From the NCBI GenBank assembly GCA_001768235.1, contig MENK01000035.1:126183-190182 (forward strand): a DNA stretch of 64,000 bases, read 5' to 3'. The first letter of the stretch is position 1, and each line of letters begins with the position of its first letter. The notes below the pieces were generated by a model that saw only the letters and a list, made by a program, of their open reading frames with translations, made no database searches and was not told where the DNA came from. Source of the DNA: Bacteroidetes bacterium GWB2_32_14. GTDB taxonomy: Bacteria > Bacteroidota > Bacteroidia > Bacteroidales > UBA12077. Both the position numbers and the translations under genes were made by a program. Positions 1 through 64,000 of this stretch are shown one piece after another.

Positions 1-619
1 TCTTACTAAACAAGTCACTATCAATTCCATTAGGTGTTGAAAAAATTTTATCTTCAGAAATACCGTATTTATTTATTATATATTTTTTAAGCTCAGGGTC
101 AATTGTTATTAAAACTTCTGCTTTGCGTATAAGAAACGATTCCATTCGCTTTGCTATCTTATATTTTAATGTCCCTTTTTTGATGTTATCAATTGATAAT
201 GCATGAAGGTCATATATAAATTTCTTTTTGAATTTTTTTGCAATTAAATATGCACTAATTCCATTATTATAACCAGAATGTCCATGAATAATATCGTATT
301 CGTTTATGTTAAAAGTTTTTTTAATTTTTAAATAATTAATAAAAATCAAGAAAAGTTGTAGGGGTTGGTTTAAAATAGGAGATTTATAAAAAACTTTTAA
401 ATACCAGATTATTTTTTTTGAGATAATCTGTGTGTAATTTACATCATCTTCTATAAAACGCAGATTACGAGATAATCTCTTTTCATCAATCTCAAAAATG
501 CTAACAGCAACATCAAGATTTTTTATTTTATTCTTGAGATATTTGAATATATTGTGATTTCTAATAGAATGGCCTCCCTCCAAAGGCAAGGCGGTACTTA
601 CTATGTGCAATACTTTCAT
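1..619 (-). CDS. Glycosyltransferase, GT4-like (C-terminus outside window)
   Basis: Partial gene running off the left edge; the ATG is at 617-619. The visible ~206 residues begin MKVLHIVSTALPLEGGHSIR, the usual GT4/GT-B N-terminal strand plus glycine-rich loop. Further on are YDIIHGHSGYNNG and a segment YDLHALS...LIRKAEVLITID, matching the conserved 'HAH/Hsg' and 'aD.vi..S' parts of the acceptor-binding domain. It probably transfers an activated sugar during repeat-unit assembly at the cytoplasmic membrane. It lies 15 nt after the CapK-like gene on the same strand, so it is the most distal capsule-operon gene visible. The donor sugar cannot be told, because the C-terminal nucleotide-sugar domain is missing. 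Confidence 0.8.
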   Translation of the reverse strand, partial: MKVLHIVSTALPLEGGHSIRNHNIFKYLKNKIKNLDVAVSIFEIDEKRLSRNLRFIEDDVNYTQIISKKIIWYLKVFYKSPILNQPLQLFLIFINYLKIKKTFNINEYDIIHGHSGYNNGISAYLIAKKFKKKFIYDLHALSIDNIKKGTLKYKIAKRMESFLIRKAEVLITIDPELKKYIINKYGISEDKIFSTPNGIDSDLFSK

Positions 620-634
620 TATTGATCTGTTGAT

Positions 635-1972
635 TTAGTCAGACAATCTTTTAAAAAAGCGCAGCTTCCCGCTTTCTTCTCTTGGAAGTTCTGAAACATA
701 TATAAAGTCAACAATAATTTCAGTACCAATATCCTTTTTCATAGATTTTAAGATATACGTTTCAATTTCCGGGTTAAAGTTCTTTCCCTGAACGATATAA
801 AAATCAAACTTTTTACCTTTTTGTATAACTTTATATTTATTAATTCCTTCTTTATAACCATCATCGTCAATATTTTTCATTAAATAATAGAAAAAATATT
901 GACTTAGACTTTCGCCATTAGGTTTAATAATGACATCTCCGGCACGGCCTTCAATAGATTTAATAGTTTTTAAAGTTCTTCCACAAGTACATTTTTCATT
1001 ATTAAAAAACACGCGATCACCGATTTTATAATTTACGAGAGGCATTCTGTCATTAAAAAACTCTGTTGTTATCACTTCGTTGTTATTATTTGTTGACATA
1101 TAAACGGACTCTTCAAAAACATGCATGCCTCCATGAGGACATTCAAAAGCATAAAGACCTCCATCGGCAGCTCCATATTCATTTACAACTTTACATCCAA
1201 TTATTTTCTCAATATATTCCCGATCATTTTCAATTAAAACTTCAGAAGTTACAATCGCGATCTTTATATTTAATAATTTCCCGTTTAAATTTTTTGATTC
1301 AAGTAGTTCTGCGAATTGTTTTAAAGCGGAAGTATATCCATAAAGATATTTGGGTTTGTATTTAAGAATTAAATCATAATAATATTTTATTGTATCATTA
1401 TTTAATTTAAAGATACTTATTTTAAAATTTCTTTTAATTAGTTTTTCGTAAACAGATCGTGCAAAACCTACTTTTCTATTTTGATAATCTTTTTTTTCAC
1501 CCCAAATTAATATTCCTCTATCAGAAGGACTAATGCCCCACCAACTATAAAATCTATAACGCCCGGCTATTCGATAAGCCATTGCGATATCGTTTAAATA
1601 TACGGTTAATGGGTCTCCGGTACTTCCGCTCGTTGTTGCTTTAAAAATTAATGAGTTTGACGATGGAATTTCTAAATTGTTTTTTTGGATGTCTTTTTTT
1701 AATATATATGGCAATTTATTAAACTCTTCAAAGGTTTCTATTTTTCTAATGTCAATATTTGAATATAGTTTTTTATAGAAATCGTTAGATTGTTTTGCAA
1801 TAGATACAATGTTTTTTAATTGCCCAATTTGAGCTTCTTCAATTTGATTTCTCGTCCAATACTGGCTTTCATTTAAATTTTGTAGTAATTTCAGGGGAGA
1901 AATACTATAATTTTTATATTGAAACTTAAACCAGATATTATTAAAAAAAACTTTTGTGAAGAAAGGGGGCAT
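635..1972 (-). CDS. CapK/PaaK-like adenylate-forming enzyme (phenylacetate-CoA ligase family)
   Basis: 445 aa, full length for the CapK-like branch of the ANL superfamily. The Ser/Thr/Gly-rich ATP loop TTSGSTGDP is at residues 113-121, the adenylate-binding motif NEYGAADGG at 264-272, and the hinge region GRAGDVIIKPNG follows. Cys/His pairs (ECPHGGMH and KCTCG) look like the metal-binding pairs seen in this branch. Such proteins are common in polysaccharide loci and are thought to activate a carboxylic acid as its adenylate or CoA ester, perhaps for acylating a sugar; the substrate is unknown. Its start overlaps the end of the polymerase gene by 32 nt, and no other in-frame Met would shorten it sensibly, which suggests translational coupling. 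Confidence 0.82.
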   Translation of the reverse strand: MPPFFTKVFFNNIWFKFQYKNYSISPLKLLQNLNESQYWTRNQIEEAQIGQLKNIVSIAKQSNDFYKKLYSNIDIRKIETFEEFNKLPYILKKDIQKNNLEIPSSNSLIFKATTSGSTGDPLTVYLNDIAMAYRIAGRYRFYSWWGISPSDRGILIWGEKKDYQNRKVGFARSVYEKLIKRNFKISIFKLNNDTIKYYYDLILKYKPKYLYGYTSALKQFAELLESKNLNGKLLNIKIAIVTSEVLIENDREYIEKIIGCKVVNEYGAADGGLYAFECPHGGMHVFEESVYMSTNNNNEVITTEFFNDRMPLVNYKIGDRVFFNNEKCTCGRTLKTIKSIEGRAGDVIIKPNGESLSQYFFYYLMKNIDDDGYKEGINKYKVIQKGKKFDFYIVQGKNFNPEIETYILKSMKKDIGTEIIVDFIYVSELPREESGKLRFFKRLSD

Positions 1973-3326
1973 TTTTTTGATTATTTACGTTTACAACTGT
2001 ATTTTCTTTACTAAATTTTGCATAGAAAATTCTCCTTGAAGCAAGATACATAGCTAAATATATATACCAGGAATAAGAAACATAGTTTGACATCGGATTG
2101 AACCAGTTCATATACTGCAATAAATCATATATAAAATATAAAATAAACAATAGTAACAGGATAGTTTCAATAGAACTATATCTTTTTAAATTTCTTTTTA
2201 TAAATATTAAATCTTTATATAAGAAGATAATAATTGCTATATATATAGGAAGAAAAACAATAATTCCAAGGATACCTGTCATTGCAAGAGCTCCTAAAAA
2301 TGGGTAATCAGATGCCTCGTAACCTAGCCGATCACCTTCTCCTGTCCGCCAATTATTATCAAAACCTGTTCCCAAAACAGGATACTTGTGGAATAAATCC
2401 AAGATAAAATATCTATTAAACTGCAATCGTTCATCTATTTGACCGGTTGATGTTTCTCCATATCTAACAATATGAATAGTATCCTCTATTACTTTATAGC
2501 TGGCTTCAATGTACTTTGGAAAAGTTAAATAGACTATACCTAATATTAAAAATGAAATAAAAGAAATTCTTAATATACCAGAAGTAGCGATAAGAGATTT
2601 CCTGTTGAAATAGTTTTGTAACAACAATGCTATTATAAAGAAAATAATTGTTCCTGCAATATGTCTTCTGGTTATTGAAACAATCCATGTTAGAAACATT
2701 AAAAAAAAAGCAATTAGAACAAGATTTTTAATATTTCTTTTTTCTTTATATTTAAAAACGATAAATACAACACCCAATGGGATTAAAATGGGTAAAAAAC
2801 CATAAGATAATAATAATTTTCTGTCTATATCTATAAAACCCCTCGCGTATGTTTCATATGGAATTATTTCAATATTCGTAAAAAGGGCCTGAAGAAACAA
2901 TATTAAAATTACGATACTGGATACCAGCAACGCTTTTATAAAAAACATATTATTCGTTTTATAAAAGGGATATACATATATAAAAAGAAAAACACTATAT
3001 AGTGCATGCCTCAATTTTATTATTGTGAAGAAGGCATTATAATTTACAACGTTATTTATATTGGGGGTTAAATATCCAAATACAAAAATGAAATAGAATA
3101 AAAAGAAAAATAAATATCTTCGAAGATATTTATAAGGTTTATCATATATATCATAATGCTTATTTTTGATTAAGTAAAGCACACTTAAAATGATGAATAA
3201 AAAATCATTTAAATTTACTTTAGAAGTAAACTCAAAAATTCCCAGAGCATTTTGGATACCTCCCGGATTAGAAAAAAAAATCAATATAAGCCAAAATAAA
3301 TAATCTATATGTTTACCCTTAATCAT
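1941..3326 (-). CDS. O-antigen polymerase/ligase family membrane protein (Wzy-like)
   Basis: 461 aa, very hydrophobic, with about ten to twelve predicted membrane segments. A large soluble loop (residues ~270-330) carries the PVLGTGFDNNW motif, close to the conserved 'P.lG.G.g' segment of the Wzy_C/O-antigen ligase family. This fold polymerises or ligates lipid-linked repeat units at the periplasmic face. Beside a Wzx flippase and Wza/Wzc homologues, the polymerase role is the better inference. It begins 8 nt after the flippase gene ends and overlaps the CapK-like gene by 32 nt, so all three are probably co-transcribed. Confidence 0.82.
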   Translation of the reverse strand: MIKGKHIDYLFWLILIFFSNPGGIQNALGIFEFTSKVNLNDFLFIILSVLYLIKNKHYDIYDKPYKYLRRYLFFFLFYFIFVFGYLTPNINNVVNYNAFFTIIKLRHALYSVFLFIYVYPFYKTNNMFFIKALLVSSIVILILFLQALFTNIEIIPYETYARGFIDIDRKLLLSYGFLPILIPLGVVFIVFKYKEKRNIKNLVLIAFFLMFLTWIVSITRRHIAGTIIFFIIALLLQNYFNRKSLIATSGILRISFISFLILGIVYLTFPKYIEASYKVIEDTIHIVRYGETSTGQIDERLQFNRYFILDLFHKYPVLGTGFDNNWRTGEGDRLGYEASDYPFLGALAMTGILGIIVFLPIYIAIIIFLYKDLIFIKRNLKRYSSIETILLLLFILYFIYDLLQYMNWFNPMSNYVSYSWYIYLAMYLASRRIFYAKFSKENTVVNVNNQKNAPFLHKSFF

Positions 3327-3334
3327 AATAACTC

Positions 3335-4825
3335 TTAGTTTTTAATCTTTTTAATCAAATTAGATAAATATTGAATGGTAAACTCTTTTTCTGAGGGTTT
3401 AATAAATAGAAAAGAAAACGATAATAACAATAACCCAATAAGTAAATTATAATAATATGCTAAATTAAATATAAATTCTTGCCCGTATAAAAGAATTGCA
3501 GCAAATGCTACAAAGCACATTAACAAAAAATTATCCCGTTCAATTCGTAACTTAATTCTGGGTTTAAGATATTGAAAGTAAACAATAAAAAAGATCAAAG
3601 GACTTACTATAAATTTAAACATCCATCCATAAAGCCCAAAATGAGGTACTAAAAAATAAACAATTAATATATCAATGCTACTTATTATTATTAAAAATAA
3701 ACCATATATTTTTATTCTTCCTGTAGGAGTAAATACTTGACTTAGTGACATCATCCAAATATAAAATAGCACCCCGATAAAATGTCCCGGTAAAAAATCT
3801 CCGGCACTTGTAAAATTTATACTATAAAAAATAGGAATTATTTGATAACGAAGAGGTATAGCAATCATTAAGATTGGAAGCATGATAAAAGAAACTAATC
3901 GAAAAGTATCATTTATTAATCCAACGATTACAACATTAGATTTACTTTCGCTAAATCGCGGATAAAGATAAATAAAAATAGAAGGAAGAATAAAACCAGT
4001 AAACAATGCAGCCCATGATTCTACGGGGCTGTATATACCGATTCCTTCTACTCCCAGGTTTTTTACTACTATTGCTCTTGTAATAACTTCTGAAATTATT
4101 ATTGCAAATCCACTCGTGATACCAATTCCTGCAAACTGCAGTAATTCTTTAACGGAATTAAAACTTACCTTACTCTCTTTTAAATCACTTATTTTTAGAT
4201 TGATATCTTTAAAAATTTTTGTGCGTGCAAAATAATTATTAACGATTAAAATTGATAAAAAAGAAAATGCGATATGAATTACTCCTCCTAAAATTCCAAA
4301 ATAATAAACAAGAGGAATAAATATAATAAAATTAACTCCAATAATTATAATTTCACTTCTGGCAATGTATTTGACTAATTTAAAGCCTTTTAATAAAGCA
4401 AACGAGATACTGTTTAAAACCAAGATAGGGTAAGAAAATAAACCAAACAAGAAATAGTTATAATACTCAAGATCACCAAAAATATAAATAGTAATATTCT
4501 TTGAAAAAATAAGCAATAATGAAAAACTGGGAATAAATATTATAAAAGCAACGACTATATATGATTTTAAAAGTACCGCTAATTTATTTTTAAATAATAT
4601 TTCCGAACGAGACTCAGCAATTTGCTTTACCAAACCATCATTCATTCCCAACAAGGTAAATTGAGACATCCTGTTCGTTATCATTGTTAGCTGAGAAATA
4701 ATTCCAGCACCAACTACTCCTAAAAATATGGCTATTAATTTTGCTCGTAATACCCCTACCAAAAATTTAATAATTCTAGAGAATACAAGATAAGATGTGT
4801 TTTTAATCAACAATTTTAATTCCAT
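3335..4825 (-). CDS. Polysaccharide repeat-unit flippase (Wzx/MOP superfamily)
   Basis: 496 aa, with twelve to fourteen hydrophobic segments throughout and short charged loops, the usual size for Wzx/RfbX flippases. The N-terminal part (KNTSYLVFSRIIKFLVG...AKLIAIFLGVVGAGIISQL) matches the start of TM1-TM2 in the O-antigen exporters, where a Gly-rich turn follows the 'a.~lG..g.G' motif. It would move undecaprenyl-linked repeat units across the inner membrane for the adjacent polymerase. A 131-nt gap (4826-4956) separates it from the FkbM gene; I see no promoter or terminator there. Confidence 0.86.
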   Translation of the reverse strand: MELKLLIKNTSYLVFSRIIKFLVGVLRAKLIAIFLGVVGAGIISQLTMITNRMSQFTLLGMNDGLVKQIAESRSEILFKNKLAVLLKSYIVVAFIIFIPSFSLLLIFSKNITIYIFGDLEYYNYFLFGLFSYPILVLNSISFALLKGFKLVKYIARSEIIIIGVNFIIFIPLVYYFGILGGVIHIAFSFLSILIVNNYFARTKIFKDINLKISDLKESKVSFNSVKELLQFAGIGITSGFAIIISEVITRAIVVKNLGVEGIGIYSPVESWAALFTGFILPSIFIYLYPRFSESKSNVVIVGLINDTFRLVSFIMLPILMIAIPLRYQIIPIFYSINFTSAGDFLPGHFIGVLFYIWMMSLSQVFTPTGRIKIYGLFLIIISSIDILIVYFLVPHFGLYGWMFKFIVSPLIFFIVYFQYLKPRIKLRIERDNFLLMCFVAFAAILLYGQEFIFNLAYYYNLLIGLLLLSFSFLFIKPSEKEFTIQYLSNLIKKIKN

Positions 4826-4956
4826 GAAAAAAAATATAAACTCATAAGTAGAAAATATATAATTATTTAAAATTTGTTATAAAACGATTTTTTCTAATAA
4901 ATAAAAACAGCTTTATTTATATTAAATGCAGGAGAGTCAATTAAACTGTTAAAAAA

Positions 4957-5712
4957 TTAATCCTTAAAATTCTTGTTAATAAAAACCATATCGCATTCGA
5001 ATATTCTTTCTTTATAGTTGTTTTTGAGAAGGTTTGATATATAAAAACCATTACTGTATAAAAATTCAATTATATTATAAAAAGGTTTGCTTCCCATATA
5101 AAATTGTTGAAATTGACATTCGCAGATTATACTTTTAATGTATGGCAAGCTATTTATTGATCCGGCTAATACTTCAAAATCAAAACCTTGCGTATCTGTT
5201 TTGAAAATATCAATTATTTTCCCCGGGATATTTTTTTGATAAAAATTATCGAATGTAGTAACGTCAACAATAATTTTCTGGGAAGAATTAATAAATGTAT
5301 CAGATAACATTTTCCCTGATGGTAATTTATAATCATAGTTTTTGTAAGTAGAAATATTGGGTTCTAGAATAGAGTTTGTTGGTGAATATGAAGAAATATT
5401 GAAATCCATAATTGCATTTTTATCACCTAGTGCCAAATTAAATATTTTTATGTTTTCAAACAACTGATATTTATATAACAACAGCTTATATAAATCAGGA
5501 GTGGGCTCAAAAGCATATATTGGGGCATCTTTATATATTTTTGAGAAAATATCAATTGTTTGACCACGATTAGATCCAATATCGATTATTAATGGTTCAT
5601 TATTATTTACCAGGTCAGTTATTATATCTACTATATTTTTCCCTTTTAGTTGTTTTATTTTTTTTTCAAAAAATGGAATTTTTTTAATTAAATCATAGTA
5701 GTTCATTATCAT
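4957..5712 (-). CDS. FkbM family methyltransferase
   Basis: 251 aa. The SAM-binding motif I is LIIDIGSNRGQT (residues ~38-49), followed by APIYAFEPTPDLYKLL (motif II acid in FEP), the pattern of FkbM enzymes. IFKTDTQGFDFEVLAGS near residue 175 is the conserved 'lKiDvqG.E...L.G' segment. FkbM proteins O-methylate sugars, and in capsule loci they probably methylate a glycan hydroxyl or terminal residue. Starts at 5712 or two codons later (second Met) are both possible. It lies between the glycosyltransferase and flippase genes on the same strand. Confidence 0.86.
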   Translation of the reverse strand: MIMNYYDLIKKIPFFEKKIKQLKGKNIVDIITDLVNNNEPLIIDIGSNRGQTIDIFSKIYKDAPIYAFEPTPDLYKLLLYKYQLFENIKIFNLALGDKNAIMDFNISSYSPTNSILEPNISTYKNYDYKLPSGKMLSDTFINSSQKIIVDVTTFDNFYQKNIPGKIIDIFKTDTQGFDFEVLAGSINSLPYIKSIICECQFQQFYMGSKPFYNIIEFLYSNGFYISNLLKNNYKERIFECDMVFINKNFKD

Positions 5713-5783
5713 GTTTTTAAGTTGTTATATTAAATCAAAATAAAGAAGAACTAGTTATTTAGGAAGAAGAAAAAATAATGTAG

Positions 5784-6827
5784 TTAGGTTATATTATCAA
5801 GAATAATTTTTGAAATGCTTTGCCAGGAATAATTATTCTTTACTTTTTGGTACAAATGCTCTGTTATCTGAATCCGCTCATTTTCGTTATATAAAAAATA
5901 GTTTGTTTTTTCCCGAAGTTCTTTTGGACCTTTAAAAGTTACCATTTCATCTTTAGAAAAAAAATCAAGTAAATCATCTCTATAATCAATAATCTGAAAC
6001 CCTTTGGCTGCAGCTATTTCAAACACTCTTGGCTGAAACCCGGTAATAATTTGCGGACTAGGCAAATTCATATTGATTTTTGATAATTTGTATAGTTTTA
6101 AAAGGTTTTCAAATGATAGAAATTCACCTTTTATACAACCAGTTAATTCCGGGAAATATTTAATTCTTTTATTCCAGTTTCCATTCCCCCATATGCGTAA
6201 ATCATAAGTTGAAAGCTGGGCAAGTATTCCTGCTCTATAGGCCCCTTCGGCATTGTTATTATAATTTGAACCTGTAAATGAAATATCACAACTATATTTT
6301 TTAAAATCGTTTAGTGTAATAGTGTTGTCTTGAATAGGATAAAATTTTTCAGGATTATACCCAACGCTGATAGGTTTAATTATTGAGTAAGGAGAAACAT
6401 TTGAAATATTTTGTATCCAGGACTTTTCACAAACAAAAATGTGTGTAAAAAATCTAAGCGACATACCGACAAGAGGATCTCTTGAAGAGTCAAAGGGGTT
6501 ATCCGCAATATAACAAACCGTTTTGCATTTTAATACTTCTTTAAAATACTTAACTGTTTCCGGAAATAACCGTCCCCCACCTGTTACAAAGAGAATGTTG
6601 GGTTCAAACTCCTGAGCTTTTTTAATAACGAATTTATTGTATTTTTCTAATTCAATTAAATTAGAAACAGATTGAAAACGAGAAAATTCGTTTAAGAACT
6701 TAGATGCAAACGATCCCTTTGCATGGAAAAATACATATTTTACATCAAGATTATTTTGTTCAAAACCTTTTCCAAGATAATTTAGCATTCCTCCACGCCA
6801 TGCATAACCAGATATTAATAACTTCAT
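5784..6827 (-). CDS. CgeB-like glycosyltransferase (GT-B fold)
   Basis: 347 aa. Residues ~75-85 give LFVTGGGRLF, and CYIADNPFDSSRDP follows, as in CgeB/spore-maturation-type glycosyltransferases. The C-terminal half has DISFTGSNYNNNAEGAYRAG, then LRIWGNGNW and later QPRVFEIAAAKGFQIIDYRDD, the family's donor-binding region with a conserved Glu before the 'AAAKGF' helix. It probably adds one sugar to the growing repeat unit. Its start overlaps the acetyltransferase stop by 4 nt (ATGA type), indicating tight coupling. Donor and linkage are unknown. Confidence 0.8.
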   Translation of the reverse strand: MKLLISGYAWRGGMLNYLGKGFEQNNLDVKYVFFHAKGSFASKFLNEFSRFQSVSNLIELEKYNKFVIKKAQEFEPNILFVTGGGRLFPETVKYFKEVLKCKTVCYIADNPFDSSRDPLVGMSLRFFTHIFVCEKSWIQNISNVSPYSIIKPISVGYNPEKFYPIQDNTITLNDFKKYSCDISFTGSNYNNNAEGAYRAGILAQLSTYDLRIWGNGNWNKRIKYFPELTGCIKGEFLSFENLLKLYKLSKINMNLPSPQIITGFQPRVFEIAAAKGFQIIDYRDDLLDFFSKDEMVTFKGPKELREKTNYFLYNENERIQITEHLYQKVKNNYSWQSISKIILDNIT

Positions 6828-7354
6828 TTTAAATTCTGATATTCAAATTTTGTTATTGACATAATAATATAATCCCAATATTTACCTTTTCTATAAAAAA
6901 AGTCGGGAAGCTTTCCCGTTTCTTTAAATCCAACTTTTTCATACAGCTTTTTTGCTTTTGGATTAAAATCAGCTACTTTTAAATATAACATATTCATATT
7001 ATAATGATCAAAAAGAAACTCTAATAACATTTTATAAGATTTATAACCGTATCCTTTTCCTCTAAATTCAGATATTATATCCAGCCCAACTTCACAATTA
7101 TGGTGCTGCCAGTTAATGTTTTGTATTCTTAATCTCCCAATTATTTTGTTTGGCGTATCTTTTTGGCATATAACATATCTTTTATCATTTTTTTTTCTAT
7201 ACAAATTTTCCCACCAGTTTTCTTGATCTTTCTCGTCAATAAATTCAATATTTAACAAGTTTCCCCATATAGAAAGATCGTTGTGTAAAAGTCTAAGAGC
7301 ATTTAAATCATCCCTTTCAATAACCCTGAAAGCTATATCATCATATGTATACAT
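6824..7354 (-). CDS. GNAT family N-acetyltransferase (RimJ/RimL-like, sugar-amine type by context)
   Basis: 176 aa. The acetyl-CoA pyrophosphate loop is visible as ISEFRGKGYGYKSYKMLLEF (residues ~93-112; Q/RxxGxG/A pattern), followed by LYLKVADFNPKAKKLYEKVGF (beta5-alpha4, with the usual N-P-A/K pair). Directly downstream of a sugar aminotransferase and overlapping the glycosyltransferase by 4 nt, it most likely N-acetylates the 4-amino group of the nucleotide sugar, the role of PglD/WecD/PerB-type enzymes. Sequence alone cannot separate acetyl from formyl or other short acyl donors, although the GNAT fold favours acetyl-CoA. Confidence 0.83.
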   Translation of the reverse strand: MYTYDDIAFRVIERDDLNALRLLHNDLSIWGNLLNIEFIDEKDQENWWENLYRKKNDKRYVICQKDTPNKIIGRLRIQNINWQHHNCEVGLDIISEFRGKGYGYKSYKMLLEFLFDHYNMNMLYLKVADFNPKAKKLYEKVGFKETGKLPDFFYRKGKYWDYIIMSITKFEYQNLK

Positions 7355-7365
7355 AACCTTAAAAT

Positions 7366-8541
7366 TTATTTAAATATTTTTTTAACAGCCATAATAATGT
7401 TGTTTATTTCTTTTTTATTTAATGAAGGATAAATAGGTAATCGTAATAATCTGCTAAAAAACTGTATAGAACCCGGGAACATTTCATCTGTTCCTAAATG
7501 ATTATAATAACGATTGCGGTGAAGAGGTGTATAATGAACATTTGCCATTATTCCCTCGGCGCGCAGAGCATCCATTATCCAGTATTTTTCATCTTTAGGC
7601 ACCAAAACTCCAAATAAATGCCAATTGTGTTCAGCACCTTTGGTGATCCGCAGCATATCAAGCCCGTTTATGCCAGAAAGTTCTTTTATGTAATACTCGG
7701 CAATTTTACGTCTTTCTGTATTCATCCAATCAAGTTTTTTGAGTTGAGAAACTCCCAGTGCTCCATTGATGTTAGATTGAACATATGAGTTTCCGATATC
7801 AACGTATTCATAATAGCCACGGGTTTTGTTGTCGGTGAGAAACGAATACTTATCAGTACCTTTCTCCCTGAGTATTTTTACTCTTTCGGCGATAGTATCA
7901 TCGTTGGTTACCAATGCCCCGCCTTCACCCGTAGTCAGATTCTTTGTTCCATGAAAACTGAAAGTAGAAACATGCCCCTGGGTTCCGGTTTTTTTTCCTT
8001 TATACACCGAACCAATGGATTGAGCAGTATCGTGTACAACATATAAATTATGCTTTGCTGCAATAGCCATAATATTATCCATTTCGGCAGGTATCCCGGC
8101 GTAGTCAACGGCAGCAATAGCCACGGTGTTTGGTGAGATGTAAGATTCTAATTTGTTTACATCCAAACTCCCGTTATCGGGATAAACATCGGCAAGTACA
8201 ATTTTCAGGTTATTGTATAAAGCGGCTATGGCTGTTGATGTATAGGTAAAGTCAGGAACAATAACTTCACTATTTGCAGGAAAATTTTTAACCCGAAAAG
8301 CCAATTCTAATGCCGATGTGGCAGAATTAACAAAGAGTACATGTTTAACACCTAAATATTCTGCCAGCATTTTTTCAAATTCACGACATTCGGGGCCATC
8401 ACCTGAAATAAAAGTCGATCGCATGGCACGATCCACTGCAGCAAAATCTTCTTCATCAAGATAAGGTTTGTGTATTAATATTGGTTCTTTGCTAACAGGT
8501 GTGCCCCCATTTATTGCCAAAGTTTTATTTTTAATATTCAT
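7366..8541 (-). CDS. DegT/DnrJ/EryC1 (WecE-like) nucleotide-sugar aminotransferase
   Basis: 391 aa, normal family length. The PLP lysine lies in FSFHGTKNLTTGEGGAL (K at about residue 203). VHDTAQSIGS supplies the Asp that contacts the pyridine nitrogen, and VNSATSALELA the phosphate-binding Ser/Thr pair. The active-site Lys shows it is a true aminotransferase, not a ColD-type dehydratase, which carries His there. YVDIGNSYVQSNINGA and the FHxTKN block resemble WecE/FdtB-type 4-aminotransferases. In the same cluster as gmd and an epimerase, the predicted step is PLP/glutamate-dependent amination at C4 of a GDP-4-keto-6-deoxyhexose. Exact stereochemistry is not deducible. Confidence 0.9.
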   Translation of the reverse strand: MNIKNKTLAINGGTPVSKEPILIHKPYLDEEDFAAVDRAMRSTFISGDGPECREFEKMLAEYLGVKHVLFVNSATSALELAFRVKNFPANSEVIVPDFTYTSTAIAALYNNLKIVLADVYPDNGSLDVNKLESYISPNTVAIAAVDYAGIPAEMDNIMAIAAKHNLYVVHDTAQSIGSVYKGKKTGTQGHVSTFSFHGTKNLTTGEGGALVTNDDTIAERVKILREKGTDKYSFLTDNKTRGYYEYVDIGNSYVQSNINGALGVSQLKKLDWMNTERRKIAEYYIKELSGINGLDMLRITKGAEHNWHLFGVLVPKDEKYWIMDALRAEGIMANVHYTPLHRNRYYNHLGTDEMFPGSIQFFSRLLRLPIYPSLNKKEINNIIMAVKKIFK

Positions 8542-8547
8542 GGGTTA

Positions 8548-9075
8548 TTATTTATCTCTGTTTTGTAATATTGGGTTAATGCACGGCCATTTAATTTTAA
8601 ATTTTTCATCATCCCAACGGAATGTTATTTGTTCTCCAGCATCAATATATTCACCATCATAGGCCAGTTTATAATGAAATAATGCTTTGTCAGATTTTAC
8701 ATAATAGCCATTAATAAAATTTGGAGGGATTAATATTTGACGAAATTCGTCTGCAGTTAATTCAAAGGCATCCCATTTCATGTAAGAGGGTGAATCCGGC
8801 CTTAAATCGACAACAACCTCATATATTTCACCAAAAGCACATGAAACAAGTTTCCAGGTCTTATTGTCCCCGTGCAACCCTCTTAAAACATTCTTTTTAG
8901 ATAATGCAAATTTGTCGTGTTTAAAATCAAGGGTTTTGGGTAAAAAGGTATTATAAAAATCAGCATTATAACTTGAAAAAATATTTCCTCTATCATCCCA
9001 ACTTATAGATGGTTTTATTATTAAAATATCGGGGATTACTTTTGATCGTGTTATTTCAAAATCTTTATACGACAT
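8548..9075 (-). CDS. RmlC-like nucleotide-sugar 3,5-epimerase (probably GDP-sugar specific)
   Basis: 175 aa cupin of RmlC size. NVLRGLHGD carries the catalytic His of the RmlC 'RG.H' motif, KLVSCAFGEIYEVVVDLR follows, and FHYKLAYDGEYIDAGEQ has the Tyr expected opposite that His. The RmlC 'FAHGF' segment is replaced by FINGY. The variant motifs (RGLHGDxxTWKLV, the FRWDDE block and the PILQNRD tail) recall, from memory, Campylobacter GDP-6-deoxy-4-keto-heptose epimerases (MlghB/DdahB type) more than true dTDP-rhamnose RmlC. That fits its position 5 nt after gmd with no dTDP pathway gene nearby. Product configuration is inferred, not proven. Confidence 0.78.
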   Translation of the reverse strand: MSYKDFEITRSKVIPDILIIKPSISWDDRGNIFSSYNADFYNTFLPKTLDFKHDKFALSKKNVLRGLHGDNKTWKLVSCAFGEIYEVVVDLRPDSPSYMKWDAFELTADEFRQILIPPNFINGYYVKSDKALFHYKLAYDGEYIDAGEQITFRWDDEKFKIKWPCINPILQNRDK

Positions 9076-9080
9076 ATTCT

Positions 9081-10229
9081 TTAATTAAAGTCTTCAATTT
9101 GTGGAGGCATTATAAATCCCCCTTTTTTTAAATAATCTTCTTTGCGGGTTAATAAAATATCTTTTTGCATCATTTCTTTTACAATATATTGCAAATCGTA
9201 TTTAGGATACCAGTTAAGTTTTTTTTGTGCTTTTGTTGAATCACCTTGTAATATATCTACTTCTGTAGGGCGAAAAAAGAAAGGATCAACTTTTACGAGA
9301 ACCTGTCCGATTTTTAAATGAATAGGTTTTATTCCAACAACTTCTTCAAAAACAGAATGGTTTATGTTATCAATTTTTCCTGTTTCGGAGATTCCTTTTC
9401 CTTGATAAGTAAGAGTTATTCCGACGTGTTCAAAGGCCATTCTTGTAAATTCTCGAACGCTTGTGGTTATCCCTGTGGCTATAACGTAGTCTTCTGGAAT
9501 GTCTTGTTGTAACATCAACCACATGGCTTTGACATAATCTTTGGCGTGTCCCCAGTCGCGTTTTGCATCAAGGTTCCCTAAATTTAATGCATGTTGAAAC
9601 CCCAGGGCAATATTAGCAACAGCACGGGTTATTTTTCTGGTAACAAATGTCTCTCCCCTAAGAGGAGATTCATGATTGAATAAAATACCGTTGCAAGCGA
9701 ACATATCATATGCTTCTCTATAATTAACAGTAATCCAATAAGCATACATTTTGGCGATACCATAAGGGCTCCTGGGATAAAAGGGAGTGTTTTCGGTTTG
9801 TGGCGTTTCTAATACTTTGCCATATAATTCAGAAGTAGAAGCTTGGTAAAACTTTGTTTTTTTCTCTAGTCCCAATATTCGAATTGCTTCCAGAAGCCTA
9901 AGAGCACCAATACCATCTGCGTTGGCAGTATATTCCGGGGTGTCGAAACTAACTTTAACATGCGACATAGCTGCCAGATTATATATTTCATCAGGCTGTA
10001 TTTGTTGAACCATTCTTATTAAGTTTGTAGAATCGGTCATATCGCAGTAAGCATAACTAAAATTTGAATTTTCTTCGCGATCTTTTGCAAACAAATGGTC
10101 TATTCTGGCAGTATTGAAAAGAGAACTTCTTCTTTTTAGCCCGTGTACTTTGTATCCTTTTTTTAAGAGTAATTCTGCCAGATAGGCTCCGTCTTGTCCG
10201 GTAATTCCTGTTATTAATGCCTTTTTCAT
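9081..10229 (-). CDS. gmd: GDP-mannose 4,6-dehydratase
   Basis: 382 aa extended SDR. The Rossmann motif [20 protein letters not shown] is at residues 4-23, followed by [10 protein letters not shown] (NADP ribose-phosphate contact) and [11 protein letters not shown] (catalytic Ser/Thr plus Glu). The Tyr-Lys pair is in [15 protein letters not shown] (YxxxK), and [17 protein letters not shown] is a signature of Gmd. It converts GDP-D-mannose to GDP-4-dehydro-6-deoxy-D-mannose in the cytosol. No GDP-fucose synthase (Fcl) follows. The next three genes are an epimerase, aminotransferase and acetyltransferase, so the product is probably diverted to an amino-dideoxy sugar. Confidence 0.96.
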
Positions 10230-10309
10230 TTTATAGCAAGTATTTTTCTTTTAATAAAATTACATTTACAATTTACTTTTCTCCTTATTCACAAACTGTT
10301 GCTCATGGT

Positions 10310-12679
10310 TTATTTTCCTCTATATTCATATCCATACCCGTACCCGTATCCATACCCGTAATTGTATCCATATCCATAGTATTTCGGAATCTTGATATCG
10401 TTCACTAAAATATTCATATTTTCCATTTTTTGGGTGTCGTGTATAGAGTTAATCAATTCAAACACATGTTTGCTTGAATATTTCTGACGGAGAATAAAAA
10501 TATTGGCATGGGCAAACTGGCTTACCAGTAAAGCGTCTGTAACGATAGCCACGGGAGGAGTATCCACTATAATGTAATCGAAGTCATTTTTTACCAGTTC
10601 AAAAAAGTCTTTCATTTTATCCGTTTCAATCAATTCTGCCGGGTTTGGAGGCACCGGGCCTGAAGGCGCCAGCCACAGATTTTCAATCATCGTGGGTTTT
10701 AAAATGGCTGCATATTCCGATTGCCCGATGAGATAGGTGCTGATGCCTGTTTCGTTGGGTGTATCGAAAACACGGTGCAGGCCGGGTTTACGTAAATCCA
10801 ACCCCACGAGCAATACCTTTTTACCTGTCATGCAGATAATGGATGCCAGGTTAATGGCGGCAAATGTTTTTCCTTCACCGCTCACGGTTGAAGTAATCAT
10901 AATTACTTTTTGATTTTTTTCACGCAGAATATACTGTAAATTGGTACGCAGGCTGCGGAACGATTCGGCAAGGCTTGATTTGGGGTCTGTATAAACGGCA
11001 ATGTCGCTCTGGGTTTCATTATGGCCTATTGTTCCTATGATTGGTATTTTTGTATTCTGTTCAATGTCTTTCTTCTCTTCAATTTTGGTATTGAAAAATT
11101 CGGTAAGAATAATAATAAACCCGGGAATTCCCAGCCCTAAAATAAGGGCAATCAGGTAGTTCATGGAGCGTTTGGGTTTAATCTGGTTTGCATTTTCGGG
11201 GCGGGCAATATCGAGTATTTTATTGTCGGCCACGTTCGATGCCTTGGTAATTCCCGCTTCGGCCCGTTTTTCAAGTAAAAAAGTGTATAAATCGTTGTTC
11301 AGTTTAAATACCCGTTCAATATTCACCAACTGGCGTTCGTTTACCGGGAGCGATTGAATATCCTGCTCAATTTCCTGTATCTGCTCATTGTATTGTTGCA
11401 GGGCAATCTGGCTTGTATGAATGGTTGAAGAAATTTCCTTTTTTAACGCATCTTTAAGTTCTTTAATTTGTTGTTCAAGAATAATGCGGTTTGGAGCTGT
11501 TCTTTCTGCGGTATAGGCTACCCTGTTTTGCTCTGATATCAGGCTATTTAATGTGTTAATTATATTTTGCAAAGTTAAATTTTCAACCGCCATTACCGAT
11601 GGGGCAATAACAGGTTCGTAATTTTCAGAATTTTCAAGGTATTTTTCAATATAAACATAATACCTTTTTTGTAGTTCCAGCTTGTTTTTTTCTGTTTGTA
11701 ACAGATTTAATTTATCAAAAATCAGTTTTCCTTTCTGGCTCAGGTCGAATACCTGGTTTTGCACCCTGAAATTTTGTAAGTTTAATTCAGCGGCATTTAA
11801 CGAATCCACGATGCTTTTCATTTGTTCATCTATAAATTGAAGCGTGTTGGATGTACGCAGGTTTTTTTCGTCTAAATCGCTTTGTATATACACATTTGAT
11901 AAAGTGTTCAAATAATCGGCAATTTGCTCGGGAACAAAACCTGTGATGCTGAGATTGAGTATGGTTCCTTTTTTGTCGTTTACTTCAATATTTAACCTGT
12001 TGCGGTAGTTTTTTGCCAGCGAGTTGATTTCGTTTAAAAAGAAATAGTATTTATTGGACTGGTTTTTATCGTAAACAAAGCTTTCGGGTTTGCGCAAGTC
12101 AATTTTAAATTTAAAAATATCGGAATCAAAAGATTCTCCAAACCGCAATGTTTGTTTAATATTGTATTTGTCATTGATTTCGAGCAGGTATTCTTTACCC
12201 GATAAAATTTTAATATTCACCGGGTAGTTGTACAACTGGTTATGCGTTGTATCAATGTGCACGATAAAGGGGCTTCGGGTATATGCTTTTGTTTCGGCAA
12301 TTTCCCTGCGGCCAACAGCTACATAAGTAATATCGAAATCGAGTTTTTCAATGGCCATGCGAGCCATCTTGTACGATTTTAAAATGGTAATTTCGTTTTC
12401 AACCACCGCTTTTCGGTTACGGCGGCTCATTCCCAGCTCTTCGATTATCGCCTCCACGCTGGCCATGTCGCTTTGTTTATCGGTAACAATAATGGAAGAC
12501 GAAATGGTATAGGTAGGTTCGGAGTACCGGTTCACCATATAGGCAACGCTTAATGCAAGAGCGAGTGCAAGAGCAAACCAGTACCAGTTTAGTAAAAACT
12601 TAAAGAGATACTTCTTAATGTCGATACTTTCTTCCTGGTAGTTGTATTGAGGATAAGGGGGTTGTTGGATTGGGTCCAT
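10310..12679 (-). CDS. Wzz/Wzc-type polysaccharide co-polymerase with BY-kinase domain
   Basis: 789 aa. Wzz domain with a first membrane segment near residues 35-50 (LLNWYWFALALALALSVAYM), a long coiled-coil periplasmic region, a GNVR-like segment and a second TM near 510 (YLIALILGLGIPGFIIIL). The cytosolic tyrosine-kinase domain has Walker A STVSGEGKT (~594-602), Walker A' GLDLRKPG (~627) and Walker B IIVDTPP (~705). The C-terminus is a Gly-Tyr array containing 11 tyrosines, the autophosphorylation cluster of BY-kinases. It controls polymerisation and export with the Wza-like protein upstream. The tail is encoded by an imperfect hexanucleotide tandem repeat at 10325-10380. Confidence 0.94.
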   Translation of the reverse strand: MDPIQQPPYPQYNYQEESIDIKKYLFKFLLNWYWFALALALALSVAYMVNRYSEPTYTISSSIIVTDKQSDMASVEAIIEELGMSRRNRKAVVENEITILKSYKMARMAIEKLDFDITYVAVGRREIAETKAYTRSPFIVHIDTTHNQLYNYPVNIKILSGKEYLLEINDKYNIKQTLRFGESFDSDIFKFKIDLRKPESFVYDKNQSNKYYFFLNEINSLAKNYRNRLNIEVNDKKGTILNLSITGFVPEQIADYLNTLSNVYIQSDLDEKNLRTSNTLQFIDEQMKSIVDSLNAAELNLQNFRVQNQVFDLSQKGKLIFDKLNLLQTEKNKLELQKRYYVYIEKYLENSENYEPVIAPSVMAVENLTLQNIINTLNSLISEQNRVAYTAERTAPNRIILEQQIKELKDALKKEISSTIHTSQIALQQYNEQIQEIEQDIQSLPVNERQLVNIERVFKLNNDLYTFLLEKRAEAGITKASNVADNKILDIARPENANQIKPKRSMNYLIALILGLGIPGFIIILTEFFNTKIEEKKDIEQNTKIPIIGTIGHNETQSDIAVYTDPKSSLAESFRSLRTNLQYILREKNQKVIMITSTVSGEGKTFAAINLASIICMTGKKVLLVGLDLRKPGLHRVFDTPNETGISTYLIGQSEYAAILKPTMIENLWLAPSGPVPPNPAELIETDKMKDFFELVKNDFDYIIVDTPPVAIVTDALLVSQFAHANIFILRQKYSSKHVFELINSIHDTQKMENMNILVNDIKIPKYYGYGYNYGYGYGYGYGYEYRGK

Positions 12680-12718
12680 ATGTTAAAGATTTTAAAGTAC
12701 TAATTGTAAAAAGCTTTT

Positions 12719-12781
12719 AGCTATGAGCTGCCAGCGGTGAGCCTGCCTGTCCTCCTTCGGTGGATTAATCGGCAGACAGGC
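12719..12781. repeat. Intergenic dispersed repeats (AGCTATGAGCTG type plus CTGCCTG-type inverted repeat)
   Basis: In the 190-nt gap between the Wzc-like and Wza-like genes. Bases 12719-12742 carry the AGCTATGAGCTGCCAGC-type motif, also found near 14592, 16265 and 29210. Bases 12739-12781 hold an imperfect inverted repeat, with GCCTGCCTGTC on the left and CGGCAGACAGGC on the right. Low-complexity gtctgttgtctg and gtcaatagtccatag stretches follow at 12806-12870. No gene is visible. Confidence 0.6.
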
Positions 12782-12869
12782 TTTATTTCGTGAATATATT
12801 TTTAAGTCGATGGTCAATAGTCCATAGAAAAGCTTTTTAACTTGTTGTCTGTTGTCTGTTGTCTGTGTT

Positions 12870-13631
12870 CTATTTAATATAATTCAGAATCAGTATCAGC
12901 GTGGTAATGGTTGTTAGAGCCAGGGACATGTTTGGAATATTTGCCCTGAATGCTTTTGCATGTACCGGCTCAACAATAACCACGTCGTTGGGTAGAAGGA
13001 AAAAAGCCTCGGAGTTGAGAACGTCTTTCTTGCTTAAATCGATACGGAATGTTTCTGTTCCTTCGGGCGAAGGCCTTACCACGAGTACATTTTTTCTGTC
13101 GCCCGATTCTGTAATATCGCCGGCCATACCAATAGCCTCCAGAACAGTAAGCTGGTTGTTAAAATTTTTATAGGTGTCGGGTTTTTTAACTTCGCCTAAA
13201 ACAGTAAACTTAAAACTAATGAGCTTAACATCTATTGAAGCTTCTTTCAAATATACCTTAGAACGTTCGCGGATCAAGGTTTTTATTTCATCGAGTGTAA
13301 ACCCGGCAACAGGGATTTGCCCGAGTAAAGGCATTTCCACTTTTCCCGAGTCGTCAACCACATAACCGTTGATGTATAAGCTGGTTTCATTCTGGAACAT
13401 TTGTTTTCCTTCCATGGGTTGCGATTGAAAAAGAGCATTTAACTCACTGTTTATGCTTTTTATGTTAATGTAAAGGATATCCTGTTTCTGAACCCTGTAT
13501 TTGGGAGCTTTCATGTCAAATGCTTCCCGGGTTTGGCTCAGATCGCGCATATATGTCATTTGTTTTTTGCTTGTACACGATGCTAAAATGAGTACGATCA
13601 GGCTTAGGAGAAAAAAATATTTTAATTTCAT
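12870..13631 (-). CDS. Wza-like polysaccharide export outer-membrane lipoprotein
   Basis: 253 aa. A signal peptide ends in a lipobox (LILASC, Cys at residue 19). The Poly_export domain spans ~45-135, including YRVQKQDILYINI and GYVVDDSGKVEMPLLGQIPVAG, and an SLBB-like domain follows (FTVLGEVKKPDTYKNFNNQLTV and the downstream IGMAGDIT...KNVLVVRP). The C-terminus is a single hydrophobic helix, as in Wza, where it forms the outer-membrane barrel. It should form the export channel with the Wzc-like protein 190 nt downstream. It is the second gene of the capsule locus. Confidence 0.92.
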   Translation of the reverse strand: MKLKYFFLLSLIVLILASCTSKKQMTYMRDLSQTREAFDMKAPKYRVQKQDILYINIKSINSELNALFQSQPMEGKQMFQNETSLYINGYVVDDSGKVEMPLLGQIPVAGFTLDEIKTLIRERSKVYLKEASIDVKLISFKFTVLGEVKKPDTYKNFNNQLTVLEAIGMAGDITESGDRKNVLVVRPSPEGTETFRIDLSKKDVLNSEAFFLLPNDVVIVEPVHAKAFRANIPNMSLALTTITTLILILNYIK

Positions 13632-13935
13632 AAATTGGTGTTTATGGTGAATAGTCGGTAGTTGTTGGTTTATGGATGATGATGAATAACTTTAAACTTC
13701 CGGGGAATTTTTTTCATTTTTAGGAATTTCGCGTAGAATGGCCAGTGTTTGTTGGGAAAAGCGTTGGGCTGCGAACTGTTAGGGCGTTATATTCCTAAAT
13801 TGTTAATTGATTATTGTAAATAGTTTATTGCCAGTTATTTATTGACGGTTGAACTTTTCACAGCTCCGCTTCCTCAGTCCCATATACGAATCCGAGCAAA
13901 CGGTATTATTAATTATCAAATTTAATCAAATATAT
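13632..13935 (-). other. 304-nt untranslated gap between UpxY and the export gene
   Basis: No plausible ORF on either strand. Bases 13646-13680 are a gtagttgttggtttatgg-type low-complexity stretch of the kind seen in neighbouring gaps. A TTCCGGGGAA near-palindrome followed by a T run lies at ~13698-13715. Because UpxY proteins act by antitermination on the long untranslated region of their own locus, this gap may be where polymerase is modified or paused, but I recognise no defined regulatory element. Confidence 0.3.
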
Positions 13936-14430
13936 CTAAACCTTCTTTATGTGTGAAGGATTAATTCGTACAAGAATGTTCTGGTTTATTGCATCTATCC
14001 GGATAAGTACCATGTATTTATTCAAATGATACACCAGTTCTCCCTCAATTCCTTTAAGCAGGCCATCTTCAATCCTTACTTTCTCCCCGGGTTCAAACAC
14101 TTCTTTACATACTTCAAAATTTTCATTGCTGGCAAGAATCGATTGAATGATTTTTATTTGTGCTTCCTGAACAGGAGCGGGCTTCCCGTCAAATTTAACA
14201 ACTTTAACCACCCCGGGGGTATTTAACGCTTTTTGTATTTCTTTTTCCCTGATATTCACGAATATATACGACCTGATAAATGGCGATTCTACCCATTTTT
14301 TTCGATCGCTCCATTGTTTCAGTTTTTTTTCCAAAGGCAGATAGGTTGATATTCCTTTTTCCAACAGTTCTTCGTTTACTCTCTTTTCAGCCCTGGATTT
14401 AGTGTATAAGGCAAACCATTTCGTATTCAT
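13936..14430 (-). CDS. UpxY-family transcription antiterminator (NusG paralogue)
   Basis: 164 aa. The N-terminal NGN domain begins WFALYTKSRAEKRVNEELL and includes FIRSYIFVNI. The C-terminal KOW-type segment is FEPGEKVRIEDGLLKGIEG (residues ~118-136). In Bacteroides, UpxY proteins are the first gene of each capsular polysaccharide operon and allow transcription through its leader, which matches its place here as the 5'-most gene before the Wza/Wzc homologues. It probably acts only on this locus. I found no convincing invertible promoter upstream. Confidence 0.9.
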   Translation of the reverse strand: MNTKWFALYTKSRAEKRVNEELLEKGISTYLPLEKKLKQWSDRKKWVESPFIRSYIFVNIREKEIQKALNTPGVVKVVKFDGKPAPVQEAQIKIIQSILASNENFEVCKEVFEPGEKVRIEDGLLKGIEGELVYHLNKYMVLIRIDAINQNILVRINPSHIKKV

Positions 14431-14919
14431 GTACTTGTTCTGTCGATTTTAAACCCGTAAATTAAACGTTATAAATTTACAAATACTAAATGAAACGATT
14501 TTCGATAATCCGTAATATTTTCAAAGAACCGACCGGTTAAAGCGATATCAAAATAACAATGAATAATCCCCGAATGTTCAATACAGAATACAGCCATGAG
14601 CTGCGAGCACTATTTTGCTAAATTGCTATATTGTTTATTGCTAATTGTAAAGAGCAAACAAATAGCATAGAGCGATATTTCGTGTAATTGTTCATCTGCC
14701 TGAGGCAGACAAGTTGTTCATTGTATCCTGCTACTGCCACTTTTATCTTAACAATGGACTGGGGCCTATCGTCTATTGACTGTGGTCTATCAACTATGGA
14801 CTTATATCTTTTTCACAAAAAAACCACGATCCGCAAAAGAATCATGGCTAATTTATAATTTCAATTTTAGTAACAGCAAAAAGAGTCTTGATAACTGCCT
14901 CAGGCAGTCAGGCTTTGTA
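14431..14919. repeat. 489-nt repeat-rich intergenic region between metK and the capsule locus
   Basis: No gene is supported. It contains an AGCCATGAGCTGCGAGC copy at 14592-14608 and two perfect 7-bp-arm palindromes, TCTGCCTGAGGCAGA at 14695-14709 and ACTGCCTCAGGCAGT at 14894-14908; these are the same core in opposite orientations. A composite of near-repeats of the 'ctattgactgtggtctat' type lies at 14750-14800. The promoter of the capsule locus must lie here or just upstream of UpxY, but no clear -33/-7 pair could be assigned. A plus-strand ORF over 14776-15105 is an artefact of metK's antisense strand. Confidence 0.6.
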
Positions 14920-16182
14920 CTAAATTTTAAAGGCAGCTTTTATTTTGTCAACATAGTCAATTTTTTCCCAGGCAAAGAAATCTACTTCTTTTTCAATTGC
15001 TTTTTCACCGTTTCCATTACCTTCGATAAGAGTAACTTTTGCACGTTTAAAATCGCGCCCCATGTGTCCGTAAGCAGCTGTTTCTTCGAATATCGGGTTT
15101 TTTAAACCAAATCGTTTTACAATAGCAGCAGGGCGCATGTCGAATAACTCTTTCACTTTAGCCGCGATGTCGCCATCTTTCATGTTTATTTTGGCTGTTC
15201 CGTACGTGTTTACATATAAACCAACAGGTTCTGCAACACCAATAGCATAAGCCACCTGAACAAGTACCTCGTTGGCTAATCCTGCAGCAACCATGTTTTT
15301 GGCAATATGGCGGGCAGCATAAGCAGCAGAACGGTCAACTTTCGACGAGTCTTTACCAGAGAAAGCACCACCACCGTGAGCTCCTTTACCACCATAGGTG
15401 TCAACAATGATTTTACGTCCGGTTAACCCGGTGTCCCCGTGTGGGCCGCCAATAACAAATTTACCTGTCGGGTTCACGTGAAGTATAAAATCATCTTTGA
15501 AAAGTTTCTGAACTCTTTCCGGAAATCGGGCTTTTGCACGGGGAATTAAAATTTTGCGAACATCGGTTTTAATAATGTCGAGCATTTTCTTCTCTTCGGC
15601 AAAATCGTCGTGTTGTGTAGAAATAACAATGGTATGTATCCTTGAAGGAGTGTTGTTGTCGTCGTACTCAAGTGTAACCTGCGATTTGGCATCGGGCCTC
15701 AGGTAGAGCATTTCAATTCCTTCGCGGCGGATTTTTGCCAGTTCCTGTAAAAGAACATGCGAAAGAACCAATGATAATGGCATGTAATCGTCGGTTTCTC
15801 TGTTTGCGTATCCAAACATCATACCCTGATCGCCGGCTCCCTGGTCTTCTTCTTTCTCCCTGACAACACCCTGGTTTATATCGGGCGATTGTTCGTGAAT
15901 AGTAGAAATAACACCACATGAGTCTGAATCAAATCGATACTCTTGCTTGGTATAACCAATTCGTTTAATAACTCGTCGGGCAACTTCCTGAACATCTACA
16001 TATGCTTTAGTTCGAACTTCACCGCTTAAAACTACCAATCCTGTTGTTACCAGAGTTTCGCAGGCAACTTTTGAATTGGGATCACGACGTAAAAATTCGT
16101 CTAATAAAGCATCAGATATTTGATCGGCAACTTTATCAGGATGTCCTTCAGAGACAGATTCAGATGTAAATAAATATCCCAT
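14920..16182 (-). CDS. metK: S-adenosylmethionine synthase
   Basis: 420 aa, full length. [20 protein letters not shown] at residues 5-24 supplies the ATP/Mg-binding His and Asp. [12 protein letters not shown] (~115-126) is PROSITE-type signature 1 and [20 protein letters not shown] (~267-286) is signature 2. It makes SAM from ATP and methionine in the cytosol. It stands alone, with its own likely promoter at 16219-16250, and is transcribed toward the capsule locus across a 489-nt repeat-rich gap. Confidence 0.98.
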
Positions 16183-16218
16183 AATAAATTATTTATAATG
16201 ATTAAAAATAAAAACGTC

Positions 16219-16250
16219 CAAAAATAGTTAATTCAAATTACAAATACCAA
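16219..16250 (-). promoter_or_regulatory. Candidate Bacteroidota-type promoter for metK
   Basis: On the minus strand a -7 box TATTTTTG (16219-16226) fits TAnnTTTG, and TTG (16248-16250) lies 21 nt upstream, the right spacing for the -33 element. Transcription would start about 30 nt before the metK ATG. Confidence 0.45.
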
Positions 16251-16264
16251 TTTACAAAGAAAAA

Positions 16265-16316
16265 AGCTATGAGCTGCGAGCGATTAGCTGACAGCTTAAA
16301 GCTCATGGCTCGAAGC
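16265..16316. repeat. AGCTATGAGCTG-type dispersed repeat, partly self-complementary
   Basis: Bases 16265-16283 read AGCTATGAGCTGCGAGC plus flanks, and 16296-16316 carry AAGCTCATGGCTCGAAGCTT, partly complementary to the first half, so a hairpin can form. It lies directly at the 3' end of gldA, where it could work as a weak terminator. Confidence 0.55.
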
Positions 16317-17237
16317 TTATTTTGTAAGCTCCTGAAAAACTTCTTCTAAGCTTTTTTCTTTCTTTTGCATCGAAAGTACCGATAGTCCTGATTTTACTGC
16401 AAAATTGAAAATATGCTGACGAATCTCGTCCGAAGAGCTTTGTATTAACCAGTTTTTATCATCTATACGGGCTACTTTGTCAACCAACAGTATCTTTTCA
16501 ATATTTTTCTGCTCTGTAATTTTATCAAACTCAACAATAACGGTAATTTGCTGGTCTTTTGAATGCGAATAAATTGCTTCAATGGAATCATCAGCAACAA
16601 TTTTACCTTTGTTAATGATAAGAATCCTGTCGCAGATTGCTTCAACCTCCTGCATGATATGAGTGGATAACAAAACTGTTTTTTCTTTTCCCACTTCCGA
16701 TATCAGGTTGCGGATTTCGATGATCTGGTTTGGATCTAATCCCGACGTGGGTTCATCGAGAATCAATATTGCGGGATTATGAATCAATGCTTGTGCTAGT
16801 CCAACCCGCTGCCGGTACCCTTTCGATAAAGCCCCGATTTTTTTCTTCTGCTCAACAGCCAGTCCGGTTTGTTCAATGATTTCTGCAATTCGTGATTTTG
16901 TGTTTTTCCCCAGCTTATAAATGCCCGCAACAAATTCAAGGTATTCTTTTACATACATTTCATGATACAGGGGATTGTTTTCGGGCAGGTATCCAATGTG
17001 TTTACGTATTTCAAGAGAGTTTTCAATCAATTCAAGCCCGTTTATCCAGGCTTCACCCGATGAGGGAGGGATAAATCCGGTAAGTATTTTCATGGTTGTT
17101 GATTTTCCGGCTCCATTGGGGCCTACAAATCCAACAATCTCGCCTGTTTGTATTTCGAAACTGATGCCGTCAACGGCTCTCTGCTGACCGTATATTTTAG
17201 TTAGATCGTTTACTTTTATCGACATATTATCTTGCAT
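16317..17237 (-). CDS. gldA: ABC transporter ATP-binding protein, GldA-like
   Basis: 306 aa. Walker A GPNGAGKST (~39-47), Q-loop-region GYLPENNPLY, signature LSKGYRQRVGLAQAL (~138), Walker B ILILDEPTSGLDP (~158) and the H-loop STHIMQEVEAI are all present. The PENNPLY, GLDPNQIIEIRN and EVEAICDRILIINKG stretches closely follow GldA of gliding Bacteroidota, the ATPase of the GldA-GldF-GldG transporter. The C-terminal ~80 residues are an accessory domain as in GldA. No gldF or gldG is adjacent, so the permeases lie elsewhere, and presence of this gene alone does not show gliding. A start at the second Met (residue 5) is also possible. Confidence 0.85.
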   Translation of the reverse strand: MQDNMSIKVNDLTKIYGQQRAVDGISFEIQTGEIVGFVGPNGAGKSTTMKILTGFIPPSSGEAWINGLELIENSLEIRKHIGYLPENNPLYHEMYVKEYLEFVAGIYKLGKNTKSRIAEIIEQTGLAVEQKKKIGALSKGYRQRVGLAQALIHNPAILILDEPTSGLDPNQIIEIRNLISEVGKEKTVLLSTHIMQEVEAICDRILIINKGKIVADDSIEAIYSHSKDQQITVIVEFDKITEQKNIEKILLVDKVARIDDKNWLIQSSSDEIRQHIFNFAVKSGLSVLSMQKKEKSLEEVFQELTK

Positions 17238-17287
17238 TTGATGATTACGAAAATAAGGAAAATTTTATAAAAAGCTTAAGCTTTTAA

Positions 17288-17394
17288 ACGCCCCCTTTTT
17301 TAAAGGGTATTGGGGGGATTTAAACAGTGTGTACTAAATTACTTTGTCGAATTTTTAATCAATCCCCCTGCACCCCCTTCTCCAAGGGGGAAAC
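17288..17394. repeat. Two inverted copies of a CCCCC...GGGGG repeat
   Basis: Copy 1 (17288-17322) read on the minus strand and copy 2 (17361-17394) on the plus strand share the pattern AATCCCCC, then a C-rich spacer, then AAGGGGG. Each can fold on itself and the two can pair with each other. They lie between the divergent gldA and ispG genes, leaving the ispG promoter to the right. No ORF is present. Confidence 0.6.
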
Positions 17395-17530
17395 TCTTTT
17401 GCTTCCAGATGAATAATCTTAGTAAAACCTTATGCCCAAATACTATTGGAAATAGTGTCTTGATGGAGAATTTTTAAGTAAATTCAATATTTTTTGCCAC
17501 CTTTGCATAAATCATTTAGCGATTAAACGA

Positions 17531-19414
17531 ATGAAATTCGAAAATCATATTAATCTCTTTAAATATACCCGTTTAAAAACACGATCGGTTAAAGTTGGAA
17601 ATATTGAAATTGGGGGCGAAAGCACAATTTGCATTCAATCTATGACCAATACGAATACAATGAATACTCCCGGCACTATTTTGCAGTCGCTTAGGATTAT
17701 CGGTCAGGGTGGGGAGTTAGTACGAATTACGGCCCAGGGTATCCGGGAAGCCGAAAATCTTGAAAATATAAAAAAGGGAATTCGTGATGCGGGATTTTTT
17801 ACACCTCTTGCAGCCGATATCCATTTTAATCCAAAGGCAGCTTTTACGGCAGCCGCAATAGTTGAAAAAGTAAGGATAAATCCGGGAAATTTTGTAGATA
17901 AACGTGCCGATTTCACCAGGCTGGAATTTACAGAAGAGGAATATCAGGCTGAAATAAAAAAGATTGAAGTTCAACTGATTCCGCTGCTCACTATTTGTAA
18001 GGAAAATAAAACAACTCTGCGTATAGGAGTAAATCATGGCTCCCTGTCCGATCGTATTATGAGCCGCTATGGCGATACTCCCGGGGGAATGGTTGAATCA
18101 GCAATGGAATTTCTCCGGATTAGTGTTCGTGAAAAATTCATGAATATTGTTGTTTCTTTAAAATCAAGCAATACCCGTGTAATGGTGCAGGCTAACCGCC
18201 TTATGATTGCACGAATGCATGATGAAGGAATGTATTTCCCTTTGCACCTGGGTGTTACCGAGGCAGGAGAAGGAGAAGACGGGCGAATTAAATCTGCTGT
18301 TGGTATTGGTACATTGCTTGCCGACGGTATAGGCGATACTATTCGTGTTTCGCTTACCGAACCTCCCGAAAACGAAATACCGGTTGCTAAAAAACTGGCA
18401 AGCTATTTTACAGAAAGAATGAATCACGGCCTGATAAATGAAATTAAACCTGTTCCTGTTCAATTCTTTGAGTACAAAAAAAGAAATACGAATGCTGTAT
18501 CAAATATTGGAGGCAGCAATTTTCCAATTGTAATTTCCGGCGGAACTGTTCATGGCGAACTAGTTCCTGAATATTCATTTATTGCAGATGCTCAAAATGT
18601 AGATGAAGGGATCAATTATATTGTTGAAGCCAAAGAATGGCAAAATAAGGGATTTGAAAATACTAAAATATTCCCCTTGTTTCATTCCGTGGCTGATTTT
18701 CGTTCATCAACAAAAAAATCGACGGCATTGAATTTTGTTTTAACAAGTAATTCTGAATTAACAGAGAAACTTATTCGGGATATTCAATCAGAAAAAAACC
18801 TTGTTTTAGTTCTTGAAACCCACAATAAAAATGGTTTTGCCGATCAGCGGGCAGCATTTTTTAAATTAATGAATGCAGATTGTTATTTACCTGTTATTAT
18901 AAAAAGAAATTACACGGAAAATAATATTGAAGATTTTCAATTGAAAGCTGCAAGTGACATGGGTGGTTTGTTTATTGATGGTTTGGGTGACGGGATATGG
19001 ATCGAGAACCTTTCTGCCGACAGGCAGGACAAAGGAGCAATTAAAAATCAAGATATTGTAAATACCTCATTTGGCATTTTGCAGGCCAGCCGGGTGCGAA
19101 TGTCAAAAACAGAATATATCTCTTGCCCCGGTTGTGGGCGTACTTTATTCGATTTGCAGAAAGCAACGGCAGAAATACGTGAACGTACATCTCGGTTAAA
19201 AAACCTGAAAATAGGCATCATGGGTTGTATTGTAAACGGTCCCGGCGAAATGGCCGATGCCGATTACGGATACGTGGGAGCGGGACCAGGGAAAATAACC
19301 CTGTATAAAAACAGAGAAGTAATTAAAAAAAATATCCCCGAAGAAAATGCTGTTGAAGAACTCATTCAACTCATTAAAGATTGTGGGGACTGGAAATATC
19401 AAAAAAGGGAATAA
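17531..19414 (+). CDS. ispG: 4-hydroxy-3-methylbut-2-enyl diphosphate synthase (long form)
   Basis: 627 aa, the long (GcpE type B-like) form found in Bacteroidota, Chlamydiae and plants. The TIM-barrel domain begins TRLKTRSVKVGNIEIGGESTI, with SMTNTNTMNT following. An extra domain occupies about residues 280-510, and the C-terminal Fe-S domain has CPGCGRTLFD (~532) and GIMGCIVNGPGE (~560), three Cys plus a Glu for the [4Fe-4S] cluster. It catalyses the penultimate MEP-pathway step. Within the variable region before the Fe-S domain, bases 19014-19037 resemble the dispersed CTGCCGA/GACAGGCAGG repeat and encode a short polar insertion. Confidence 0.97.
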   Translation: MKFENHINLFKYTRLKTRSVKVGNIEIGGESTICIQSMTNTNTMNTPGTILQSLRIIGQGGELVRITAQGIREAENLENIKKGIRDAGFFTPLAADIHFNPKAAFTAAAIVEKVRINPGNFVDKRADFTRLEFTEEEYQAEIKKIEVQLIPLLTICKENKTTLRIGVNHGSLSDRIMSRYGDTPGGMVESAMEFLRISVREKFMNIVVSLKSSNTRVMVQANRLMIARMHDEGMYFPLHLGVTEAGEGEDGRIKSAVGIGTLLADGIGDTIRVSLTEPPENEIPVAKKLASYFTERMNHGLINEIKPVPVQFFEYKKRNTNAVSNIGGSNFPIVISGGTVHGELVPEYSFIADAQNVDEGINYIVEAKEWQNKGFENTKIFPLFHSVADFRSSTKKSTALNFVLTSNSELTEKLIRDIQSEKNLVLVLETHNKNGFADQRAAFFKLMNADCYLPVIIKRNYTENNIEDFQLKAASDMGGLFIDGLGDGIWIENLSADRQDKGAIKNQDIVNTSFGILQASRVRMSKTEYISCPGCGRTLFDLQKATAEIRERTSRLKNLKIGIMGCIVNGPGEMADADYGYVGAGPGKITLYKNREVIKKNIPEENAVEELIQLIKDCGDWKYQKRE

Positions 19415-19432
19415 TTATAATATTTTCTTTAT

Positions 19433-19472
19433 TTAACGTTTCCATGTGACTTTCGTCACGATGGAAAGTTAA
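19433..19472. terminator. Bidirectional hairpin between ispG and the TonB receptor gene
   Basis: A near-perfect inverted repeat: TTAAC-g-TTTCCAT-GTGAC on the left and GTCAC-g-ATGGAAA-GTTAA on the right, with a 4-nt loop and two single-base bulges. It sits between convergent genes, 18 nt after the ispG stop, and suits both strands. Confidence 0.62.
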
Positions 19473-19500
19473 ACAGGTTAATAAGAAATATCGAGAAATT

Positions 19501-21870
19501 TTAAAACTGTATCGTATAACTAATGTTGGGTAATAAAGCGAGCTGATATGCCTTTTCAATTTTTTTTCTCATATCATCATAATACTCATAAACCATCGCT
19601 TGATTATTGGTTACATTCTGGATATCAATTTTAAATTCGTGCGTTATTTTCTTTCTGTTTCTTCGATAAGTAATACCCAGGTTCATTGAAAAAACATCGT
19701 CAGCTTTTCTGGCATAAAATTGATTCTCAAACTCAACTTCCGATCCCTTGATAATCGATGCATCTAAATCAATAGGGGTATAACGTTGTCCGCCAATTAA
19801 GGTAATTTTTGTATTTAATCCTATTGTTCTGTTTTTTGATGGATTACCTATTCTGAATTCTTTTCCTATTAAAATATTACCAGCGTAATTCCCATTAAAT
19901 CGTGAATTTCTGCTAATACCGTCTAATGCTGTTAGCTTTGATTCATATAGCGATGATGTAATTAGAAAATAATAATTGTTTGAGTAGAATCTTTCGAGAG
20001 TTAATTCAATTCCATAATTATATCCTTTTCCTTTGTTTACAAGGTCTTTATTTGTATATCCCGAACGGATATTATTTAATACAAAAGTGCTATTCATATC
20101 ATTTTCAACAGCAAGGTTAAAAAGTTGCTGATAATAGGCTTCTACTTTCAAATTTACGTTTTTACTAATCTGGTTACTGTATCCTAAAACATAATGAGCC
20201 GATTTAGATAGTTCAAGGTCTTTATTTGGGGTAGAATAAGTGCCGTCGCCATTATCAACTGTAGCAAAATAAGTAGCGATGCTTTCAACTTTACTATGAA
20301 TACCAAAACCAAGACTTATTGATTGTTTAGGAGCAAAATTCCAATCAACACCTAATCTTGGTTCAATAGAATAGCTGTTATTTAGCAAAAACTGAATATA
20401 ATGTAATCCAGAAACTAAAGTTAATTCATCTGCGATTCGGTATTTCCAATTAAGATATCCTTGAAGTAATCCTGCCCGTCCATCAGTATCAACTTCTGTT
20501 GTGTAAGTTCCCGTATTTAATACATCTTGTTTTGCAAACATGTTATATCCTAAATCGGAATAAGTTATTCCCATTTTAAGGCGATGTTTGGCATTTATTT
20601 TAGTATTCATGCTTGTTGAAATACGAATAGATGTATTATTGAATTGATCGTAATATGCAGTATACCATTCGCCCAAGTCGTCAATTTTTTTGTAATCGGT
20701 GCTGTTTTCAGTACTCGATGCCGAAACATAACTTGTAATAAACGTTCTATCGTTAATCGGATAAATATGTTTGATTGCAGCAAATGCAACATGGGCACCA
20801 AAATCTGCTGTTCGGGTTAAAGAATCTTCGTTTTCTTCAGCAAAATCTTCCTGATAAATATTGCTTAACCCCCCAAATCCGATTAGCTGAAATGTTCCCA
20901 GTTTTTTGGTGGGCAAATTAAACTTAAATGAAGCATCTTGGTACTTAGGTACTCCGTAATAGTGAACAAGATTTAATTTATCAAGAATGTCGAGTGATGA
21001 ATATCGATAGTTGATAAGATATGAACCCGAGTAATTCTTGCTAAATGGACCTTCTAATGTAACATCAGTACCTAAAATTCCTATAGAAGCAGAATACTCA
21101 CGTTTTTCGTTATTTCCATTACGAAGTTTCATATCAAAAACGCCCGAATACGCATTTCCATATTCAGGAGCAAAAGCTCCCGAGAAAAAATCTGAGTTAT
21201 TTAACATTGCACTGTTTAAAGCGTTTATTGGACCCCCAGTTGCACCTTCGTCGGAAAAATGATTGGGATTCGGAATATCCATGCCATCGAGCTTCCACAA
21301 AACACCCTTCGAAGAGTTTCCTCTAACAACAATATCATTATTCCCCTGTGCATCGCCCGTAACACCGGCATACCCAGAAACCATTCGTGCAGGATCACTT
21401 AACGAACCGGCATAACGTTGGGTTTCCTCGACAGTAAATGCTTTTGCACTAACTACAGCCATCTCGTTTAATGCTTCTGATTTATGACCATTTGCAGTTA
21501 CAACAACATCTTCCAGTTGAATTAACGATTCCGATAATTCAATTTCTAAAACAATCTCTTTTCCTGATCCAACTAATATATTGGGTACCGTATTGTCTTC
21601 ATAACCCATACAGGTTACTTTGAGATTTATACGACCTACATGTATGTTTTCTAATCTGAAGTACCCATTGGCATCGGTACTTGTTCCAATTATAGGATCA
21701 GTATTTAAGATAATTACATTTGCACCAATTAATGGTGTTTTAGAATCCTGATCGACTATTTGCCCACGAATTGTTTGAGTTTGAAAGTTTGAGCTATAAG
21801 CCGAAATACTTGTAATTGTTAAGAGTACAAACAAATATTTTTTTATACTATTATTTAAACCGTTCATCAT
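19501..21870 (-). CDS. TonB-dependent outer-membrane receptor with carboxypeptidase-like N-terminal domain
   Basis: 789 aa. Signal peptide (~1-25), then a CarboxypepD_reg-like domain (IRGQIVDQDSKTPLIGANVI, then STDANGYFRLENI) to ~115. The plug domain follows (LEDVVVTANGHKSEALNEMA; NDIVVRGNSSKGVLWKLDG), and then a beta-barrel to the C-terminal F. It would import a small ligand across the outer membrane using TonB energy. There is no STN domain of its own and no SusD partner; instead the STN domain is on the repeat protein upstream in the same gene set. It begins 22 nt after the 411-aa repeat protein and is the last gene of the sigma/FecR group. Confidence 0.9.
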   Translation of the reverse strand: MMNGLNNSIKKYLFVLLTITSISAYSSNFQTQTIRGQIVDQDSKTPLIGANVIILNTDPIIGTSTDANGYFRLENIHVGRINLKVTCMGYEDNTVPNILVGSGKEIVLEIELSESLIQLEDVVVTANGHKSEALNEMAVVSAKAFTVEETQRYAGSLSDPARMVSGYAGVTGDAQGNNDIVVRGNSSKGVLWKLDGMDIPNPNHFSDEGATGGPINALNSAMLNNSDFFSGAFAPEYGNAYSGVFDMKLRNGNNEKREYSASIGILGTDVTLEGPFSKNYSGSYLINYRYSSLDILDKLNLVHYYGVPKYQDASFKFNLPTKKLGTFQLIGFGGLSNIYQEDFAEENEDSLTRTADFGAHVAFAAIKHIYPINDRTFITSYVSASSTENSTDYKKIDDLGEWYTAYYDQFNNTSIRISTSMNTKINAKHRLKMGITYSDLGYNMFAKQDVLNTGTYTTEVDTDGRAGLLQGYLNWKYRIADELTLVSGLHYIQFLLNNSYSIEPRLGVDWNFAPKQSISLGFGIHSKVESIATYFATVDNGDGTYSTPNKDLELSKSAHYVLGYSNQISKNVNLKVEAYYQQLFNLAVENDMNSTFVLNNIRSGYTNKDLVNKGKGYNYGIELTLERFYSNNYYFLITSSLYESKLTALDGISRNSRFNGNYAGNILIGKEFRIGNPSKNRTIGLNTKITLIGGQRYTPIDLDASIIKGSEVEFENQFYARKADDVFSMNLGITYRRNRKKITHEFKIDIQNVTNNQAMVYEYYDDMRKKIEKAYQLALLPNISYTIQF

Positions 21871-21892
21871 TATTTATTTAATTGATTATTGA

Positions 21893-23068
21893 TTAAAATC
21901 GGATACCTACTGTAAATCCGGGATACATTGTAACATGGTTCCCATTTCCATAGGTTTTATCAAACAGGGTGTAAGGCGATACAGATGACTCAAATGGGTT
22001 TCCGTCGCGATCTTCTGTTTCAGATACATTTACATTCCAGCTTAAACCACCAAAGATGTCCATGTTTTTAGTTACTTTTCTGGATGCAGTTAATTGTAGT
22101 TTGTTATAAAGATTTAAAGCTTCAGTATGCCATTCGTCTTCGTTAATCTGATATGATAGCAGTTCAATTCCCAGGTTCCAATTTTCTTTTATTGGCAGCA
22201 TAGTTCCAATACCGTATCCTAAACCCCAAAGTATTTTGTTGTCTTTGTAGCTTCCACCCACAGAAATGATGTTGTAAAATTGTTTAGTCCCTGTTTTAAA
22301 ACTTACATTTCCGTACATGGTTTCGTTTCCGCTGATTTCAATTGCACGATAACCGTTTTTAACAATTGTAAAAAATCCGATTGGAATACCTTTTTCTAAT
22401 GAGTCAACATAATTGAACACTCCAATTTGTACTCCATTAAGTTTTTGGGTGATATTTGCAAATCCTGAAATTTGAGCTCCCTTTAATGATCCGGTATTGA
22501 TATTTGCAAATCCTGAAATTTGGACTCCTGATAAATCTCCTTTGTTAATACTTGCAAATCCGCTAGCTTGGCCAATTGTAATTCCATTCGAATAATTTGC
22601 AAAACTTGCAATTTGTGCACCATCTAACTTTTTAGTTGTCACATTTCCAAACCCTGATATTTGCCAGGCTTTTGCATCATTCGTAATAATATTCGAAAAT
22701 CCCGACACTTGTACTCCCGAAAAATATCCTTTAGTATAGTTGAAGTAACCTGATACCTGGGCTCCTTTTCCTGTTCCCATGGTCATATTTCCAAATCCTG
22801 ATATTTGTGCCCCTTTCATGTTATTTTTTAGCATACTTCCAAATCCTGATAGTTCAACACCATCTAATCCTCCGTTATAACCGGCATATAGATTAATTGA
22901 GAATTTATTGGTTATGTTCCATGCTTCTAATCCGTTTGTTCCAAGTGGGGTTACAAATGTTATTTGAAACGGACGTACTTCTAATTTTTTCTTTTCTTCC
23001 TGTGCTTTTACACCTAAACTTATTGCGAACAAAAGAATTCCTGTAATTAAAACCTTAACTGTTTTCAT
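21893..23068 (-). CDS. Surface repeat protein with GxQxSGFxN repeats (LA_2272-like)
   Basis: 391 aa from the preferred ATG at 23066-23068, which puts a normal signal peptide (MKTVKVLITGILLFAISLGVKA) at the N-terminus; an in-frame ATG 60 nt upstream exists but adds a charged Asn/Lys tail. Residues ~55-235 hold about ten copies of a ~20-residue repeat of pattern G(A/V)Q(I/V)SGF(A/G)N, probably a beta-solenoid or stacked beta structure. The C-terminal ~140 residues look like amphipathic beta-strands ending in Phe (TVGIRF), as in outer-membrane barrels. The same two-part layout recurs in the STN protein upstream. Function is unknown. A 231-nt gap precedes it, with no clear promoter. Confidence 0.78.
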   Translation of the reverse strand: MKTVKVLITGILLFAISLGVKAQEEKKKLEVRPFQITFVTPLGTNGLEAWNITNKFSINLYAGYNGGLDGVELSGFGSMLKNNMKGAQISGFGNMTMGTGKGAQVSGYFNYTKGYFSGVQVSGFSNIITNDAKAWQISGFGNVTTKKLDGAQIASFANYSNGITIGQASGFASINKGDLSGVQISGFANINTGSLKGAQISGFANITQKLNGVQIGVFNYVDSLEKGIPIGFFTIVKNGYRAIEISGNETMYGNVSFKTGTKQFYNIISVGGSYKDNKILWGLGYGIGTMLPIKENWNLGIELLSYQINEDEWHTEALNLYNKLQLTASRKVTKNMDIFGGLSWNVNVSETEDRDGNPFESSVSPYTLFDKTYGNGNHVTMYPGFTVGIRF

Positions 23069-23299
23069 GTTTTTTTGATTTTTTAATTGATTATTATTAT
23101 TCATTTTTAATTTTCTTTTTTGATTCATTCAAAAGGATGACAAGCCGATTTAGAATTACCTCTATTCGGATATGAAAAAAAAATGAAATTATTTTTCAGA
23201 AATTAGTTAAGTGTCAAAAAATCAGGTAATAAAAAGGAGTTAAAAAAGATTGATTTATAAAATAGGGAATAAGAGATTGTATAAAATAGAAGAATTTAA

Positions 23300-25339
23300 T
23301 TACAATGTAAACGAAAGTCCAATAATTCCACCAATCCACATTTTAACCTGGGTATCTGATGCAGTTTCGTTGTAAAACGAATAGGGAGCAATATCTTCAA
23401 AGGTATTTGTACTGGAATCTATTGAAATATTGGATACATTATAAGAAGGTCCTATAAATATGGAGAAATGTTTAGTCCAATTGTATTCAATTGTAGTTGC
23501 CAGTTTACTTAAATTGCCTATATAAGCGAATGAATTTGATTCTAACAGAACGTCTGAAGATAAATCAAGATTCAGATTGAATTTATTGCTTAACCTAAAT
23601 TGTGTTCCAATACCATAGCCAGCTGAAACATTACTCGAGAAATCATATCCCAAACGAACGGCATTATACAACTTTTTAACTCCGAATTTATAAGCCATAT
23701 TTACATAAAACACATCGTTCGCTGAAAACTCAAACCGATGAAATCCTTTTTTTACAAAGGAAAACATACCAATAGGTAATCCGCTTTCAATAGTATCAGA
23801 AACATTGACAAGAGCTATTTGATATCCATTTACTTTTTTGGAATAGTTTAGGACACTCGATAGTTGTATTCCCTTGTTTTCATCTTTTGCAATATTTGAA
23901 AATCCTGAAATCTGAAATTTACCGTTTGTAACACCATAATTTACAAATCCGGCTAATTGCCCACCGGTAACTTCGTTTGCAGAAACATTGACAAATCCGG
24001 TAATCTGAAATCCTTTAACAGTATTTCCATAATTGGCATATCCACTTATTTGCCCCCAGTTAACATCTCCTCTGGCAACATTCACATAACCGGCTAATTG
24101 TCCTCCATCTACATTGTTGCAATAATTTACGAATCCCCCAATTTGCATAAGTTTTACATCTTGCAGTGCTATATTGACACCCCCGGTAAGCTGAATTCCA
24201 TCAACATTCTTTGTAGTTACATTGTTAAATCCTGAAATCTGTATACCATCCATGTACCCATGAAGAGTATTGTTAAAACCTGCTAACTGAACACCTTTTA
24301 ACGTGTCGAGAACAACATTGCTAAATCCGGCAATTTGTGTTCCTTTAACCGATCCAGTATTCTTATTAAATAATCCGGCTAATTGAAAATATCGGGTATC
24401 ACCACCAACAATGTTTGCAAAACTGCTTATTTGAGATCCATTTACATTTCTTCTTACGATATTTATTCCTCCTAATTCAAAACCATTAACTCCTCCTGAG
24501 TATCCGGCAAGAAAATTAAACGAGAAGGTATTATCAACCGATCCGCTCATTTTTCCATTGGTTCCAATGTATGGAATTAATGATATCTGAAATTTTCTGT
24601 TATCGTGAATTATCAGGTTGTCTGAAATAATTTTAATTTCTTCAGGCACTAAAATGGTAACCACCTGACGGTTATGAAAATCAGCTAACTTTAAATTAAC
24701 AGATTTAGCCTCCAGTTTTTCGAGATAAGAGTTATCCGGACTAAGATAAATGTTTAAATTCCTTTTATTCATAGCTTCAACCATGATAATAGTATCCATA
24801 AAACCTTGCTTGCTATAACTTAAACCTTGAATGTTGATATCTGAAGGAATATTTAGTGAGTAAAATCCAGTAGAATCAGATAAAGAAACTATTCGTCCAT
24901 TAATTTCATAAATGGTTGCTTCTTTTATTTTTTCTCCAGTCTTTGAATTTAGTATATATCCGGTTAAAATATATTCGTTTAAATTTTCGGAAGAAGGACT
25001 ATTCTGCACATTTTTTTTAGTTAGTACAACATGACTTCCTACTACTTTATAACGTACAGAATTATCAAAAAGCAGATCAAGAGATTTTGCAACAGTTTTA
25101 TTACTTATGTTTAGTGTAACCAATTCCTGCTCATTAAAATTCTTTGAGTTGTAAGAAAAAGTGAAATTTCCTGCATCGGATATTTTAGTTAAAGCTTTCT
25201 CTAAAGGAATATTTGTAAAGGAAACGGAAATTCGTTTATACAGGTAATTCGACTGAGATAAAGCCACTTTACCAGAAAACAAAATCGAAAAAAGTATAAT
25301 TACTAATTTAAGTTGTTGTATTTTTCTCTGAACACCCAT
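23300..25339 (-). CDS. STN-domain/carboxypeptidase-like/GxQxxGF-repeat outer-surface protein
   Basis: 679 aa. Signal peptide (~1-29). An STN (secretin/TonB short N-terminal) domain spans ~30-110, with RISVSFTNIPLEKALTKISD and NISNKTVAKSLDLLFDN, and a CarboxypepD_reg-like domain ~125-205. About fifteen ~20-residue repeats (G-x-Q-(I/L)-(S/A)-G-F-x-N) cover ~265-540, and a beta-rich C-terminus resembles that of the 411-aa-frame protein. In FecA-type systems the STN domain passes the ligand signal to FecR. Here it is detached from the TonB receptor and fused to the repeats. Its start overlaps the fecR-like stop by 32 nt, indicating coupled translation. Confidence 0.8.
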   Translation of the reverse strand: MGVQRKIQQLKLVIILFSILFSGKVALSQSNYLYKRISVSFTNIPLEKALTKISDAGNFTFSYNSKNFNEQELVTLNISNKTVAKSLDLLFDNSVRYKVVGSHVVLTKKNVQNSPSSENLNEYILTGYILNSKTGEKIKEATIYEINGRIVSLSDSTGFYSLNIPSDINIQGLSYSKQGFMDTIIMVEAMNKRNLNIYLSPDNSYLEKLEAKSVNLKLADFHNRQVVTILVPEEIKIISDNLIIHDNRKFQISLIPYIGTNGKMSGSVDNTFSFNFLAGYSGGVNGFELGGINIVRRNVNGSQISSFANIVGGDTRYFQLAGLFNKNTGSVKGTQIAGFSNVVLDTLKGVQLAGFNNTLHGYMDGIQISGFNNVTTKNVDGIQLTGGVNIALQDVKLMQIGGFVNYCNNVDGGQLAGYVNVARGDVNWGQISGYANYGNTVKGFQITGFVNVSANEVTGGQLAGFVNYGVTNGKFQISGFSNIAKDENKGIQLSSVLNYSKKVNGYQIALVNVSDTIESGLPIGMFSFVKKGFHRFEFSANDVFYVNMAYKFGVKKLYNAVRLGYDFSSNVSAGYGIGTQFRLSNKFNLNLDLSSDVLLESNSFAYIGNLSKLATTIEYNWTKHFSIFIGPSYNVSNISIDSSTNTFEDIAPYSFYNETASDTQVKMWIGGIIGLSFTL

Positions 25340-26354
25340 TTCCGGTTATTGTATAAGTATTATTCCTTTTAGTATATTCAAACTCAAATGTGGCTGTAAT
25401 TACTTCCATAATTTCTTCAATAGAGTTGTTTGTAAATATTGTTGTTAAACGGCAATCATATATTCGTTGGTCGCTTACTTCAATTTCGATATGATAATAG
25501 TTTTTCAAAAGGCCGAAAACTTTTCTCAAATCAGTATCATTAAAGATTAAGGTATAATTCATCCAAAATATGGCATCAGGTATTTGCTCAGCAACATATA
25601 CCGGTTTCTTATCTTTTGCTGTAATCTTTCCTTTTTCTCCTTTTTTCAGAAGTATAGCCGATGTATCGCTGGTTTCGGGATCGATAACATAAATTTTAAC
25701 CAACCCATCTGTAACAATTACTTCAAGCTCGCTATTTTCGTAAGCTTTTACATTAAACGATGTTCCTAAAACCTGAATAAATGCATCTCCTGCTTCAATA
25801 ATAAAAGGTTTTTCCTTATTAGGTTTAACATTAAAATATGCTTCCCCATTGAGTTTTACGCGCCTTTCGTTTTTTGCAAATTGTTTAGGATATGTGATTT
25901 TGGAATTTGTATTAAGCACAATTTGCGATCCATCAGGTAAGGTGTCTTGTAAAACCTCTTGTACGCTTGCTAGAATTTGTTTTTGTGTATCGAATGATGG
26001 TTTTATAATCAGTTGATACATTCCAAATAATATGATCAATGAAGCCGCGATACCCGAAATCCAAATAAATCTTGATTTTAATGAAATTGTTTTGGGAGAT
26101 ATTTTATCTTTTTCATATTGATCAACTCTTGCAGACATTTTAGCCCATGCTGATTTAATGTCAACAGCTACAGGATTTGGTGTAAGCTTACCTGTTTCTG
26201 CCCAAACAGCTTCGTATTGATCTAAAAGCTTTTGATTCACCTCCGATAATTGAAGCCATTCTTCTACCATTCGTTTTTCATTTGGATTTGTTTCGCCAAG
26301 TAAAAAACGCAGAAGTAATTTGGGGTCAATATGTTCAGATTCTTTATTCATCAA
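25308..26354 (-). CDS. FecR-family anti-sigma factor
   Basis: 348 aa. An N-terminal cytosolic helical region (LLLRFLLGETNPNEKRMVEEWL) holds the sigma partner. One membrane helix is at ~88-110 (FIWISGIAASLIILFGMYQLI). The periplasmic FecR domain includes LPDGSQIVLNTNSKITYP, RRVKLNGEAYFNV, FIIEAGDAFIQVLGTSFNVKAY and the C-terminal DUF4974-like segment LIFNDTDLRKVFGLLKNYY. It should hold the ECF sigma factor encoded 36 nt upstream and receive the signal from the STN domain of the protein encoded just downstream. Confidence 0.93.
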   Translation of the reverse strand: MMNKESEHIDPKLLLRFLLGETNPNEKRMVEEWLQLSEVNQKLLDQYEAVWAETGKLTPNPVAVDIKSAWAKMSARVDQYEKDKISPKTISLKSRFIWISGIAASLIILFGMYQLIIKPSFDTQKQILASVQEVLQDTLPDGSQIVLNTNSKITYPKQFAKNERRVKLNGEAYFNVKPNKEKPFIIEAGDAFIQVLGTSFNVKAYENSELEVIVTDGLVKIYVIDPETSDTSAILLKKGEKGKITAKDKKPVYVAEQIPDAIFWMNYTLIFNDTDLRKVFGLLKNYYHIEIEVSDQRIYDCRLTTIFTNNSIEEIMEVITATFEFEYTKRNNTYTITGNGCSEKNTTT

Positions 26355-26390
26355 TTTACATTAGTATGACAATTCAGTTTAAGTATTCCT

Positions 26391-26966
26391 CTACCCATTT
26401 TTAAAAAAATTTCCAAAAAAGAGAATAATCCATGGGAGATAATCGGCCAATTCTTCACGAAGATATTTGAGCGCTTTTACCATTTGGTTTTCAACAGTAC
26501 TTACCGACAAGTTAAGCTTTTGAGCTATTTCAGAGTACTTGAGTCCCTCATAACGACTCATAATAAAAATCTTTTTTCGTTCTAATGGAAGTTGATCAAT
26601 TGCAACGCGGATCTTTTGTTCCAGCTCTGTTACAATCATTTCATCTTCTGACGAAATAGAATCTTGCATCTCGTATTCATGCTGAGCTTTATAATCTTCA
26701 CGAATATGAATATGCTTTAATACATTCAGGCAGGCATTTCGTACCGAACGAAAAAGATAACTTTGAATAGAAGTTGTTATTGCAATGGAATCTCTATTTG
26801 TCCAAAGTTTAAACAATATTTCCTGAACCACCTCCTCGGCAGCATCAACATCTTTTAAGAAATTATTAGCGTAAGCACATAAATTGCTGTAATGAGCATT
26901 AAACAGGATTTCAAAATCCTGTTTTGTTTCAATTTTAAAGATGGTATGTGCTTCTGAAGTTGTCAA
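26391..26966 (-). CDS. ECF RNA polymerase sigma-70 factor
   Basis: 191 aa. Region 2 includes FNAHYSNLCAYANNFLKDVDAAEEVVQEIL and region 4 includes LPLERKKIFIMSRYEGLKYSEIAQKLNLSVSTVENQMVKAL, a helix-turn-helix. It groups with the FecI-like sigma factors of Bacteroidota that pair with FecR. The C-terminus has an extra hydrophobic tail (PWIILFFGNFF). It is the first gene of the sigma/FecR/STN set and probably directs transcription of the downstream receptor genes, and perhaps itself. Confidence 0.94.
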   Translation of the reverse strand: MTTSEAHTIFKIETKQDFEILFNAHYSNLCAYANNFLKDVDAAEEVVQEILFKLWTNRDSIAITTSIQSYLFRSVRNACLNVLKHIHIREDYKAQHEYEMQDSISSEDEMIVTELEQKIRVAIDQLPLERKKIFIMSRYEGLKYSEIAQKLNLSVSTVENQMVKALKYLREELADYLPWIILFFGNFFKNG

Positions 26967-26989
26967 AAACTTTATATTAGTTGTTCATG

Positions 26990-27063
26990 CTTCGACAGCC
27001 TCAGCATGACAACTTTTTGTTATGCTGAGTCACTCTATCCCGATAACCATCGGGATGTCGAAG
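26990..27063. terminator. Three-way-junction repeat between metG and the sigma factor gene
   Basis: An outer stem CTTCGACA (26990-26997) / TGTCGAAG (27056-27063) encloses two hairpins. One is CTCAGCATGACAA (27000-27012) / TTGTTATGCTGAG (27017-27029); the other is ATCCCGAT (27037-27044) / ATCGGGAT (27049-27056). It lies just past the metG stop and can act as its terminator, or be a REP-like dispersed element. Confidence 0.6.
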
Positions 27064-27078
27064 TGTAAACCAGTTTTT

Positions 27079-29127
27079 TTATTTTATTCCGGATCCATTG
27101 CTCGTTTTTTCTCCCGGGATCACAAAATTCAGTTTCCCGCCAGCATCTTCGGCCATCAGAATCATTCCTTTCGATTCAATACCTTTAATGGTTCTTGGTT
27201 CTAGATTTACAAGGATACTTACTTGTTTACCAACAATATTTTCAGGTTTGTGATCTATAGCAATACCTGAAACAACTGTACGCACATCGATTCCGGTATC
27301 AATTTTTAATTTGAGCAGCTTATCAGTCTTTGGTACTCGTTCTGCTTCCAGAATGGTTCCCACGCGGATATCCATTTTTGAAAAATCGTCGTAAGTAATA
27401 TTTCCCTTTGCGGGATCAACTTTTACATTCGCTATTTCGTTTGCTTTTTTAGAATCCATGAGTTTTTGAATTTGTTTTTCGATTTCTTCGTCTTCAATCT
27501 TGTCGAAAAGTAATTCGGCCTGAGCAATCTGATGGCCAGTTTTCAATAAATCCGCATTTCCCGCAAGTGCCCAGTTTAGCTTTTCGATATTCAGGAAACG
27601 TCTTAGTTTTTCTGCTGTAAAAGGAATAAAAGGCTCCATGATAATCGAAAGATTTGCTGTAATCTGAAGCGAAATATTCAATATAGTCTTTACTCTTTCT
27701 TCGTCGGTTTTAATTACTTTCCAGGGTTCTGTGTCGGCAAGATATTTATTTCCCAGGCGTGCTAAATCCATCGCTGTTTTTATGGCCTCACGGAACCTGA
27801 AATTTTCAATGCTTTTTTCAAGATTTTCTTTTATAACGTCTATTTCAGCAAGCGTTTGTTTGTCGAAATCTGTTAATGCCTCACAAGCGGGTACTTTACC
27901 ACCAAAATATTTATGTGTGAGAACAATGGTACGATTTACGAAATTTCCAAATATTGCAACTAACTCACTATTGTTGCGGGTTTGGAAATCTTTCCAGGTA
28001 AAATCGTTGTCTTTTTGTTCGGGCAATGTAGTGCAAATGGCATATCGCAAAACATCCTGTTTCCCGGGAAAATCGTTCAGGTATTCATGAATCCATACAG
28101 CCCAGTTACGTGAAGTGGAAAGTTTGTCGCCTTCCAGATTCAAAAACTCGTTTGCCGGAACATTGTCAGGTAAAATATAATCACCATGGGCTTTTAACAT
28201 GGCAGGAAATATCAAACAATGGAAAACGATGTTGTCTTTTCCAATAAAATGAATTAAACGTGAATCATCACTTTGCCAGTAATCTTTCCAGTTTTTTCCA
28301 TGTTCTTTTGCCCATGCTTTAGTAGCCGAAATGTAACCAATAGGAGCATCGAACCAAACATATAAAACTTTTCCTTGTGAGTCTGGAACAGGTACGGGTA
28401 CACCCCAGTCTAAATCGCGGGTTACAGCACGAGGTTGCAAACCGGAGTTTAACCACGATTTACACTGTCCGTAAACATTGGCTTTCCAATCCGATTTATG
28501 GCTATCGATCCATTTCTCAAGCCATTCGTGCTGATATTTTTCCAAATCCAGATACCAGTGTTTTGTTGTTTTTAAAACAGGAGGATTTCCGCTGATGGTT
28601 GATTTGGGATTAATTAGTTCTTTAGGGCTTAAACTTGTCCCGCATTTTTCGCACTGGTCTCCATATGCATTTTCAAATCCACATTTGGGACAGGTTCCAA
28701 TAATATATCGGTCGGCAAGGAACTGTTGTTCCTGCTCGTCGAAAAATTGTTCTTCTTCTTTCTCAATAAATTCACCTTTTTCATACATTTTCTTGAAAAA
28801 ATCAGAAGCCGTTTCATGATGTAAAGGGTCTGATGTGCGGTGATAAATATCGAAAGCAATACCAAGTTCGGAAAAAGACTTTTTAATCATTTCATGATAC
28901 TTATCTACAATATCCTGTGGCGAAACACCTTCTTTGCGGGCACGTAAAGTAATTGGTACACCATGTTCATCGGAACCACAAATAAAAACAACATCTTCGC
29001 CTTTGAGTTTTAAATAGCGAACATATATATCGGCAGGTAAATAAGCTCCGGCAATATGCCCCAAGTGTAATGGCCCATTTGCATAAGGTAATGCTGATGT
29101 AATTAAGTATCGCTTTGGTTTTTTCAT
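27079..29127 (-). CDS. metG: Methionyl-tRNA synthetase
   Basis: 682 aa from the ATG at 29125-29127. The reading frame extends 25 codons further upstream, but those residues are not family-like, and the conserved start [20 protein letters not shown] follows this Met. The HIGH motif is HLGH (~20). The zinc knuckle is [18 protein letters not shown], and the KMSKS-like motif is KLSTSR (~336). A C-terminal tRNA-binding (Arc1p/EMAP-like) domain begins at [11 protein letters not shown] and includes [10 protein letters not shown]. It charges both initiator and elongator tRNA-Met and is a dimer in forms with this C-terminal domain. Confidence 0.97.
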
Positions 29128-29209
29128 TTTATATAAATGACTTTTATTGATTTTTACGAATATCTGGCAAATATACGAAGGAATATTTTTTTTCAAACAC
29201 ATAAACAGA

Positions 29210-29241
29210 AAAAGCTATTAGCTATCAGCTATTAGCTTTTA
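29210..29241. repeat. AGCTATTAGCTATCAGCT tandem repeat
   Basis: Three tandem near-copies of an AGCTATTAGC/AGCTATCAGC unit, related to the AGCTATGAGCTG repeats near 12719, 14592 and 16265. They lie between the divergent metG and LD-carboxypeptidase genes. A TATCTTTG -7-like box follows at 29279-29286, with no good -33 element. Confidence 0.55.
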
Positions 29242-29309
29242 GTTTGTTTTAATCATCAATCAAAAAATTTAAATTGATTATCTTTGTTAACAGTTCTAAA
29301 AACGAAACA

Positions 29310-30218
29310 ATGATTACTCCTCCAAAATTAAAACCTGGCGATAAAATAGGAATTGTTGCACCAGCCAGAAAGATTGAATTAAATGAGATTTCTTTTGCAA
29401 TTGAAGTTTTCGAAGGCTGGGGATTGAAGGTTGAATTGGGAAAAAACATTTTTAAAACTAACCATCAATTTGCCGGTACAGAAGAGCAACGGGCAGAAGA
29501 TTTTCAGGAAATGTTAGATAACCCTGAAATAAAAGCGATTTTGTGTGCAAGGGGAGGGTATGGAACAATAAAAATAATTAAGCATTTATCATTTGAAAAA
29601 CTCCTGAAAAATCCAAAATGGATCGTGGGTTATAGCGATATAACCGTAATGCATGCATACCTGAATCACAATTTAGGAATGAAATCTATACATGGTATTA
29701 TGCCTTTTAATATTCAAAAGGAAAACAAAGAGTGTGATTCGGTGATTTCGCTAAAAGATACTCTTTTTGGCAACTCGAAGAATATCTGCATTCAATCACA
29801 TGAATACAATAAACAGGGAACCAAAAATGGAATTCTGGTTGGAGGAAACCTTTCTGTATTATACAGTATTTCAGGAACAAAATATGATTTGGATTATTCT
29901 GATAAAATCCTGGTAATAGAAGATCTCGATGAATATTTATATCATATTGACCGGATGATGATGAATTTAAAATACGGGGGAAAACTGGAGAAATTAAAAG
30001 GACTTATTGTAGGCGGAATGACTGATATGCATGATAATAAAGTTGAATTTGGAAAAACTGCATACGAGATTATTCGAGACGCTGTTCAGGAATACAATTA
30101 TCCTGTTTGCTTTGATTTTCCCGTGGGGCATCAGGATAAAAATTTAGCATTAATTCTTGGCTCAGAATTTAATTTGTTGGTAAGCAAGTCGGAATCAGTG
30201 TTTGCTTTTAAAGGTTAA
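29310..30218 (+). CDS. LD-carboxypeptidase (peptidase S66, LdcA-like)
   Basis: 302 aa from the ATG at 29310 (an in-frame TTG at 29274 gives a longer frame but is less likely). It has KPGDKIGIVAPAR at the start, CARGGYGT, then WIVGYSDITVMHA with the nucleophile Ser. The Glu is in VIEDLDEYLYHIDRMM and the His in FPVGHQDKNLAL, giving the Ser-Glu-His triad of S66. Family members trim the terminal D-Ala from murein tetrapeptides in the cytosol during peptidoglycan recycling. Its 3' end overlaps the convergent DUF4412-like gene by 11 nt. Confidence 0.92.
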   Translation: MITPPKLKPGDKIGIVAPARKIELNEISFAIEVFEGWGLKVELGKNIFKTNHQFAGTEEQRAEDFQEMLDNPEIKAILCARGGYGTIKIIKHLSFEKLLKNPKWIVGYSDITVMHAYLNHNLGMKSIHGIMPFNIQKENKECDSVISLKDTLFGNSKNICIQSHEYNKQGTKNGILVGGNLSVLYSISGTKYDLDYSDKILVIEDLDEYLYHIDRMMMNLKYGGKLEKLKGLIVGGMTDMHDNKVEFGKTAYEIIRDAVQEYNYPVCFDFPVGHQDKNLALILGSEFNLLVSKSESVFAFKG

Positions 30219-30840
30219 CTTTTTCGTAATTATCAGGAATTTTAAAGATATTATCGTTAAGTGATTTGGGAGTCATTTTCTCGACGGATAATTTTGATTT
30301 TTCTGCCCTGAGTAAAGTCCGCTCTTCAACCAGAACAGGAAAAAATCCTTGCGAATCGGGTATCTTCTCGTAAAACTCGTAGAAGTTTTCTACATTATTT
30401 ATTAAATGTACGAACTTATCAAATGAATAAAAATCCGTGTTTTTTACCCAGTAGCTAATTTCTGTATTTCGCTCAATATTTTTTACTCTCCACTGATAAC
30501 AAACAGAATGGTTAATTGTACGGGAGTTTTCCGTTTTTATTATTTCAAAGTTTTTATTCGAATTGTTATCCCGGATTTTTTTATCAATCTGAGTGTACAT
30601 TTTTCTGGCCGGGCTTAATACAAATATTTCCTCGCTCGTGAGATTTATAAGTGTGGCCTGGGTGAGTGCATGATGTGTATCCAATTTATCAACACGAATA
30701 AAATCTTTTTTAACATGATAGGTAAAAAATGTAGTATCGTACTGCGAAATATAAATTAATTCTATAGTTCCCTCGAATGTATTTGTTGGATTAACCGCTC
30801 CCGAAAAAAACAACAATAATCCTGCTATGTAGCTCAACAT
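30208..30840 (-). CDS. Secreted DUF4412-like protein
   Basis: 210 aa. The N-terminal signal sequence (MLSYIAGLLLFFSGAVNPTN) is followed by FEGTIELIYISQ, YHVKKDFIRVDKL, LINLTSEEIFVLSPARKMY and a C-terminal FKIPDNYEKV. This resembles the layout of DUF4412 proteins, which have a LolA-like beta fold and no firm function; the assignment rests on pattern memory. Probably periplasmic. It is convergent with the LD-carboxypeptidase (11-nt overlap) and divergent from yraN. Confidence 0.6.
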   Translation of the reverse strand: MLSYIAGLLLFFSGAVNPTNTFEGTIELIYISQYDTTFFTYHVKKDFIRVDKLDTHHALTQATLINLTSEEIFVLSPARKMYTQIDKKIRDNNSNKNFEIIKTENSRTINHSVCYQWRVKNIERNTEISYWVKNTDFYSFDKFVHLINNVENFYEFYEKIPDSQGFFPVLVEERTLLRAEKSKLSVEKMTPKSLNDNIFKIPDNYEKVNL

Positions 30841-30938
30841 ATCAACAAAAAAGAGTTATCTTTATATAATTGGTAATAAAATGATTCTGAAAAATTAACT
30901 GTGCAAAAATAAATAAAAGTTTCATTTATTCTAAAAAA

Positions 30939-31304
30939 ATGTCAGATCATATTCTTACAGGCAAAAAAGGAGAAGAAGAGGCTGTTCGTTATCTGGTTAA
31001 AAAAGGATATAAGATTAAACAGAGAAACTGGCGGTTTAAAGTAAACGAGGTGGATATAATTGCTGAAAAGGATAACTTTTTAGTGGTTGTGGAAGTTAAA
31101 ACACGCACAAATCCTGATTTTGAAAACCCCAAAGAAGCTGTAACCAAGAAAAAACAGCGATTTATTATTAAAGCAACGGATGCATATATCCAAAAATATG
31201 ATATTGTTATGGAAGTAAGATTCGATATTGTTGCCGTTACTATTCAAAATAACAATGTGGAAATTGAACATATTGAAGATGCTTTTCAGGCATATTTATT
31301 ATAA
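30939..31304 (+). CDS. YraN/UPF0102 family endonuclease-like protein
   Basis: 121 aa, typical length. KGEEEAVRYLVKKGYKI, WRFKVNEVDIIAEKDNFLVVVEVKTR and the later KAVTKKKQRF-like stretch are the hallmarks of the UPF0102 group. The D-(I)-I-A-E...E-V-K pattern is the PD-(D/E)XK nuclease core. The cellular role is not settled; a link to DNA repair or Holliday junctions has been suggested. It is followed 11 nt later by an MmcQ-like gene and forms a two-gene unit with it. Confidence 0.92.
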   Translation: MSDHILTGKKGEEEAVRYLVKKGYKIKQRNWRFKVNEVDIIAEKDNFLVVVEVKTRTNPDFENPKEAVTKKKQRFIIKATDAYIQKYDIVMEVRFDIVAVTIQNNNVEIEHIEDAFQAYLL

Positions 31305-31315
31305 AAAGGATTTTT

Positions 31316-31681
31316 ATGAATATTGAAGAATTCAGAGAATATTGTATTTCAAAACCCGGTGTTACCGAGGAGTTTCCTTTTGACGAAACAACCCTGGTTT
31401 TTAAAGTTGAAGGCAAAATGTTTGCTCTAACCGATCTGGAAGATGAGTTCACAATCAATATTAAATGTGATCCCGAGAAAGCCATTGAGTTGCGCGAACA
31501 ATATCCCGAAAGCGTTTTACCAGGGTATCACATGAGCAAAAAACACTGGAATACAATTCTAATTGACGGGCGAATACCTGATAGTTATTTGTACCATTGG
31601 GTTAACGATTCGTACAACCTTGTTGTTAGTAAGTTGCCAAAAGCGGTAAAAGAGAAGTATTATAAAAAATCCCTGAAATGA
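31316..31681 (+). CDS. MmcQ/YjbR family protein
   Basis: 121 aa. EFREYCISKPGVTEEFPF, LVFKVEGKMFALTDL, LREQYPESVLPGYHMSKKHWNTI and the C-terminal SYNLVVSKLPK are all typical of the MmcQ/YjbR (CyaY-like fold) family. Its exact function is unknown; a DNA-binding role is often proposed. Directly downstream of yraN. Confidence 0.92.
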   Translation: MNIEEFREYCISKPGVTEEFPFDETTLVFKVEGKMFALTDLEDEFTINIKCDPEKAIELREQYPESVLPGYHMSKKHWNTILIDGRIPDSYLYHWVNDSYNLVVSKLPKAVKEKYYKKSLK

Positions 31682-31716
31682 TTTAGGATGTTTACTGTAC
31701 TAATTTTGTTTGTTAA

Positions 31717-32274
31717 TTATTCCCATTTAAATTCTATTGTTGTTGAATCTTGTCCGGCCGATAAATAGCTTGTAATACGGTAGCTTCTGCTTTTACATTT
31801 GCATAAATCGAGAGCTTTTGCAATCCATCCGGCAATCCGGTATTCAAGGGCTTTTGAAATCCCGTCAAATTTTTTAATTTTAACAATAGCCATTTTATCT
31901 CCTTTTTCAATAACTTCAATTTCCGATGGCATATAAAAGGCTTCCATTGTTCGGGTTCCCCGTTTCATCAGGTACTGTGGCGATGCTACCAGTAAAAATA
32001 CTTTGTAAATGCCGTTAAGTCCAATTTCTGCACTATACATACCCATTTCTTCACCCCCTTTTTGTGCATTTTTATTGTAGAAAAGATCAACTATTTTGTC
32101 CATTGGTTCGGTATAACCGATTTTTAAATCATACCAATCAGAAACATTTAATGTTTCAGTATAAATTTTTTGCGAATCTTTTGAAAGAGTTTTTAGCCAT
32201 TCTTCGTAGCGATTCGGGAATTTTGCTTTTACAAAATCTCGTGTTGTTTTAATACTGGTTCCTTTTACTTGCAT
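31717..32274 (-). CDS. Conserved hypothetical protein
   Basis: 185 aa from the preferred ATG at 32272-32274; the longer frame adds a hydrophobic 14-residue lead (MIFPILRFYLIFSN) that looks accidental. No known motif. Visible features are a helical first third (RDFVKAKFPNRYEEWLKTLS), then alternating strands, and a C-terminal LCKCKSRSYRI...STTIEFKWE. The size and arrangement recall DUF2378/HNOB-like or vinyl-reductase-like alpha/beta folds, but I cannot assign one. Cytosolic, single gene, convergent with the MmcQ-like gene. Confidence 0.55.
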   Translation of the reverse strand: MQVKGTSIKTTRDFVKAKFPNRYEEWLKTLSKDSQKIYTETLNVSDWYDLKIGYTEPMDKIVDLFYNKNAQKGGEEMGMYSAEIGLNGIYKVFLLVASPQYLMKRGTRTMEAFYMPSEIEVIEKGDKMAIVKIKKFDGISKALEYRIAGWIAKALDLCKCKSRSYRITSYLSAGQDSTTIEFKWE

Positions 32275-32435
32275 ATTAGAAAAGATTAAATAAAAACGCA
32301 AAATAGGAAAAATCATCCAAATTTCAACCTGAATTTGTATAATACTTCTTTTAATATGGTAAACAAACCTGATGCTGAAATAAATAGAAGCATTAAGCTT
32401 TAAATCAGCATTTAGAGGTTTAAATACAAAAATAA

Positions 32436-32488
32436 GTGTTCAAAAGCGAACATATAATTGCCCATTTATGAACAATCAAAATGCCTAG
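32436..32488 (+). promoter_or_regulatory. Tandem operator-like elements upstream of the ABC permease
   Basis: First element: a dyad TGTTC-N6-GAACA at 32437-32452. Second: ATGAACAATCAAAATGC at 32468-32484. The GTT/AAC cores are 22 bp apart when read on the minus strand. The second element closely matches one at 38512-38532, differing at few positions. A sigma-54-like promoter lies at 32538-32553. The rest of the 330-nt gap shows no gene. Confidence 0.5.
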
Positions 32489-32537
32489 CAGAGTAATCGT
32501 GTTGTGTAAAATGCAGAAAAAGAGATATTTGTATTTT

Positions 32538-32553
32538 TTGGCATGTCTTTAGC
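32538..32553 (+). promoter_or_regulatory. Sigma-54-like (-24/-12) promoter for the ABC permease
   Basis: TTGGCATG-N4-TAGC: GG (32540-32541), exactly 10 nt, GC (32552-32553), with 10 of 12 positions matching YTGGCACG-N4-TTGC. It lies 53 nt before the ATG at 32606, and the tandem operator-like elements lie about 50-100 nt upstream, as expected for an enhancer-dependent promoter. Confidence 0.5.
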
Positions 32554-32605
32554 CACGGTAAATAACTTGTTGTGCAAAATATACGAAAACTAAAAAAATG
32601 AAATT

Positions 32606-34984
32606 ATGATAAGGAATTATATAATTATAGCTATCAGGAACTCTTTTAAAAGTAGTACAACATCGTTAATTAACTTTCTTGGATTAACTGTTGGTCTTGT
32701 ATGTAGTTTCTTAATTTTTATTAATGTAACCCAAGAACTTAGTTACGATCGTTTTCATAGCAAGAAAGACCGTATATTCAGGATTCTTTCAATTGACAAT
32801 GCCCTGGGGGTTAGTAATAATGTTGTGGGAATAACGATTCCTGCCCTGGCACAAGGAATGAAAAATGAAATTCCTGATGTTGAGAATGTAGTTAGAATTG
32901 CCGGGGTTGGAAGAAGTTTAGTAAAGTACGATGAGATTACAATATATTCGGAAGATTTAATTTATTCCGAACCCAGTATTTTTCAGGTATTTGATTTTAA
33001 ATTGAAGATGGGTGATACTTCAACGTGCCTGTTAAATCCAAACACGGCAATTCTTACAGAAACTATGGCAAAGAAAATATTTGGAAACGAAAACCCCATG
33101 GGTAAAACCTTTTCGGCCGATGGAACAGATAATCTTCTTGTAACAGGTATTCTAAACGATGAGAAAAGACCAAGCCATTTTAAATTTGATATTATCATCT
33201 CAATAAACCCATCACCATCCGATTCAAATACGATTAACTTTTTAACGTCGTGGAATTCAATAGCCATGGTTGAATATGCATTACTTAAAGATCCCATGAA
33301 AAAAGATCTGGTAATTGTTGAAATGGATTCGTTGATGAGACGTCACAACGTCTTGGATGCCTGGAAAGCAACACTTCAGCCTTTGGATGAAGTTCATTTA
33401 TATTCGGGCGATATTCTTTTTGATGATTTCAACCGGGATAAAGGAAATATTAAATATGTTCAATCCCTTTCGCTGGTAGCTATAATCATATTACTTATTG
33501 CCAGTTTTAACTATATGAATCTCTCTACAGCCCGATCGGCTAAAAGAGCTAAAGAAGTAGGAGTAAGGAAAACTGTTGGAGCATACCGGCATCAAATTAT
33601 TTTACAATACATTTCCGAAGCAATAATACAGGTTCTGCTTTCAGGGATTCTTGCTTTTGGTATAGTTGATTTAATTAATAGTTTCTATCCTTTTATTGAC
33701 ACAAGCGTGTTCAAAATATTTTTTTCAACCCCGGTTAATATTGCATATTTTTTAGGATTAATTGTAGTATTGGGATTATTTTCAGGCATTTATCCATCAT
33801 TGATACTCAGTTCGTTTAGCCCGTTGGTTGTATTAAAAGGAAAATTTGAATCAGGGAAAAAAGGATTGTTCCTTCGAAGATTTCTGGTTGCTACTCAGTT
33901 TATTGCAACGTTTGTTATGATACTCGGAACAATAGTTGTTATAAATCAATTAAAGTACAGTTTAAAAAAAGACAAAGGATTCAATACATCTCAGATAATT
34001 AATATACAGTTGGATAACCAGGTTGTTTTTGAAAAATTTGAAGCCTTGAAAGAAGAGCTTCAAAAAATACCAGGGGTTACTAATGTTTCAACATCAGCAT
34101 CTATGCCCGGGCTGGGATTTGGGCGCAGGGGAATAACACCCGAAGGAGCACAAACAAAGGATACCTGGATTATTAGTGCTTTTTCGGTTGATGAAAATTA
34201 TCTTCCTTTGATGGAAATGGAACTTGTTGAAGGTGAAAATTTCCGCAAAGATATGAGTCAGCAACCTGTCCCGATAATTGTTAACGAATCCCTTGTTAAG
34301 GCTACTGGTTGGGAAAAAGGACTCGGCAAAACACTAAAATTGGGAAATGGTACAACAGCCTTGGTTGTAGGTGTTGTTAAAGATTTCCATTTTACTTCGA
34401 TGAGGCACAAGATAGAACCCGTTATGATGAATTACAGGTCTGGTGCAAATGGTGTTCTATCCATTAAGGTAGATGGGAAAAATATGAACAATACTATAAA
34501 AGAAATAGAAACAACATGGAAAAGCATAAATGTTAGTATCCCGTTCGAATATAAATTTTTCGACGAATCATTCGGTCAGCTCTTTGAAAAAGAAAAAGAA
34601 TTCTCAAAATTGTTTTTCCGCTTTACTCTGCTTTCAATATTTGTAGCAATACTTGGACTATTTGGATTAGCTGCTTTTTCTGCAGAACAACGTACAAAAG
34701 AGATTGGTATTCGAAAAACCTTTGGTGGTTCAACTCTGCAGATGGTAATTCTTCAGTTACATGAATTTATTCGATTAATATTTATTGCTATAATTTTTGG
34801 TGTTCCTTTAGCAATAGTTGTTATGAAAGGCTGGTTGCAGGGTTTTGAGTATCGTATCGGCCTGGGTGTACTTCCATTTATCTATTCAGCATTAATTATT
34901 ATCATAGTTACATTGCTTACAGTAAGTATTCAATCGTATAAAGCAGCACAAAAAAATCCTGCAGATTCGTTGAAATACGAATAG
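32606..34984 (+). CDS. MacB/FtsX-family ABC transporter permease
   Basis: 792 aa. TM1 at ~20-40 (INFLGLTVGLVCSFLIF) is followed by a periplasmic MacB-PCD region. An FtsX domain with TMs at ~285-305, ~335-355 and ~375-395 follows, then a second PCD and a second FtsX domain near the C-terminus. RSAKRAKEVGVRKTVGA and its C-terminal counterpart SAEQRTKEIGIRKTFGG are the two duplicated coupling-helix motifs. Such duplicated permeases work with a LolD/MacB-like ATPase, but none is adjacent. It has its own sigma-54-like promoter and operator-like elements upstream. The cargo is unknown. Confidence 0.9.
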   Translation: MIRNYIIIAIRNSFKSSTTSLINFLGLTVGLVCSFLIFINVTQELSYDRFHSKKDRIFRILSIDNALGVSNNVVGITIPALAQGMKNEIPDVENVVRIAGVGRSLVKYDEITIYSEDLIYSEPSIFQVFDFKLKMGDTSTCLLNPNTAILTETMAKKIFGNENPMGKTFSADGTDNLLVTGILNDEKRPSHFKFDIIISINPSPSDSNTINFLTSWNSIAMVEYALLKDPMKKDLVIVEMDSLMRRHNVLDAWKATLQPLDEVHLYSGDILFDDFNRDKGNIKYVQSLSLVAIIILLIASFNYMNLSTARSAKRAKEVGVRKTVGAYRHQIILQYISEAIIQVLLSGILAFGIVDLINSFYPFIDTSVFKIFFSTPVNIAYFLGLIVVLGLFSGIYPSLILSSFSPLVVLKGKFESGKKGLFLRRFLVATQFIATFVMILGTIVVINQLKYSLKKDKGFNTSQIINIQLDNQVVFEKFEALKEELQKIPGVTNVSTSASMPGLGFGRRGITPEGAQTKDTWIISAFSVDENYLPLMEMELVEGENFRKDMSQQPVPIIVNESLVKATGWEKGLGKTLKLGNGTTALVVGVVKDFHFTSMRHKIEPVMMNYRSGANGVLSIKVDGKNMNNTIKEIETTWKSINVSIPFEYKFFDESFGQLFEKEKEFSKLFFRFTLLSIFVAILGLFGLAAFSAEQRTKEIGIRKTFGGSTLQMVILQLHEFIRLIFIAIIFGVPLAIVVMKGWLQGFEYRIGLGVLPFIYSALIIIIVTLLTVSIQSYKAAQKNPADSLKYE

Positions 34985-35175
34985 AATGCATAAAAACCAG
35001 ATACATGAAAAAACAATTGATGTACTTGATAATTTCCCCGCATATTGGGGAACTTGAAAGCCATTTATTCGGGCATGTAATTGAGTTTGTAGTGCAATAA
35101 TCAAACAAAAATTAATATTTTACAGGGTATTTTTTAACAGGATAATCTTACCTTAAATAAATAGTACGGCAAATT

Positions 35176-36093
35176 ATGAAAAAACTAAAATTTATTACCC
35201 TGGTATTATTAATTTCAATTGCCAGGTTGAACGTTTTTGCTCAATACCATACGGTTAAAAGTCACGAACTCGATATTTATTACCGTATTTTTGGACAAGG
35301 AAACCCAATACTAATAATCGGAGGTGGCCCTGGTGATGTATCCGATCGGTATTTAAGTTTATGTGAACTACTTTCAAAGGATTATCAGTGTATTTTGGTC
35401 GATCAGAGAGGAACAGGCAAATCTGCTCCGGCGGTTTTCGATTCAACCACCATAAATATCGATCTTACTCTAAATGATTTTGAAGCCATTCGAAAACAAC
35501 TGGGATTGAAAGAATGGACTGTTCTGGGATTTTCCTATGGCGGGTTTTTATCATCTGTTTATACAGAAAAATATCCTTCTTCAGTTTCTTCTTTAATTAC
35601 ATTAGGTTCCATGGGTTTTGATTTTAGCATATTCAGGTATTTTAACGATAATATCATGTCAAAACTTTGGCAATCCGATTTAGATGCATTAAAGTATTGG
35701 TCTGATTCTGCCAGGTATGTGGCAGATCCACATCATGCAATTGTAGAAACCATTCGTGCAAAAATGCCGGGATACTTTTTTGATCGGAGAAAGGCACTGT
35801 TAGCAAATCAAAGCATGAAAGATTCTGATTTTGATTTTACTATGGGCAACTGGATTTGGATTGATATCGAAAAGAAATACATGAATCTTGGAAAAACAGA
35901 GTCAAATTTCGATAAACCGGTACTTATTCTTCAAGGCCGTCAGGATCCTTTAGGTGAATCAGCCGCGATAAATTTATCGAAATATTATAAAAACTCAACA
36001 CTTGTTTTTATCGAAAAGAGTGGACATTATTCGTGGGTTGAGCAACCCGAAAAGGTATATAATGCTATTGCCAGGTTTTTGGATGCAAAATAA
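35176..36093 (+). CDS. Secreted alpha/beta hydrolase (proline iminopeptidase-like)
   Basis: 305 aa. Signal peptide (MKKLKFITLVLLISIARLNVFAQ), then GGGPGDVSD (oxyanion-hole motif equivalent to HGGPG), LVDQRGTGKS, and the nucleophile elbow GFSYGG with Ser at ~120. The acid is probably Asp in QGRQDPLG, and the His is in EKSGHYSWVEQP. The triad is complete. GGGPG and DQRGTGKS match prolyl iminopeptidase-type S33 enzymes, but substrate is open. It is a single gene, with a short CCCC/GGGG hairpin at ~35036-35051 in the gap before it. Confidence 0.88.
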   Translation: MKKLKFITLVLLISIARLNVFAQYHTVKSHELDIYYRIFGQGNPILIIGGGPGDVSDRYLSLCELLSKDYQCILVDQRGTGKSAPAVFDSTTINIDLTLNDFEAIRKQLGLKEWTVLGFSYGGFLSSVYTEKYPSSVSSLITLGSMGFDFSIFRYFNDNIMSKLWQSDLDALKYWSDSARYVADPHHAIVETIRAKMPGYFFDRRKALLANQSMKDSDFDFTMGNWIWIDIEKKYMNLGKTESNFDKPVLILQGRQDPLGESAAINLSKYYKNSTLVFIEKSGHYSWVEQPEKVYNAIARFLDAK

Positions 36094-36135
36094 TAAAAAA
36101 AGAAATAGAGTATATTGTAATCGATTCTGAAGCAA

Positions 36136-36303
36136 TTAATCATTTGCAATAAAATCTTCTTTACTATAATTCAGAGATGTCATTACGGAGTCTTTATAAG
36201 TTTTCCCTATTGGTATCTCTATAACTGTTGAAGCAGTGAATCCAGATATCTGCGATAGTGAAACAATAAAAGATTTATGAGTTCTTATAAATTGATTATT
36301 ATA
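36136..36303 (-). pseudogene. LytTR-domain fragment (C-terminal remnant)
   Basis: The minus strand reads 55 codons without a start, ending in TAA at 36136-36138: FIRTHKSFIVSLSQISGF, then EIPIGKTYKDSV. This is the C-terminal half of a LytTR DNA-binding domain (the F.R.H.S.iv...i and IPI...YK pattern). It is cut off upstream by an in-frame stop at 36304-36306, inside the 10-bp direct repeat of the adjacent MITE-like element. It is a different paralogue from the intact LytTR gene at 36627. Probably inactive. Confidence 0.7.
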
Positions 36304-36563
36304 TTAAAAAACACTATTGTCCGGTAAAATTGAAACCAATAAAGATGTCGCAACTATGTTGCTTCATAAATTTTATAATGTATTTATCTACAAATATATA
36401 GCAACTACATTCTAATATAAATACTGCTAGCAGTAAAATCTTTGTAGAATTAAACAGTAAATAAAAATGAAGCCACTTAGTGGCAAAATCTAAGAAAAGG
36501 CTTAATATTATTCATATTACAAGGTTTAGTAAAATTTTAATCGGACACCAATGATTAAAAAAC
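36303..36563. mobile_element. MITE-like/IS remnant with terminal inverted repeats and 10-bp direct repeats
   Basis: ATTAAAAAAC occurs at 36303-36312 and again at 36554-36563. Just inside each copy are inverted ends, ACTATT-GTCCGGT-AAAATT on the left and, read on the minus strand, CATTGGTGTCCGATTAAAATT on the right. The ~240 bp between them has no transposase ORF. The TGTCCG core and a ~10-bp duplication suggest an IS4-type non-autonomous element. The direct repeat is A-rich, so chance cannot be fully excluded. Confidence 0.5.
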
Positions 36564-36626
36564 TTGAATAAGAATATTCATTAAAGTAATAATGGTTGAT
36601 TCTGAGCTGGTTTTGAAAGGAAAAAA

Positions 36627-37349
36627 TCAAGTCATCCTTTCTCTTATTGCTGCAATGTAGCGACGACTTATAGATATTGGTTTGTCGATTGTTTTTAAAT
36701 ATACTCGAAAGGAGTAATTAAACCATTTATCCATTTTCTCAATAAAATCAATATTTATAATGGTTGAACGATGAATCCTTACAAATGTATTTTGTGGTAA
36801 ACGCGATTCCCATTCTTTCATCGATTTATGGGCCAAAAGCTTTTGCCCTTTTGATGTGATAATTTCAGTATATGCTGCAGCTGCATTAATTAAAATGATA
36901 GAATTTACTTTAACAAAGAAAAAATTATTTCCATGTTCAATAAAAATGGAATCCGTATAATTAAAACCAGATTGCTTTTTTTCTGATAAATCGGTGTTTT
37001 CAAGTCGTTCAATAGATAGGGCAAGTCGTTCAGGATCGACAGGTTTGATTAAATAATCAAGAGCATTTATCTCAAAAGCGCGAATAGCATACTTATCGAA
37101 AGCTGTAACAAATATTATTTTTGCTTTTATATTTATTTTCTCTAATAAGTCGAATCCGGTTTCGCGCGGAAATTGGATATCTAAAAATACTACATCGGGA
37201 TTTAATTTCTCAATAGCTTCAATAGCAGTTTTAACATCGTTTGCTTCACCAACAATTTCAATGGATGGTATATTCGAAAGTAATGCATGTAGATCGCTTC
37301 TGGCTAATTCTTCATCATCAACGATTAATGCTTTAATTTTTTTTATCAT
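36627..37349 (-). CDS. LytTR-family response regulator
   Basis: 240 aa. The receiver domain has ALIVDDEELARSDL (acidic pocket), the phospho-accepting Asp in DVVFLDIQFP (~57), the Thr/Ser of FVTAFD and the Lys of YLIKPV. The C-terminal LytTR DNA-binding domain (~135-240) includes FVRIHRSTIINIDFI and PISISRRYIAAIR. It is the partner of the sensor kinase whose gene ends 3 nt upstream, a typical LytS/LytTR (AgrA-like) pair. LytTR proteins bind two ~9-bp repeats about 21 bp apart, which is the spacing of the paired element at 38492-38532 upstream of this operon. Confidence 0.95.
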   Translation of the reverse strand: MIKKIKALIVDDEELARSDLHALLSNIPSIEIVGEANDVKTAIEAIEKLNPDVVFLDIQFPRETGFDLLEKINIKAKIIFVTAFDKYAIRAFEINALDYLIKPVDPERLALSIERLENTDLSEKKQSGFNYTDSIFIEHGNNFFFVKVNSIILINAAAAYTEIITSKGQKLLAHKSMKEWESRLPQNTFVRIHRSTIINIDFIEKMDKWFNYSFRVYLKTIDKPISISRRYIAAIRERMT

Positions 37350-37352
37350 AGC

Positions 37353-38423
37353 TTAATTTGTATTCGTAAGGATTATTATTCTAATACACACCGAATCTTC
37401 GTTCTTAACAATTTCTATCATGTGATCTTTTGGGTAAGCCAGTATCAGCCTTTTTTGTGTGTTTTGTAATCCTGTTCGTGTGGTATCATCAACTGGATCG
37501 CGTTCTATCCATTTTCCCGAATTTGTTATCTCAATCCAAAGACTTTTATTCTTCAATTTTGTAGCTAGCGATATTTTAAGTGGCGAAGGACTTGTTTTCA
37601 TCCCGTGCTTTACGGCATTTTCTATTAATGGATGAATTAGAAAAACAGGTATTAGAAAGTTTTCTGTTTTGGGATCAATATGATATTCAATTATGAGTTG
37701 ATTACCAAAACGAACTTTTTCAATATCAAAATAATGATTAATCGTTTTAATTTCTCTTGAAAGGGGTACTTTGCTGTCTTCTCCTTCGAGTAATGAATAT
37801 TTTAAAAACTCAGATATTTTGGTCACCATTTCTTCGGCAATATCGTTATCTTTTCGCCTTATTAATGCTCTTAAAGAGCTAAGCGTGTTGAACAGAAAGT
37901 GTGGGTTTAACTGATATCGAAGCATTTCCAACTGTGCGCTTTGAGCAAGCGATGCTGATCTTTCTGCACTTTCTTTTTGAATGCTATATTCTTCATAAAT
38001 TTTGAAACCCAAATAGAACGAACTCCATACAATAAAAGGATAAACTGCACTAAAAAAATTTGGCCAAAAAATTTTAATATAAAATTTTATATGAGAAACT
38101 AACTCTCCATCAAATAAACCCAATAGAACATAAAAAGAAACCTTCCAGATTATTCCAATAGCTATTGAAGATCCTACTAATATTACGATAATTGATAATG
38201 GAAACAAATTATGAATTTGAAATTTTTTAAAGAAATACCAAAGCAGTATACTTAATAGAAAAGCAATAGTAAAATTAAATAACTCATATAGTAATAAAGT
38301 AACATCAATTTTATTTGGGATAACCAGAATATCTAAAATAAAATTAGAAATCCAAAAGGCAAACTGAAGAAACCAAAACAACTTCTTCCTTTTTTTACTC
38401 TCGGATTCCAAATATAACCTCAT
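37353..38423 (-). CDS. LytS/YehU-type sensor histidine kinase
   Basis: 356 aa. Four hydrophobic helices occupy residues ~15-150 with little periplasmic domain, then a coiled linker. The His_kinase domain has QLNPHFLFNTLSSLRALI (phospho-acceptor His ~195) and the ATP-binding N-box HPLIENAVKHGM, with GLQNTQKRL as the G-box. Such kinases sense membrane or small-molecule cues and phosphorylate the adjacent LytTR regulator. The operon has a paired operator-like element 70-110 nt upstream and a TAGCTTTG -7-like box at 38451-38458. Confidence 0.94.
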   Translation of the reverse strand: MRLYLESESKKRKKLFWFLQFAFWISNFILDILVIPNKIDVTLLLYELFNFTIAFLLSILLWYFFKKFQIHNLFPLSIIVILVGSSIAIGIIWKVSFYVLLGLFDGELVSHIKFYIKIFWPNFFSAVYPFIVWSSFYLGFKIYEEYSIQKESAERSASLAQSAQLEMLRYQLNPHFLFNTLSSLRALIRRKDNDIAEEMVTKISEFLKYSLLEGEDSKVPLSREIKTINHYFDIEKVRFGNQLIIEYHIDPKTENFLIPVFLIHPLIENAVKHGMKTSPSPLKISLATKLKNKSLWIEITNSGKWIERDPVDDTTRTGLQNTQKRLILAYPKDHMIEIVKNEDSVCIRIIILTNTN

Positions 38424-38491
38424 AAATATCTTTTTATTATAACTTTAATTACAAAGCTAACTTTTATTTTCTCTGTTAGTTACATTTTTTT

Positions 38492-38532
38492 ATGAACGGT
38501 CAAATTTTTAAATGAATGACCAAAATGCATAG
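38492..38532 (-). promoter_or_regulatory. Tandem operator-like elements upstream of the LytS/LytTR operon
   Basis: Two direct elements, ATGAACGGTCAAA (38492-) and ATGAATGACCAAAATGC (38512-), start 20 bp apart. Read on the minus strand the first contains ACCGTTCAT, which fits the LytTR consensus [TA][AC][CA]GTTN[AG][TG] at every position. The second shares its sequence with 32468-32484. The GGTCA/TGACC halves also make an inverted repeat. Confidence 0.5.
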
Positions 38533-38555
38533 TTTATAATCTGTTCCTTTGAATT

Positions 38556-39572
38556 TTATCTAGGGTCATTGCTTTCAATTTGCAGAGGTTTCTTGTGTTT
38601 AAAACTACTGTAGTTTTTATTTATAATATCATAATATAGTTTAGCCAATTGTGTCCGGTTTTTAACCTCTGTCTTTTTGAAAATATTATTGTTGTGGTCT
38701 TTTACGGTGTCAACCGAAATAAATAAAAAATCAGCTATCTCTTTATTTGTTTTTCCTTCGCAAATTAGTAGAATTATGTCCAATTCGCGGTTCGATATGT
38801 TATATTTTGTAATAAAATTCGCCCTTCCTGATTCATCTTTTATATCGTGAAAAGAAAAAGGACTCTTAAGGTTTTTTGTATAAATAACCAACCAGAGTAT
38901 TGTAAATCCATTGATTAAGAAAACAAAGACATGCAGTAACATGCGTTCAAGTACAGGGTTATTATTCAGACTGTTCCCGATAAGCCATTTTAAAATAGCC
39001 AGAAAAATAGGAACTATAAAAACAAGACTCAAAGCCTTTATTATTGTTTGCGAAAGCTTATCGGGAATTGAATTAGCCTGATAAAACAAATAGATACTTC
39101 CGGCAATAATGAATATAAATATGAGTATATCGGTATAGATCATCAGGTTTTTTACTACTCCTTTTGTTCCTAAAAGTGGTAATTCGAACCATCCTAAAAT
39201 CCAAATGCTACTTATGACCAGAGCCGTAATTTTTAGCGACGGTAGCAACGGTTTTAAAAATTTCCTGTTGAGAATTTGTTCCAACAATTGAAAGAACGCC
39301 AACAAGAATGCGAATCTTGAAATAAAAAGAGCTGTGGATAAGGTTATTTCAAGTCCATTAGCAACCCATGGATTCCTATTCAAAATTGAAAATGATTTTG
39401 ATAATTGAAGCGATAAACCAAAATACCAAATAATGTTAAGATAGAAAACAACAAAAAAGAGATACCTTAAAATGGCTTGTTTGCTTCTTTTATAAAAATA
39501 AAGGATGCCAACCACCGATGAAATGGTGAAAACAAATGGAATAAACCAACCAATAAAATTTAAAGCATTCAT
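38556..39572 (-). CDS. Membrane-anchored LuxR-family transcriptional regulator
   Basis: 338 aa. About seven hydrophobic helices fill residues 1-235, and a LuxR-type HTH occupies ~265-325: ISNRELDIILLICEGKTNKEIA then ISVDTVKDHNNNIFKKTEVKNR. The Glu and the Thr-Val-Lys-x-His recognition-helix pattern are intact. The membrane part probably senses a hydrophobic or surface signal, and the HTH acts from the membrane. It is divergent from the M28 peptidase gene, whose 165-nt upstream region holds the only other feature here, a small inverted repeat. Confidence 0.88.
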   Translation of the reverse strand: MNALNFIGWFIPFVFTISSVVGILYFYKRSKQAILRYLFFVVFYLNIIWYFGLSLQLSKSFSILNRNPWVANGLEITLSTALFISRFAFLLAFFQLLEQILNRKFLKPLLPSLKITALVISSIWILGWFELPLLGTKGVVKNLMIYTDILIFIFIIAGSIYLFYQANSIPDKLSQTIIKALSLVFIVPIFLAILKWLIGNSLNNNPVLERMLLHVFVFLINGFTILWLVIYTKNLKSPFSFHDIKDESGRANFITKYNISNRELDIILLICEGKTNKEIADFLFISVDTVKDHNNNIFKKTEVKNRTQLAKLYYDIINKNYSSFKHKKPLQIESNDPR

Positions 39573-39648
39573 AACACAAACTTATTATTTTTTTAGCAAT
39601 TGAAAGGCTTTTAATAATCTAATCATCACGAAAATATATCACACTTAA

Positions 39649-39671
39649 GTTGGGAATATTTAAAACCCAAC
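39649..39671. promoter_or_regulatory. Inverted repeat between the LuxR regulator and M28 peptidase genes
   Basis: GTTGGG (39649-39654), an 11-nt A/T spacer, CCCAAC (39666-39671). It sits in the divergent promoter region and could be an operator for the LuxR regulator. A TAACCTTG -7-like box follows at ~39704 for the peptidase. Arms are only 6 bp. Confidence 0.3.
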
Positions 39672-39737
39672 CTTTAGGGGTGAAAAGTAACAGCCATATT
39701 TTCTAACCTTGCGTTTTAAAACCAATTCTTGTTGATT

Positions 39738-41066
39738 ATGCAAACAAAAATTTATTTAGGTATCATCAGAAATAAATGTGTTTATCCTTTAATACTCACC
39801 ATTCTTTTATTTTCATTTATAGGCAACACACAAAATTTAGAACGAAGAATTCTACCTCCCATTTTTGGAGATAAAGCATTTTCTCATATCAGAAATCTTG
39901 AAGCGTTTGGGCTACGACAGGCAGGTACTGCTAATGAAATGGAAGCTGCGAACTATATTCAACAAGAATTTTTGGATATGGGACTAACATCTGAAATTGA
40001 GATGTTTGAATATGAATCGTTTGAGTTTCAATCACTCGATTTGGAGATTAATAACTGCCATTATACTCCAGTGGGTCTTGGATTCACTCCTTATAAAAAC
40101 AAAAGAATGTATCAGGGAAAGGCAGTTTTTGTAGATTCCAGAGAGCCTGAAAACTATTATATAAAAGATAGTATTGTTGGGAAAACGATAATTTCAAATG
40201 ATATAGCTAGTCATTTTCAATTACTTCAATACCAGCCCGAATTAATCATTTATGTTGATCCCTTGGATTTTACAAAACTTAAAAATAATTCAGAAACAAC
40301 TTATTATTTGAAAATAGAAGGAAGCTATCATAAGTTAAAATCACCGAATGTTCTTGCTCAAATTGGGAATGGTTCTGTAAATAAAAAGGAGATAATAATA
40401 GGAGCACATCTGGATTCTTACCGAAATAGTCCGGGAGCCAGTGACAATGGTTCAGGTATTGGTGTGATGCTTGAATTAGCTCGTTACCTTAAAAAACATG
40501 AAAGCCAATTGAATGGGGTGGTTAAGTTTATTGCATTTGGTGCTGAGGAATTAGGCGTGTTGGGGTCGCGAAAATATGTTGCGATGCATAGGGAATCGTT
40601 AAAAAAGTGCGTTTTGTTTTTTAATATCGATGACGTGGGTGGAAATGGAATTGGTTCTATTGAAACAAAAGGAGGAATAACAAGCTTGCCTGAACCATTA
40701 TTGGATGAACTCTCAAAGAAACTGGTTCAAGAACCTTGGGAAGGTGCTATAAGTTATTGGCGGGTGCTGCCAGAAGCCTGTTTAATGAACTTTATAACTA
40801 CTGTGAATCATCCAACATGGTTGGTTGATGTAGTAGAGTCATCGGTAAAAGAATCGGGTTTAGAAATTAATTATGCAACAAATATGGGTGCCGATCAAAT
40901 GTCGTTCAGTGCTGTAGGGGTTGCTTCCTCAGCCATAGGGATTGCTGGTGCTCATCCCCATACACCGTTTGATTCCATTGAAAAAGTAAATAAGCAAAGC
41001 CTTACTAAGGCTGGCGAATTGACTGTTCGCATCGTATTAAAGACAGATAGTTTATTGAAGAAATAA
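39738..41066 (+). CDS. Secreted M28-family zinc peptidase
   Basis: 442 aa from the ATG at 39738 (the frame also opens at a TTG 9 nt earlier). A signal sequence covers ~1-32 (YPLILTILLFSFIGNT). The M28 metal ligands are in GAHLDSYRNSPGASDNGSG (His-x-Asp and bridging Asp), AFGAEELG (catalytic Glu and ligand), FFNIDDVGG (Asp) and a last His in AGAHPHTPFD, so the di-zinc site is complete. It is likely an exported aminopeptidase. The next gene is a shorter M28 lipoprotein 37 nt later, so the two are probably co-transcribed. Confidence 0.9.
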   Translation: MQTKIYLGIIRNKCVYPLILTILLFSFIGNTQNLERRILPPIFGDKAFSHIRNLEAFGLRQAGTANEMEAANYIQQEFLDMGLTSEIEMFEYESFEFQSLDLEINNCHYTPVGLGFTPYKNKRMYQGKAVFVDSREPENYYIKDSIVGKTIISNDIASHFQLLQYQPELIIYVDPLDFTKLKNNSETTYYLKIEGSYHKLKSPNVLAQIGNGSVNKKEIIIGAHLDSYRNSPGASDNGSGIGVMLELARYLKKHESQLNGVVKFIAFGAEELGVLGSRKYVAMHRESLKKCVLFFNIDDVGGNGIGSIETKGGITSLPEPLLDELSKKLVQEPWEGAISYWRVLPEACLMNFITTVNHPTWLVDVVESSVKESGLEINYATNMGADQMSFSAVGVASSAIGIAGAHPHTPFDSIEKVNKQSLTKAGELTVRIVLKTDSLLKK

Positions 41067-41103
41067 TTGCGCTTATTCATAGATTTTTAATAATTTGGTA
41101 ACA

Positions 41104-42096
41104 ATGAAAAAGACCACATTATATCCAAATATCTACTTGGTTCTATTTTTTGTTTTTATGGTTTCATGCAATCCACCTAGGCAGAGTTTTCATGAAATTG
41201 AGCGAGTAAAGCAAGAGTCGATGGCTCATATCCGGTTTCTTGCTTCTGATGAACTAAAAGGCAAAAAACCAGGAACTCCCGAAATGAAAATTGCAGCCAG
41301 GTATATAGTTGAACAGTTTCGAGCATATGGGTTACAAAGTTTTAGCAATATAACCAACTATCTTCAAGGGGTTCCCATAGAATTTATTACTCCACAATTA
41401 ATAAAAAATGTTTCATGTAACAATATTGTTGGTTTTATTGAGGGCTCCGACGCCATATTAAAAAATGAATATGTAGTACTGATAGCTCATTACGACCATT
41501 TAGGAGTAATACCTGATTCAGTAAATGCAAACTCCGATTCAATATATAATGGTGCCCGTGATAATGGTATGGGAATTACTGCTTTACTCTATACTGCAAA
41601 AGAGCTTTCTAAAAAACCTCCAAGGCGTTCAGTTATTTTTCTTGCAACCACGGGTGAAGAAGAAGGCATGCAGGGAAGCACCTATTTTTTAAAAAATAGT
41701 CCGGTGCCTTTAAAGACCATTGTTTTTGTATTGAACAACGATGGCGGAGGATATAATGATACTACATTGATTAGAATTGGTGGAAAAAATGAGATCAATT
41801 TTTCAATCGCACTTTGGAATAAGAACAGAAGTTTCGGAATCCATTGTTTGCCTTATCCCGAAGAATGGCTATACTTATACAAAGAAGGTGATGCTTTTTG
41901 TTTTGCAGAAAAGGGGATTCCTTCAATTACGGTCAGTCCCGGATTTGATAAAATTGACGATGCTATTTTAAAATACATCCACAAACCAACTGATGAAGCA
42001 GGAGATGATTTTAATTATTACTATCTCGCTAAATTTTGCCAGGCATATTATGAAATTAGCATTTTTGTTGCCAATTCTGAAAAAGTGCCATTTTGA
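41104..42096 (+). CDS. M28-family peptidase lipoprotein
   Basis: 331 aa from the ATG at 41104 (frame opens at an upstream TTG). The signal peptide ends in a lipobox, FMVSC. Metal ligands: IAHYDHLG, GARDNGMG, TTGEEEGMQG, FVLNNDGGG and a final His in YIHKPTDEAG, so the full M28 set is present. Probably a surface or periplasmic aminopeptidase acting with the peptidase encoded just upstream, of which it is a shorter and diverged relative. Confidence 0.9.
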   Translation: MKKTTLYPNIYLVLFFVFMVSCNPPRQSFHEIERVKQESMAHIRFLASDELKGKKPGTPEMKIAARYIVEQFRAYGLQSFSNITNYLQGVPIEFITPQLIKNVSCNNIVGFIEGSDAILKNEYVVLIAHYDHLGVIPDSVNANSDSIYNGARDNGMGITALLYTAKELSKKPPRRSVIFLATTGEEEGMQGSTYFLKNSPVPLKTIVFVLNNDGGGYNDTTLIRIGGKNEINFSIALWNKNRSFGIHCLPYPEEWLYLYKEGDAFCFAEKGIPSITVSPGFDKIDDAILKYIHKPTDEAGDDFNYYYLAKFCQAYYEISIFVANSEKVPF

Positions 42097-42261
42097 AATA
42101 AAAACAGTGTGTATCATTCCAAAGGAACCTTATTATACTATTGATTTTTATTCAATGCTAATTTTTCCCTCTTAAGCTTGTTTTTATCCACTTATGCAAT
42201 TAGTATTGATAAAAATAAACTTTATAAGAATCTTGCTCATTTAAAATAAAATATAAGAAAT

Positions 42262-42885
42262 ATGAAAAATCTAAAAACATTCATTATTGCTGCATTAATT
42301 TTAGTTTCATTTGGAATATCATATTCATGTGATAAGGATGAACCTGAAGCAGAAATTGATTCTCCAATCACAGGAATACCAGACACTCCAATTACCGATT
42401 ATGAAGGTTATACATATAATACAGTTAAAATTGGTAATCAAGTATGGATGGCTGAGAATTTGAAAGCAAAATTCACATCGGATGGAACAGAAGTAGAGGA
42501 AGCTTATGTCTACTATGATAATGAAAGTTATCTTGATGAATATGGACGCTTATATACCTGGGAAGCTGCCAAAAAGCCTTTTATTGAAGGTTGGCATTTG
42601 CCTAGCGAAGCAGAATGGAATATTCTTGAAAATTATCTTGGTAATGATGTTGCTACAAAATTGAAAGTTGGTGGGAGTAGTGGCTTTGAAGCAAAATTTG
42701 GAGGTTACAGAGCATACACAGGGGAGTTTGTTGGCATAAATTATCAAGGAGCATTTTGGACGTCAAGCGTTTATACCTATGATCATTCATTTGTTCGAAA
42801 TCTTTTCTCATCCAATAATACTTTGGAACATTCTGGCTGTGGAAATATAGCAGGTAATTCTGTTCGATTAATTAAAAATCAATAG
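42262..42885 (+). CDS. FISUMP-domain lipoprotein
   Basis: 207 aa. Lipobox in FGISYSC (Cys 23). The FISUMP domain (Fibrobacter succinogenes major paralogous domain) spans ~48-205 with the hallmarks YNTVKIGNQVWMAENLK, YGRLYTWEAA, GWHLPSEAEWN and the C-terminal GNSVRLIK. The domain resembles formylglycine-generating/C-lectin-like modules and is found on secreted proteins of unknown role. It is nearly identical to the second FISUMP domain of the gene at 43888, indicating a recent duplication. It is the first of a cluster of such genes. Confidence 0.88.
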   Translation: MKNLKTFIIAALILVSFGISYSCDKDEPEAEIDSPITGIPDTPITDYEGYTYNTVKIGNQVWMAENLKAKFTSDGTEVEEAYVYYDNESYLDEYGRLYTWEAAKKPFIEGWHLPSEAEWNILENYLGNDVATKLKVGGSSGFEAKFGGYRAYTGEFVGINYQGAFWTSSVYTYDHSFVRNLFSSNNTLEHSGCGNIAGNSVRLIKNQ

Positions 42886-42893
42886 GAACAAAG

Positions 42894-43832
42894 ATGAAAT
42901 ATAGAAAATTAACTTTTATCGTAGCCGTTTTGCTATCAATAACAGGATTTGTTTCATGCGAGAAAGATACAGCTCCAGATAATGAGGTGCTTAGCGTTTT
43001 AGGTTATAGTAATCTTCGATGGGATGGGGGTGATAACCACTATTGGTCGGTTTATACTATAAACTCTGATGGCAGTAATGATATAAAAATTATTGAATCC
43101 AATATTGGATTAAAGGGACAAGAGTGGTCACCTGATGGAACTAAAATTTTGGTATGTGGGATGGAAACACCTACTTCTCCAAGTTTTATTTATATCATGA
43201 ATGCTGATGGAAGCAATCTCCAAAAACTATCCCAACTGACTGATTGTGTTTTAACCCGTTGGTCGCCAGATGGGAATATGATAACATTTACTAAATTTTT
43301 TCCTGAGCAAGATTATCGTTCAGAAATTTGGACAATGAATGCCGATGGAACCGATCAAAAATCAATTACAGATGGCCAGGGTTCAAGTTTTTTTGCCAAT
43401 GGAACAAAGCTAATTTATACTTCAGATAAAACAGATAATTCCGAGATATACTCTTGTAATATTGATGGCACTGATCAGCTGAAAATTACCAATACAGTAG
43501 AAAGCGAATCTTATGTGGATGTCTCACCTGATGGAACAATGTTAATTTGTACTCTTCAAACAAATATTGCAGATGTTAATACTTGGGAAATCTGTCTTAT
43601 GAATTTGGATGGAACAAATGTTACAAGACTTACAAACAATAATTATTTAGATGAACAAGCCAGATGGTCTCCTGATGGAACACATATAGCGTTTATCTCA
43701 TCTCGAGGAAGTATAACTCAAGGTCCTGAAGTATATATTATGAATGCCGATGGAACAAATGTGAGAAAAGTAACAAATACTAATGAAAGATCTAATTCAG
43801 CAAATTTACCAACATGGAAACCAAAAGTATAG
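42894..43832 (+). CDS. PD40 (TolB-like) beta-propeller lipoprotein
   Basis: 312 aa. Lipobox SITGFVSC. Five or more PD40 repeats: WSPDGTKILVCG, WSPDGNMITFTK, FANGTKLIYTSD, VSPDGTMLICTL and WSPDGTHIAFIS, plus NADGT(N/D) linkers, forming a six-bladed propeller like the TolB C-terminal domain. Likely a surface protein-binding or glycan-binding module. Starts 8 nt after the FISUMP gene. A 25-nt stretch coding for the signal-peptide end (42934-42958) is identical to 43931-43955 in the next lipoprotein. Confidence 0.85.
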   Translation: MKYRKLTFIVAVLLSITGFVSCEKDTAPDNEVLSVLGYSNLRWDGGDNHYWSVYTINSDGSNDIKIIESNIGLKGQEWSPDGTKILVCGMETPTSPSFIYIMNADGSNLQKLSQLTDCVLTRWSPDGNMITFTKFFPEQDYRSEIWTMNADGTDQKSITDGQGSSFFANGTKLIYTSDKTDNSEIYSCNIDGTDQLKITNTVESESYVDVSPDGTMLICTLQTNIADVNTWEICLMNLDGTNVTRLTNNNYLDEQARWSPDGTHIAFISSRGSITQGPEVYIMNADGTNVRKVTNTNERSNSANLPTWKPKV

Positions 43833-43887
43833 AAATGAGATTAAAATTAAATTGTATTATCGGTAATATAAATCAACAAAAATAATA

Positions 43888-45165
43888 ATGAAAAAGAAAA
43901 TCTTATCAATTCTGTTTTTTACCGTTATAATATCAATAACAGGATTTGTTTCATGTAAAGAAGATCCAACCGTAGAACCAGTGCCTGAGCCAACTGAAAG
44001 TGTAATTGTTTTCAATCCTAATTTAAGCTATGGAACTATGACTGACCAAGACGGGAATGTTTATAGAACCATTACAATTGGTACACAAACTTGGATGGCC
44101 GAAAACTTAAAAACTACAAAATACCGTAATGGAGAAACAATACAAAATGTCACTGGTAATACTCAATGGCTTAGTCTGAATACTGGGGCTTATTGTTGGT
44201 TTAATAACGATCCTGTGGATAAAGAAACTTATGGAGCTTTATATAATTGGTATGCCGCAACCGATAACAGAAACATTGCACCAACAGGGTGGCATATTCC
44301 TTCAAATGACGAGTGGCTAACATTAATTAATTATTTGGGAGAAGAAAATATTGCGGGAGGTAAAATGAAAGAAACAGGTTCAATTCATTGGGCCGGCCCA
44401 AACGAAGCTGCCACAAATCAAAGTGGTTTCACAGCTTTAGGTGTAGGTGAGCGCGATGGTATAAATCTTGATTTCCAATATCGTTTTACTTGCTGCCGTT
44501 TTTGGAGCCTGACCGAGTACGATAATATAAATGCTTGGTTTAATGCTGTGTTTAATTACGCTACTTATTGTAATCACAGTAACTACATCGAAAAACAGTT
44601 TGGTCTTTCTGTTCGTTGCATAAAAGATGATCCTGAAACTGATCCCCAAATCATTGGAATACCAGATACTCCAATTACCGATTTTGAAGGGAATATTTAT
44701 AACACAGTTAAAATTGGTGATCAGATATGGATGGCCGAGAATCTAAAAGCAAAATTCACATCAGATGGTACAAGCGTTTCCGAAGCTTATGTTTATAATG
44801 ATAATGAGAGTTATCTTGATGAGTATGGACGATTATATACCTGGGATGCAGCCAAAAAACCTTTTATTGAAGGTTGGCATTTACCAAGTGAAGCAGAGTG
44901 GAATATTCTTGAAAACACACTTGGATCTGATGTAGGTGCAAAGCTAAAGGTTGGTGGAAGCAGCGGGTTCGAAGCAAAAATAGCCGGATATAGGTATCCC
45001 TTGGGAGATTATGCGGATCTTAATGTCTGGACTGTTTTTTGGACTTCAACAGCTTATACTTCGGATCATTCATTCGTCCTTAATCTTTTTTCAGATAATA
45101 ATAATTTTGAACACTCGGGTTGTGAGAATTTAAACGGAAACTCTGTTCGATTAATTAAAGATTAA
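43888..45165 (+). CDS. Double FISUMP-domain lipoprotein
   Basis: 425 aa. Lipobox TGFVSC (Cys ~26). Domain 1 (~60-250) has YRTITIGTQTWMAENLK, YGALYNWYAA, GWHIPSNDEWL and SVRCIKD; domain 2 (~260-425) has YNTVKIGDQIWMAENLK, YGRLYTWDAA, GWHLPSEAEWN and SVRLIKD. Domain 2 is close to the single domain at 42262, while domain 1 is more like the proteins at 46904 and 48287, so the protein appears to be a fusion of two lineages. Role unknown; secreted and lipid-anchored. Confidence 0.87.
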   Translation: MKKKILSILFFTVIISITGFVSCKEDPTVEPVPEPTESVIVFNPNLSYGTMTDQDGNVYRTITIGTQTWMAENLKTTKYRNGETIQNVTGNTQWLSLNTGAYCWFNNDPVDKETYGALYNWYAATDNRNIAPTGWHIPSNDEWLTLINYLGEENIAGGKMKETGSIHWAGPNEAATNQSGFTALGVGERDGINLDFQYRFTCCRFWSLTEYDNINAWFNAVFNYATYCNHSNYIEKQFGLSVRCIKDDPETDPQIIGIPDTPITDFEGNIYNTVKIGDQIWMAENLKAKFTSDGTSVSEAYVYNDNESYLDEYGRLYTWDAAKKPFIEGWHLPSEAEWNILENTLGSDVGAKLKVGGSSGFEAKIAGYRYPLGDYADLNVWTVFWTSTAYTSDHSFVLNLFSDNNNFEHSGCENLNGNSVRLIKD

Positions 45166-45224
45166 TAACAATAATTAAGAAAAAATAAAGACATTGTTAG
45201 TTTAATATTAAATAAATAAACGAT

Positions 45225-46427
45225 ATGAATGGAATGAACTTTTTTAAAACTTTTATTCAGAATATCAAGTTAGTTTTAACAGTGGTAATTATTCTCAGTG
45301 GTCTTACCAATTGCGACAAAGAGAATGAATCAACAATAAATAGTTATGAATATATGCCTCCACTTTCGTATGATGATGGAATTGAAACATCTTCTTTAGC
45401 AAGCGAGGGAATAGAAATAGATCCAATTGTGGATATGATGAATTATTTAAATTCCAATAATTCGCATACGATACATAATATTCTAATTACAAAAAATAAT
45501 AAGTTAGTATTTGAAGAGTATTTTGAAGGCTACAAACTGGATTATAATGCAGAAGATTTGAATGGTGTATTAATGGATTATACCAGAACTACAGATCATC
45601 CAATGCAATCGGTTTCAAAAAGTGTTACTTCTGTTATTTTTGGTATTGCAGTTAAAGAAGGCTATTTTCCTGATTTAAATAAAAAAATAATTGATTATTT
45701 TCCTGAGTATTCCGATATACTTACAGGTGAAAAAGCGAATGTTACCATTCATCATCTTTTAACTATGACTAGTGGAATTGCCTGGGATGAAACTATTTTA
45801 CCAATCGGCAGTACCCAAAGTGATTTTACTCAATTGTTTGCCAGTGATGATCCAATAAAATTTATTCTTTCAAAGCCAATATTAACAACTCCTGGAACTA
45901 CATTCTCTTATAGTAGTGGATCAACAAATGTTATTGGAGCAATTATTGAAAAAGCAACTGGGGTTGGGTTTTTAGATTATGCAAATCAAAAATTGTTTGA
46001 TCCCTTACGATCTGAAGGTGGAGCGTGGAGTGCTTACAGTAATGGGCAAATACATGCTTCAGGAGGTCTGTATTTTAAAGCAAGGGAATTGACTAAAATT
46101 GGATTGCTCTTTCTAAATGATGGTATGTGGGAAGGTAATCAAATTATCACATCGGATTGGATCAATGCTTCACAGTATGAACATGTTACATCAACTGAAA
46201 ATTTTATCCCAAATACATCTTATGGATATTATTGGTGGCTAACCAATTTCATAGTAAATGGAACTTCTTATAAATGTTTTTTTGCAGCAGGATGGGGAGA
46301 TCAACACATGTTTATAATTCCAAATCTTAATATGATTGTCGAATTTAACAGCGGGAATTACCAAGGCATAAGTGGGATTTCTCCTTTAGATTTAATGAAT
46401 AACTATATATTAAAAGCAATAGAGTAA
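45225..46427 (+). CDS. Beta-lactamase-fold serine hydrolase lipoprotein (class C/S12 type)
   Basis: 400 aa. Lipobox LSGLTNC. Nucleophile motif SVSK (MQSVSKSVTSVIFG, ~128), FSYSSGS at the Tyr position (the class C YxN is YSS here), and AAGWGDQHMFIIP in place of the KTG region. The pattern matches the serine hydrolases often annotated as beta-lactamase-related, which are mostly esterases or peptidases. A paralogue lies at 53751. Stands between FISUMP genes in the secreted-protein cluster. Confidence 0.85.
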   Translation: MNGMNFFKTFIQNIKLVLTVVIILSGLTNCDKENESTINSYEYMPPLSYDDGIETSSLASEGIEIDPIVDMMNYLNSNNSHTIHNILITKNNKLVFEEYFEGYKLDYNAEDLNGVLMDYTRTTDHPMQSVSKSVTSVIFGIAVKEGYFPDLNKKIIDYFPEYSDILTGEKANVTIHHLLTMTSGIAWDETILPIGSTQSDFTQLFASDDPIKFILSKPILTTPGTTFSYSSGSTNVIGAIIEKATGVGFLDYANQKLFDPLRSEGGAWSAYSNGQIHASGGLYFKARELTKIGLLFLNDGMWEGNQIITSDWINASQYEHVTSTENFIPNTSYGYYWWLTNFIVNGTSYKCFFAAGWGDQHMFIIPNLNMIVEFNSGNYQGISGISPLDLMNNYILKAIE

Positions 46428-46460
46428 AACTATTTACAATCACTTAAAAAATGGAAAACC

Positions 46461-46907
46461 ATGAAAAACTTTTTGTTCGCTATTGCAATACTTTTTATTG
46501 CACAAATTGAGTCAGAAGCACAAACAATTACTGATTCACGGCAAATCAGAGAAACCGTATTTAATTATATAGAAGGCTGGTACAGTGCCGATACTGCACG
46601 AATGAGCAAAGGTATTCATCTCGATTTAGCTAAGAGAGGAATTGTACCTTCAAGAGATGGTAAACAGACGGGAATGCTTAAAGCCAGCTACAAGGAAATG
46701 ATGGAGTGGACCTCGAAAAAACCAAATCAATTTAAAGATAACACAGTTAAACCAAATCAAATAAGGATATCAATTATTGAAATTGGTTTAAATGTAGCTG
46801 TTGTAAGATGCAAAAGCCCTGAGTATATTGATTATCTGCATTTGGCCAGATTAAAAAGCGAATGGATAATATTGAATGCAATTTGGGAACCTAATTTTAA
46901 AAAATGA
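46461..46907 (+). CDS. Secreted NTF2-like (lumazine-binding-like) protein
   Basis: 148 aa. Signal peptide (MKNFLFAIAILFIAQIESEAQ), then RQIRETVFNYIEGWYSADTARM, HLDLAKRGIV and a C-terminal LHLARLKSEWIILNAIWE. This is the Lumazine_bd_2/SnoaL-like cone fold, whose ligand or reaction is usually unknown. Its stop overlaps the start of the next FISUMP gene (ATGA), so the two are translationally coupled, which is the only functional hint. Confidence 0.78.
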   Translation: MKNFLFAIAILFIAQIESEAQTITDSRQIRETVFNYIEGWYSADTARMSKGIHLDLAKRGIVPSRDGKQTGMLKASYKEMMEWTSKKPNQFKDNTVKPNQIRISIIEIGLNVAVVRCKSPEYIDYLHLARLKSEWIILNAIWEPNFKK

Positions 46908-47590
46908 AAATGAAAAATATACCAACATTAATTGTAGTAGCAATACTAATAACATCTGTTTTAATCACGGAGTCTTGTACAACAGATGATCCAACAACAG
47001 ATTCACCAATCATTGTAACAGAGGATACGCCAGTAACTGATTATGATGGCAATACCTATAAAACTGTTAAAATTGGTGATCAGATTTGGATGGCTGAGAA
47101 CCTGAGAAGTAAACATTATAGTGATGGTACTTCAATTAATTATATAAACTATAATAATGATACAACCAATGTATATATTTATGGCAGATTGTATACACAA
47201 TCAGCAGCAATAAGAGGTACATCTGGAAGTAATACCAACCCAAGTAACATTCAAGGTGTCGCCCCAGAAGGGTGGCATATCCCAAGTAAGGCTGAGTGGA
47301 ACCAGCTTATTGATTATTTAGGAGGAATAAATGTTGCGGGAGGTAGTATGAAAGAATCAGGAACCATTCATTGGGTAAGCCCAAATACAGGAACTAATGA
47401 AAGTTTATTTACAGCATTACCTGCAGGACTATATAATTTTGATAATACGTTTGTCTGGAGAGGAAATCATTGTGTTTTTGCAACTTCTACTACACAAATA
47501 GCTGTTATGCTGCAAAACTCTGTTTCAAAAGTAGTGGTCGGAAGTTCTCATCCACTCGATGGAGTATCAGTTCGCTGTGTTAAAGATTAA
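46904..47590 (+). CDS. FISUMP-domain lipoprotein
   Basis: 228 aa. Lipobox in LITESC (Cys ~25). One FISUMP domain (~50-225): YKTVKIGDQIWMAENLRS, YGRLYTQSAAI, GWHIPSKAEWNQLI, GGSMKESGTIHWVSPN and SVRCVKD. Overlaps the NTF2-like gene by 4 nt. Belongs to the same lineage as domain 1 of the 43888 protein and the broken gene at 48287. Confidence 0.87.
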   Translation: MKMKNIPTLIVVAILITSVLITESCTTDDPTTDSPIIVTEDTPVTDYDGNTYKTVKIGDQIWMAENLRSKHYSDGTSINYINYNNDTTNVYIYGRLYTQSAAIRGTSGSNTNPSNIQGVAPEGWHIPSKAEWNQLIDYLGGINVAGGSMKESGTIHWVSPNTGTNESLFTALPAGLYNFDNTFVWRGNHCVFATSTTQIAVMLQNSVSKVVVGSSHPLDGVSVRCVKD

Positions 47591-47646
47591 TACAACCAAT
47601 AATTACATTTAAAAATAGACTTGTAATTATGAAACAGGCAAAAAAA

Positions 47647-48228
47647 ATGAAATATTTATTATTAGCCTTTTGTTTACTTTATAATGTTAGTATTGCTCAA
47701 AATAAAGGTCTAACAGACGATAAATTTATTATTGTACTTGATATTCAAGATTATTATACAAGCAATAAAATATCAGTGAGTTCATCTCAACAATTAATTA
47801 ACTCTGTAAATAAAGTAATTAATAATTCCAATGCAAATCGTATAATATATATTAAGAGAACTCATAAATTATTGAATCTATCGCTTTCCTATCCTTTTAT
47901 TTATACCTCCTTAGATTCTGCAGCCATGCTTTTAGATAAAAGAATAAATATTGTGAATAATCATATTTTCATTAAAGAAAAATCTAGTGCATTTAGTATA
48001 AAGGAATTAAACGATTTCCTTAAACAAAATAATGCAACAGAAATTGTAATAATTGGCCTTATGGCTGAACAATGTGTCTATGATTCATTAATTGAAGGAT
48101 TTAAGCTTGGGTATAAAATGTATGTGATACCTGAAGCAATTGTTGGAAAAACAGAAAAAAGTAAAGAAAAGGTGATAAAAAAACTTAGAGAAACTGAAAT
48201 TAAGATATTAAATATGAATATGATTTAG
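47647..48228 (+). CDS. Secreted isochorismatase-family cysteine hydrolase
   Basis: 193 aa from the second ATG at 47647, which gives a clean signal peptide (MKYLLLAFCLLYNVSIAQ); the first ATG at 47629 only adds a charged MKQAKK. The Asp-Lys-Cys triad appears as IVLDIQDYY, FIKEKSSAF and MAEQCVYDSL. Family members hydrolyse amide or vinyl-ether bonds, and export is less common. Substrate unknown. It sits between two FISUMP genes. Confidence 0.8.
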   Translation: MKYLLLAFCLLYNVSIAQNKGLTDDKFIIVLDIQDYYTSNKISVSSSQQLINSVNKVINNSNANRIIYIKRTHKLLNLSLSYPFIYTSLDSAAMLLDKRINIVNNHIFIKEKSSAFSIKELNDFLKQNNATEIVIIGLMAEQCVYDSLIEGFKLGYKMYVIPEAIVGKTEKSKEKVIKKLRETEIKILNMNMI

Positions 48229-48286
48229 GATCAAGTTCTTGAAAATTATAAAAAAGATAATCTTAAATCCAAAACATTAAAAAACG

Positions 48287-48938
48287 ATGAAAAGAAAAGC
48301 TTTATCAACATTATTAGTTGGTTCAACTACATTCGCTGAGTCCTGTAAAAAGGATGATCCTGAGCCTGACCCTCAGGTTTACGGTACACCAGATGAACCT
48401 CTAACTGATATCGACGGCAATACATATAAGACTGTTAAAATTGGCAATAAAGTTTGGATAGCCGAAAACTTTAAAGCAGTTAAAACATCCGAAGGTCTTA
48501 ATGTACAGGGTGTATATGAAGAAAGCAATAGTAATACTACTGCATATGGTCTGCTTTATACCTGGCCCGCGGCCGTACAAGCTGCACCAACAGGGTGGCT
48601 TGCCAACAAAAGATGAATGGGATGAGCTAATTAGGATTGCCGGGGGTAAATCTGTTGCCGGAGGCAAGCTAAAAGAAACCGGAACTACCCACTGGAATGC
48701 TCCAAATACTGGTGCAACTAACTCTATTGGTTTTACTGCTGTTGGGAGTGGATTTCGAAGTCCTGACGGAGTTTTATACGATATCGGAAAGCATGGTTCA
48801 TACTGGGGAACAGCAAATAACGCACAAGATCCCTACTGTATTTACATATATTATAATTCATCAAACATAATTACAGAGGTGAGTCCAATAGATATAACCT
48901 CAGGTATTGCTTTTGCTGTTCGATATGTAAAGAATTAA
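48287..48938 (+). pseudogene. FISUMP-domain lipoprotein gene with a frameshift
   Basis: Lipobox in TTFAESC. The first frame runs to TGA at 48614 (109 codons, ending APTGWLANKR). The domain continues one frame over as LPTKDEWDELIRIAG, GGKLKETGTTHWN and a C-terminal FAVRYVKN, stop at 48938. The expected APTGWHLPTKDEW can be restored by adding two bases at 48599-48600, so a 2-nt deletion lies there. Either a recent pseudogene, a sequencing error or a phase-variable site; the local sequence is not a homopolymer. Confidence 0.85.
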
Positions 48939-49125
48939 TTAGTAATTCGTATTACAATTATGTAAACAACATTAAATGCAGCGAGTTTATTATAAAATCG
49001 TCTTTTAACTATTAACAAAACAATTAGAAATGAGCAATAGCTAGTATTATATTTATATTACCAGTATTCAATCCTTTTGTTTAGAATTTATTTTAGTAAT
49101 CGGCTCTCCATTTAAAAGTGTATCA

Positions 49126-51534
49126 ATGATTAAAAAATATATAAACCTTCCTTTAAAGAACATCATTAAACAAGGTAGCCTTTCTGTTATAAGTGCAATA
49201 GGATTAGCAATAGCCCTTAGCTGCTGTATTCTTATAATTTTATATGTACAGTATGAATTCAGCTTTGATAGTTTCCATAAAAATGCTGAACAAATATTTC
49301 GGATTGTACAAAAGCAAAAAGGTCACAGCTATATGGGTTCAGATGTTTTTGCTGTTACTCCCGGAACACTTAAGGAAGCATTGGTAAGCGAAATGCCTGA
49401 GGTAAAATATGCGACAAAATGTATCCTGCGAAGTCATATTTTTGAAGGTAATTCTACCCTTTTTGATGAGTACGGAATTTTATATGCTGATCAGGATTTT
49501 CTAAAAATATTCTCATTCCCAATTGTGTCTGGTGACCCTGCTGAAGCTCTAAAAGAACCATTTACTCTTTTTTTAACAAAGGAGATGGCAACTAAGTATT
49601 TTGGCAATGAAAATCCAATAGGAAAGTATATAACAGCAGATAATAAGTATGTTTTTACTGTAAAGGGAATTTTGAGGGATATTCCTAAAAACTCACATCT
49701 TCGTTTCGATTTTATTACTGGTTTCGAAACATTGTACAGTATCAGAGGAGGTAAGGAAAATGTTGACAAATGGGGCTCAAATAGCTATATAACCTATTTT
49801 CAACTTAAAGGAAAGGTTGAAACAGAAGTTATTAAGGCCAAGCTTAATGATTTGTACAAGAAACACACTGAGAATACAAACTTAAATCAAAACCTGGAGC
49901 TAATACCCGAATCACTTAACAATATTCACCTAAATGGAACAATAAACTTTGATCCCTCCAATACTATTGACATCAGGTATATCTATTTGGTACTTTCTAT
50001 TGGTGTTTTGATCTTACTTATTGCTTGTTTTAACTACATGAATATGGCCGCAGCAAGGTCTTTTGGCGCATTACGAACCATGGGAGTTTTAAAAGTATTT
50101 GGTTGCAACAGGCGCGGCTTACTTAATCAAAGTATTACAGAATCGATGTTGCTTTCAGCATTTGGACTCCTTATTGCGCTTTTCATAATCTGGTTTTTGC
50201 TCCCAACTTTTAGCATTTTTACTGGTAGACCATTGGTTTATTCTATGATTTTTCAGTACAAGAACATTATTAAAATACTTGGGCTAATACTTTTGGTTGG
50301 GATTGTTGCAGGACTTTATCCAACTGTTCACCTCTCATCAATTAGCCCATTGCAGCTAATAAAACAGAATTTACAGAGTTTTAATGGAAAGAGAAAAACA
50401 GGATTACTAAGAAATGTATTGGTTGTAATGCAATATATAATTTCTATTACTGCAATAATTTGCACAATTTCCATTTTAAAGCAAATGAACTTTATTAAGA
50501 AAACAGATACTGGTTTTGCAAGGCATAATATTTTAACCATTTACCTCAGAGATCCTGACCTTCGTAAAAATCCAGTAGGATTAATTGATGAGCTGAGAAA
50601 GAATTTTGAAATAGTTGAAATAGCAACTTCAGCTAATCTTCCTAACACTATTGGATCAAATTCCAATGTACAATGGGAAAATATGCCTACTGATACGAAA
50701 TTGCCTGTTTATAAAGCAGGTATTGGATATAATTTTTTTGAGTTTTATGGACTTGAAATAATTAATGGAAGAGGCTTTTCTGCAGAATATGTATCAGATA
50801 CAGTAAACAGATTTGTAATAAACCAAACAGCTGCTAAATTAATTGGATGGGATGACCCAATTGGCAAAAAGTTTGGATTTGATCGAGATAATTTGGGTAT
50901 TGTAATTGGTGTAGTTAAGGATTTTAATTTTCATTCCCTGCACCTGGGTATAGAACCCCTAGCATTTTCTGTTATAGGTTGTGTCGATTATCCTGAAACA
51001 CGATACATTTCAATTAAAGTAAATTCTGAAAAAATTGCAGAAACAAGAATTTTTACTGAGAATACACTCAAAGAGATGTCGCCCAATTACCTTAACCCTG
51101 TTTCAGTCTTAAGTGATAGAATTGACGAGATGTATATGTCTGACAGAAATCTTTCAAAAATTCTTCTTTTCTCAACAGTCCTTACAATTATCTTAACTTG
51201 TTTAGGACAATATGGCATTTCGTCGTTTACAACAAGAAAACGAACCAAAGAAATGGCTATCAGAAAAGTTAATGGTGCAAAGTCCATAACTATTATGTAC
51301 CATTTAATTTGGGAAACAGCAAAACTGATATTTATTGCTATCCTTTTTGCCTGGCCAATAGCTTATTTTATAATTACAGATTGGATGCAAAATTTTGCTT
51401 ACCGAATTGCCATTGGCCCATCCGTATTTATCTACTCATTGCTCATTACACTATTGATTTCTTTAATGGTTATTAGCGTACATATTATTAAATTGTCAAG
51501 GGTGAATCCTTCTGAACTTATGCGCTATGAATAG
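49126..51534 (+). CDS. MacB/FtsX-family ABC transporter permease
   Basis: 802 aa. TM1 ~16-42 (LSVISAIGLAIALSCCILIIL), MacB-PCD region, FtsX TMs at ~285-305, ~340-360 and ~385-400, then a second PCD and FtsX set near the C-terminus with RKRTKEMAIRKVNGA. The first coupling motif is degraded (SFGALRTMGVLKVFGC) compared with the gene at 32606. No ATPase partner is near. It differs from the 32606 permease in having no sigma-54-like promoter upstream; the 187-nt gap 48939-49125 shows no clear signal. Confidence 0.88.
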   Translation: MIKKYINLPLKNIIKQGSLSVISAIGLAIALSCCILIILYVQYEFSFDSFHKNAEQIFRIVQKQKGHSYMGSDVFAVTPGTLKEALVSEMPEVKYATKCILRSHIFEGNSTLFDEYGILYADQDFLKIFSFPIVSGDPAEALKEPFTLFLTKEMATKYFGNENPIGKYITADNKYVFTVKGILRDIPKNSHLRFDFITGFETLYSIRGGKENVDKWGSNSYITYFQLKGKVETEVIKAKLNDLYKKHTENTNLNQNLELIPESLNNIHLNGTINFDPSNTIDIRYIYLVLSIGVLILLIACFNYMNMAAARSFGALRTMGVLKVFGCNRRGLLNQSITESMLLSAFGLLIALFIIWFLLPTFSIFTGRPLVYSMIFQYKNIIKILGLILLVGIVAGLYPTVHLSSISPLQLIKQNLQSFNGKRKTGLLRNVLVVMQYIISITAIICTISILKQMNFIKKTDTGFARHNILTIYLRDPDLRKNPVGLIDELRKNFEIVEIATSANLPNTIGSNSNVQWENMPTDTKLPVYKAGIGYNFFEFYGLEIINGRGFSAEYVSDTVNRFVINQTAAKLIGWDDPIGKKFGFDRDNLGIVIGVVKDFNFHSLHLGIEPLAFSVIGCVDYPETRYISIKVNSEKIAETRIFTENTLKEMSPNYLNPVSVLSDRIDEMYMSDRNLSKILLFSTVLTIILTCLGQYGISSFTTRKRTKEMAIRKVNGAKSITIMYHLIWETAKLIFIAILFAWPIAYFIITDWMQNFAYRIAIGPSVFIYSLLITLLISLMVISVHIIKLSRVNPSELMRYE

Positions 51535-51591
51535 ACGAGTCAAAAATCTGATTATTAAATATTATGAAAAAACAATAGGCTTAATTTTTAA

Positions 51592-51631
51592 AGTGTACGT
51601 TTTTGATCATTTAGTGTTCATTTTTAAACAA
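51592..51631 (+). promoter_or_regulatory. Tandem operator-like elements upstream of the ankyrin/PD40 gene
   Basis: Direct elements AGTGTACGTTTTTGATC (51592-) and AGTGTTCATTTTTAAAC (51613-), 13 of 17 bases alike, 21 bp apart. The second contains TGTTC-N6-AAACA, one base off the TGTTC-N6-GAACA dyads at 32437 and 59782. A sigma-54-like sequence follows 50 nt later. Confidence 0.5.
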
Positions 51632-51681
51632 TTTCAAAAAAACAAAAAGTGTAAATATCAGTAATACAGCTGAATATAAAT

Positions 51682-51697
51682 TTGGGCTAATTATTGT
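51682..51697 (+). promoter_or_regulatory. Weak sigma-54-like promoter for the ankyrin/PD40 gene
   Basis: TTGG, 8 nt, TTGT: the GG-to-GN spacing is the required 10 nt, but the last C is T and the CACG part is absent. It lies 70 nt before the ATG at 51768, and its distance from the paired elements equals that at 32538. Confidence 0.3.
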
Positions 51698-51767
51698 TAT
51701 GCACTTATCATAAAATCATAAAATAAAAATTTGACTATTGGAAAAATCAATTAATAATTCAAGTAAA

Positions 51768-53648
51768 ATGAAAAAAGCAGCCCTAACACTTGGAGTCTTA
51801 ATATGCTACCTGGTAACATTTCATGAAGCCCAGGCTCAAAATGTTTTTGAAGCAATTAAAACAGAAAAATTTATAAAAGTAAAATCACTGGTTAATAAAG
51901 ATCCTGAACTTATTCAGTCGAGAGACGAAGTTGGAAATACCTTATTACATCTGGCTGCATCGAATTCAAAAACGGATATTGCCAGTTATCTAATTGAAAA
52001 AGGTTGTGAAGTGAATGCAAATTCAAATACTGGAGAAACCCCGCTTCATATTGCAGCAAAGTGGAGAAGGAAAGAGGTAGTTGCATTACTAATATCTAAA
52101 GGTGCTAAAATTGATGTGAATGATGGAGCAAATTATACTCCACTTACGAATGCAATTCAACATTATCAAACGTCATCGCAACAATCTGAGAGATTAGAAA
52201 CAATAAAACTTCTAGTTGAAAATGGAGCTGATATTAATAAAAAAGGGATGTGGAATTGGTTTCCTATTCAGGTTGCAGCAGAATTTGGATCAGAAGAGAT
52301 TGTAAATTACCTGATTGATAAAGGCTCGATTATTCCTTTTGAACAAGGTCAAGATACATATCAGATTTTAATTGCATCATGCTCCAGAGGCTTTACAGGC
52401 TTGTTTGAGAAATTACTCGAACAGGGATTTGAATTGCAAAACAACCAATATACGAGAGGTTTATTACATACTGCCGCAGCAGGTGGCTCAGAAAAAATTG
52501 TAGAAACACTTTTAGAAAAGGGTTTCAAGGTAATGTCAGGTGATGCACATGGATGGTCGCCCTTACATAGTGCTGCCGAAAAAGGAAATGTAAAAATAGT
52601 TGAGTTACTTGTTAATAAAGGAGCTGATATAAATGACAGAAATGCTTCCGGAAGAACTCCTTATAATCTTGCAGATTATTTTGGCCATAAAGACGTGTGC
52701 GACCTTTTAATATCAAAAGGAGCCGATACTTCAGAACAACAATTTCCTGAATTTAATGGTAACTATATGGGTCAAAAAGAACCGGATAATGGACCAAGAG
52801 TATTTGCTCCAGATATTGTGTCGACAAAATACGATTTGCATGGTAATATTGTTTTTTCACCAATTGGCGACGAAGCATATTGGTCGGGTTGGTATCCTAA
52901 TAAAACTTCAACTGAAGGGAAACAACAAATACTTACCTCTAAACTGGAAAATGGCAAGTGGACCATACCAGAGATTGCATCTTTCTCAATTATTGGTTAC
53001 GATGATGATTGCCCGTTTATTTCACCGGATGGTAAAAAATTGTATTTTGTTTCCAGAAGACCATTAAAACAGAATGAGGGTAATTCTGAAAAAGAAAACA
53101 TTTGGTTTGTAACAAAGGAAGGAAATAACTGGGTAAATCCTACTCCTGTGGATGCTGTAAATTTCCTTGATTTGCATTGGCAGATTTCTGTTGATAATAA
53201 AGGGAATCTCTATTTTGGGGCCAGAGATCCGGAAGGGAAAAAATTTGGCGAAATATATTGTTCCAAATTTGAAAATGGAGTATACGTAAAACCTGAAAAA
53301 TTATGTACACAAATAAATTCCGAAAATTCAGAAGGTTCTCCCAACATTTCTCCTGATGGAGATTATATTTTATTTGACAGAGCAAAACAGGGTATTCAAA
53401 TGGGTCTTTTTATTAGCTTTAAAAAGGATGATGGATCATGGACTGATGCTCGTCCTATTGCCGAGGTAGCTAAAATAAATTCTGTAAATCAATGTTGCTA
53501 TGTAACTCATGATCGAAATTTTCTTTTTTATATATCGGGTTATGGCAATAGTTGGGGGGCGTATTGGATTAAAGCTGATTTTATTGATAAAATGAGATCA
53601 ACTATAAATGACATACCAGATGAAGCAAATAATAACAAACCTGAATAG
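51768..53648 (+). CDS. Secreted ankyrin-repeat/PD40 beta-propeller protein
   Basis: 626 aa from the ATG at 51768 (frame opens at a TTG 30 nt earlier), chosen because a signal peptide follows it (MKKAALTLGVLICYLVTFHE, then AQAQ). About eight ankyrin repeats cover ~45-315, e.g. GNTLLHLAAS, GETPLHIAAK, GWSPLHSAAEKGNVKIVELL and GRTPYNLADYFGHKDVCDLL. PD40 blades follow: FSPIGDEAYWSG, ISPDGKKLYFVS and ISPDGDYILFD. The combination suggests a periplasmic or surface scaffold. Its upstream paired elements and promoter-like site link it to the permease at 32606. Confidence 0.85.
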   Translation: MKKAALTLGVLICYLVTFHEAQAQNVFEAIKTEKFIKVKSLVNKDPELIQSRDEVGNTLLHLAASNSKTDIASYLIEKGCEVNANSNTGETPLHIAAKWRRKEVVALLISKGAKIDVNDGANYTPLTNAIQHYQTSSQQSERLETIKLLVENGADINKKGMWNWFPIQVAAEFGSEEIVNYLIDKGSIIPFEQGQDTYQILIASCSRGFTGLFEKLLEQGFELQNNQYTRGLLHTAAAGGSEKIVETLLEKGFKVMSGDAHGWSPLHSAAEKGNVKIVELLVNKGADINDRNASGRTPYNLADYFGHKDVCDLLISKGADTSEQQFPEFNGNYMGQKEPDNGPRVFAPDIVSTKYDLHGNIVFSPIGDEAYWSGWYPNKTSTEGKQQILTSKLENGKWTIPEIASFSIIGYDDDCPFISPDGKKLYFVSRRPLKQNEGNSEKENIWFVTKEGNNWVNPTPVDAVNFLDLHWQISVDNKGNLYFGARDPEGKKFGEIYCSKFENGVYVKPEKLCTQINSENSEGSPNISPDGDYILFDRAKQGIQMGLFISFKKDDGSWTDARPIAEVAKINSVNQCCYVTHDRNFLFYISGYGNSWGAYWIKADFIDKMRSTINDIPDEANNNKPE

Positions 53649-53750
53649 AAATTAATTATTTATTAAAAACATCTAATAAGCACTATTTCAATGATTTGCT
53701 AAAACAAATGTAAATTGATTAATAAGATAAAAAACTTAAATTTAGCTTAC

Positions 53751-54797
53751 ATGATAGGAATAAAAATATTTTTTAAAAGCATTACCTTATTTTTGTTAGT
53801 GATTTCCTTTACGAATTGTTCTGAAGACTCATCAACAAATCCTGAAGTTAATTACACGAAGTTAAATAATGCGTTTTCATCAGCCCAGCAGATCGAAAAC
53901 TTAACAAGTTTAGTGGTTTTTCATAAAGACACAATAATCAAAGAAGCCTTTTATGGCACTGGCGGTGCTGATGTTCGGCAAAGTGTTCGTTCCGTAACAA
54001 AAAGTGTTATGAGTATCCTGATTGGGATAGCAATTGATAAAGGATATCTTACTTCCATTGATCAAACCCTCGGTGAATTTATTGATACTTCGGTTTATAC
54101 AATTACTCCCGAAAAATCAGCAATAAAAATCAGCCATCTCCTAAGTATGACTGGTGGTTTTGAATGGAATGAATTAACTGCTTCCGGATATAACGAGTGG
54201 GCTTTAGCTGAAAATCAAATTCAATATCTTTTGGATAAGCCTTTAATTGCAGAGCCGGGGCAATTATTTTTATACAATTCAGCGGGCACTCACTTACTTT
54301 CATATATAATCACAAAAGTGACGGGAATGTCAACTTATGAGTTTTCGTTACAATACCTGTTTAACCCGATAGATATTCAAGAAGTAGATTGGTACATCGA
54401 CAAGCAGGGATATTGTAATGGAGGAGCAGGATTAATTTTCACACCCCATGACATGGTTAAAATTGGTCAATTAGTACTTAACCATGGTATTTATAAAGGA
54501 AAAACAATTGTTTCTTCTGATTATATTGATATGTCCACTCAAATGAAAATTTCAACTGGCAATACAATGAATTTTGCTTCCGATTATGGATATTGCTGGT
54601 GGTTAGGACAAAAAGAAGAAATAGAGTATATCTTTGCAAATGGATATGGGGGTCAATTTATTGTAATTGTACCAAGCTTGGAACTTATTGTTGTTACAAC
54701 AAATAATTTAAGTAGCGTAACATCATCCATTGCAAACGAACAATGGTATAGAACTCTCGATTTAATTCTTAATTCTATTATTCCGGCCTTTAACTGA
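53751..54797 (+). CDS. Beta-lactamase-fold serine hydrolase lipoprotein
   Basis: 348 aa from the ATG at 53751 (frame opens at an upstream TTG). Lipobox in VISFTNC. Nucleophile SVTK (RSVTKSVMSILIG), LYNS at the Tyr motif and FANGYGGQFIVIVP at the KTG-equivalent region, so the S12-type site is complete. Paralogue of the hydrolase at 45225. Its stop overlaps the next gene's start by one base (TGATG), so the HExxH lipoprotein is translated in tandem with it. Confidence 0.85.
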   Translation: MIGIKIFFKSITLFLLVISFTNCSEDSSTNPEVNYTKLNNAFSSAQQIENLTSLVVFHKDTIIKEAFYGTGGADVRQSVRSVTKSVMSILIGIAIDKGYLTSIDQTLGEFIDTSVYTITPEKSAIKISHLLSMTGGFEWNELTASGYNEWALAENQIQYLLDKPLIAEPGQLFLYNSAGTHLLSYIITKVTGMSTYEFSLQYLFNPIDIQEVDWYIDKQGYCNGGAGLIFTPHDMVKIGQLVLNHGIYKGKTIVSSDYIDMSTQMKISTGNTMNFASDYGYCWWLGQKEEIEYIFANGYGGQFIVIVPSLELIVVTTNNLSSVTSSIANEQWYRTLDLILNSIIPAFN

Positions 54798-55540
54798 TGA
54801 ATTACTTCCAGTATATATGTTTTCATTTGTTGTTTATTGCAGCTTTTATAAGTTGTGCAAAAGAGGATGAAACAAAAGATGATAATCCAATCATTATTGA
54901 AGAGAGCCACTTTTCATTTGTACTTCACGATGGATTAACTCAGAGTATTATTGCTCCTATTAATACGAAGCTAAACGATAATTATTCAAGAGTTTTAAAT
55001 GATCTTGAAGTTATTTCAATGAATAAGGTTTCGGTTAAAATATGGAATAGCGAAACCAATTTTCTTGATGATATGGAACAGGCAATTGGACAAAGATACC
55101 AAGGAGCATCAGGTTGGGTGTATAGCTCAACAGATATTCGGATTCTATACCGTGGAAATTATACATCCCAGATTGCGCTACACGAATTCTGTCATGCGGT
55201 TTCATTGGTTGTAAACAATACTATTGGAAATAATCCAAGATGGTTATGGGAAGCAATAGCTATTTACGAAGCAGGGGAGTTTATAAATCCAACAAGCATT
55301 AGTTATTTGATTAATGAAGATTTTCCCACAATAGTTGAACTTAATTCTGATTTTAATACGGGTGGAAATAAAATATATTCAGTGGGTTTTCTTCTATCAG
55401 AATTTATTATTACAAACTGGGATAAAAGTCGTTTTGTAAACCTAATAAAAGCAAATGGAAATATTGAGCAAACACTTGGAATATCAACTCTGCAATTTGA
55501 AGAAGATTGGAAATATTTTGTAATTACAAAGTATTTCTAA
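54797..55540 (+). CDS. Putative zinc metallopeptidase-like lipoprotein (HExxH)
   Basis: 247 aa. Lipobox in FIAAFISC (from HLLFIAAFISCAKED). ALHEFCHAVSLVV is an HExxH zinc motif, and WLWEAIAIYEAGEF ~30 residues on supplies a gluzincin-like Glu. The rest resembles peptidase-MA-like proteins. Coupled to the upstream serine hydrolase by a 1-nt overlap. The substrate is unknown; the layout suggests an anchored protease acting with that hydrolase. Confidence 0.75.
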   Translation: MNYFQYICFHLLFIAAFISCAKEDETKDDNPIIIEESHFSFVLHDGLTQSIIAPINTKLNDNYSRVLNDLEVISMNKVSVKIWNSETNFLDDMEQAIGQRYQGASGWVYSSTDIRILYRGNYTSQIALHEFCHAVSLVVNNTIGNNPRWLWEAIAIYEAGEFINPTSISYLINEDFPTIVELNSDFNTGGNKIYSVGFLLSEFIITNWDKSRFVNLIKANGNIEQTLGISTLQFEEDWKYFVITKYF

Positions 55541-55555
55541 TAAAGAGAAAACAGG

Positions 55556-56068
55556 TTATTCTTTTTTAAATTCTATTTTCCAATAGTACAATGTTTCGGT
55601 TTCGCCTACTTTAATAAAATGGTTTTTTTTAAGAACTGTAAACGATGCAATATTTTCTTTTTCTGTTGATGCTATTATTGATAATACGCTGGGTTGTTCT
55701 TTGGCCCATTTAATTAATTCGCTCACTGCTTCTGTCATAAACCCTTTATTTTGAAATTCTTTATAAGTTCCGTATCCAATTTCAATTTCGCCATTTTCGT
55801 TAGGTTCACCAACTATGCAGATATCACCAACCATTTTATTATCCTTTTTGGAAATAATTGTCCATAGCGTATTGTATAAATAGTTTTTACTTGAATCGGC
55901 AACGTTGGATAAAATCGTTTGCTCAAGTGCTTCTTTTAATTCGAGCGAAATTGTTCTTGATGTTTTATTAAGACTCAATTCTGTTTCAAGGGTGTTGTCT
56001 GATTTTATATATTTAATAAGTTGATCGTATGTTAAGGGTCTAATTAACAATCGTTTTGTTTTTATCAT
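55556..56068 (-). CDS. GNAT family N-acetyltransferase (RimJ/RimL-like)
   Basis: 170 aa. MIKTKRLLIRPLTYDQLI at the start, YGTYKEFQNKGFMTEAVSELI (acetyl-CoA loop; the usual QxxGxG is QNKGFM), then SIIASTEKENIASFTVLKKNHF (beta5). A RimJ/RimL or protein/peptide acetyltransferase-like enzyme of unknown substrate. Convergent with the HExxH lipoprotein gene. Confidence 0.85.
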   Translation of the reverse strand: MIKTKRLLIRPLTYDQLIKYIKSDNTLETELSLNKTSRTISLELKEALEQTILSNVADSSKNYLYNTLWTIISKKDNKMVGDICIVGEPNENGEIEIGYGTYKEFQNKGFMTEAVSELIKWAKEQPSVLSIIASTEKENIASFTVLKKNHFIKVGETETLYYWKIEFKKE

Positions 56069-56269
56069 TGCTAGAAAAAATCAAATGAATAGTAATTTTT
56101 ATTGATCTAATTGTTCTCTCTTAAATAATGAATTAAAGAATTTATAAAATAAATTTTAAGGGAATAATTTGATTTCAGTCTATAAAAATACAAAACAATT
56201 TGCATTGTTATTAAGTGGTTAAAAGAATATTGAAAATATATTTACATTTGATAAAAATCTTAATTTACC

Positions 56270-56872
56270 ATGCTTATGAAAAAATTAATTGCATTTTTCT
56301 TTCAGGGGCTGCTATATATTGCTCCCATTGGAATTACCCTGTTTATTTTGTATAAAGCATTTTTCCTTGTCGATGATATTTTTAAACCTCTCATATTTAG
56401 AATCTTTGGGTTTCATATTCCTGGTGTTGGGTTTATTGTTTTATTTTTACTTATTACCCTGCTTGGATTTGCGGGACAAACAATTATTGCCAAACCAATT
56501 AAAATTATAATAAACCATTTTCTCGATCGTGCACCTCTGTTAAAAACATTTTATACATCGATAAAAGATTTTCTGTCAGCATTTGTGGGGAAAGACAAAA
56601 AGTTTAATCAGCCGGTTTTGGTTAAGGTTAATTTAATATCAGATTTGGAGAAAATAGGATTTGTTACCCGCGAACAACTTTCGGAACTTGGTGTTGAAGG
56701 TAAAAAAGTGGCAGTATATTTCCCGCATTCGTACAACTTTTCGGGGGAGTTATTTATTGTTCCTGCTGACCAGGTTAAGCGAATTGATGGAGCTCCTGCC
56801 GACATTATGAAATTTGTTGTTACCGGGGGGGTAGTAAGCTTTAAAAGTTCCGAAAAACAAGAAAAAATATAA
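56270..56872 (+). CDS. DUF502 family membrane protein
   Basis: 200 aa. Two hydrophobic segments near the N-terminus (~8-28 and ~55-75: GFIVLFLLITLLGFAG), PLLKTFYTSIKDFLSAFVGK, and VAVYFPHSYNFSGELFIVPADQV, all typical of DUF502 proteins. Integral membrane, unknown function. Start may be the first or third codon (both Met). Single gene. Confidence 0.88.
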   Translation: MLMKKLIAFFFQGLLYIAPIGITLFILYKAFFLVDDIFKPLIFRIFGFHIPGVGFIVLFLLITLLGFAGQTIIAKPIKIIINHFLDRAPLLKTFYTSIKDFLSAFVGKDKKFNQPVLVKVNLISDLEKIGFVTREQLSELGVEGKKVAVYFPHSYNFSGELFIVPADQVKRIDGAPADIMKFVVTGGVVSFKSSEKQEKI

Positions 56873-56976
56873 TGCATATAACTCGTTAATAACTGTAAAT
56901 TTCTAATAAAAAATGACAGCGAGTTCCTTTATGAATAAAAAACAAACAATATAAACATCACAAAAAATTTTTGCAC

Positions 56977-58095
56977 ATGAAAACAAATAAAATCCTCATC
57001 CTGTTACTCCTTTTTGCAATTGTTGCTCAGTTCTCTTTTGCTCAGGAGACAGGATATAAATTTTCAGATAAAACAAATATTAAAGTATCAACTGTAAAAA
57101 ACCAGCAACAAACAGGAACATGCTGGAGTTTTGCTACTACTTCGTTTATAGAAACAGAGTTAATGCGAACAGGAAGACCGGAGTATGATTTGTCTGAAAT
57201 GTATTTTGTACGATATGCTTACCTTCAAAAAGGCACTAATTACATTCGCTACCAGGGAAAATCTAATTTTGGGGAAGGTGGTCAGGCTCACGATGTTTTA
57301 AATGTAATTAAAAAATACGGATTTACTGTACAGGATTCTTATCCGGGAAATACATACGATCCCGGAACATATAATCACGGGGAACTTGATGCAATACTTA
57401 AAGCAGTATTAGATGTTGTTGTTTCAAAACCGAATAAGAAAGTAACCCCTGTTTGGGATGAGGCATACACTCAGATTGTGGATACTTATCTTGGCAAGAT
57501 ACCCGAAAAAATTGAAATTGATGGGGAATTTATTACTCCTGTTGATTTTACAAACGAAACAGGATTTAATCCGAATGATTATATTGAAATCACATCATTT
57601 AGCAATTACCCTTATTACAAACAGGTTATTCTTCAGATCCCTGATAATTGGTCGAACGACTTATATTACAATGTTCCTTTGACGGATTTAATGGCTGTAA
57701 TGAATAACTCTTTAAGCATGGGATATACTTTTGTTTGGGATGGCGATATGAGTCAGTCCGGATTTTCGCATAAAAATGGAGTAGCTATTGTCCCTGATGG
57801 TGATGTTCAGTTTGAATCTCCATCGAAAGAAAAAATTATTACTCCTGAGTATCGCCAGAAGGAATTTGATAATCTTACTACTACCGACGATCATTTAATG
57901 CATATTGTCGGATTAGCAACCGATCAAAATGGAACAACATATTACAATACCAAAAATTCCTGGGGTACCGAACGAAATGCTTTGGGTGGTTATTTATACA
58001 TGTCTGAATCGTTTGTAAAACTGAATACAATAGCCATTTTAGTTCATAAAAACGTGATTCCTGTAGAAATCAAAGAGAAATTGAAAATAAATTAA
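56977..58095 (+). CDS. Secreted C1-family cysteine peptidase (PepC/bleomycin hydrolase-like)
   Basis: 372 aa from the ATG at 56977 (frame opens at a TTG 6 nt before). Signal peptide (MKTNKILILLLLFAIVAQFS, then FAQ). Catalytic Cys in QQQTGTCWSFAT, His in DDHLMHIVGLA and Asn in NTKNSWGTE, the order of papain-like PepC/bleomycin hydrolase enzymes, which are aminopeptidases. Export is unusual for that cytosolic group but known in Bacteroidota. Single gene. Confidence 0.9.
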   Translation: MKTNKILILLLLFAIVAQFSFAQETGYKFSDKTNIKVSTVKNQQQTGTCWSFATTSFIETELMRTGRPEYDLSEMYFVRYAYLQKGTNYIRYQGKSNFGEGGQAHDVLNVIKKYGFTVQDSYPGNTYDPGTYNHGELDAILKAVLDVVVSKPNKKVTPVWDEAYTQIVDTYLGKIPEKIEIDGEFITPVDFTNETGFNPNDYIEITSFSNYPYYKQVILQIPDNWSNDLYYNVPLTDLMAVMNNSLSMGYTFVWDGDMSQSGFSHKNGVAIVPDGDVQFESPSKEKIITPEYRQKEFDNLTTTDDHLMHIVGLATDQNGTTYYNTKNSWGTERNALGGYLYMSESFVKLNTIAILVHKNVIPVEIKEKLKIN

Positions 58096-58122
58096 AATGA
58101 TAATCCTGTGAACCCGGGGTTT

Positions 58123-59112
58123 TTAATCTGCAACAAGCAGGTTACAACCTCGGATATCGCTATTGTCGAATCTGCCCGAGACTTCGAAACTGCCATCGGA
58201 ATATATTCTTCCTAAATCTTTTGTTTCAATAAACGAGCAGGAGTTTATGTTAGCAAGATCAATAACATTTATTCCACCCGATTTACCTGTTTCTAAAAAA
58301 CAAAATGGATCATAGCTGTCCCGAATCAGTATTTTCATCCAGGGAGGGCAGAAAAATTTACCATCCTCTTTTGAATATGCCTGTGATAATAACTCTGTCA
58401 TTCCGTATTCGGAATGGATTTGTTTTACATCTAATCCCAAGGCTAATAATTCATGTAACTCCAGCCGGGTTAACTCTTTCCGCTTCCCCTTCATCCCCCC
58501 GGTTTCCATTACAATGGTGTTTTTTAGTTCTATTGTAAATTTCCCGGCTAAATCGATTAAGGCATAAGAAACACCGATTAGAATTACCTTTGTTTTTTCT
58601 TTTTCGAGCTCCTGAAGTTTTTTTGCAAGTTCATCAATGTTGTGCAGGTAAAATCCACTTTGCGGATGTTTTGATAACCAAATCAGATGGTCGGCCATGT
58701 AAACCAACGATGAACTTTCGTTTTCGAGATAGGTAGGAAGCAATGCCAGAATACAATAATCAGTTATGTTGCCATAGAACAGCTCGAAACTTTTTATAAA
58801 ACTCTTTTCATAAACCGATAAATCGGTAATGAAATGTTTGCTGCGAACCACGCCTGTTGTTCCACTGCTTAAAAATGTTTTTTCGGGATCGTGTGTTCCT
58901 GTTATTATTTGATGTGTTTTAAAGAAATCAATGGGCAAAAATGGAATATCTTTTGTCGATTTTATTTTAGAAATATCTTTTTTCAAAATACTTAAATACT
59001 CTTTATAAACGGGATTGGAATTTGCCTGGAATTTAAAAATTTGTAAAGCAACAGATTCAAAATCTGTTGCTGTTTGAATTGAAAAAATATCATTTACTTG
59101 TAATTCCCGCAT
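58123..59112 (-). CDS. LuxE-like acyl-protein synthetase/adenylating enzyme
   Basis: 329 aa. FLSSGTTGVVRSKHF is the ATP-loop motif of the LuxE/ANL branch, and HSEYGMTELLSQAYS the A5-like Tyr-Gly motif; DLGRIYSDGSFEVSGR is the hinge. LuxE proteins activate fatty acids as acyl-AMP. In Bacteroidota such stand-alone proteins often lie near polysaccharide or lipid genes, but here none do, so the substrate is open. No lux genes are near. Confidence 0.85.
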   Translation of the reverse strand: MRELQVNDIFSIQTATDFESVALQIFKFQANSNPVYKEYLSILKKDISKIKSTKDIPFLPIDFFKTHQIITGTHDPEKTFLSSGTTGVVRSKHFITDLSVYEKSFIKSFELFYGNITDYCILALLPTYLENESSSLVYMADHLIWLSKHPQSGFYLHNIDELAKKLQELEKEKTKVILIGVSYALIDLAGKFTIELKNTIVMETGGMKGKRKELTRLELHELLALGLDVKQIHSEYGMTELLSQAYSKEDGKFFCPPWMKILIRDSYDPFCFLETGKSGGINVIDLANINSCSFIETKDLGRIYSDGSFEVSGRFDNSDIRGCNLLVAD

Positions 59113-59142
59113 AATGCAAAATTAAATCAAACAGATGATAAT

Positions 59143-59169
59143 AAAAAAACTGCCACTTTCGCGACAGTT
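59143..59169 (-). terminator. Rho-independent terminator after the 147-aa gene
   Basis: Minus-strand stem AACTGTC / GGCAGTT (one G-T pair), 8-nt loop, then a run of T. It follows the stop of the gene ending at 59206 and precedes the LuxE-like gene. Confidence 0.55.
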
Positions 59170-59205
59170 AAAATTATGTTTGGGCAATTTGTAAGAGTCT
59201 GATGA

Positions 59206-59649
59206 TTAAAGAATTATAAATGAATGATCTTTCATCCAGTCTTTTTCGACAAAATCGGAACACGCGTCGAAACAACCGTTCATTTTAAGTACCTGATGTA
59301 TCAACGCATCATCCGTTGTGGTATTTTTTGTAGAGTCGTCATCTTCTTTAACTGAAGTGCTGTCAGAATTAACAAGGAGTTTCGTTTCTGCCGGGGTTTG
59401 AATAGTTAAAGACTCTACATTATTTACTGTATTTTCAGATACCTGCCCGGTAGTTGCTTCAATTTTTACTTGTTTTACCTGGGCAATAAGATCGAGAGGC
59501 TTGGTATAAAATGACCAATAAAAACTCTCCATGCTTGCTGATTGTTTATTTCCTGAAGTTGCAGGTATTGTTAATAAAAACCCTGTTAGTACGAACGCTA
59601 TGCCAAAGCTTGCAACAGTTATTGATGTAGAAATGAATGATTTTTTCAT
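59206..59649 (-). CDS. Small membrane-anchored protein of unknown function
   Basis: 147 aa. A hydrophobic N-terminal helix (VASFGIAFVLTGFLLTIPAT, ~12-31), then a Ser/Thr/Glu-rich region with no recognised domain and a C-terminal segment with two Cys (NGCFDACSDF) near the end. The two Cys could be disulfide-linked outside. No family recognised. The paired operator-like elements at 59760-59797 lie ~110 nt upstream of its start, with a TGGCAC -24-like sequence at 59705-59710 (minus strand) but no good -12. A terminator follows at 59143. Confidence 0.6.
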   Translation of the reverse strand: MKKSFISTSITVASFGIAFVLTGFLLTIPATSGNKQSASMESFYWSFYTKPLDLIAQVKQVKIEATTGQVSENTVNNVESLTIQTPAETKLLVNSDSTSVKEDDDSTKNTTTDDALIHQVLKMNGCFDACSDFVEKDWMKDHSFIIL

Positions 59650-59759
59650 ACGAATTCCATTTTGGATTTATGTAGTTCCTCATCAATAATGCCAAATTGC
59701 ATAAGTGCCAGAATATTAATAATAACTAATAAATCCGAATATGAAATACTGACTAAAAA

Positions 59760-59797
59760 GTGAACGATTTTGTACTTCGTGTGTTCGAAAATGAACA
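59760..59797 (-). promoter_or_regulatory. Tandem operator-like elements upstream of the 147-aa gene
   Basis: Plus-strand elements GTGAACGATTTTGTAC (59760-) and GTGTTCGAAAATGAAC (59781-), 21 bp apart. The second contains a perfect TGTTC-N6-GAACA dyad (59782-59797). Spacing and sequence match the pair at 51592-51631. The dyad abuts the T-tract of the cysS terminator. Confidence 0.5.
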
Positions 59798-59801
59798 AAA
59801 A

Positions 59802-59825
59802 AAGCTGTTGTAAAATCAACAGCTT
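59802..59825 (-). terminator. Rho-independent terminator of cysS
   Basis: Minus strand: AAGCTGTTG, 6-nt loop, CAACAGCTT, then a run of T. A 9-bp perfect stem, 21 nt after the cysS stop. A 60-codon TTG-initiated frame across it is not a gene. Confidence 0.78.
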
Positions 59826-59845
59826 CAATAAAGTAAATATATTTT

Positions 59846-61318
59846 TTAATCAGCCAACTCCCATTCAAATCCATCTTTCGTGTCTTTAATAATAACCCCT
59901 TTAGCTGTAAGTTCGTTTCTTATTTTATCCGATGTGGCAAAATCTTTGTTTTTCTTGGCTTCCATCCTAAGATTCAGAATCAGGTTAATTAGTTCTGTTG
60001 TTAAATCATTGCTTGCAGAAGGAATATCTTCGTTGGTTAATCCCAAAACATCATATACAAAGGTTTTATATAACGATTTAAGTACATCAAGATCGTTCTG
60101 GCTTATGGATTCTTTTCCATCGTTTATTGAATTTATTATCCGGACAGCTTCAAACAAATGCGAAATAAGAACAGGGCTGTTAAAATCATCATTCATTGCT
60201 TCGTAGCAGTTGTTTTTTAATTCTTCGATATTAACCGACGATTTATCCTGTGTTTTTAATTTATTTAGTATTTGTCCGGCTTTCATAAGTTTGTAGTACC
60301 ATTTTTCGGCTGTTTGCAATGCTTCGTTCGAGAAATCCAACGTGCTTCTGTAATGCGATTGTGCCATAAAAAAACGAACAACCATTGGCGAATAGCCTTT
60401 CTCAAGCAAAGGGTGATTTCCGGTAAATAGTTCTTCAGGTAAAAAACCATTTCCTGCAGATTTCGACATTCTAACACCGTTTACGGTAAGCATGTTTGTA
60501 TGCATCCAGTATTTAACGGGTGCAGTTTGATTACATGCCTGCGATTGAGCAATCTCGTTTGTATGATGTGTAGCCTGTAAATCCATTCCCCCGCCATGAA
60601 TATCGAACATTTCACCTAAATATTTTGTACTCATTGCAGAACATTCAATATGCCAGCCCGGGAAACCCCATCCCCACGGAGAAGGCCATTTCATTAAGGT
60701 TTCCGGCTTTGCGTTTATCCACAACGCAAAATCCAGTCTTCCTTTTTTCTCATCCTGGCCACTTAATTCACGTGTACCTTCCAACAGTTCTTCTAATTTC
60801 CGGTTCGTTAATTGTCCGTATGAGTAATCTTTATTGTATTTTTCAACATCAAAATATACTGTTCCGTTCTTTTCGTATGCATATCCATTGGCAATAATTT
60901 CTTTAATCATTTCTATTTGTTCGGAAATATGGCCCGTGGCAGATGGTTCAATACTTGGACTTAATGTATTAAACTTACGCATTACATGATGAAATCCAAG
61001 AGTATATTTTTGTACAATTTCCATAGGTTCCAGTTGCTCCAGCTTTGCTTTTTTAGCGAACTTATCGTCTCCCTCGTCACGATCTCCTTCTAAATGACCG
61101 GCATCGGTAATGTTTCTTACATAGCGTACTTTATATCCCAAGTGCAATAAATAGCGATAAATTAAATCGAAAGAAATAAAGGTTCTGCAATTACCCAGAT
61201 GAACATCGCTGTAAACGGTTGGCCCGCAAACATACATTCCTACAAACGGGGGATTTATAGGTTCAAAATCTTCTTTTTTTCTCTTCAGGGTATTAAAAAT
61301 TTTTAAATTCGTGTTCAT
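59846..61318 (-). CDS. cysS: Cysteinyl-tRNA synthetase
   Basis: 490 aa. The first zinc Cys is in YVCGPTVYSDVHLGNCR with the HIGH-like HLGN (~40). WHIECSAMSTKYLG and HGGGMDLQATHHTNE hold the other zinc ligands, and the KMSKS motif is RMSKSAGN (~280). A DALR-like C-terminal domain follows with a normal end. It charges tRNA-Cys in the cytosol. Divergent from rbfA; terminator at 59802-59825. Confidence 0.98.
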   Translation of the reverse strand: MNTNLKIFNTLKRKKEDFEPINPPFVGMYVCGPTVYSDVHLGNCRTFISFDLIYRYLLHLGYKVRYVRNITDAGHLEGDRDEGDDKFAKKAKLEQLEPMEIVQKYTLGFHHVMRKFNTLSPSIEPSATGHISEQIEMIKEIIANGYAYEKNGTVYFDVEKYNKDYSYGQLTNRKLEELLEGTRELSGQDEKKGRLDFALWINAKPETLMKWPSPWGWGFPGWHIECSAMSTKYLGEMFDIHGGGMDLQATHHTNEIAQSQACNQTAPVKYWMHTNMLTVNGVRMSKSAGNGFLPEELFTGNHPLLEKGYSPMVVRFFMAQSHYRSTLDFSNEALQTAEKWYYKLMKAGQILNKLKTQDKSSVNIEELKNNCYEAMNDDFNSPVLISHLFEAVRIINSINDGKESISQNDLDVLKSLYKTFVYDVLGLTNEDIPSASNDLTTELINLILNLRMEAKKNKDFATSDKIRNELTAKGVIIKDTKDGFEWELAD

Positions 61319-61344
61319 TAGTTAACATATTTAATTGCAAAAGG

Positions 61345-61352
61345 CAAATGTA
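61345..61352 (-). promoter_or_regulatory. Candidate -7 element for cysS
   Basis: TACATTTG on the minus strand fits TAnnTTTG, 27 nt before the cysS start codon. The -33 region at the right spacing is only partly TTG-like. Confidence 0.3.
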
Positions 61353-61472
61353 ATAAAAAACATACCGAATCTATATATTCTGATCCCGAAACTATTAACG
61401 ATTTATATGCCAGGATTCGGTATATTTGATAAATGTTGTGTAATTTTGAAATTTATTAAAATACCGAAAATT

Positions 61473-61814
61473 ATGAGTTCAACTCGTCAAAATAAAATCT
61501 CGCGCCTTGTGCAAAAGGAATTGAGCGATATTTTCCAAAAAAACACAACTTCCCTTTTCCAGGGGAAAATGATAACAGTAACTGCAGTGAATGTTTCTCC
61601 CGATCTTTCTGTTGCAAAAGTGTATCTCAGCTTGTTTCCTGTAAAAGAAAAAGAAGATTTTATTAAATATGTGAATACTGTAGAAAGCCAGGTTCGGTTT
61701 GAACTGGGAAAAAGAGTTCGCCACCAGTTACGAAAAATTCCTGAACTGGCCTTTTTTGTTGACGATTCGCTCGACTATATCGAAAATATAGATAATCTTT
61801 TAAATAGACCATAA
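61473..61814 (+). CDS. rbfA: 30S ribosome-binding factor RbfA
   Basis: 113 aa from the ATG at 61473. The open frame extends 46 codons upstream, but those residues are not family-like, whereas SSTRQNKISRLVQKELSDIF is the expected N-terminus. VTAVNVSPDLSVAKVYLS and RHQLRKIPELAFFVDDSLDY are the KH-fold hallmarks. It binds pre-30S and 16S helix 1 during maturation, notably in cold. Divergent from cysS. Confidence 0.93.
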   Translation: MSSTRQNKISRLVQKELSDIFQKNTTSLFQGKMITVTAVNVSPDLSVAKVYLSLFPVKEKEDFIKYVNTVESQVRFELGKRVRHQLRKIPELAFFVDDSLDYIENIDNLLNRP

Positions 61815-61838
61815 AAGCATTAACATCAAAGATTAGTT

Positions 61839-62225
61839 ATGACAAAAGAACAATTTAAATCTATTGCAAAAAGAATTGTAAATGCTTGTTCTGTTGCACA
61901 TAAAGAAATGGGATCAGGATTATTGGAGTCAATTTATGAATTCTGTTTAATCGATAAACTAAAAAGAAATAATACAAATGTTAGAAACCAGGTGTCGATA
62001 CCATTAAATTATAGAGGTGTTGAATTAACAAAAGATTTTAAAATTGATATTCTTGTTGAAGAAAAAATTATCTTGGAATTAAAATCTGTTGATATTATTT
62101 TACCTGTTCATAAAGCTCAAATTATTTCATATTTAAAATTAGCAGATAAACGGTTAGGATTTTTAATAAATTTTAATGTAGCATTAATTAAAGATGGTAT
62201 TAGCCGTTTTGTAAACAATTATTGA
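61839..62225 (+). CDS. GxxExxY family protein
   Basis: 128 aa. HKEMGSGLLESIYEFCL contains the G-x-x-E-x-x-Y motif at ~27-33. YRGVELTKDFKIDILVEEKIILELKSVD has the D...E-x-K pair of a PD-(D/E)XK fold, and the C-terminus HKAQIISYLKLADKRLGFLINFN is typical. The function is unknown; these are widespread in Bacteroidota, often near housekeeping genes. Just downstream of rbfA. Confidence 0.9.
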   Translation: MTKEQFKSIAKRIVNACSVAHKEMGSGLLESIYEFCLIDKLKRNNTNVRNQVSIPLNYRGVELTKDFKIDILVEEKIILELKSVDIILPVHKAQIISYLKLADKRLGFLINFNVALIKDGISRFVNNY

Positions 62226-62309
62226 TAATATAGCGACTTGGCGTCTTCGCGGTGAAAAAAATATAACCGAAAAGGCACAAAGACACGATGAAACACAAAA
62301 AATAAAAGA

Positions 62310-63119
62310 ATGCAATACGATCCGATTAAAAAAAACCTGGGAAATGTTTTTAATAAACTACCCGTTTTACGAAAGTTGTTTTATGTGCTTTTAGATTTGT
62401 TGTTGTTGCGCACCTGGCATATAAAAAAAGTGATTCGGAGCTGGAAGAAAAAATATAAACACGAAACCCATATTTTAGATGCAGGCTCCGGCTTTGGGCA
62501 ATATTCTTATTATTTATCAAAACAATCTTCCAACTGGCATATCACAGGCGTAGATGTTAAAACAGAGCAAATCGACGATTGCAACCGGTTTTTTAAACAA
62601 ATCGGTAAATCAGGCAGGGTTAAATTCCGGTATGCAGATTTAACTTCATATACAAGGGATTCAGCTTACGATTTAATATTAAGTGTTGATGTAATGGAGC
62701 ATATCGAAGAAGATGTTCTTGTATTTCAGAATTTTTATCAATCGCTGAAAAACGGGGGCATGTTGTTAATATCAACACCATCGGATATGGGAGGCTCTGA
62801 TGTTCATAGTGACCACGAACATTCTTTTATCGACGAACATGTTCGCGATGGGTATAATATCATTGATATTGAGGATAAATTGAAATTTGTGGGTTTCAGT
62901 AAGGTTGAAGCAAAATATTCGTATGGTAAACCGGGAAAAATTTCGTGGAAACTATCAATGAAATGGCCCGTTTTAATGCTTAATACAAGCAAGCTGTTTT
63001 ATGTTATTTTACCATTTTATTATATCGTTGCTTATCCTTTTTCATATTTGTTAAATTATCTCGATGTAAATTTAAAACACGAGTCGGGTACAGGTTTAAT
63101 AATTAAAGCATATAAATAA
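62310..63119 (+). CDS. Class I SAM-dependent methyltransferase
   Basis: 269 aa. Motif I is ILDAGSGFGQYSYYL (~51-65), motif II includes TGVDVKTEQIDDC, and motif IV is DLILSVDVMEHIEED, the UbiE/Methyltransf_11 pattern. The C-terminal ~90 residues are more hydrophobic (FYVILPFYYIVAYPFSYLL), so it may sit on the membrane. The substrate is unknown. The partial permease gene at 63123 starts right after it. Confidence 0.9.
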   Translation: MQYDPIKKNLGNVFNKLPVLRKLFYVLLDLLLLRTWHIKKVIRSWKKKYKHETHILDAGSGFGQYSYYLSKQSSNWHITGVDVKTEQIDDCNRFFKQIGKSGRVKFRYADLTSYTRDSAYDLILSVDVMEHIEEDVLVFQNFYQSLKNGGMLLISTPSDMGGSDVHSDHEHSFIDEHVRDGYNIIDIEDKLKFVGFSKVEAKYSYGKPGKISWKLSMKWPVLMLNTSKLFYVILPFYYIVAYPFSYLLNYLDVNLKHESGTGLIIKAYK

Positions 63120-63122
63120 AAA

Positions 63123-64000
63123 TTGAATTTTCCATTTTACATATCAAAACGTTACCTGGTTGCAAAGAAATCGAAAAATGCAATCAATATCATTTCAATG
63201 ATTTCAATTATTGGAGTAACTGTTGGTACAGCCGCGCTTATTGTTGTTTTATCGGTGTTTAATGGTTTCGACGGGGTAATCAAATCAATGTACAATGCAT
63301 TCGATCCCGATATAAAAATTACTCCCGCTACAGGGAAAGTATTTTCAGTTAAAGACAATCCCCGAATCGACAAAATTAAAAATCACCCATCTGTATTTGA
63401 TATTGCAGAATCACTCGAAGAAAATGCCCTTTTAAAATACGACGATCAACAGTACGTGGCAACAGTAAAAGGTGTAAGTGATAATTTTAATAATATTTCA
63501 GGTGTTGATACGATGATGGTTGCAGGGGAGTTTGTTTTAAAACACAACAATCAGAATTACGCGGTGGTTGGGCAAGGTGTGGCGATCTTCCTTTCGTTAA
63601 ATATTAATTTTATTGATCCTTTAACAATCTATGTTCCCAAGAGGGATGGAAAAATTTCCATTAATCCCGAACAGGCATTTAACCGTAAAGCAGTTTTTGC
63701 TTCTGGTGTTTTTGGCATCCAGCAAGAATTTGATGCCAAATATGTTCTTGTGCCTATTGATTTTGCTCAAAATCTTTTCGAATATTCAAATTCAGACGTA
63801 TCGGCCCTTGAATTGAAAATAAAACCAGGTTATACTATTCGAAAACTTCAAAAGGAATTTAAAGAAATTCTGGGGACAGACTACGAAATAAAAGACCGTT
63901 ATCAGCAACATGAGATGTTTTACAAGATTATGAAATCTGAAAAATGGTCAATTTTTTTAATACTTACGTTTATACTCATCATTGCATCGTTTAATATCAT
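63123..64000 (+). CDS. LolC/LolE-type ABC transporter permease (partial; C-terminus outside window)
   Basis: Partial, ~292 residues visible to the right edge. I see no ATG; the frame begins at a TTG (63123-63125) 3 nt after the methyltransferase stop, giving NFPFYISKRYLVAKKS followed by TM1 (ISMISIIGVTVGTAALIVVL), as in LolC/E-type permeases. The periplasmic part contains FDPDIKITPATGK and GVFGIQQEFDAKYVL, and a second TM starts at WSIFLILTFILIIASFNII. It would form part of an outer-membrane lipoprotein export complex. It is not one of the long MacB-like permeases at 32606 and 49126. Confidence 0.82.
   Translation, partial: MNFPFYISKRYLVAKKSKNAINIISMISIIGVTVGTAALIVVLSVFNGFDGVIKSMYNAFDPDIKITPATGKVFSVKDNPRIDKIKNHPSVFDIAESLEENALLKYDDQQYVATVKGVSDNFNNISGVDTMMVAGEFVLKHNNQNYAVVGQGVAIFLSLNINFIDPLTIYVPKRDGKISINPEQAFNRKAVFASGVFGIQQEFDAKYVLVPIDFAQNLFEYSNSDVSALELKIKPGYTIRKLQKEFKEILGTDYEIKDRYQQHEMFYKIMKSEKWSIFLILTFILIIASFNI

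Follow-up and report, generated by a model that had tools for sequence, protein, structure and literature searches.

An ECF sigma/FecR locus of the Bacteroidota with a putative STN transducer that is a repeat-barrel protein and not a TonB-dependent receptor

Gene content and domain organization of the locus

The window analysed here, a 64,000-nucleotide stretch of contig MENK01000035.1 from Bacteroidetes bacterium GWB2_32_14, contains five same-direction genes in its ORF list on the minus strand, which encode in order an ECF sigma factor, a FecR anti-sigma protein, an STN-repeat protein, a second repeat protein and a TonB-dependent receptor (Table 1). The end of fecR is overlapped by 32 bp by the STN-repeat gene, and the receptor gene starts 22 bp past the end of the second repeat gene; these two probably share one transcript. 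As ECF-like promoter 2 ends 6 bp before position 23128, the likely true start of the second repeat protein is the ATG at 23068 (MKTVKVLITG). The receptor gene lies just beyond positions 21893-26966, the limits of the first-pass annotation of this DNA.

Table 1. Coordinates of the genes and candidate promoters in the window
Feature	Position	Strand	Domains and remarks
ECF sigma factor, 191 aa	26391..26966	-	Sigma70_r2, r4_2; TIGR02985; position conserved in genus; listed start TTG
ECF-like promoter 1, GAGGAATACTTAAACTGAATTGTCATACT	26363..26391	-	between sigma and fecR
FecR anti-sigma, 348 aa	25308..26354	-	FecR 131-220, FecR_C 269-336, LGTSF site
STN-CPD-repeat-barrel protein, 679 aa	23300..25339	-	STN 36-108, CPD 122-199, strands 246-311, solenoid 315-493, strands 497-678
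ECF-like promoter 2, GAGGTAATTCTAAATCGGCTTGTCATCCT	23134..23162	-	before second repeat gene
Second repeat-barrel protein, 411 aa, without STN	21893..23128	-	ORF list, repeats, predicted structure
TonB-dependent receptor, 789 aa	19501..21870	-	CPD and Plug, without STN; TonB-box-like EDVVVT at 120

The sigma factor scored 176 bits against TIGR02985, and the FecR protein has a cytoplasmic N-terminus followed by a hydrophobic segment at about residues 93-115 and by FecR (67 bits) and FecR_C (49 bits) domains in Pfam. An ECF sigma gene adjoins the gene of a FecR anti-sigma with transmembrane segment, FecR and FecR_C, as in FecIRA-type systems. The Gly-Thr site [LIV]GTx[FM] was present in 69 of the 70 FecR proteins of STN-repeat modules. 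In FecIRA-type systems (FecA, FpvA, FoxA, PupB) the STN domain forms the N-terminal part of a TonB-dependent transducer that also carries a plug and a TonB box. The first-pass annotation had described the sigma and FecR genes here as followed by a protein with signal peptide, STN, carboxypeptidase-like domain (CPD), repeats and barrel, and the ORFs and domains were found as claimed. Its statement that neither the receptor nor the second repeat protein carries an STN was borne out; in Pfam the receptor has a CPD at 34-124 and a Plug, and a signal-peptide-sized stretch alone precedes the CPD.

STN (PF07660) at residues 59-109 of the STN-repeat protein scored 29.1 bits in Pfam against a cut-off of 28.4, and its profile matched, at 99.2% probability, a small alignment of five STN domains, four belonging to congeneric STN-SusC receptors and one to the other STN protein of its own genome. 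The STN residues FSYNS are invariant across 20 diverse STN-repeat members. Searched against the PDB, the STN profile reached only the signalling domains of PilQ and PupA (E 0.1-0.5). CarbopepD_reg_2 at 125-207 scored 21.1 bits, under its 32.2 cut-off, and the predicted CPD structure matched the solved SusC NTE domain 9hfj with a TM-score of 0.80 on the target. The STN score and profile match, together with the CPD structure match, therefore indicate that the N-terminus corresponds to that of STN-SusC receptors (STN first, CPD second), with plug and barrel replaced.

Each repeat unit of about 16 aa was modelled by AlphaFold2 as two short strands, with pLDDT of 85-87 for the repeat-protein models and above 90 in the repeats, and the modelled repeats can be read as a beta-solenoid. 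Counted by eye, there are about 14-15 repeats in the STN-repeat protein and about 10 in the second, in agreement with the approximately 15 and 10 given initially. The repeats had also been called LA_2272-like; they are indeed similar, but the second repeat protein (23.8 bits) and the STN-repeat protein (14 bits) both score below the cut-off of 25 of the LA_2272 repeat model NF047436, so that the name stands for a resemblance only. About ten long strands come after the solenoid and other strands before it, and outer-membrane barrels were matched weakly by Foldseek, the best PDB matches having E of about 1e-3 to 1e-2, which makes the barrel a weak assignment. In PDB sequence searches neither the repeat region nor the STN nor the receptor barrel had a close solved relative. 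An outer-membrane location of the STN-repeat protein is probable. Under ordinary barrel topology, in which two strands precede the solenoid and the N-terminus is periplasmic, the repeats would emerge from the lumen or the periplasmic face, and a placement at the cell surface is doubtful.

Pfam detected no Plug domain in the STN-repeat protein. A TonB-box-like motif was found in one of 73 STN-repeat proteins and not in the 679-aa protein. The regular expression used for this recognizes just 12 of 29 receptors, so that a missing match counts for little.

A conserved ECF-like promoter motif

A conserved block made up of GRTAGAGGTAA, 12 bases and TTGTCATCCT precedes both fecR and the second repeat gene. 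In alignment it is near-identical across the genus upstream of the second repeat gene, and it also occupies the sigma-fecR gap in the window's own locus and in seven congener loci (L122-L128). When the own genome and seven congeneric genomes were scanned with up to two mismatches, all 11 whole-genome matches fell at the two module sites, with one or two motif matches per genome against 0-1 per strand for the control (8 genomes); promoter 2 was the only match at this threshold in the 3.66 Mb of the own genome. In distant loci a generic form of the motif gave 22 distinct sites, 21 of which lay directly upstream of a module gene or an adjacent gene (0.15 expected per scan), and in a fresh sample all nine sites preceded the sigma, receptor, repeat or next gene (0.05 expected). 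A slightly looser pattern found no motif in 14 other sigma-FecR loci.

From this linkage we infer that the motif is read by the sigma factor of the module. In other families the motif was found before sigma, fecR, repeat or receptor genes, and the putative autoregulated unit differs between families, because in some of them the promoter precedes sigma and not fecR. The first-pass annotation had proposed a surface sensor with the receptor and second repeat protein as outputs; the shared ECF-like promoter gives these outputs good support, but the barrel topology described above makes the word surface doubtful.

Linkage of STN-repeat proteins to FecR across the class

Congeners retain the gene order sigma-FecR-STN-repeat-repeat-receptor, and across Bacteroidia a FecR gene lies directly upstream of 70 of 75 non-redundant STN-repeat proteins, which answers the initial proposal to look for STN-repeat fusions beside ECF/FecR pairs. 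These 75 comprise 55 from a first survey and 20 drawn afterwards from the class search as a fresh test. In the first survey FecR was directly upstream of 50/55 STN-repeat proteins, but of none of the 36 repeat proteins that lack STN (Fisher p 3e-20), and in the fresh class-wide sample it was directly upstream of all 20 STN-repeat proteins. Because the survey queries were repeat, STN or fusion sequences and never FecR, this linkage was not built in; the genome-contig profile search used a profile from the closer homologue set. Order-wide and named-genome searches found members in Bacteroidales, Marinifilum, Dyadobacter, Larkinella, Arcicella, Chryseolinea, Taibaiella and Terrimonas. One repeat protein without STN in the fresh sample appeared to have FecR upstream (locus L257), a probable artefact in which the FECR profile matched the STN of the neighbouring protein.

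Homologues regularly lacking a FecR/sigma pair, the observation named at the outset as contrary to the reading, were not seen among the 75 proteins. Four of the five FecR-less members are extra copies in three Dyadobacter genomes, and the remaining exception is an STN-repeat protein with no FecR nearby (L104). At another place each of the three Dyadobacter genomes has a complete sigma-FecR-STN-repeat module whose sigma gene is preceded by the promoter motif; the motif also precedes an extra STN-repeat copy in two of these genomes (L152, L232) and accompanies a remote receptor operon in all three (L233, L235, L237). Taken as a predicted promoter, the Dyadobacter motif ties together the module, the extra STN-repeat copies and the remote receptor operon. 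In one of these operons (L233) Pfam places a DUF4249 gene next to the receptor.

In phylogenetic trees, module and other FecR systems were split in one change for FecR (96% SH-aLRT) and likewise for STN-CPD (92% SH-aLRT), the comparison set being 14 members that all come from the window's family. A sigma tree was dropped as evidence, as it gave two changes and not one and its L152 entry was an unrelated sigma of 56 bits. Just two FecR genes occur in the own genome. After each of them comes an STN protein other than a TonB receptor, and the genome's one STN receptor (888 aa) has no FecR nearby.

Gene content downstream of the modules was less uniform. A receptor or second repeat protein was found downstream in only 27 of the 46 loci with enough sequence, and the predicted outputs therefore vary; the fresh-sample table lists a receptor-type gene in 13 of 20 loci. 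None of the receptors downstream of modules in the surveyed loci had a detectable STN. A DUF2807 protein is a predicted output in other families.

Signalling model, alternatives and comparison with known systems

The best explanation as a whole, which we consider probable, is that of a FecIRA-like signalling module with an STN transducer other than a TonB-dependent receptor. FecR in the inner membrane would hold the ECF sigma, and the STN of the repeat-barrel protein, followed by an NTE-like CPD as in SusC, would reach from the outer membrane to the C-terminal domain of FecR. A ligand or the state of the envelope would change the repeat-barrel part and with it the STN-FecR contact, upon which FecR would be degraded and sigma freed. 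The freed sigma would then transcribe from the promoter before fecR and the STN-repeat gene as feedback and, as output, from the promoter that precedes the genes of the second repeat-barrel protein and the STN-less TonB receptor. In Fox and Fec, STN binds the FecR C-terminus, and the anti-sigma cleaves itself at Gly-Thr and is subsequently degraded, which frees sigma (PMC11637429, PMC9249621); by analogy we infer the direction of the signal and the STN-FecR contact. Signalling may be TonB-independent, as the STN-repeat protein is without a plug and, in 72/73, without a TonB-box-like motif. The broader proposal is a phylum-wide TonB-independent class, in which an outer-membrane beta-solenoid/barrel non-transporter senses, talks to FecR via STN and turns on its STN-less paralogue and a TonB receptor, and to this we would give about even chances.

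Alternatively, the folding or lipid environment of the barrel, and not a ligand, may set the STN-FecR contact, with activation leading to more barrel and receptor. This is possible, if somewhat unlikely. Dma, which joins an anti-sigma to a C-terminal barrel and controls vesiculation and PULs (PMC13088901), is in line with it, as is the outer-membrane type of the outputs themselves (with the DUF2807 protein in other families), but a TonB receptor is among the outputs, and in contrast to broad envelope responses the regulon predicted in the genus is very small. It is unlikely that the STN-repeat protein serves as a relay which, in the outer membrane, is acted on by a ligand-binding STN-less TonB receptor and passes the signal to FecR. 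In favour of this, the genus encodes the receptor within the module, several families seem to co-regulate it (in Dyadobacter it is remote but has the motif), and an outer-membrane partner has been proposed for VreA (PMC2729926); however, an STN-less receptor lies downstream in only 15 of the 46 loci with enough sequence, although it may lie elsewhere in others, and a receptor without STN is normal for a mere output. That the STN is a structural remnant in a non-signalling protein whose place beside fecR was inherited is very improbable, for although STN exists without FecR, as in the 888-aa receptor of the own genome and in L104, the linkage holds class-wide, no repeat protein lacking STN stands directly after FecR (0/36) and FSYNS is invariant in 20 diverse members.

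No published STN-carboxypeptidase proteins beside FecR, and no report of the promoter string in Bacteroidota, were found in the openly licensed literature, and the FecIRA-like module proposed here looks to be widespread and apparently undescribed in searchable literature. Homologues occurred in 72 of the 295 genomes drawn from the class, a few of which matches may be other kinds of STN protein, indicating a common regulatory system that has apparently gone unstudied. FecA-type receptors both transport and signal, functions that are hard to separate experimentally (PMC9249621). If the proposed model is true, sensing and uptake, which are fused in FecA, are separate proteins here, and a non-transporter transducer lets the need of STN signalling for TonB energy be asked directly. 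It would also give a large repeat-barrel family its first role and define the promoter of a Bacteroidota ECF sigma.

In comparison with known systems, the module shares with FecIRA an ECF sigma, a FecR with FecR_C, an STN protein encoded next and a candidate ECF-like promoter on its own genes, and with STN-SusC receptors of the same genus the N-terminal STN-CPD order. It differs from both in that the STN protein has a repeat solenoid and another barrel, with neither plug nor TonB-box-like motif, and in that the receptor is STN-less. In PUMA3 of Pseudomonas aeruginosa, too, the STN belongs to a protein other than a TonB receptor, VreA, but VreA is small, mostly soluble and periplasmic, with a TolA/TonB-like C-terminus and no barrel, and belongs to another phylum (PMC2729926). 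Dma also links a barrel to ECF sigma control in Bacteroidota, with a cognate sigma of group ECF21; its anti-sigma domain, transmembrane segment, tether and barrel form one chain, whereas FecR and the STN-barrel are two proteins here (PMC13088901). The G-x-Q-x-x-G-F-x-N repeats resemble those of the LA_2272 / VC2662 repeat proteins (NF047436, NF047437), below the curated cut-off. Judged from its gene and domain content, the predicted module works most like FecIRA, with the sensor split from the transporter.

Further STN proteins in the same genome

The genome that holds the window also carries another kind of sigma-FecR-STN module (locus L051), which was found repeatedly across the window's family (L042-L050) and whose STN-CPD (carboxypeptidase-like domain) protein comprises 518 aa. 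Its C-terminal part matched no clear family and no barrel was detected in it; in a relative it was weakly LolA-like. Additionally, an 888-aa TonB-receptor-like protein with STN is encoded at L179 with neither FecR nor sigma nearby, and is followed by a gene for a 267-aa protein.

Coordinates of the features described
Locus	Positions	Feature
L051 (own genome, C33:73500-80500)	1824-4984	second kind of sigma-FecR-STN module
L179 (own genome, C2)	2529-5195	TonB-receptor-like STN protein
L137	7938-8669	DUF2807 (head GIN) gene
L083	4923-5705	DUF2807 (head GIN) gene
L103	3883-5817	possible STN fusion
L106	4095-5696	possible STN fusion
L108	213-2704	ECF sigma and repeat-barrel genes, overlapping

Genes downstream of the STN-repeat gene

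In other families, the DUF2807 genes lie 3' of the STN-repeat gene, and the ECF-like module promoter precedes the gene immediately 3' of it in L133 and L136-L139. In L126, L128, L129 and L038 the second, no-STN repeat protein has its normal signal peptide preceded by an in-frame conserved stretch, FxPRSLFLFAxFAxxxK..., which may be either a leader peptide or an N-terminal extension.

Possible STN fusions and an overlapping gene pair

In L103 and L106, STN is followed by an apparently whole repeat protein containing an internal signal-peptide-like stretch, with no CPD detected between; these are possibly independent STN fusions. The L108 sigma (374 aa) ends in a hydrophobic segment and a disordered-looking tail. 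The product of the repeat-barrel gene that it overlaps is extended at the N-terminus and contains a signal-peptide-like stretch internally. This arrangement, containing neither FecR nor STN, was seen in one genome and recalls Dma3, of a family uniting anti-sigma domain and barrel in one chain.
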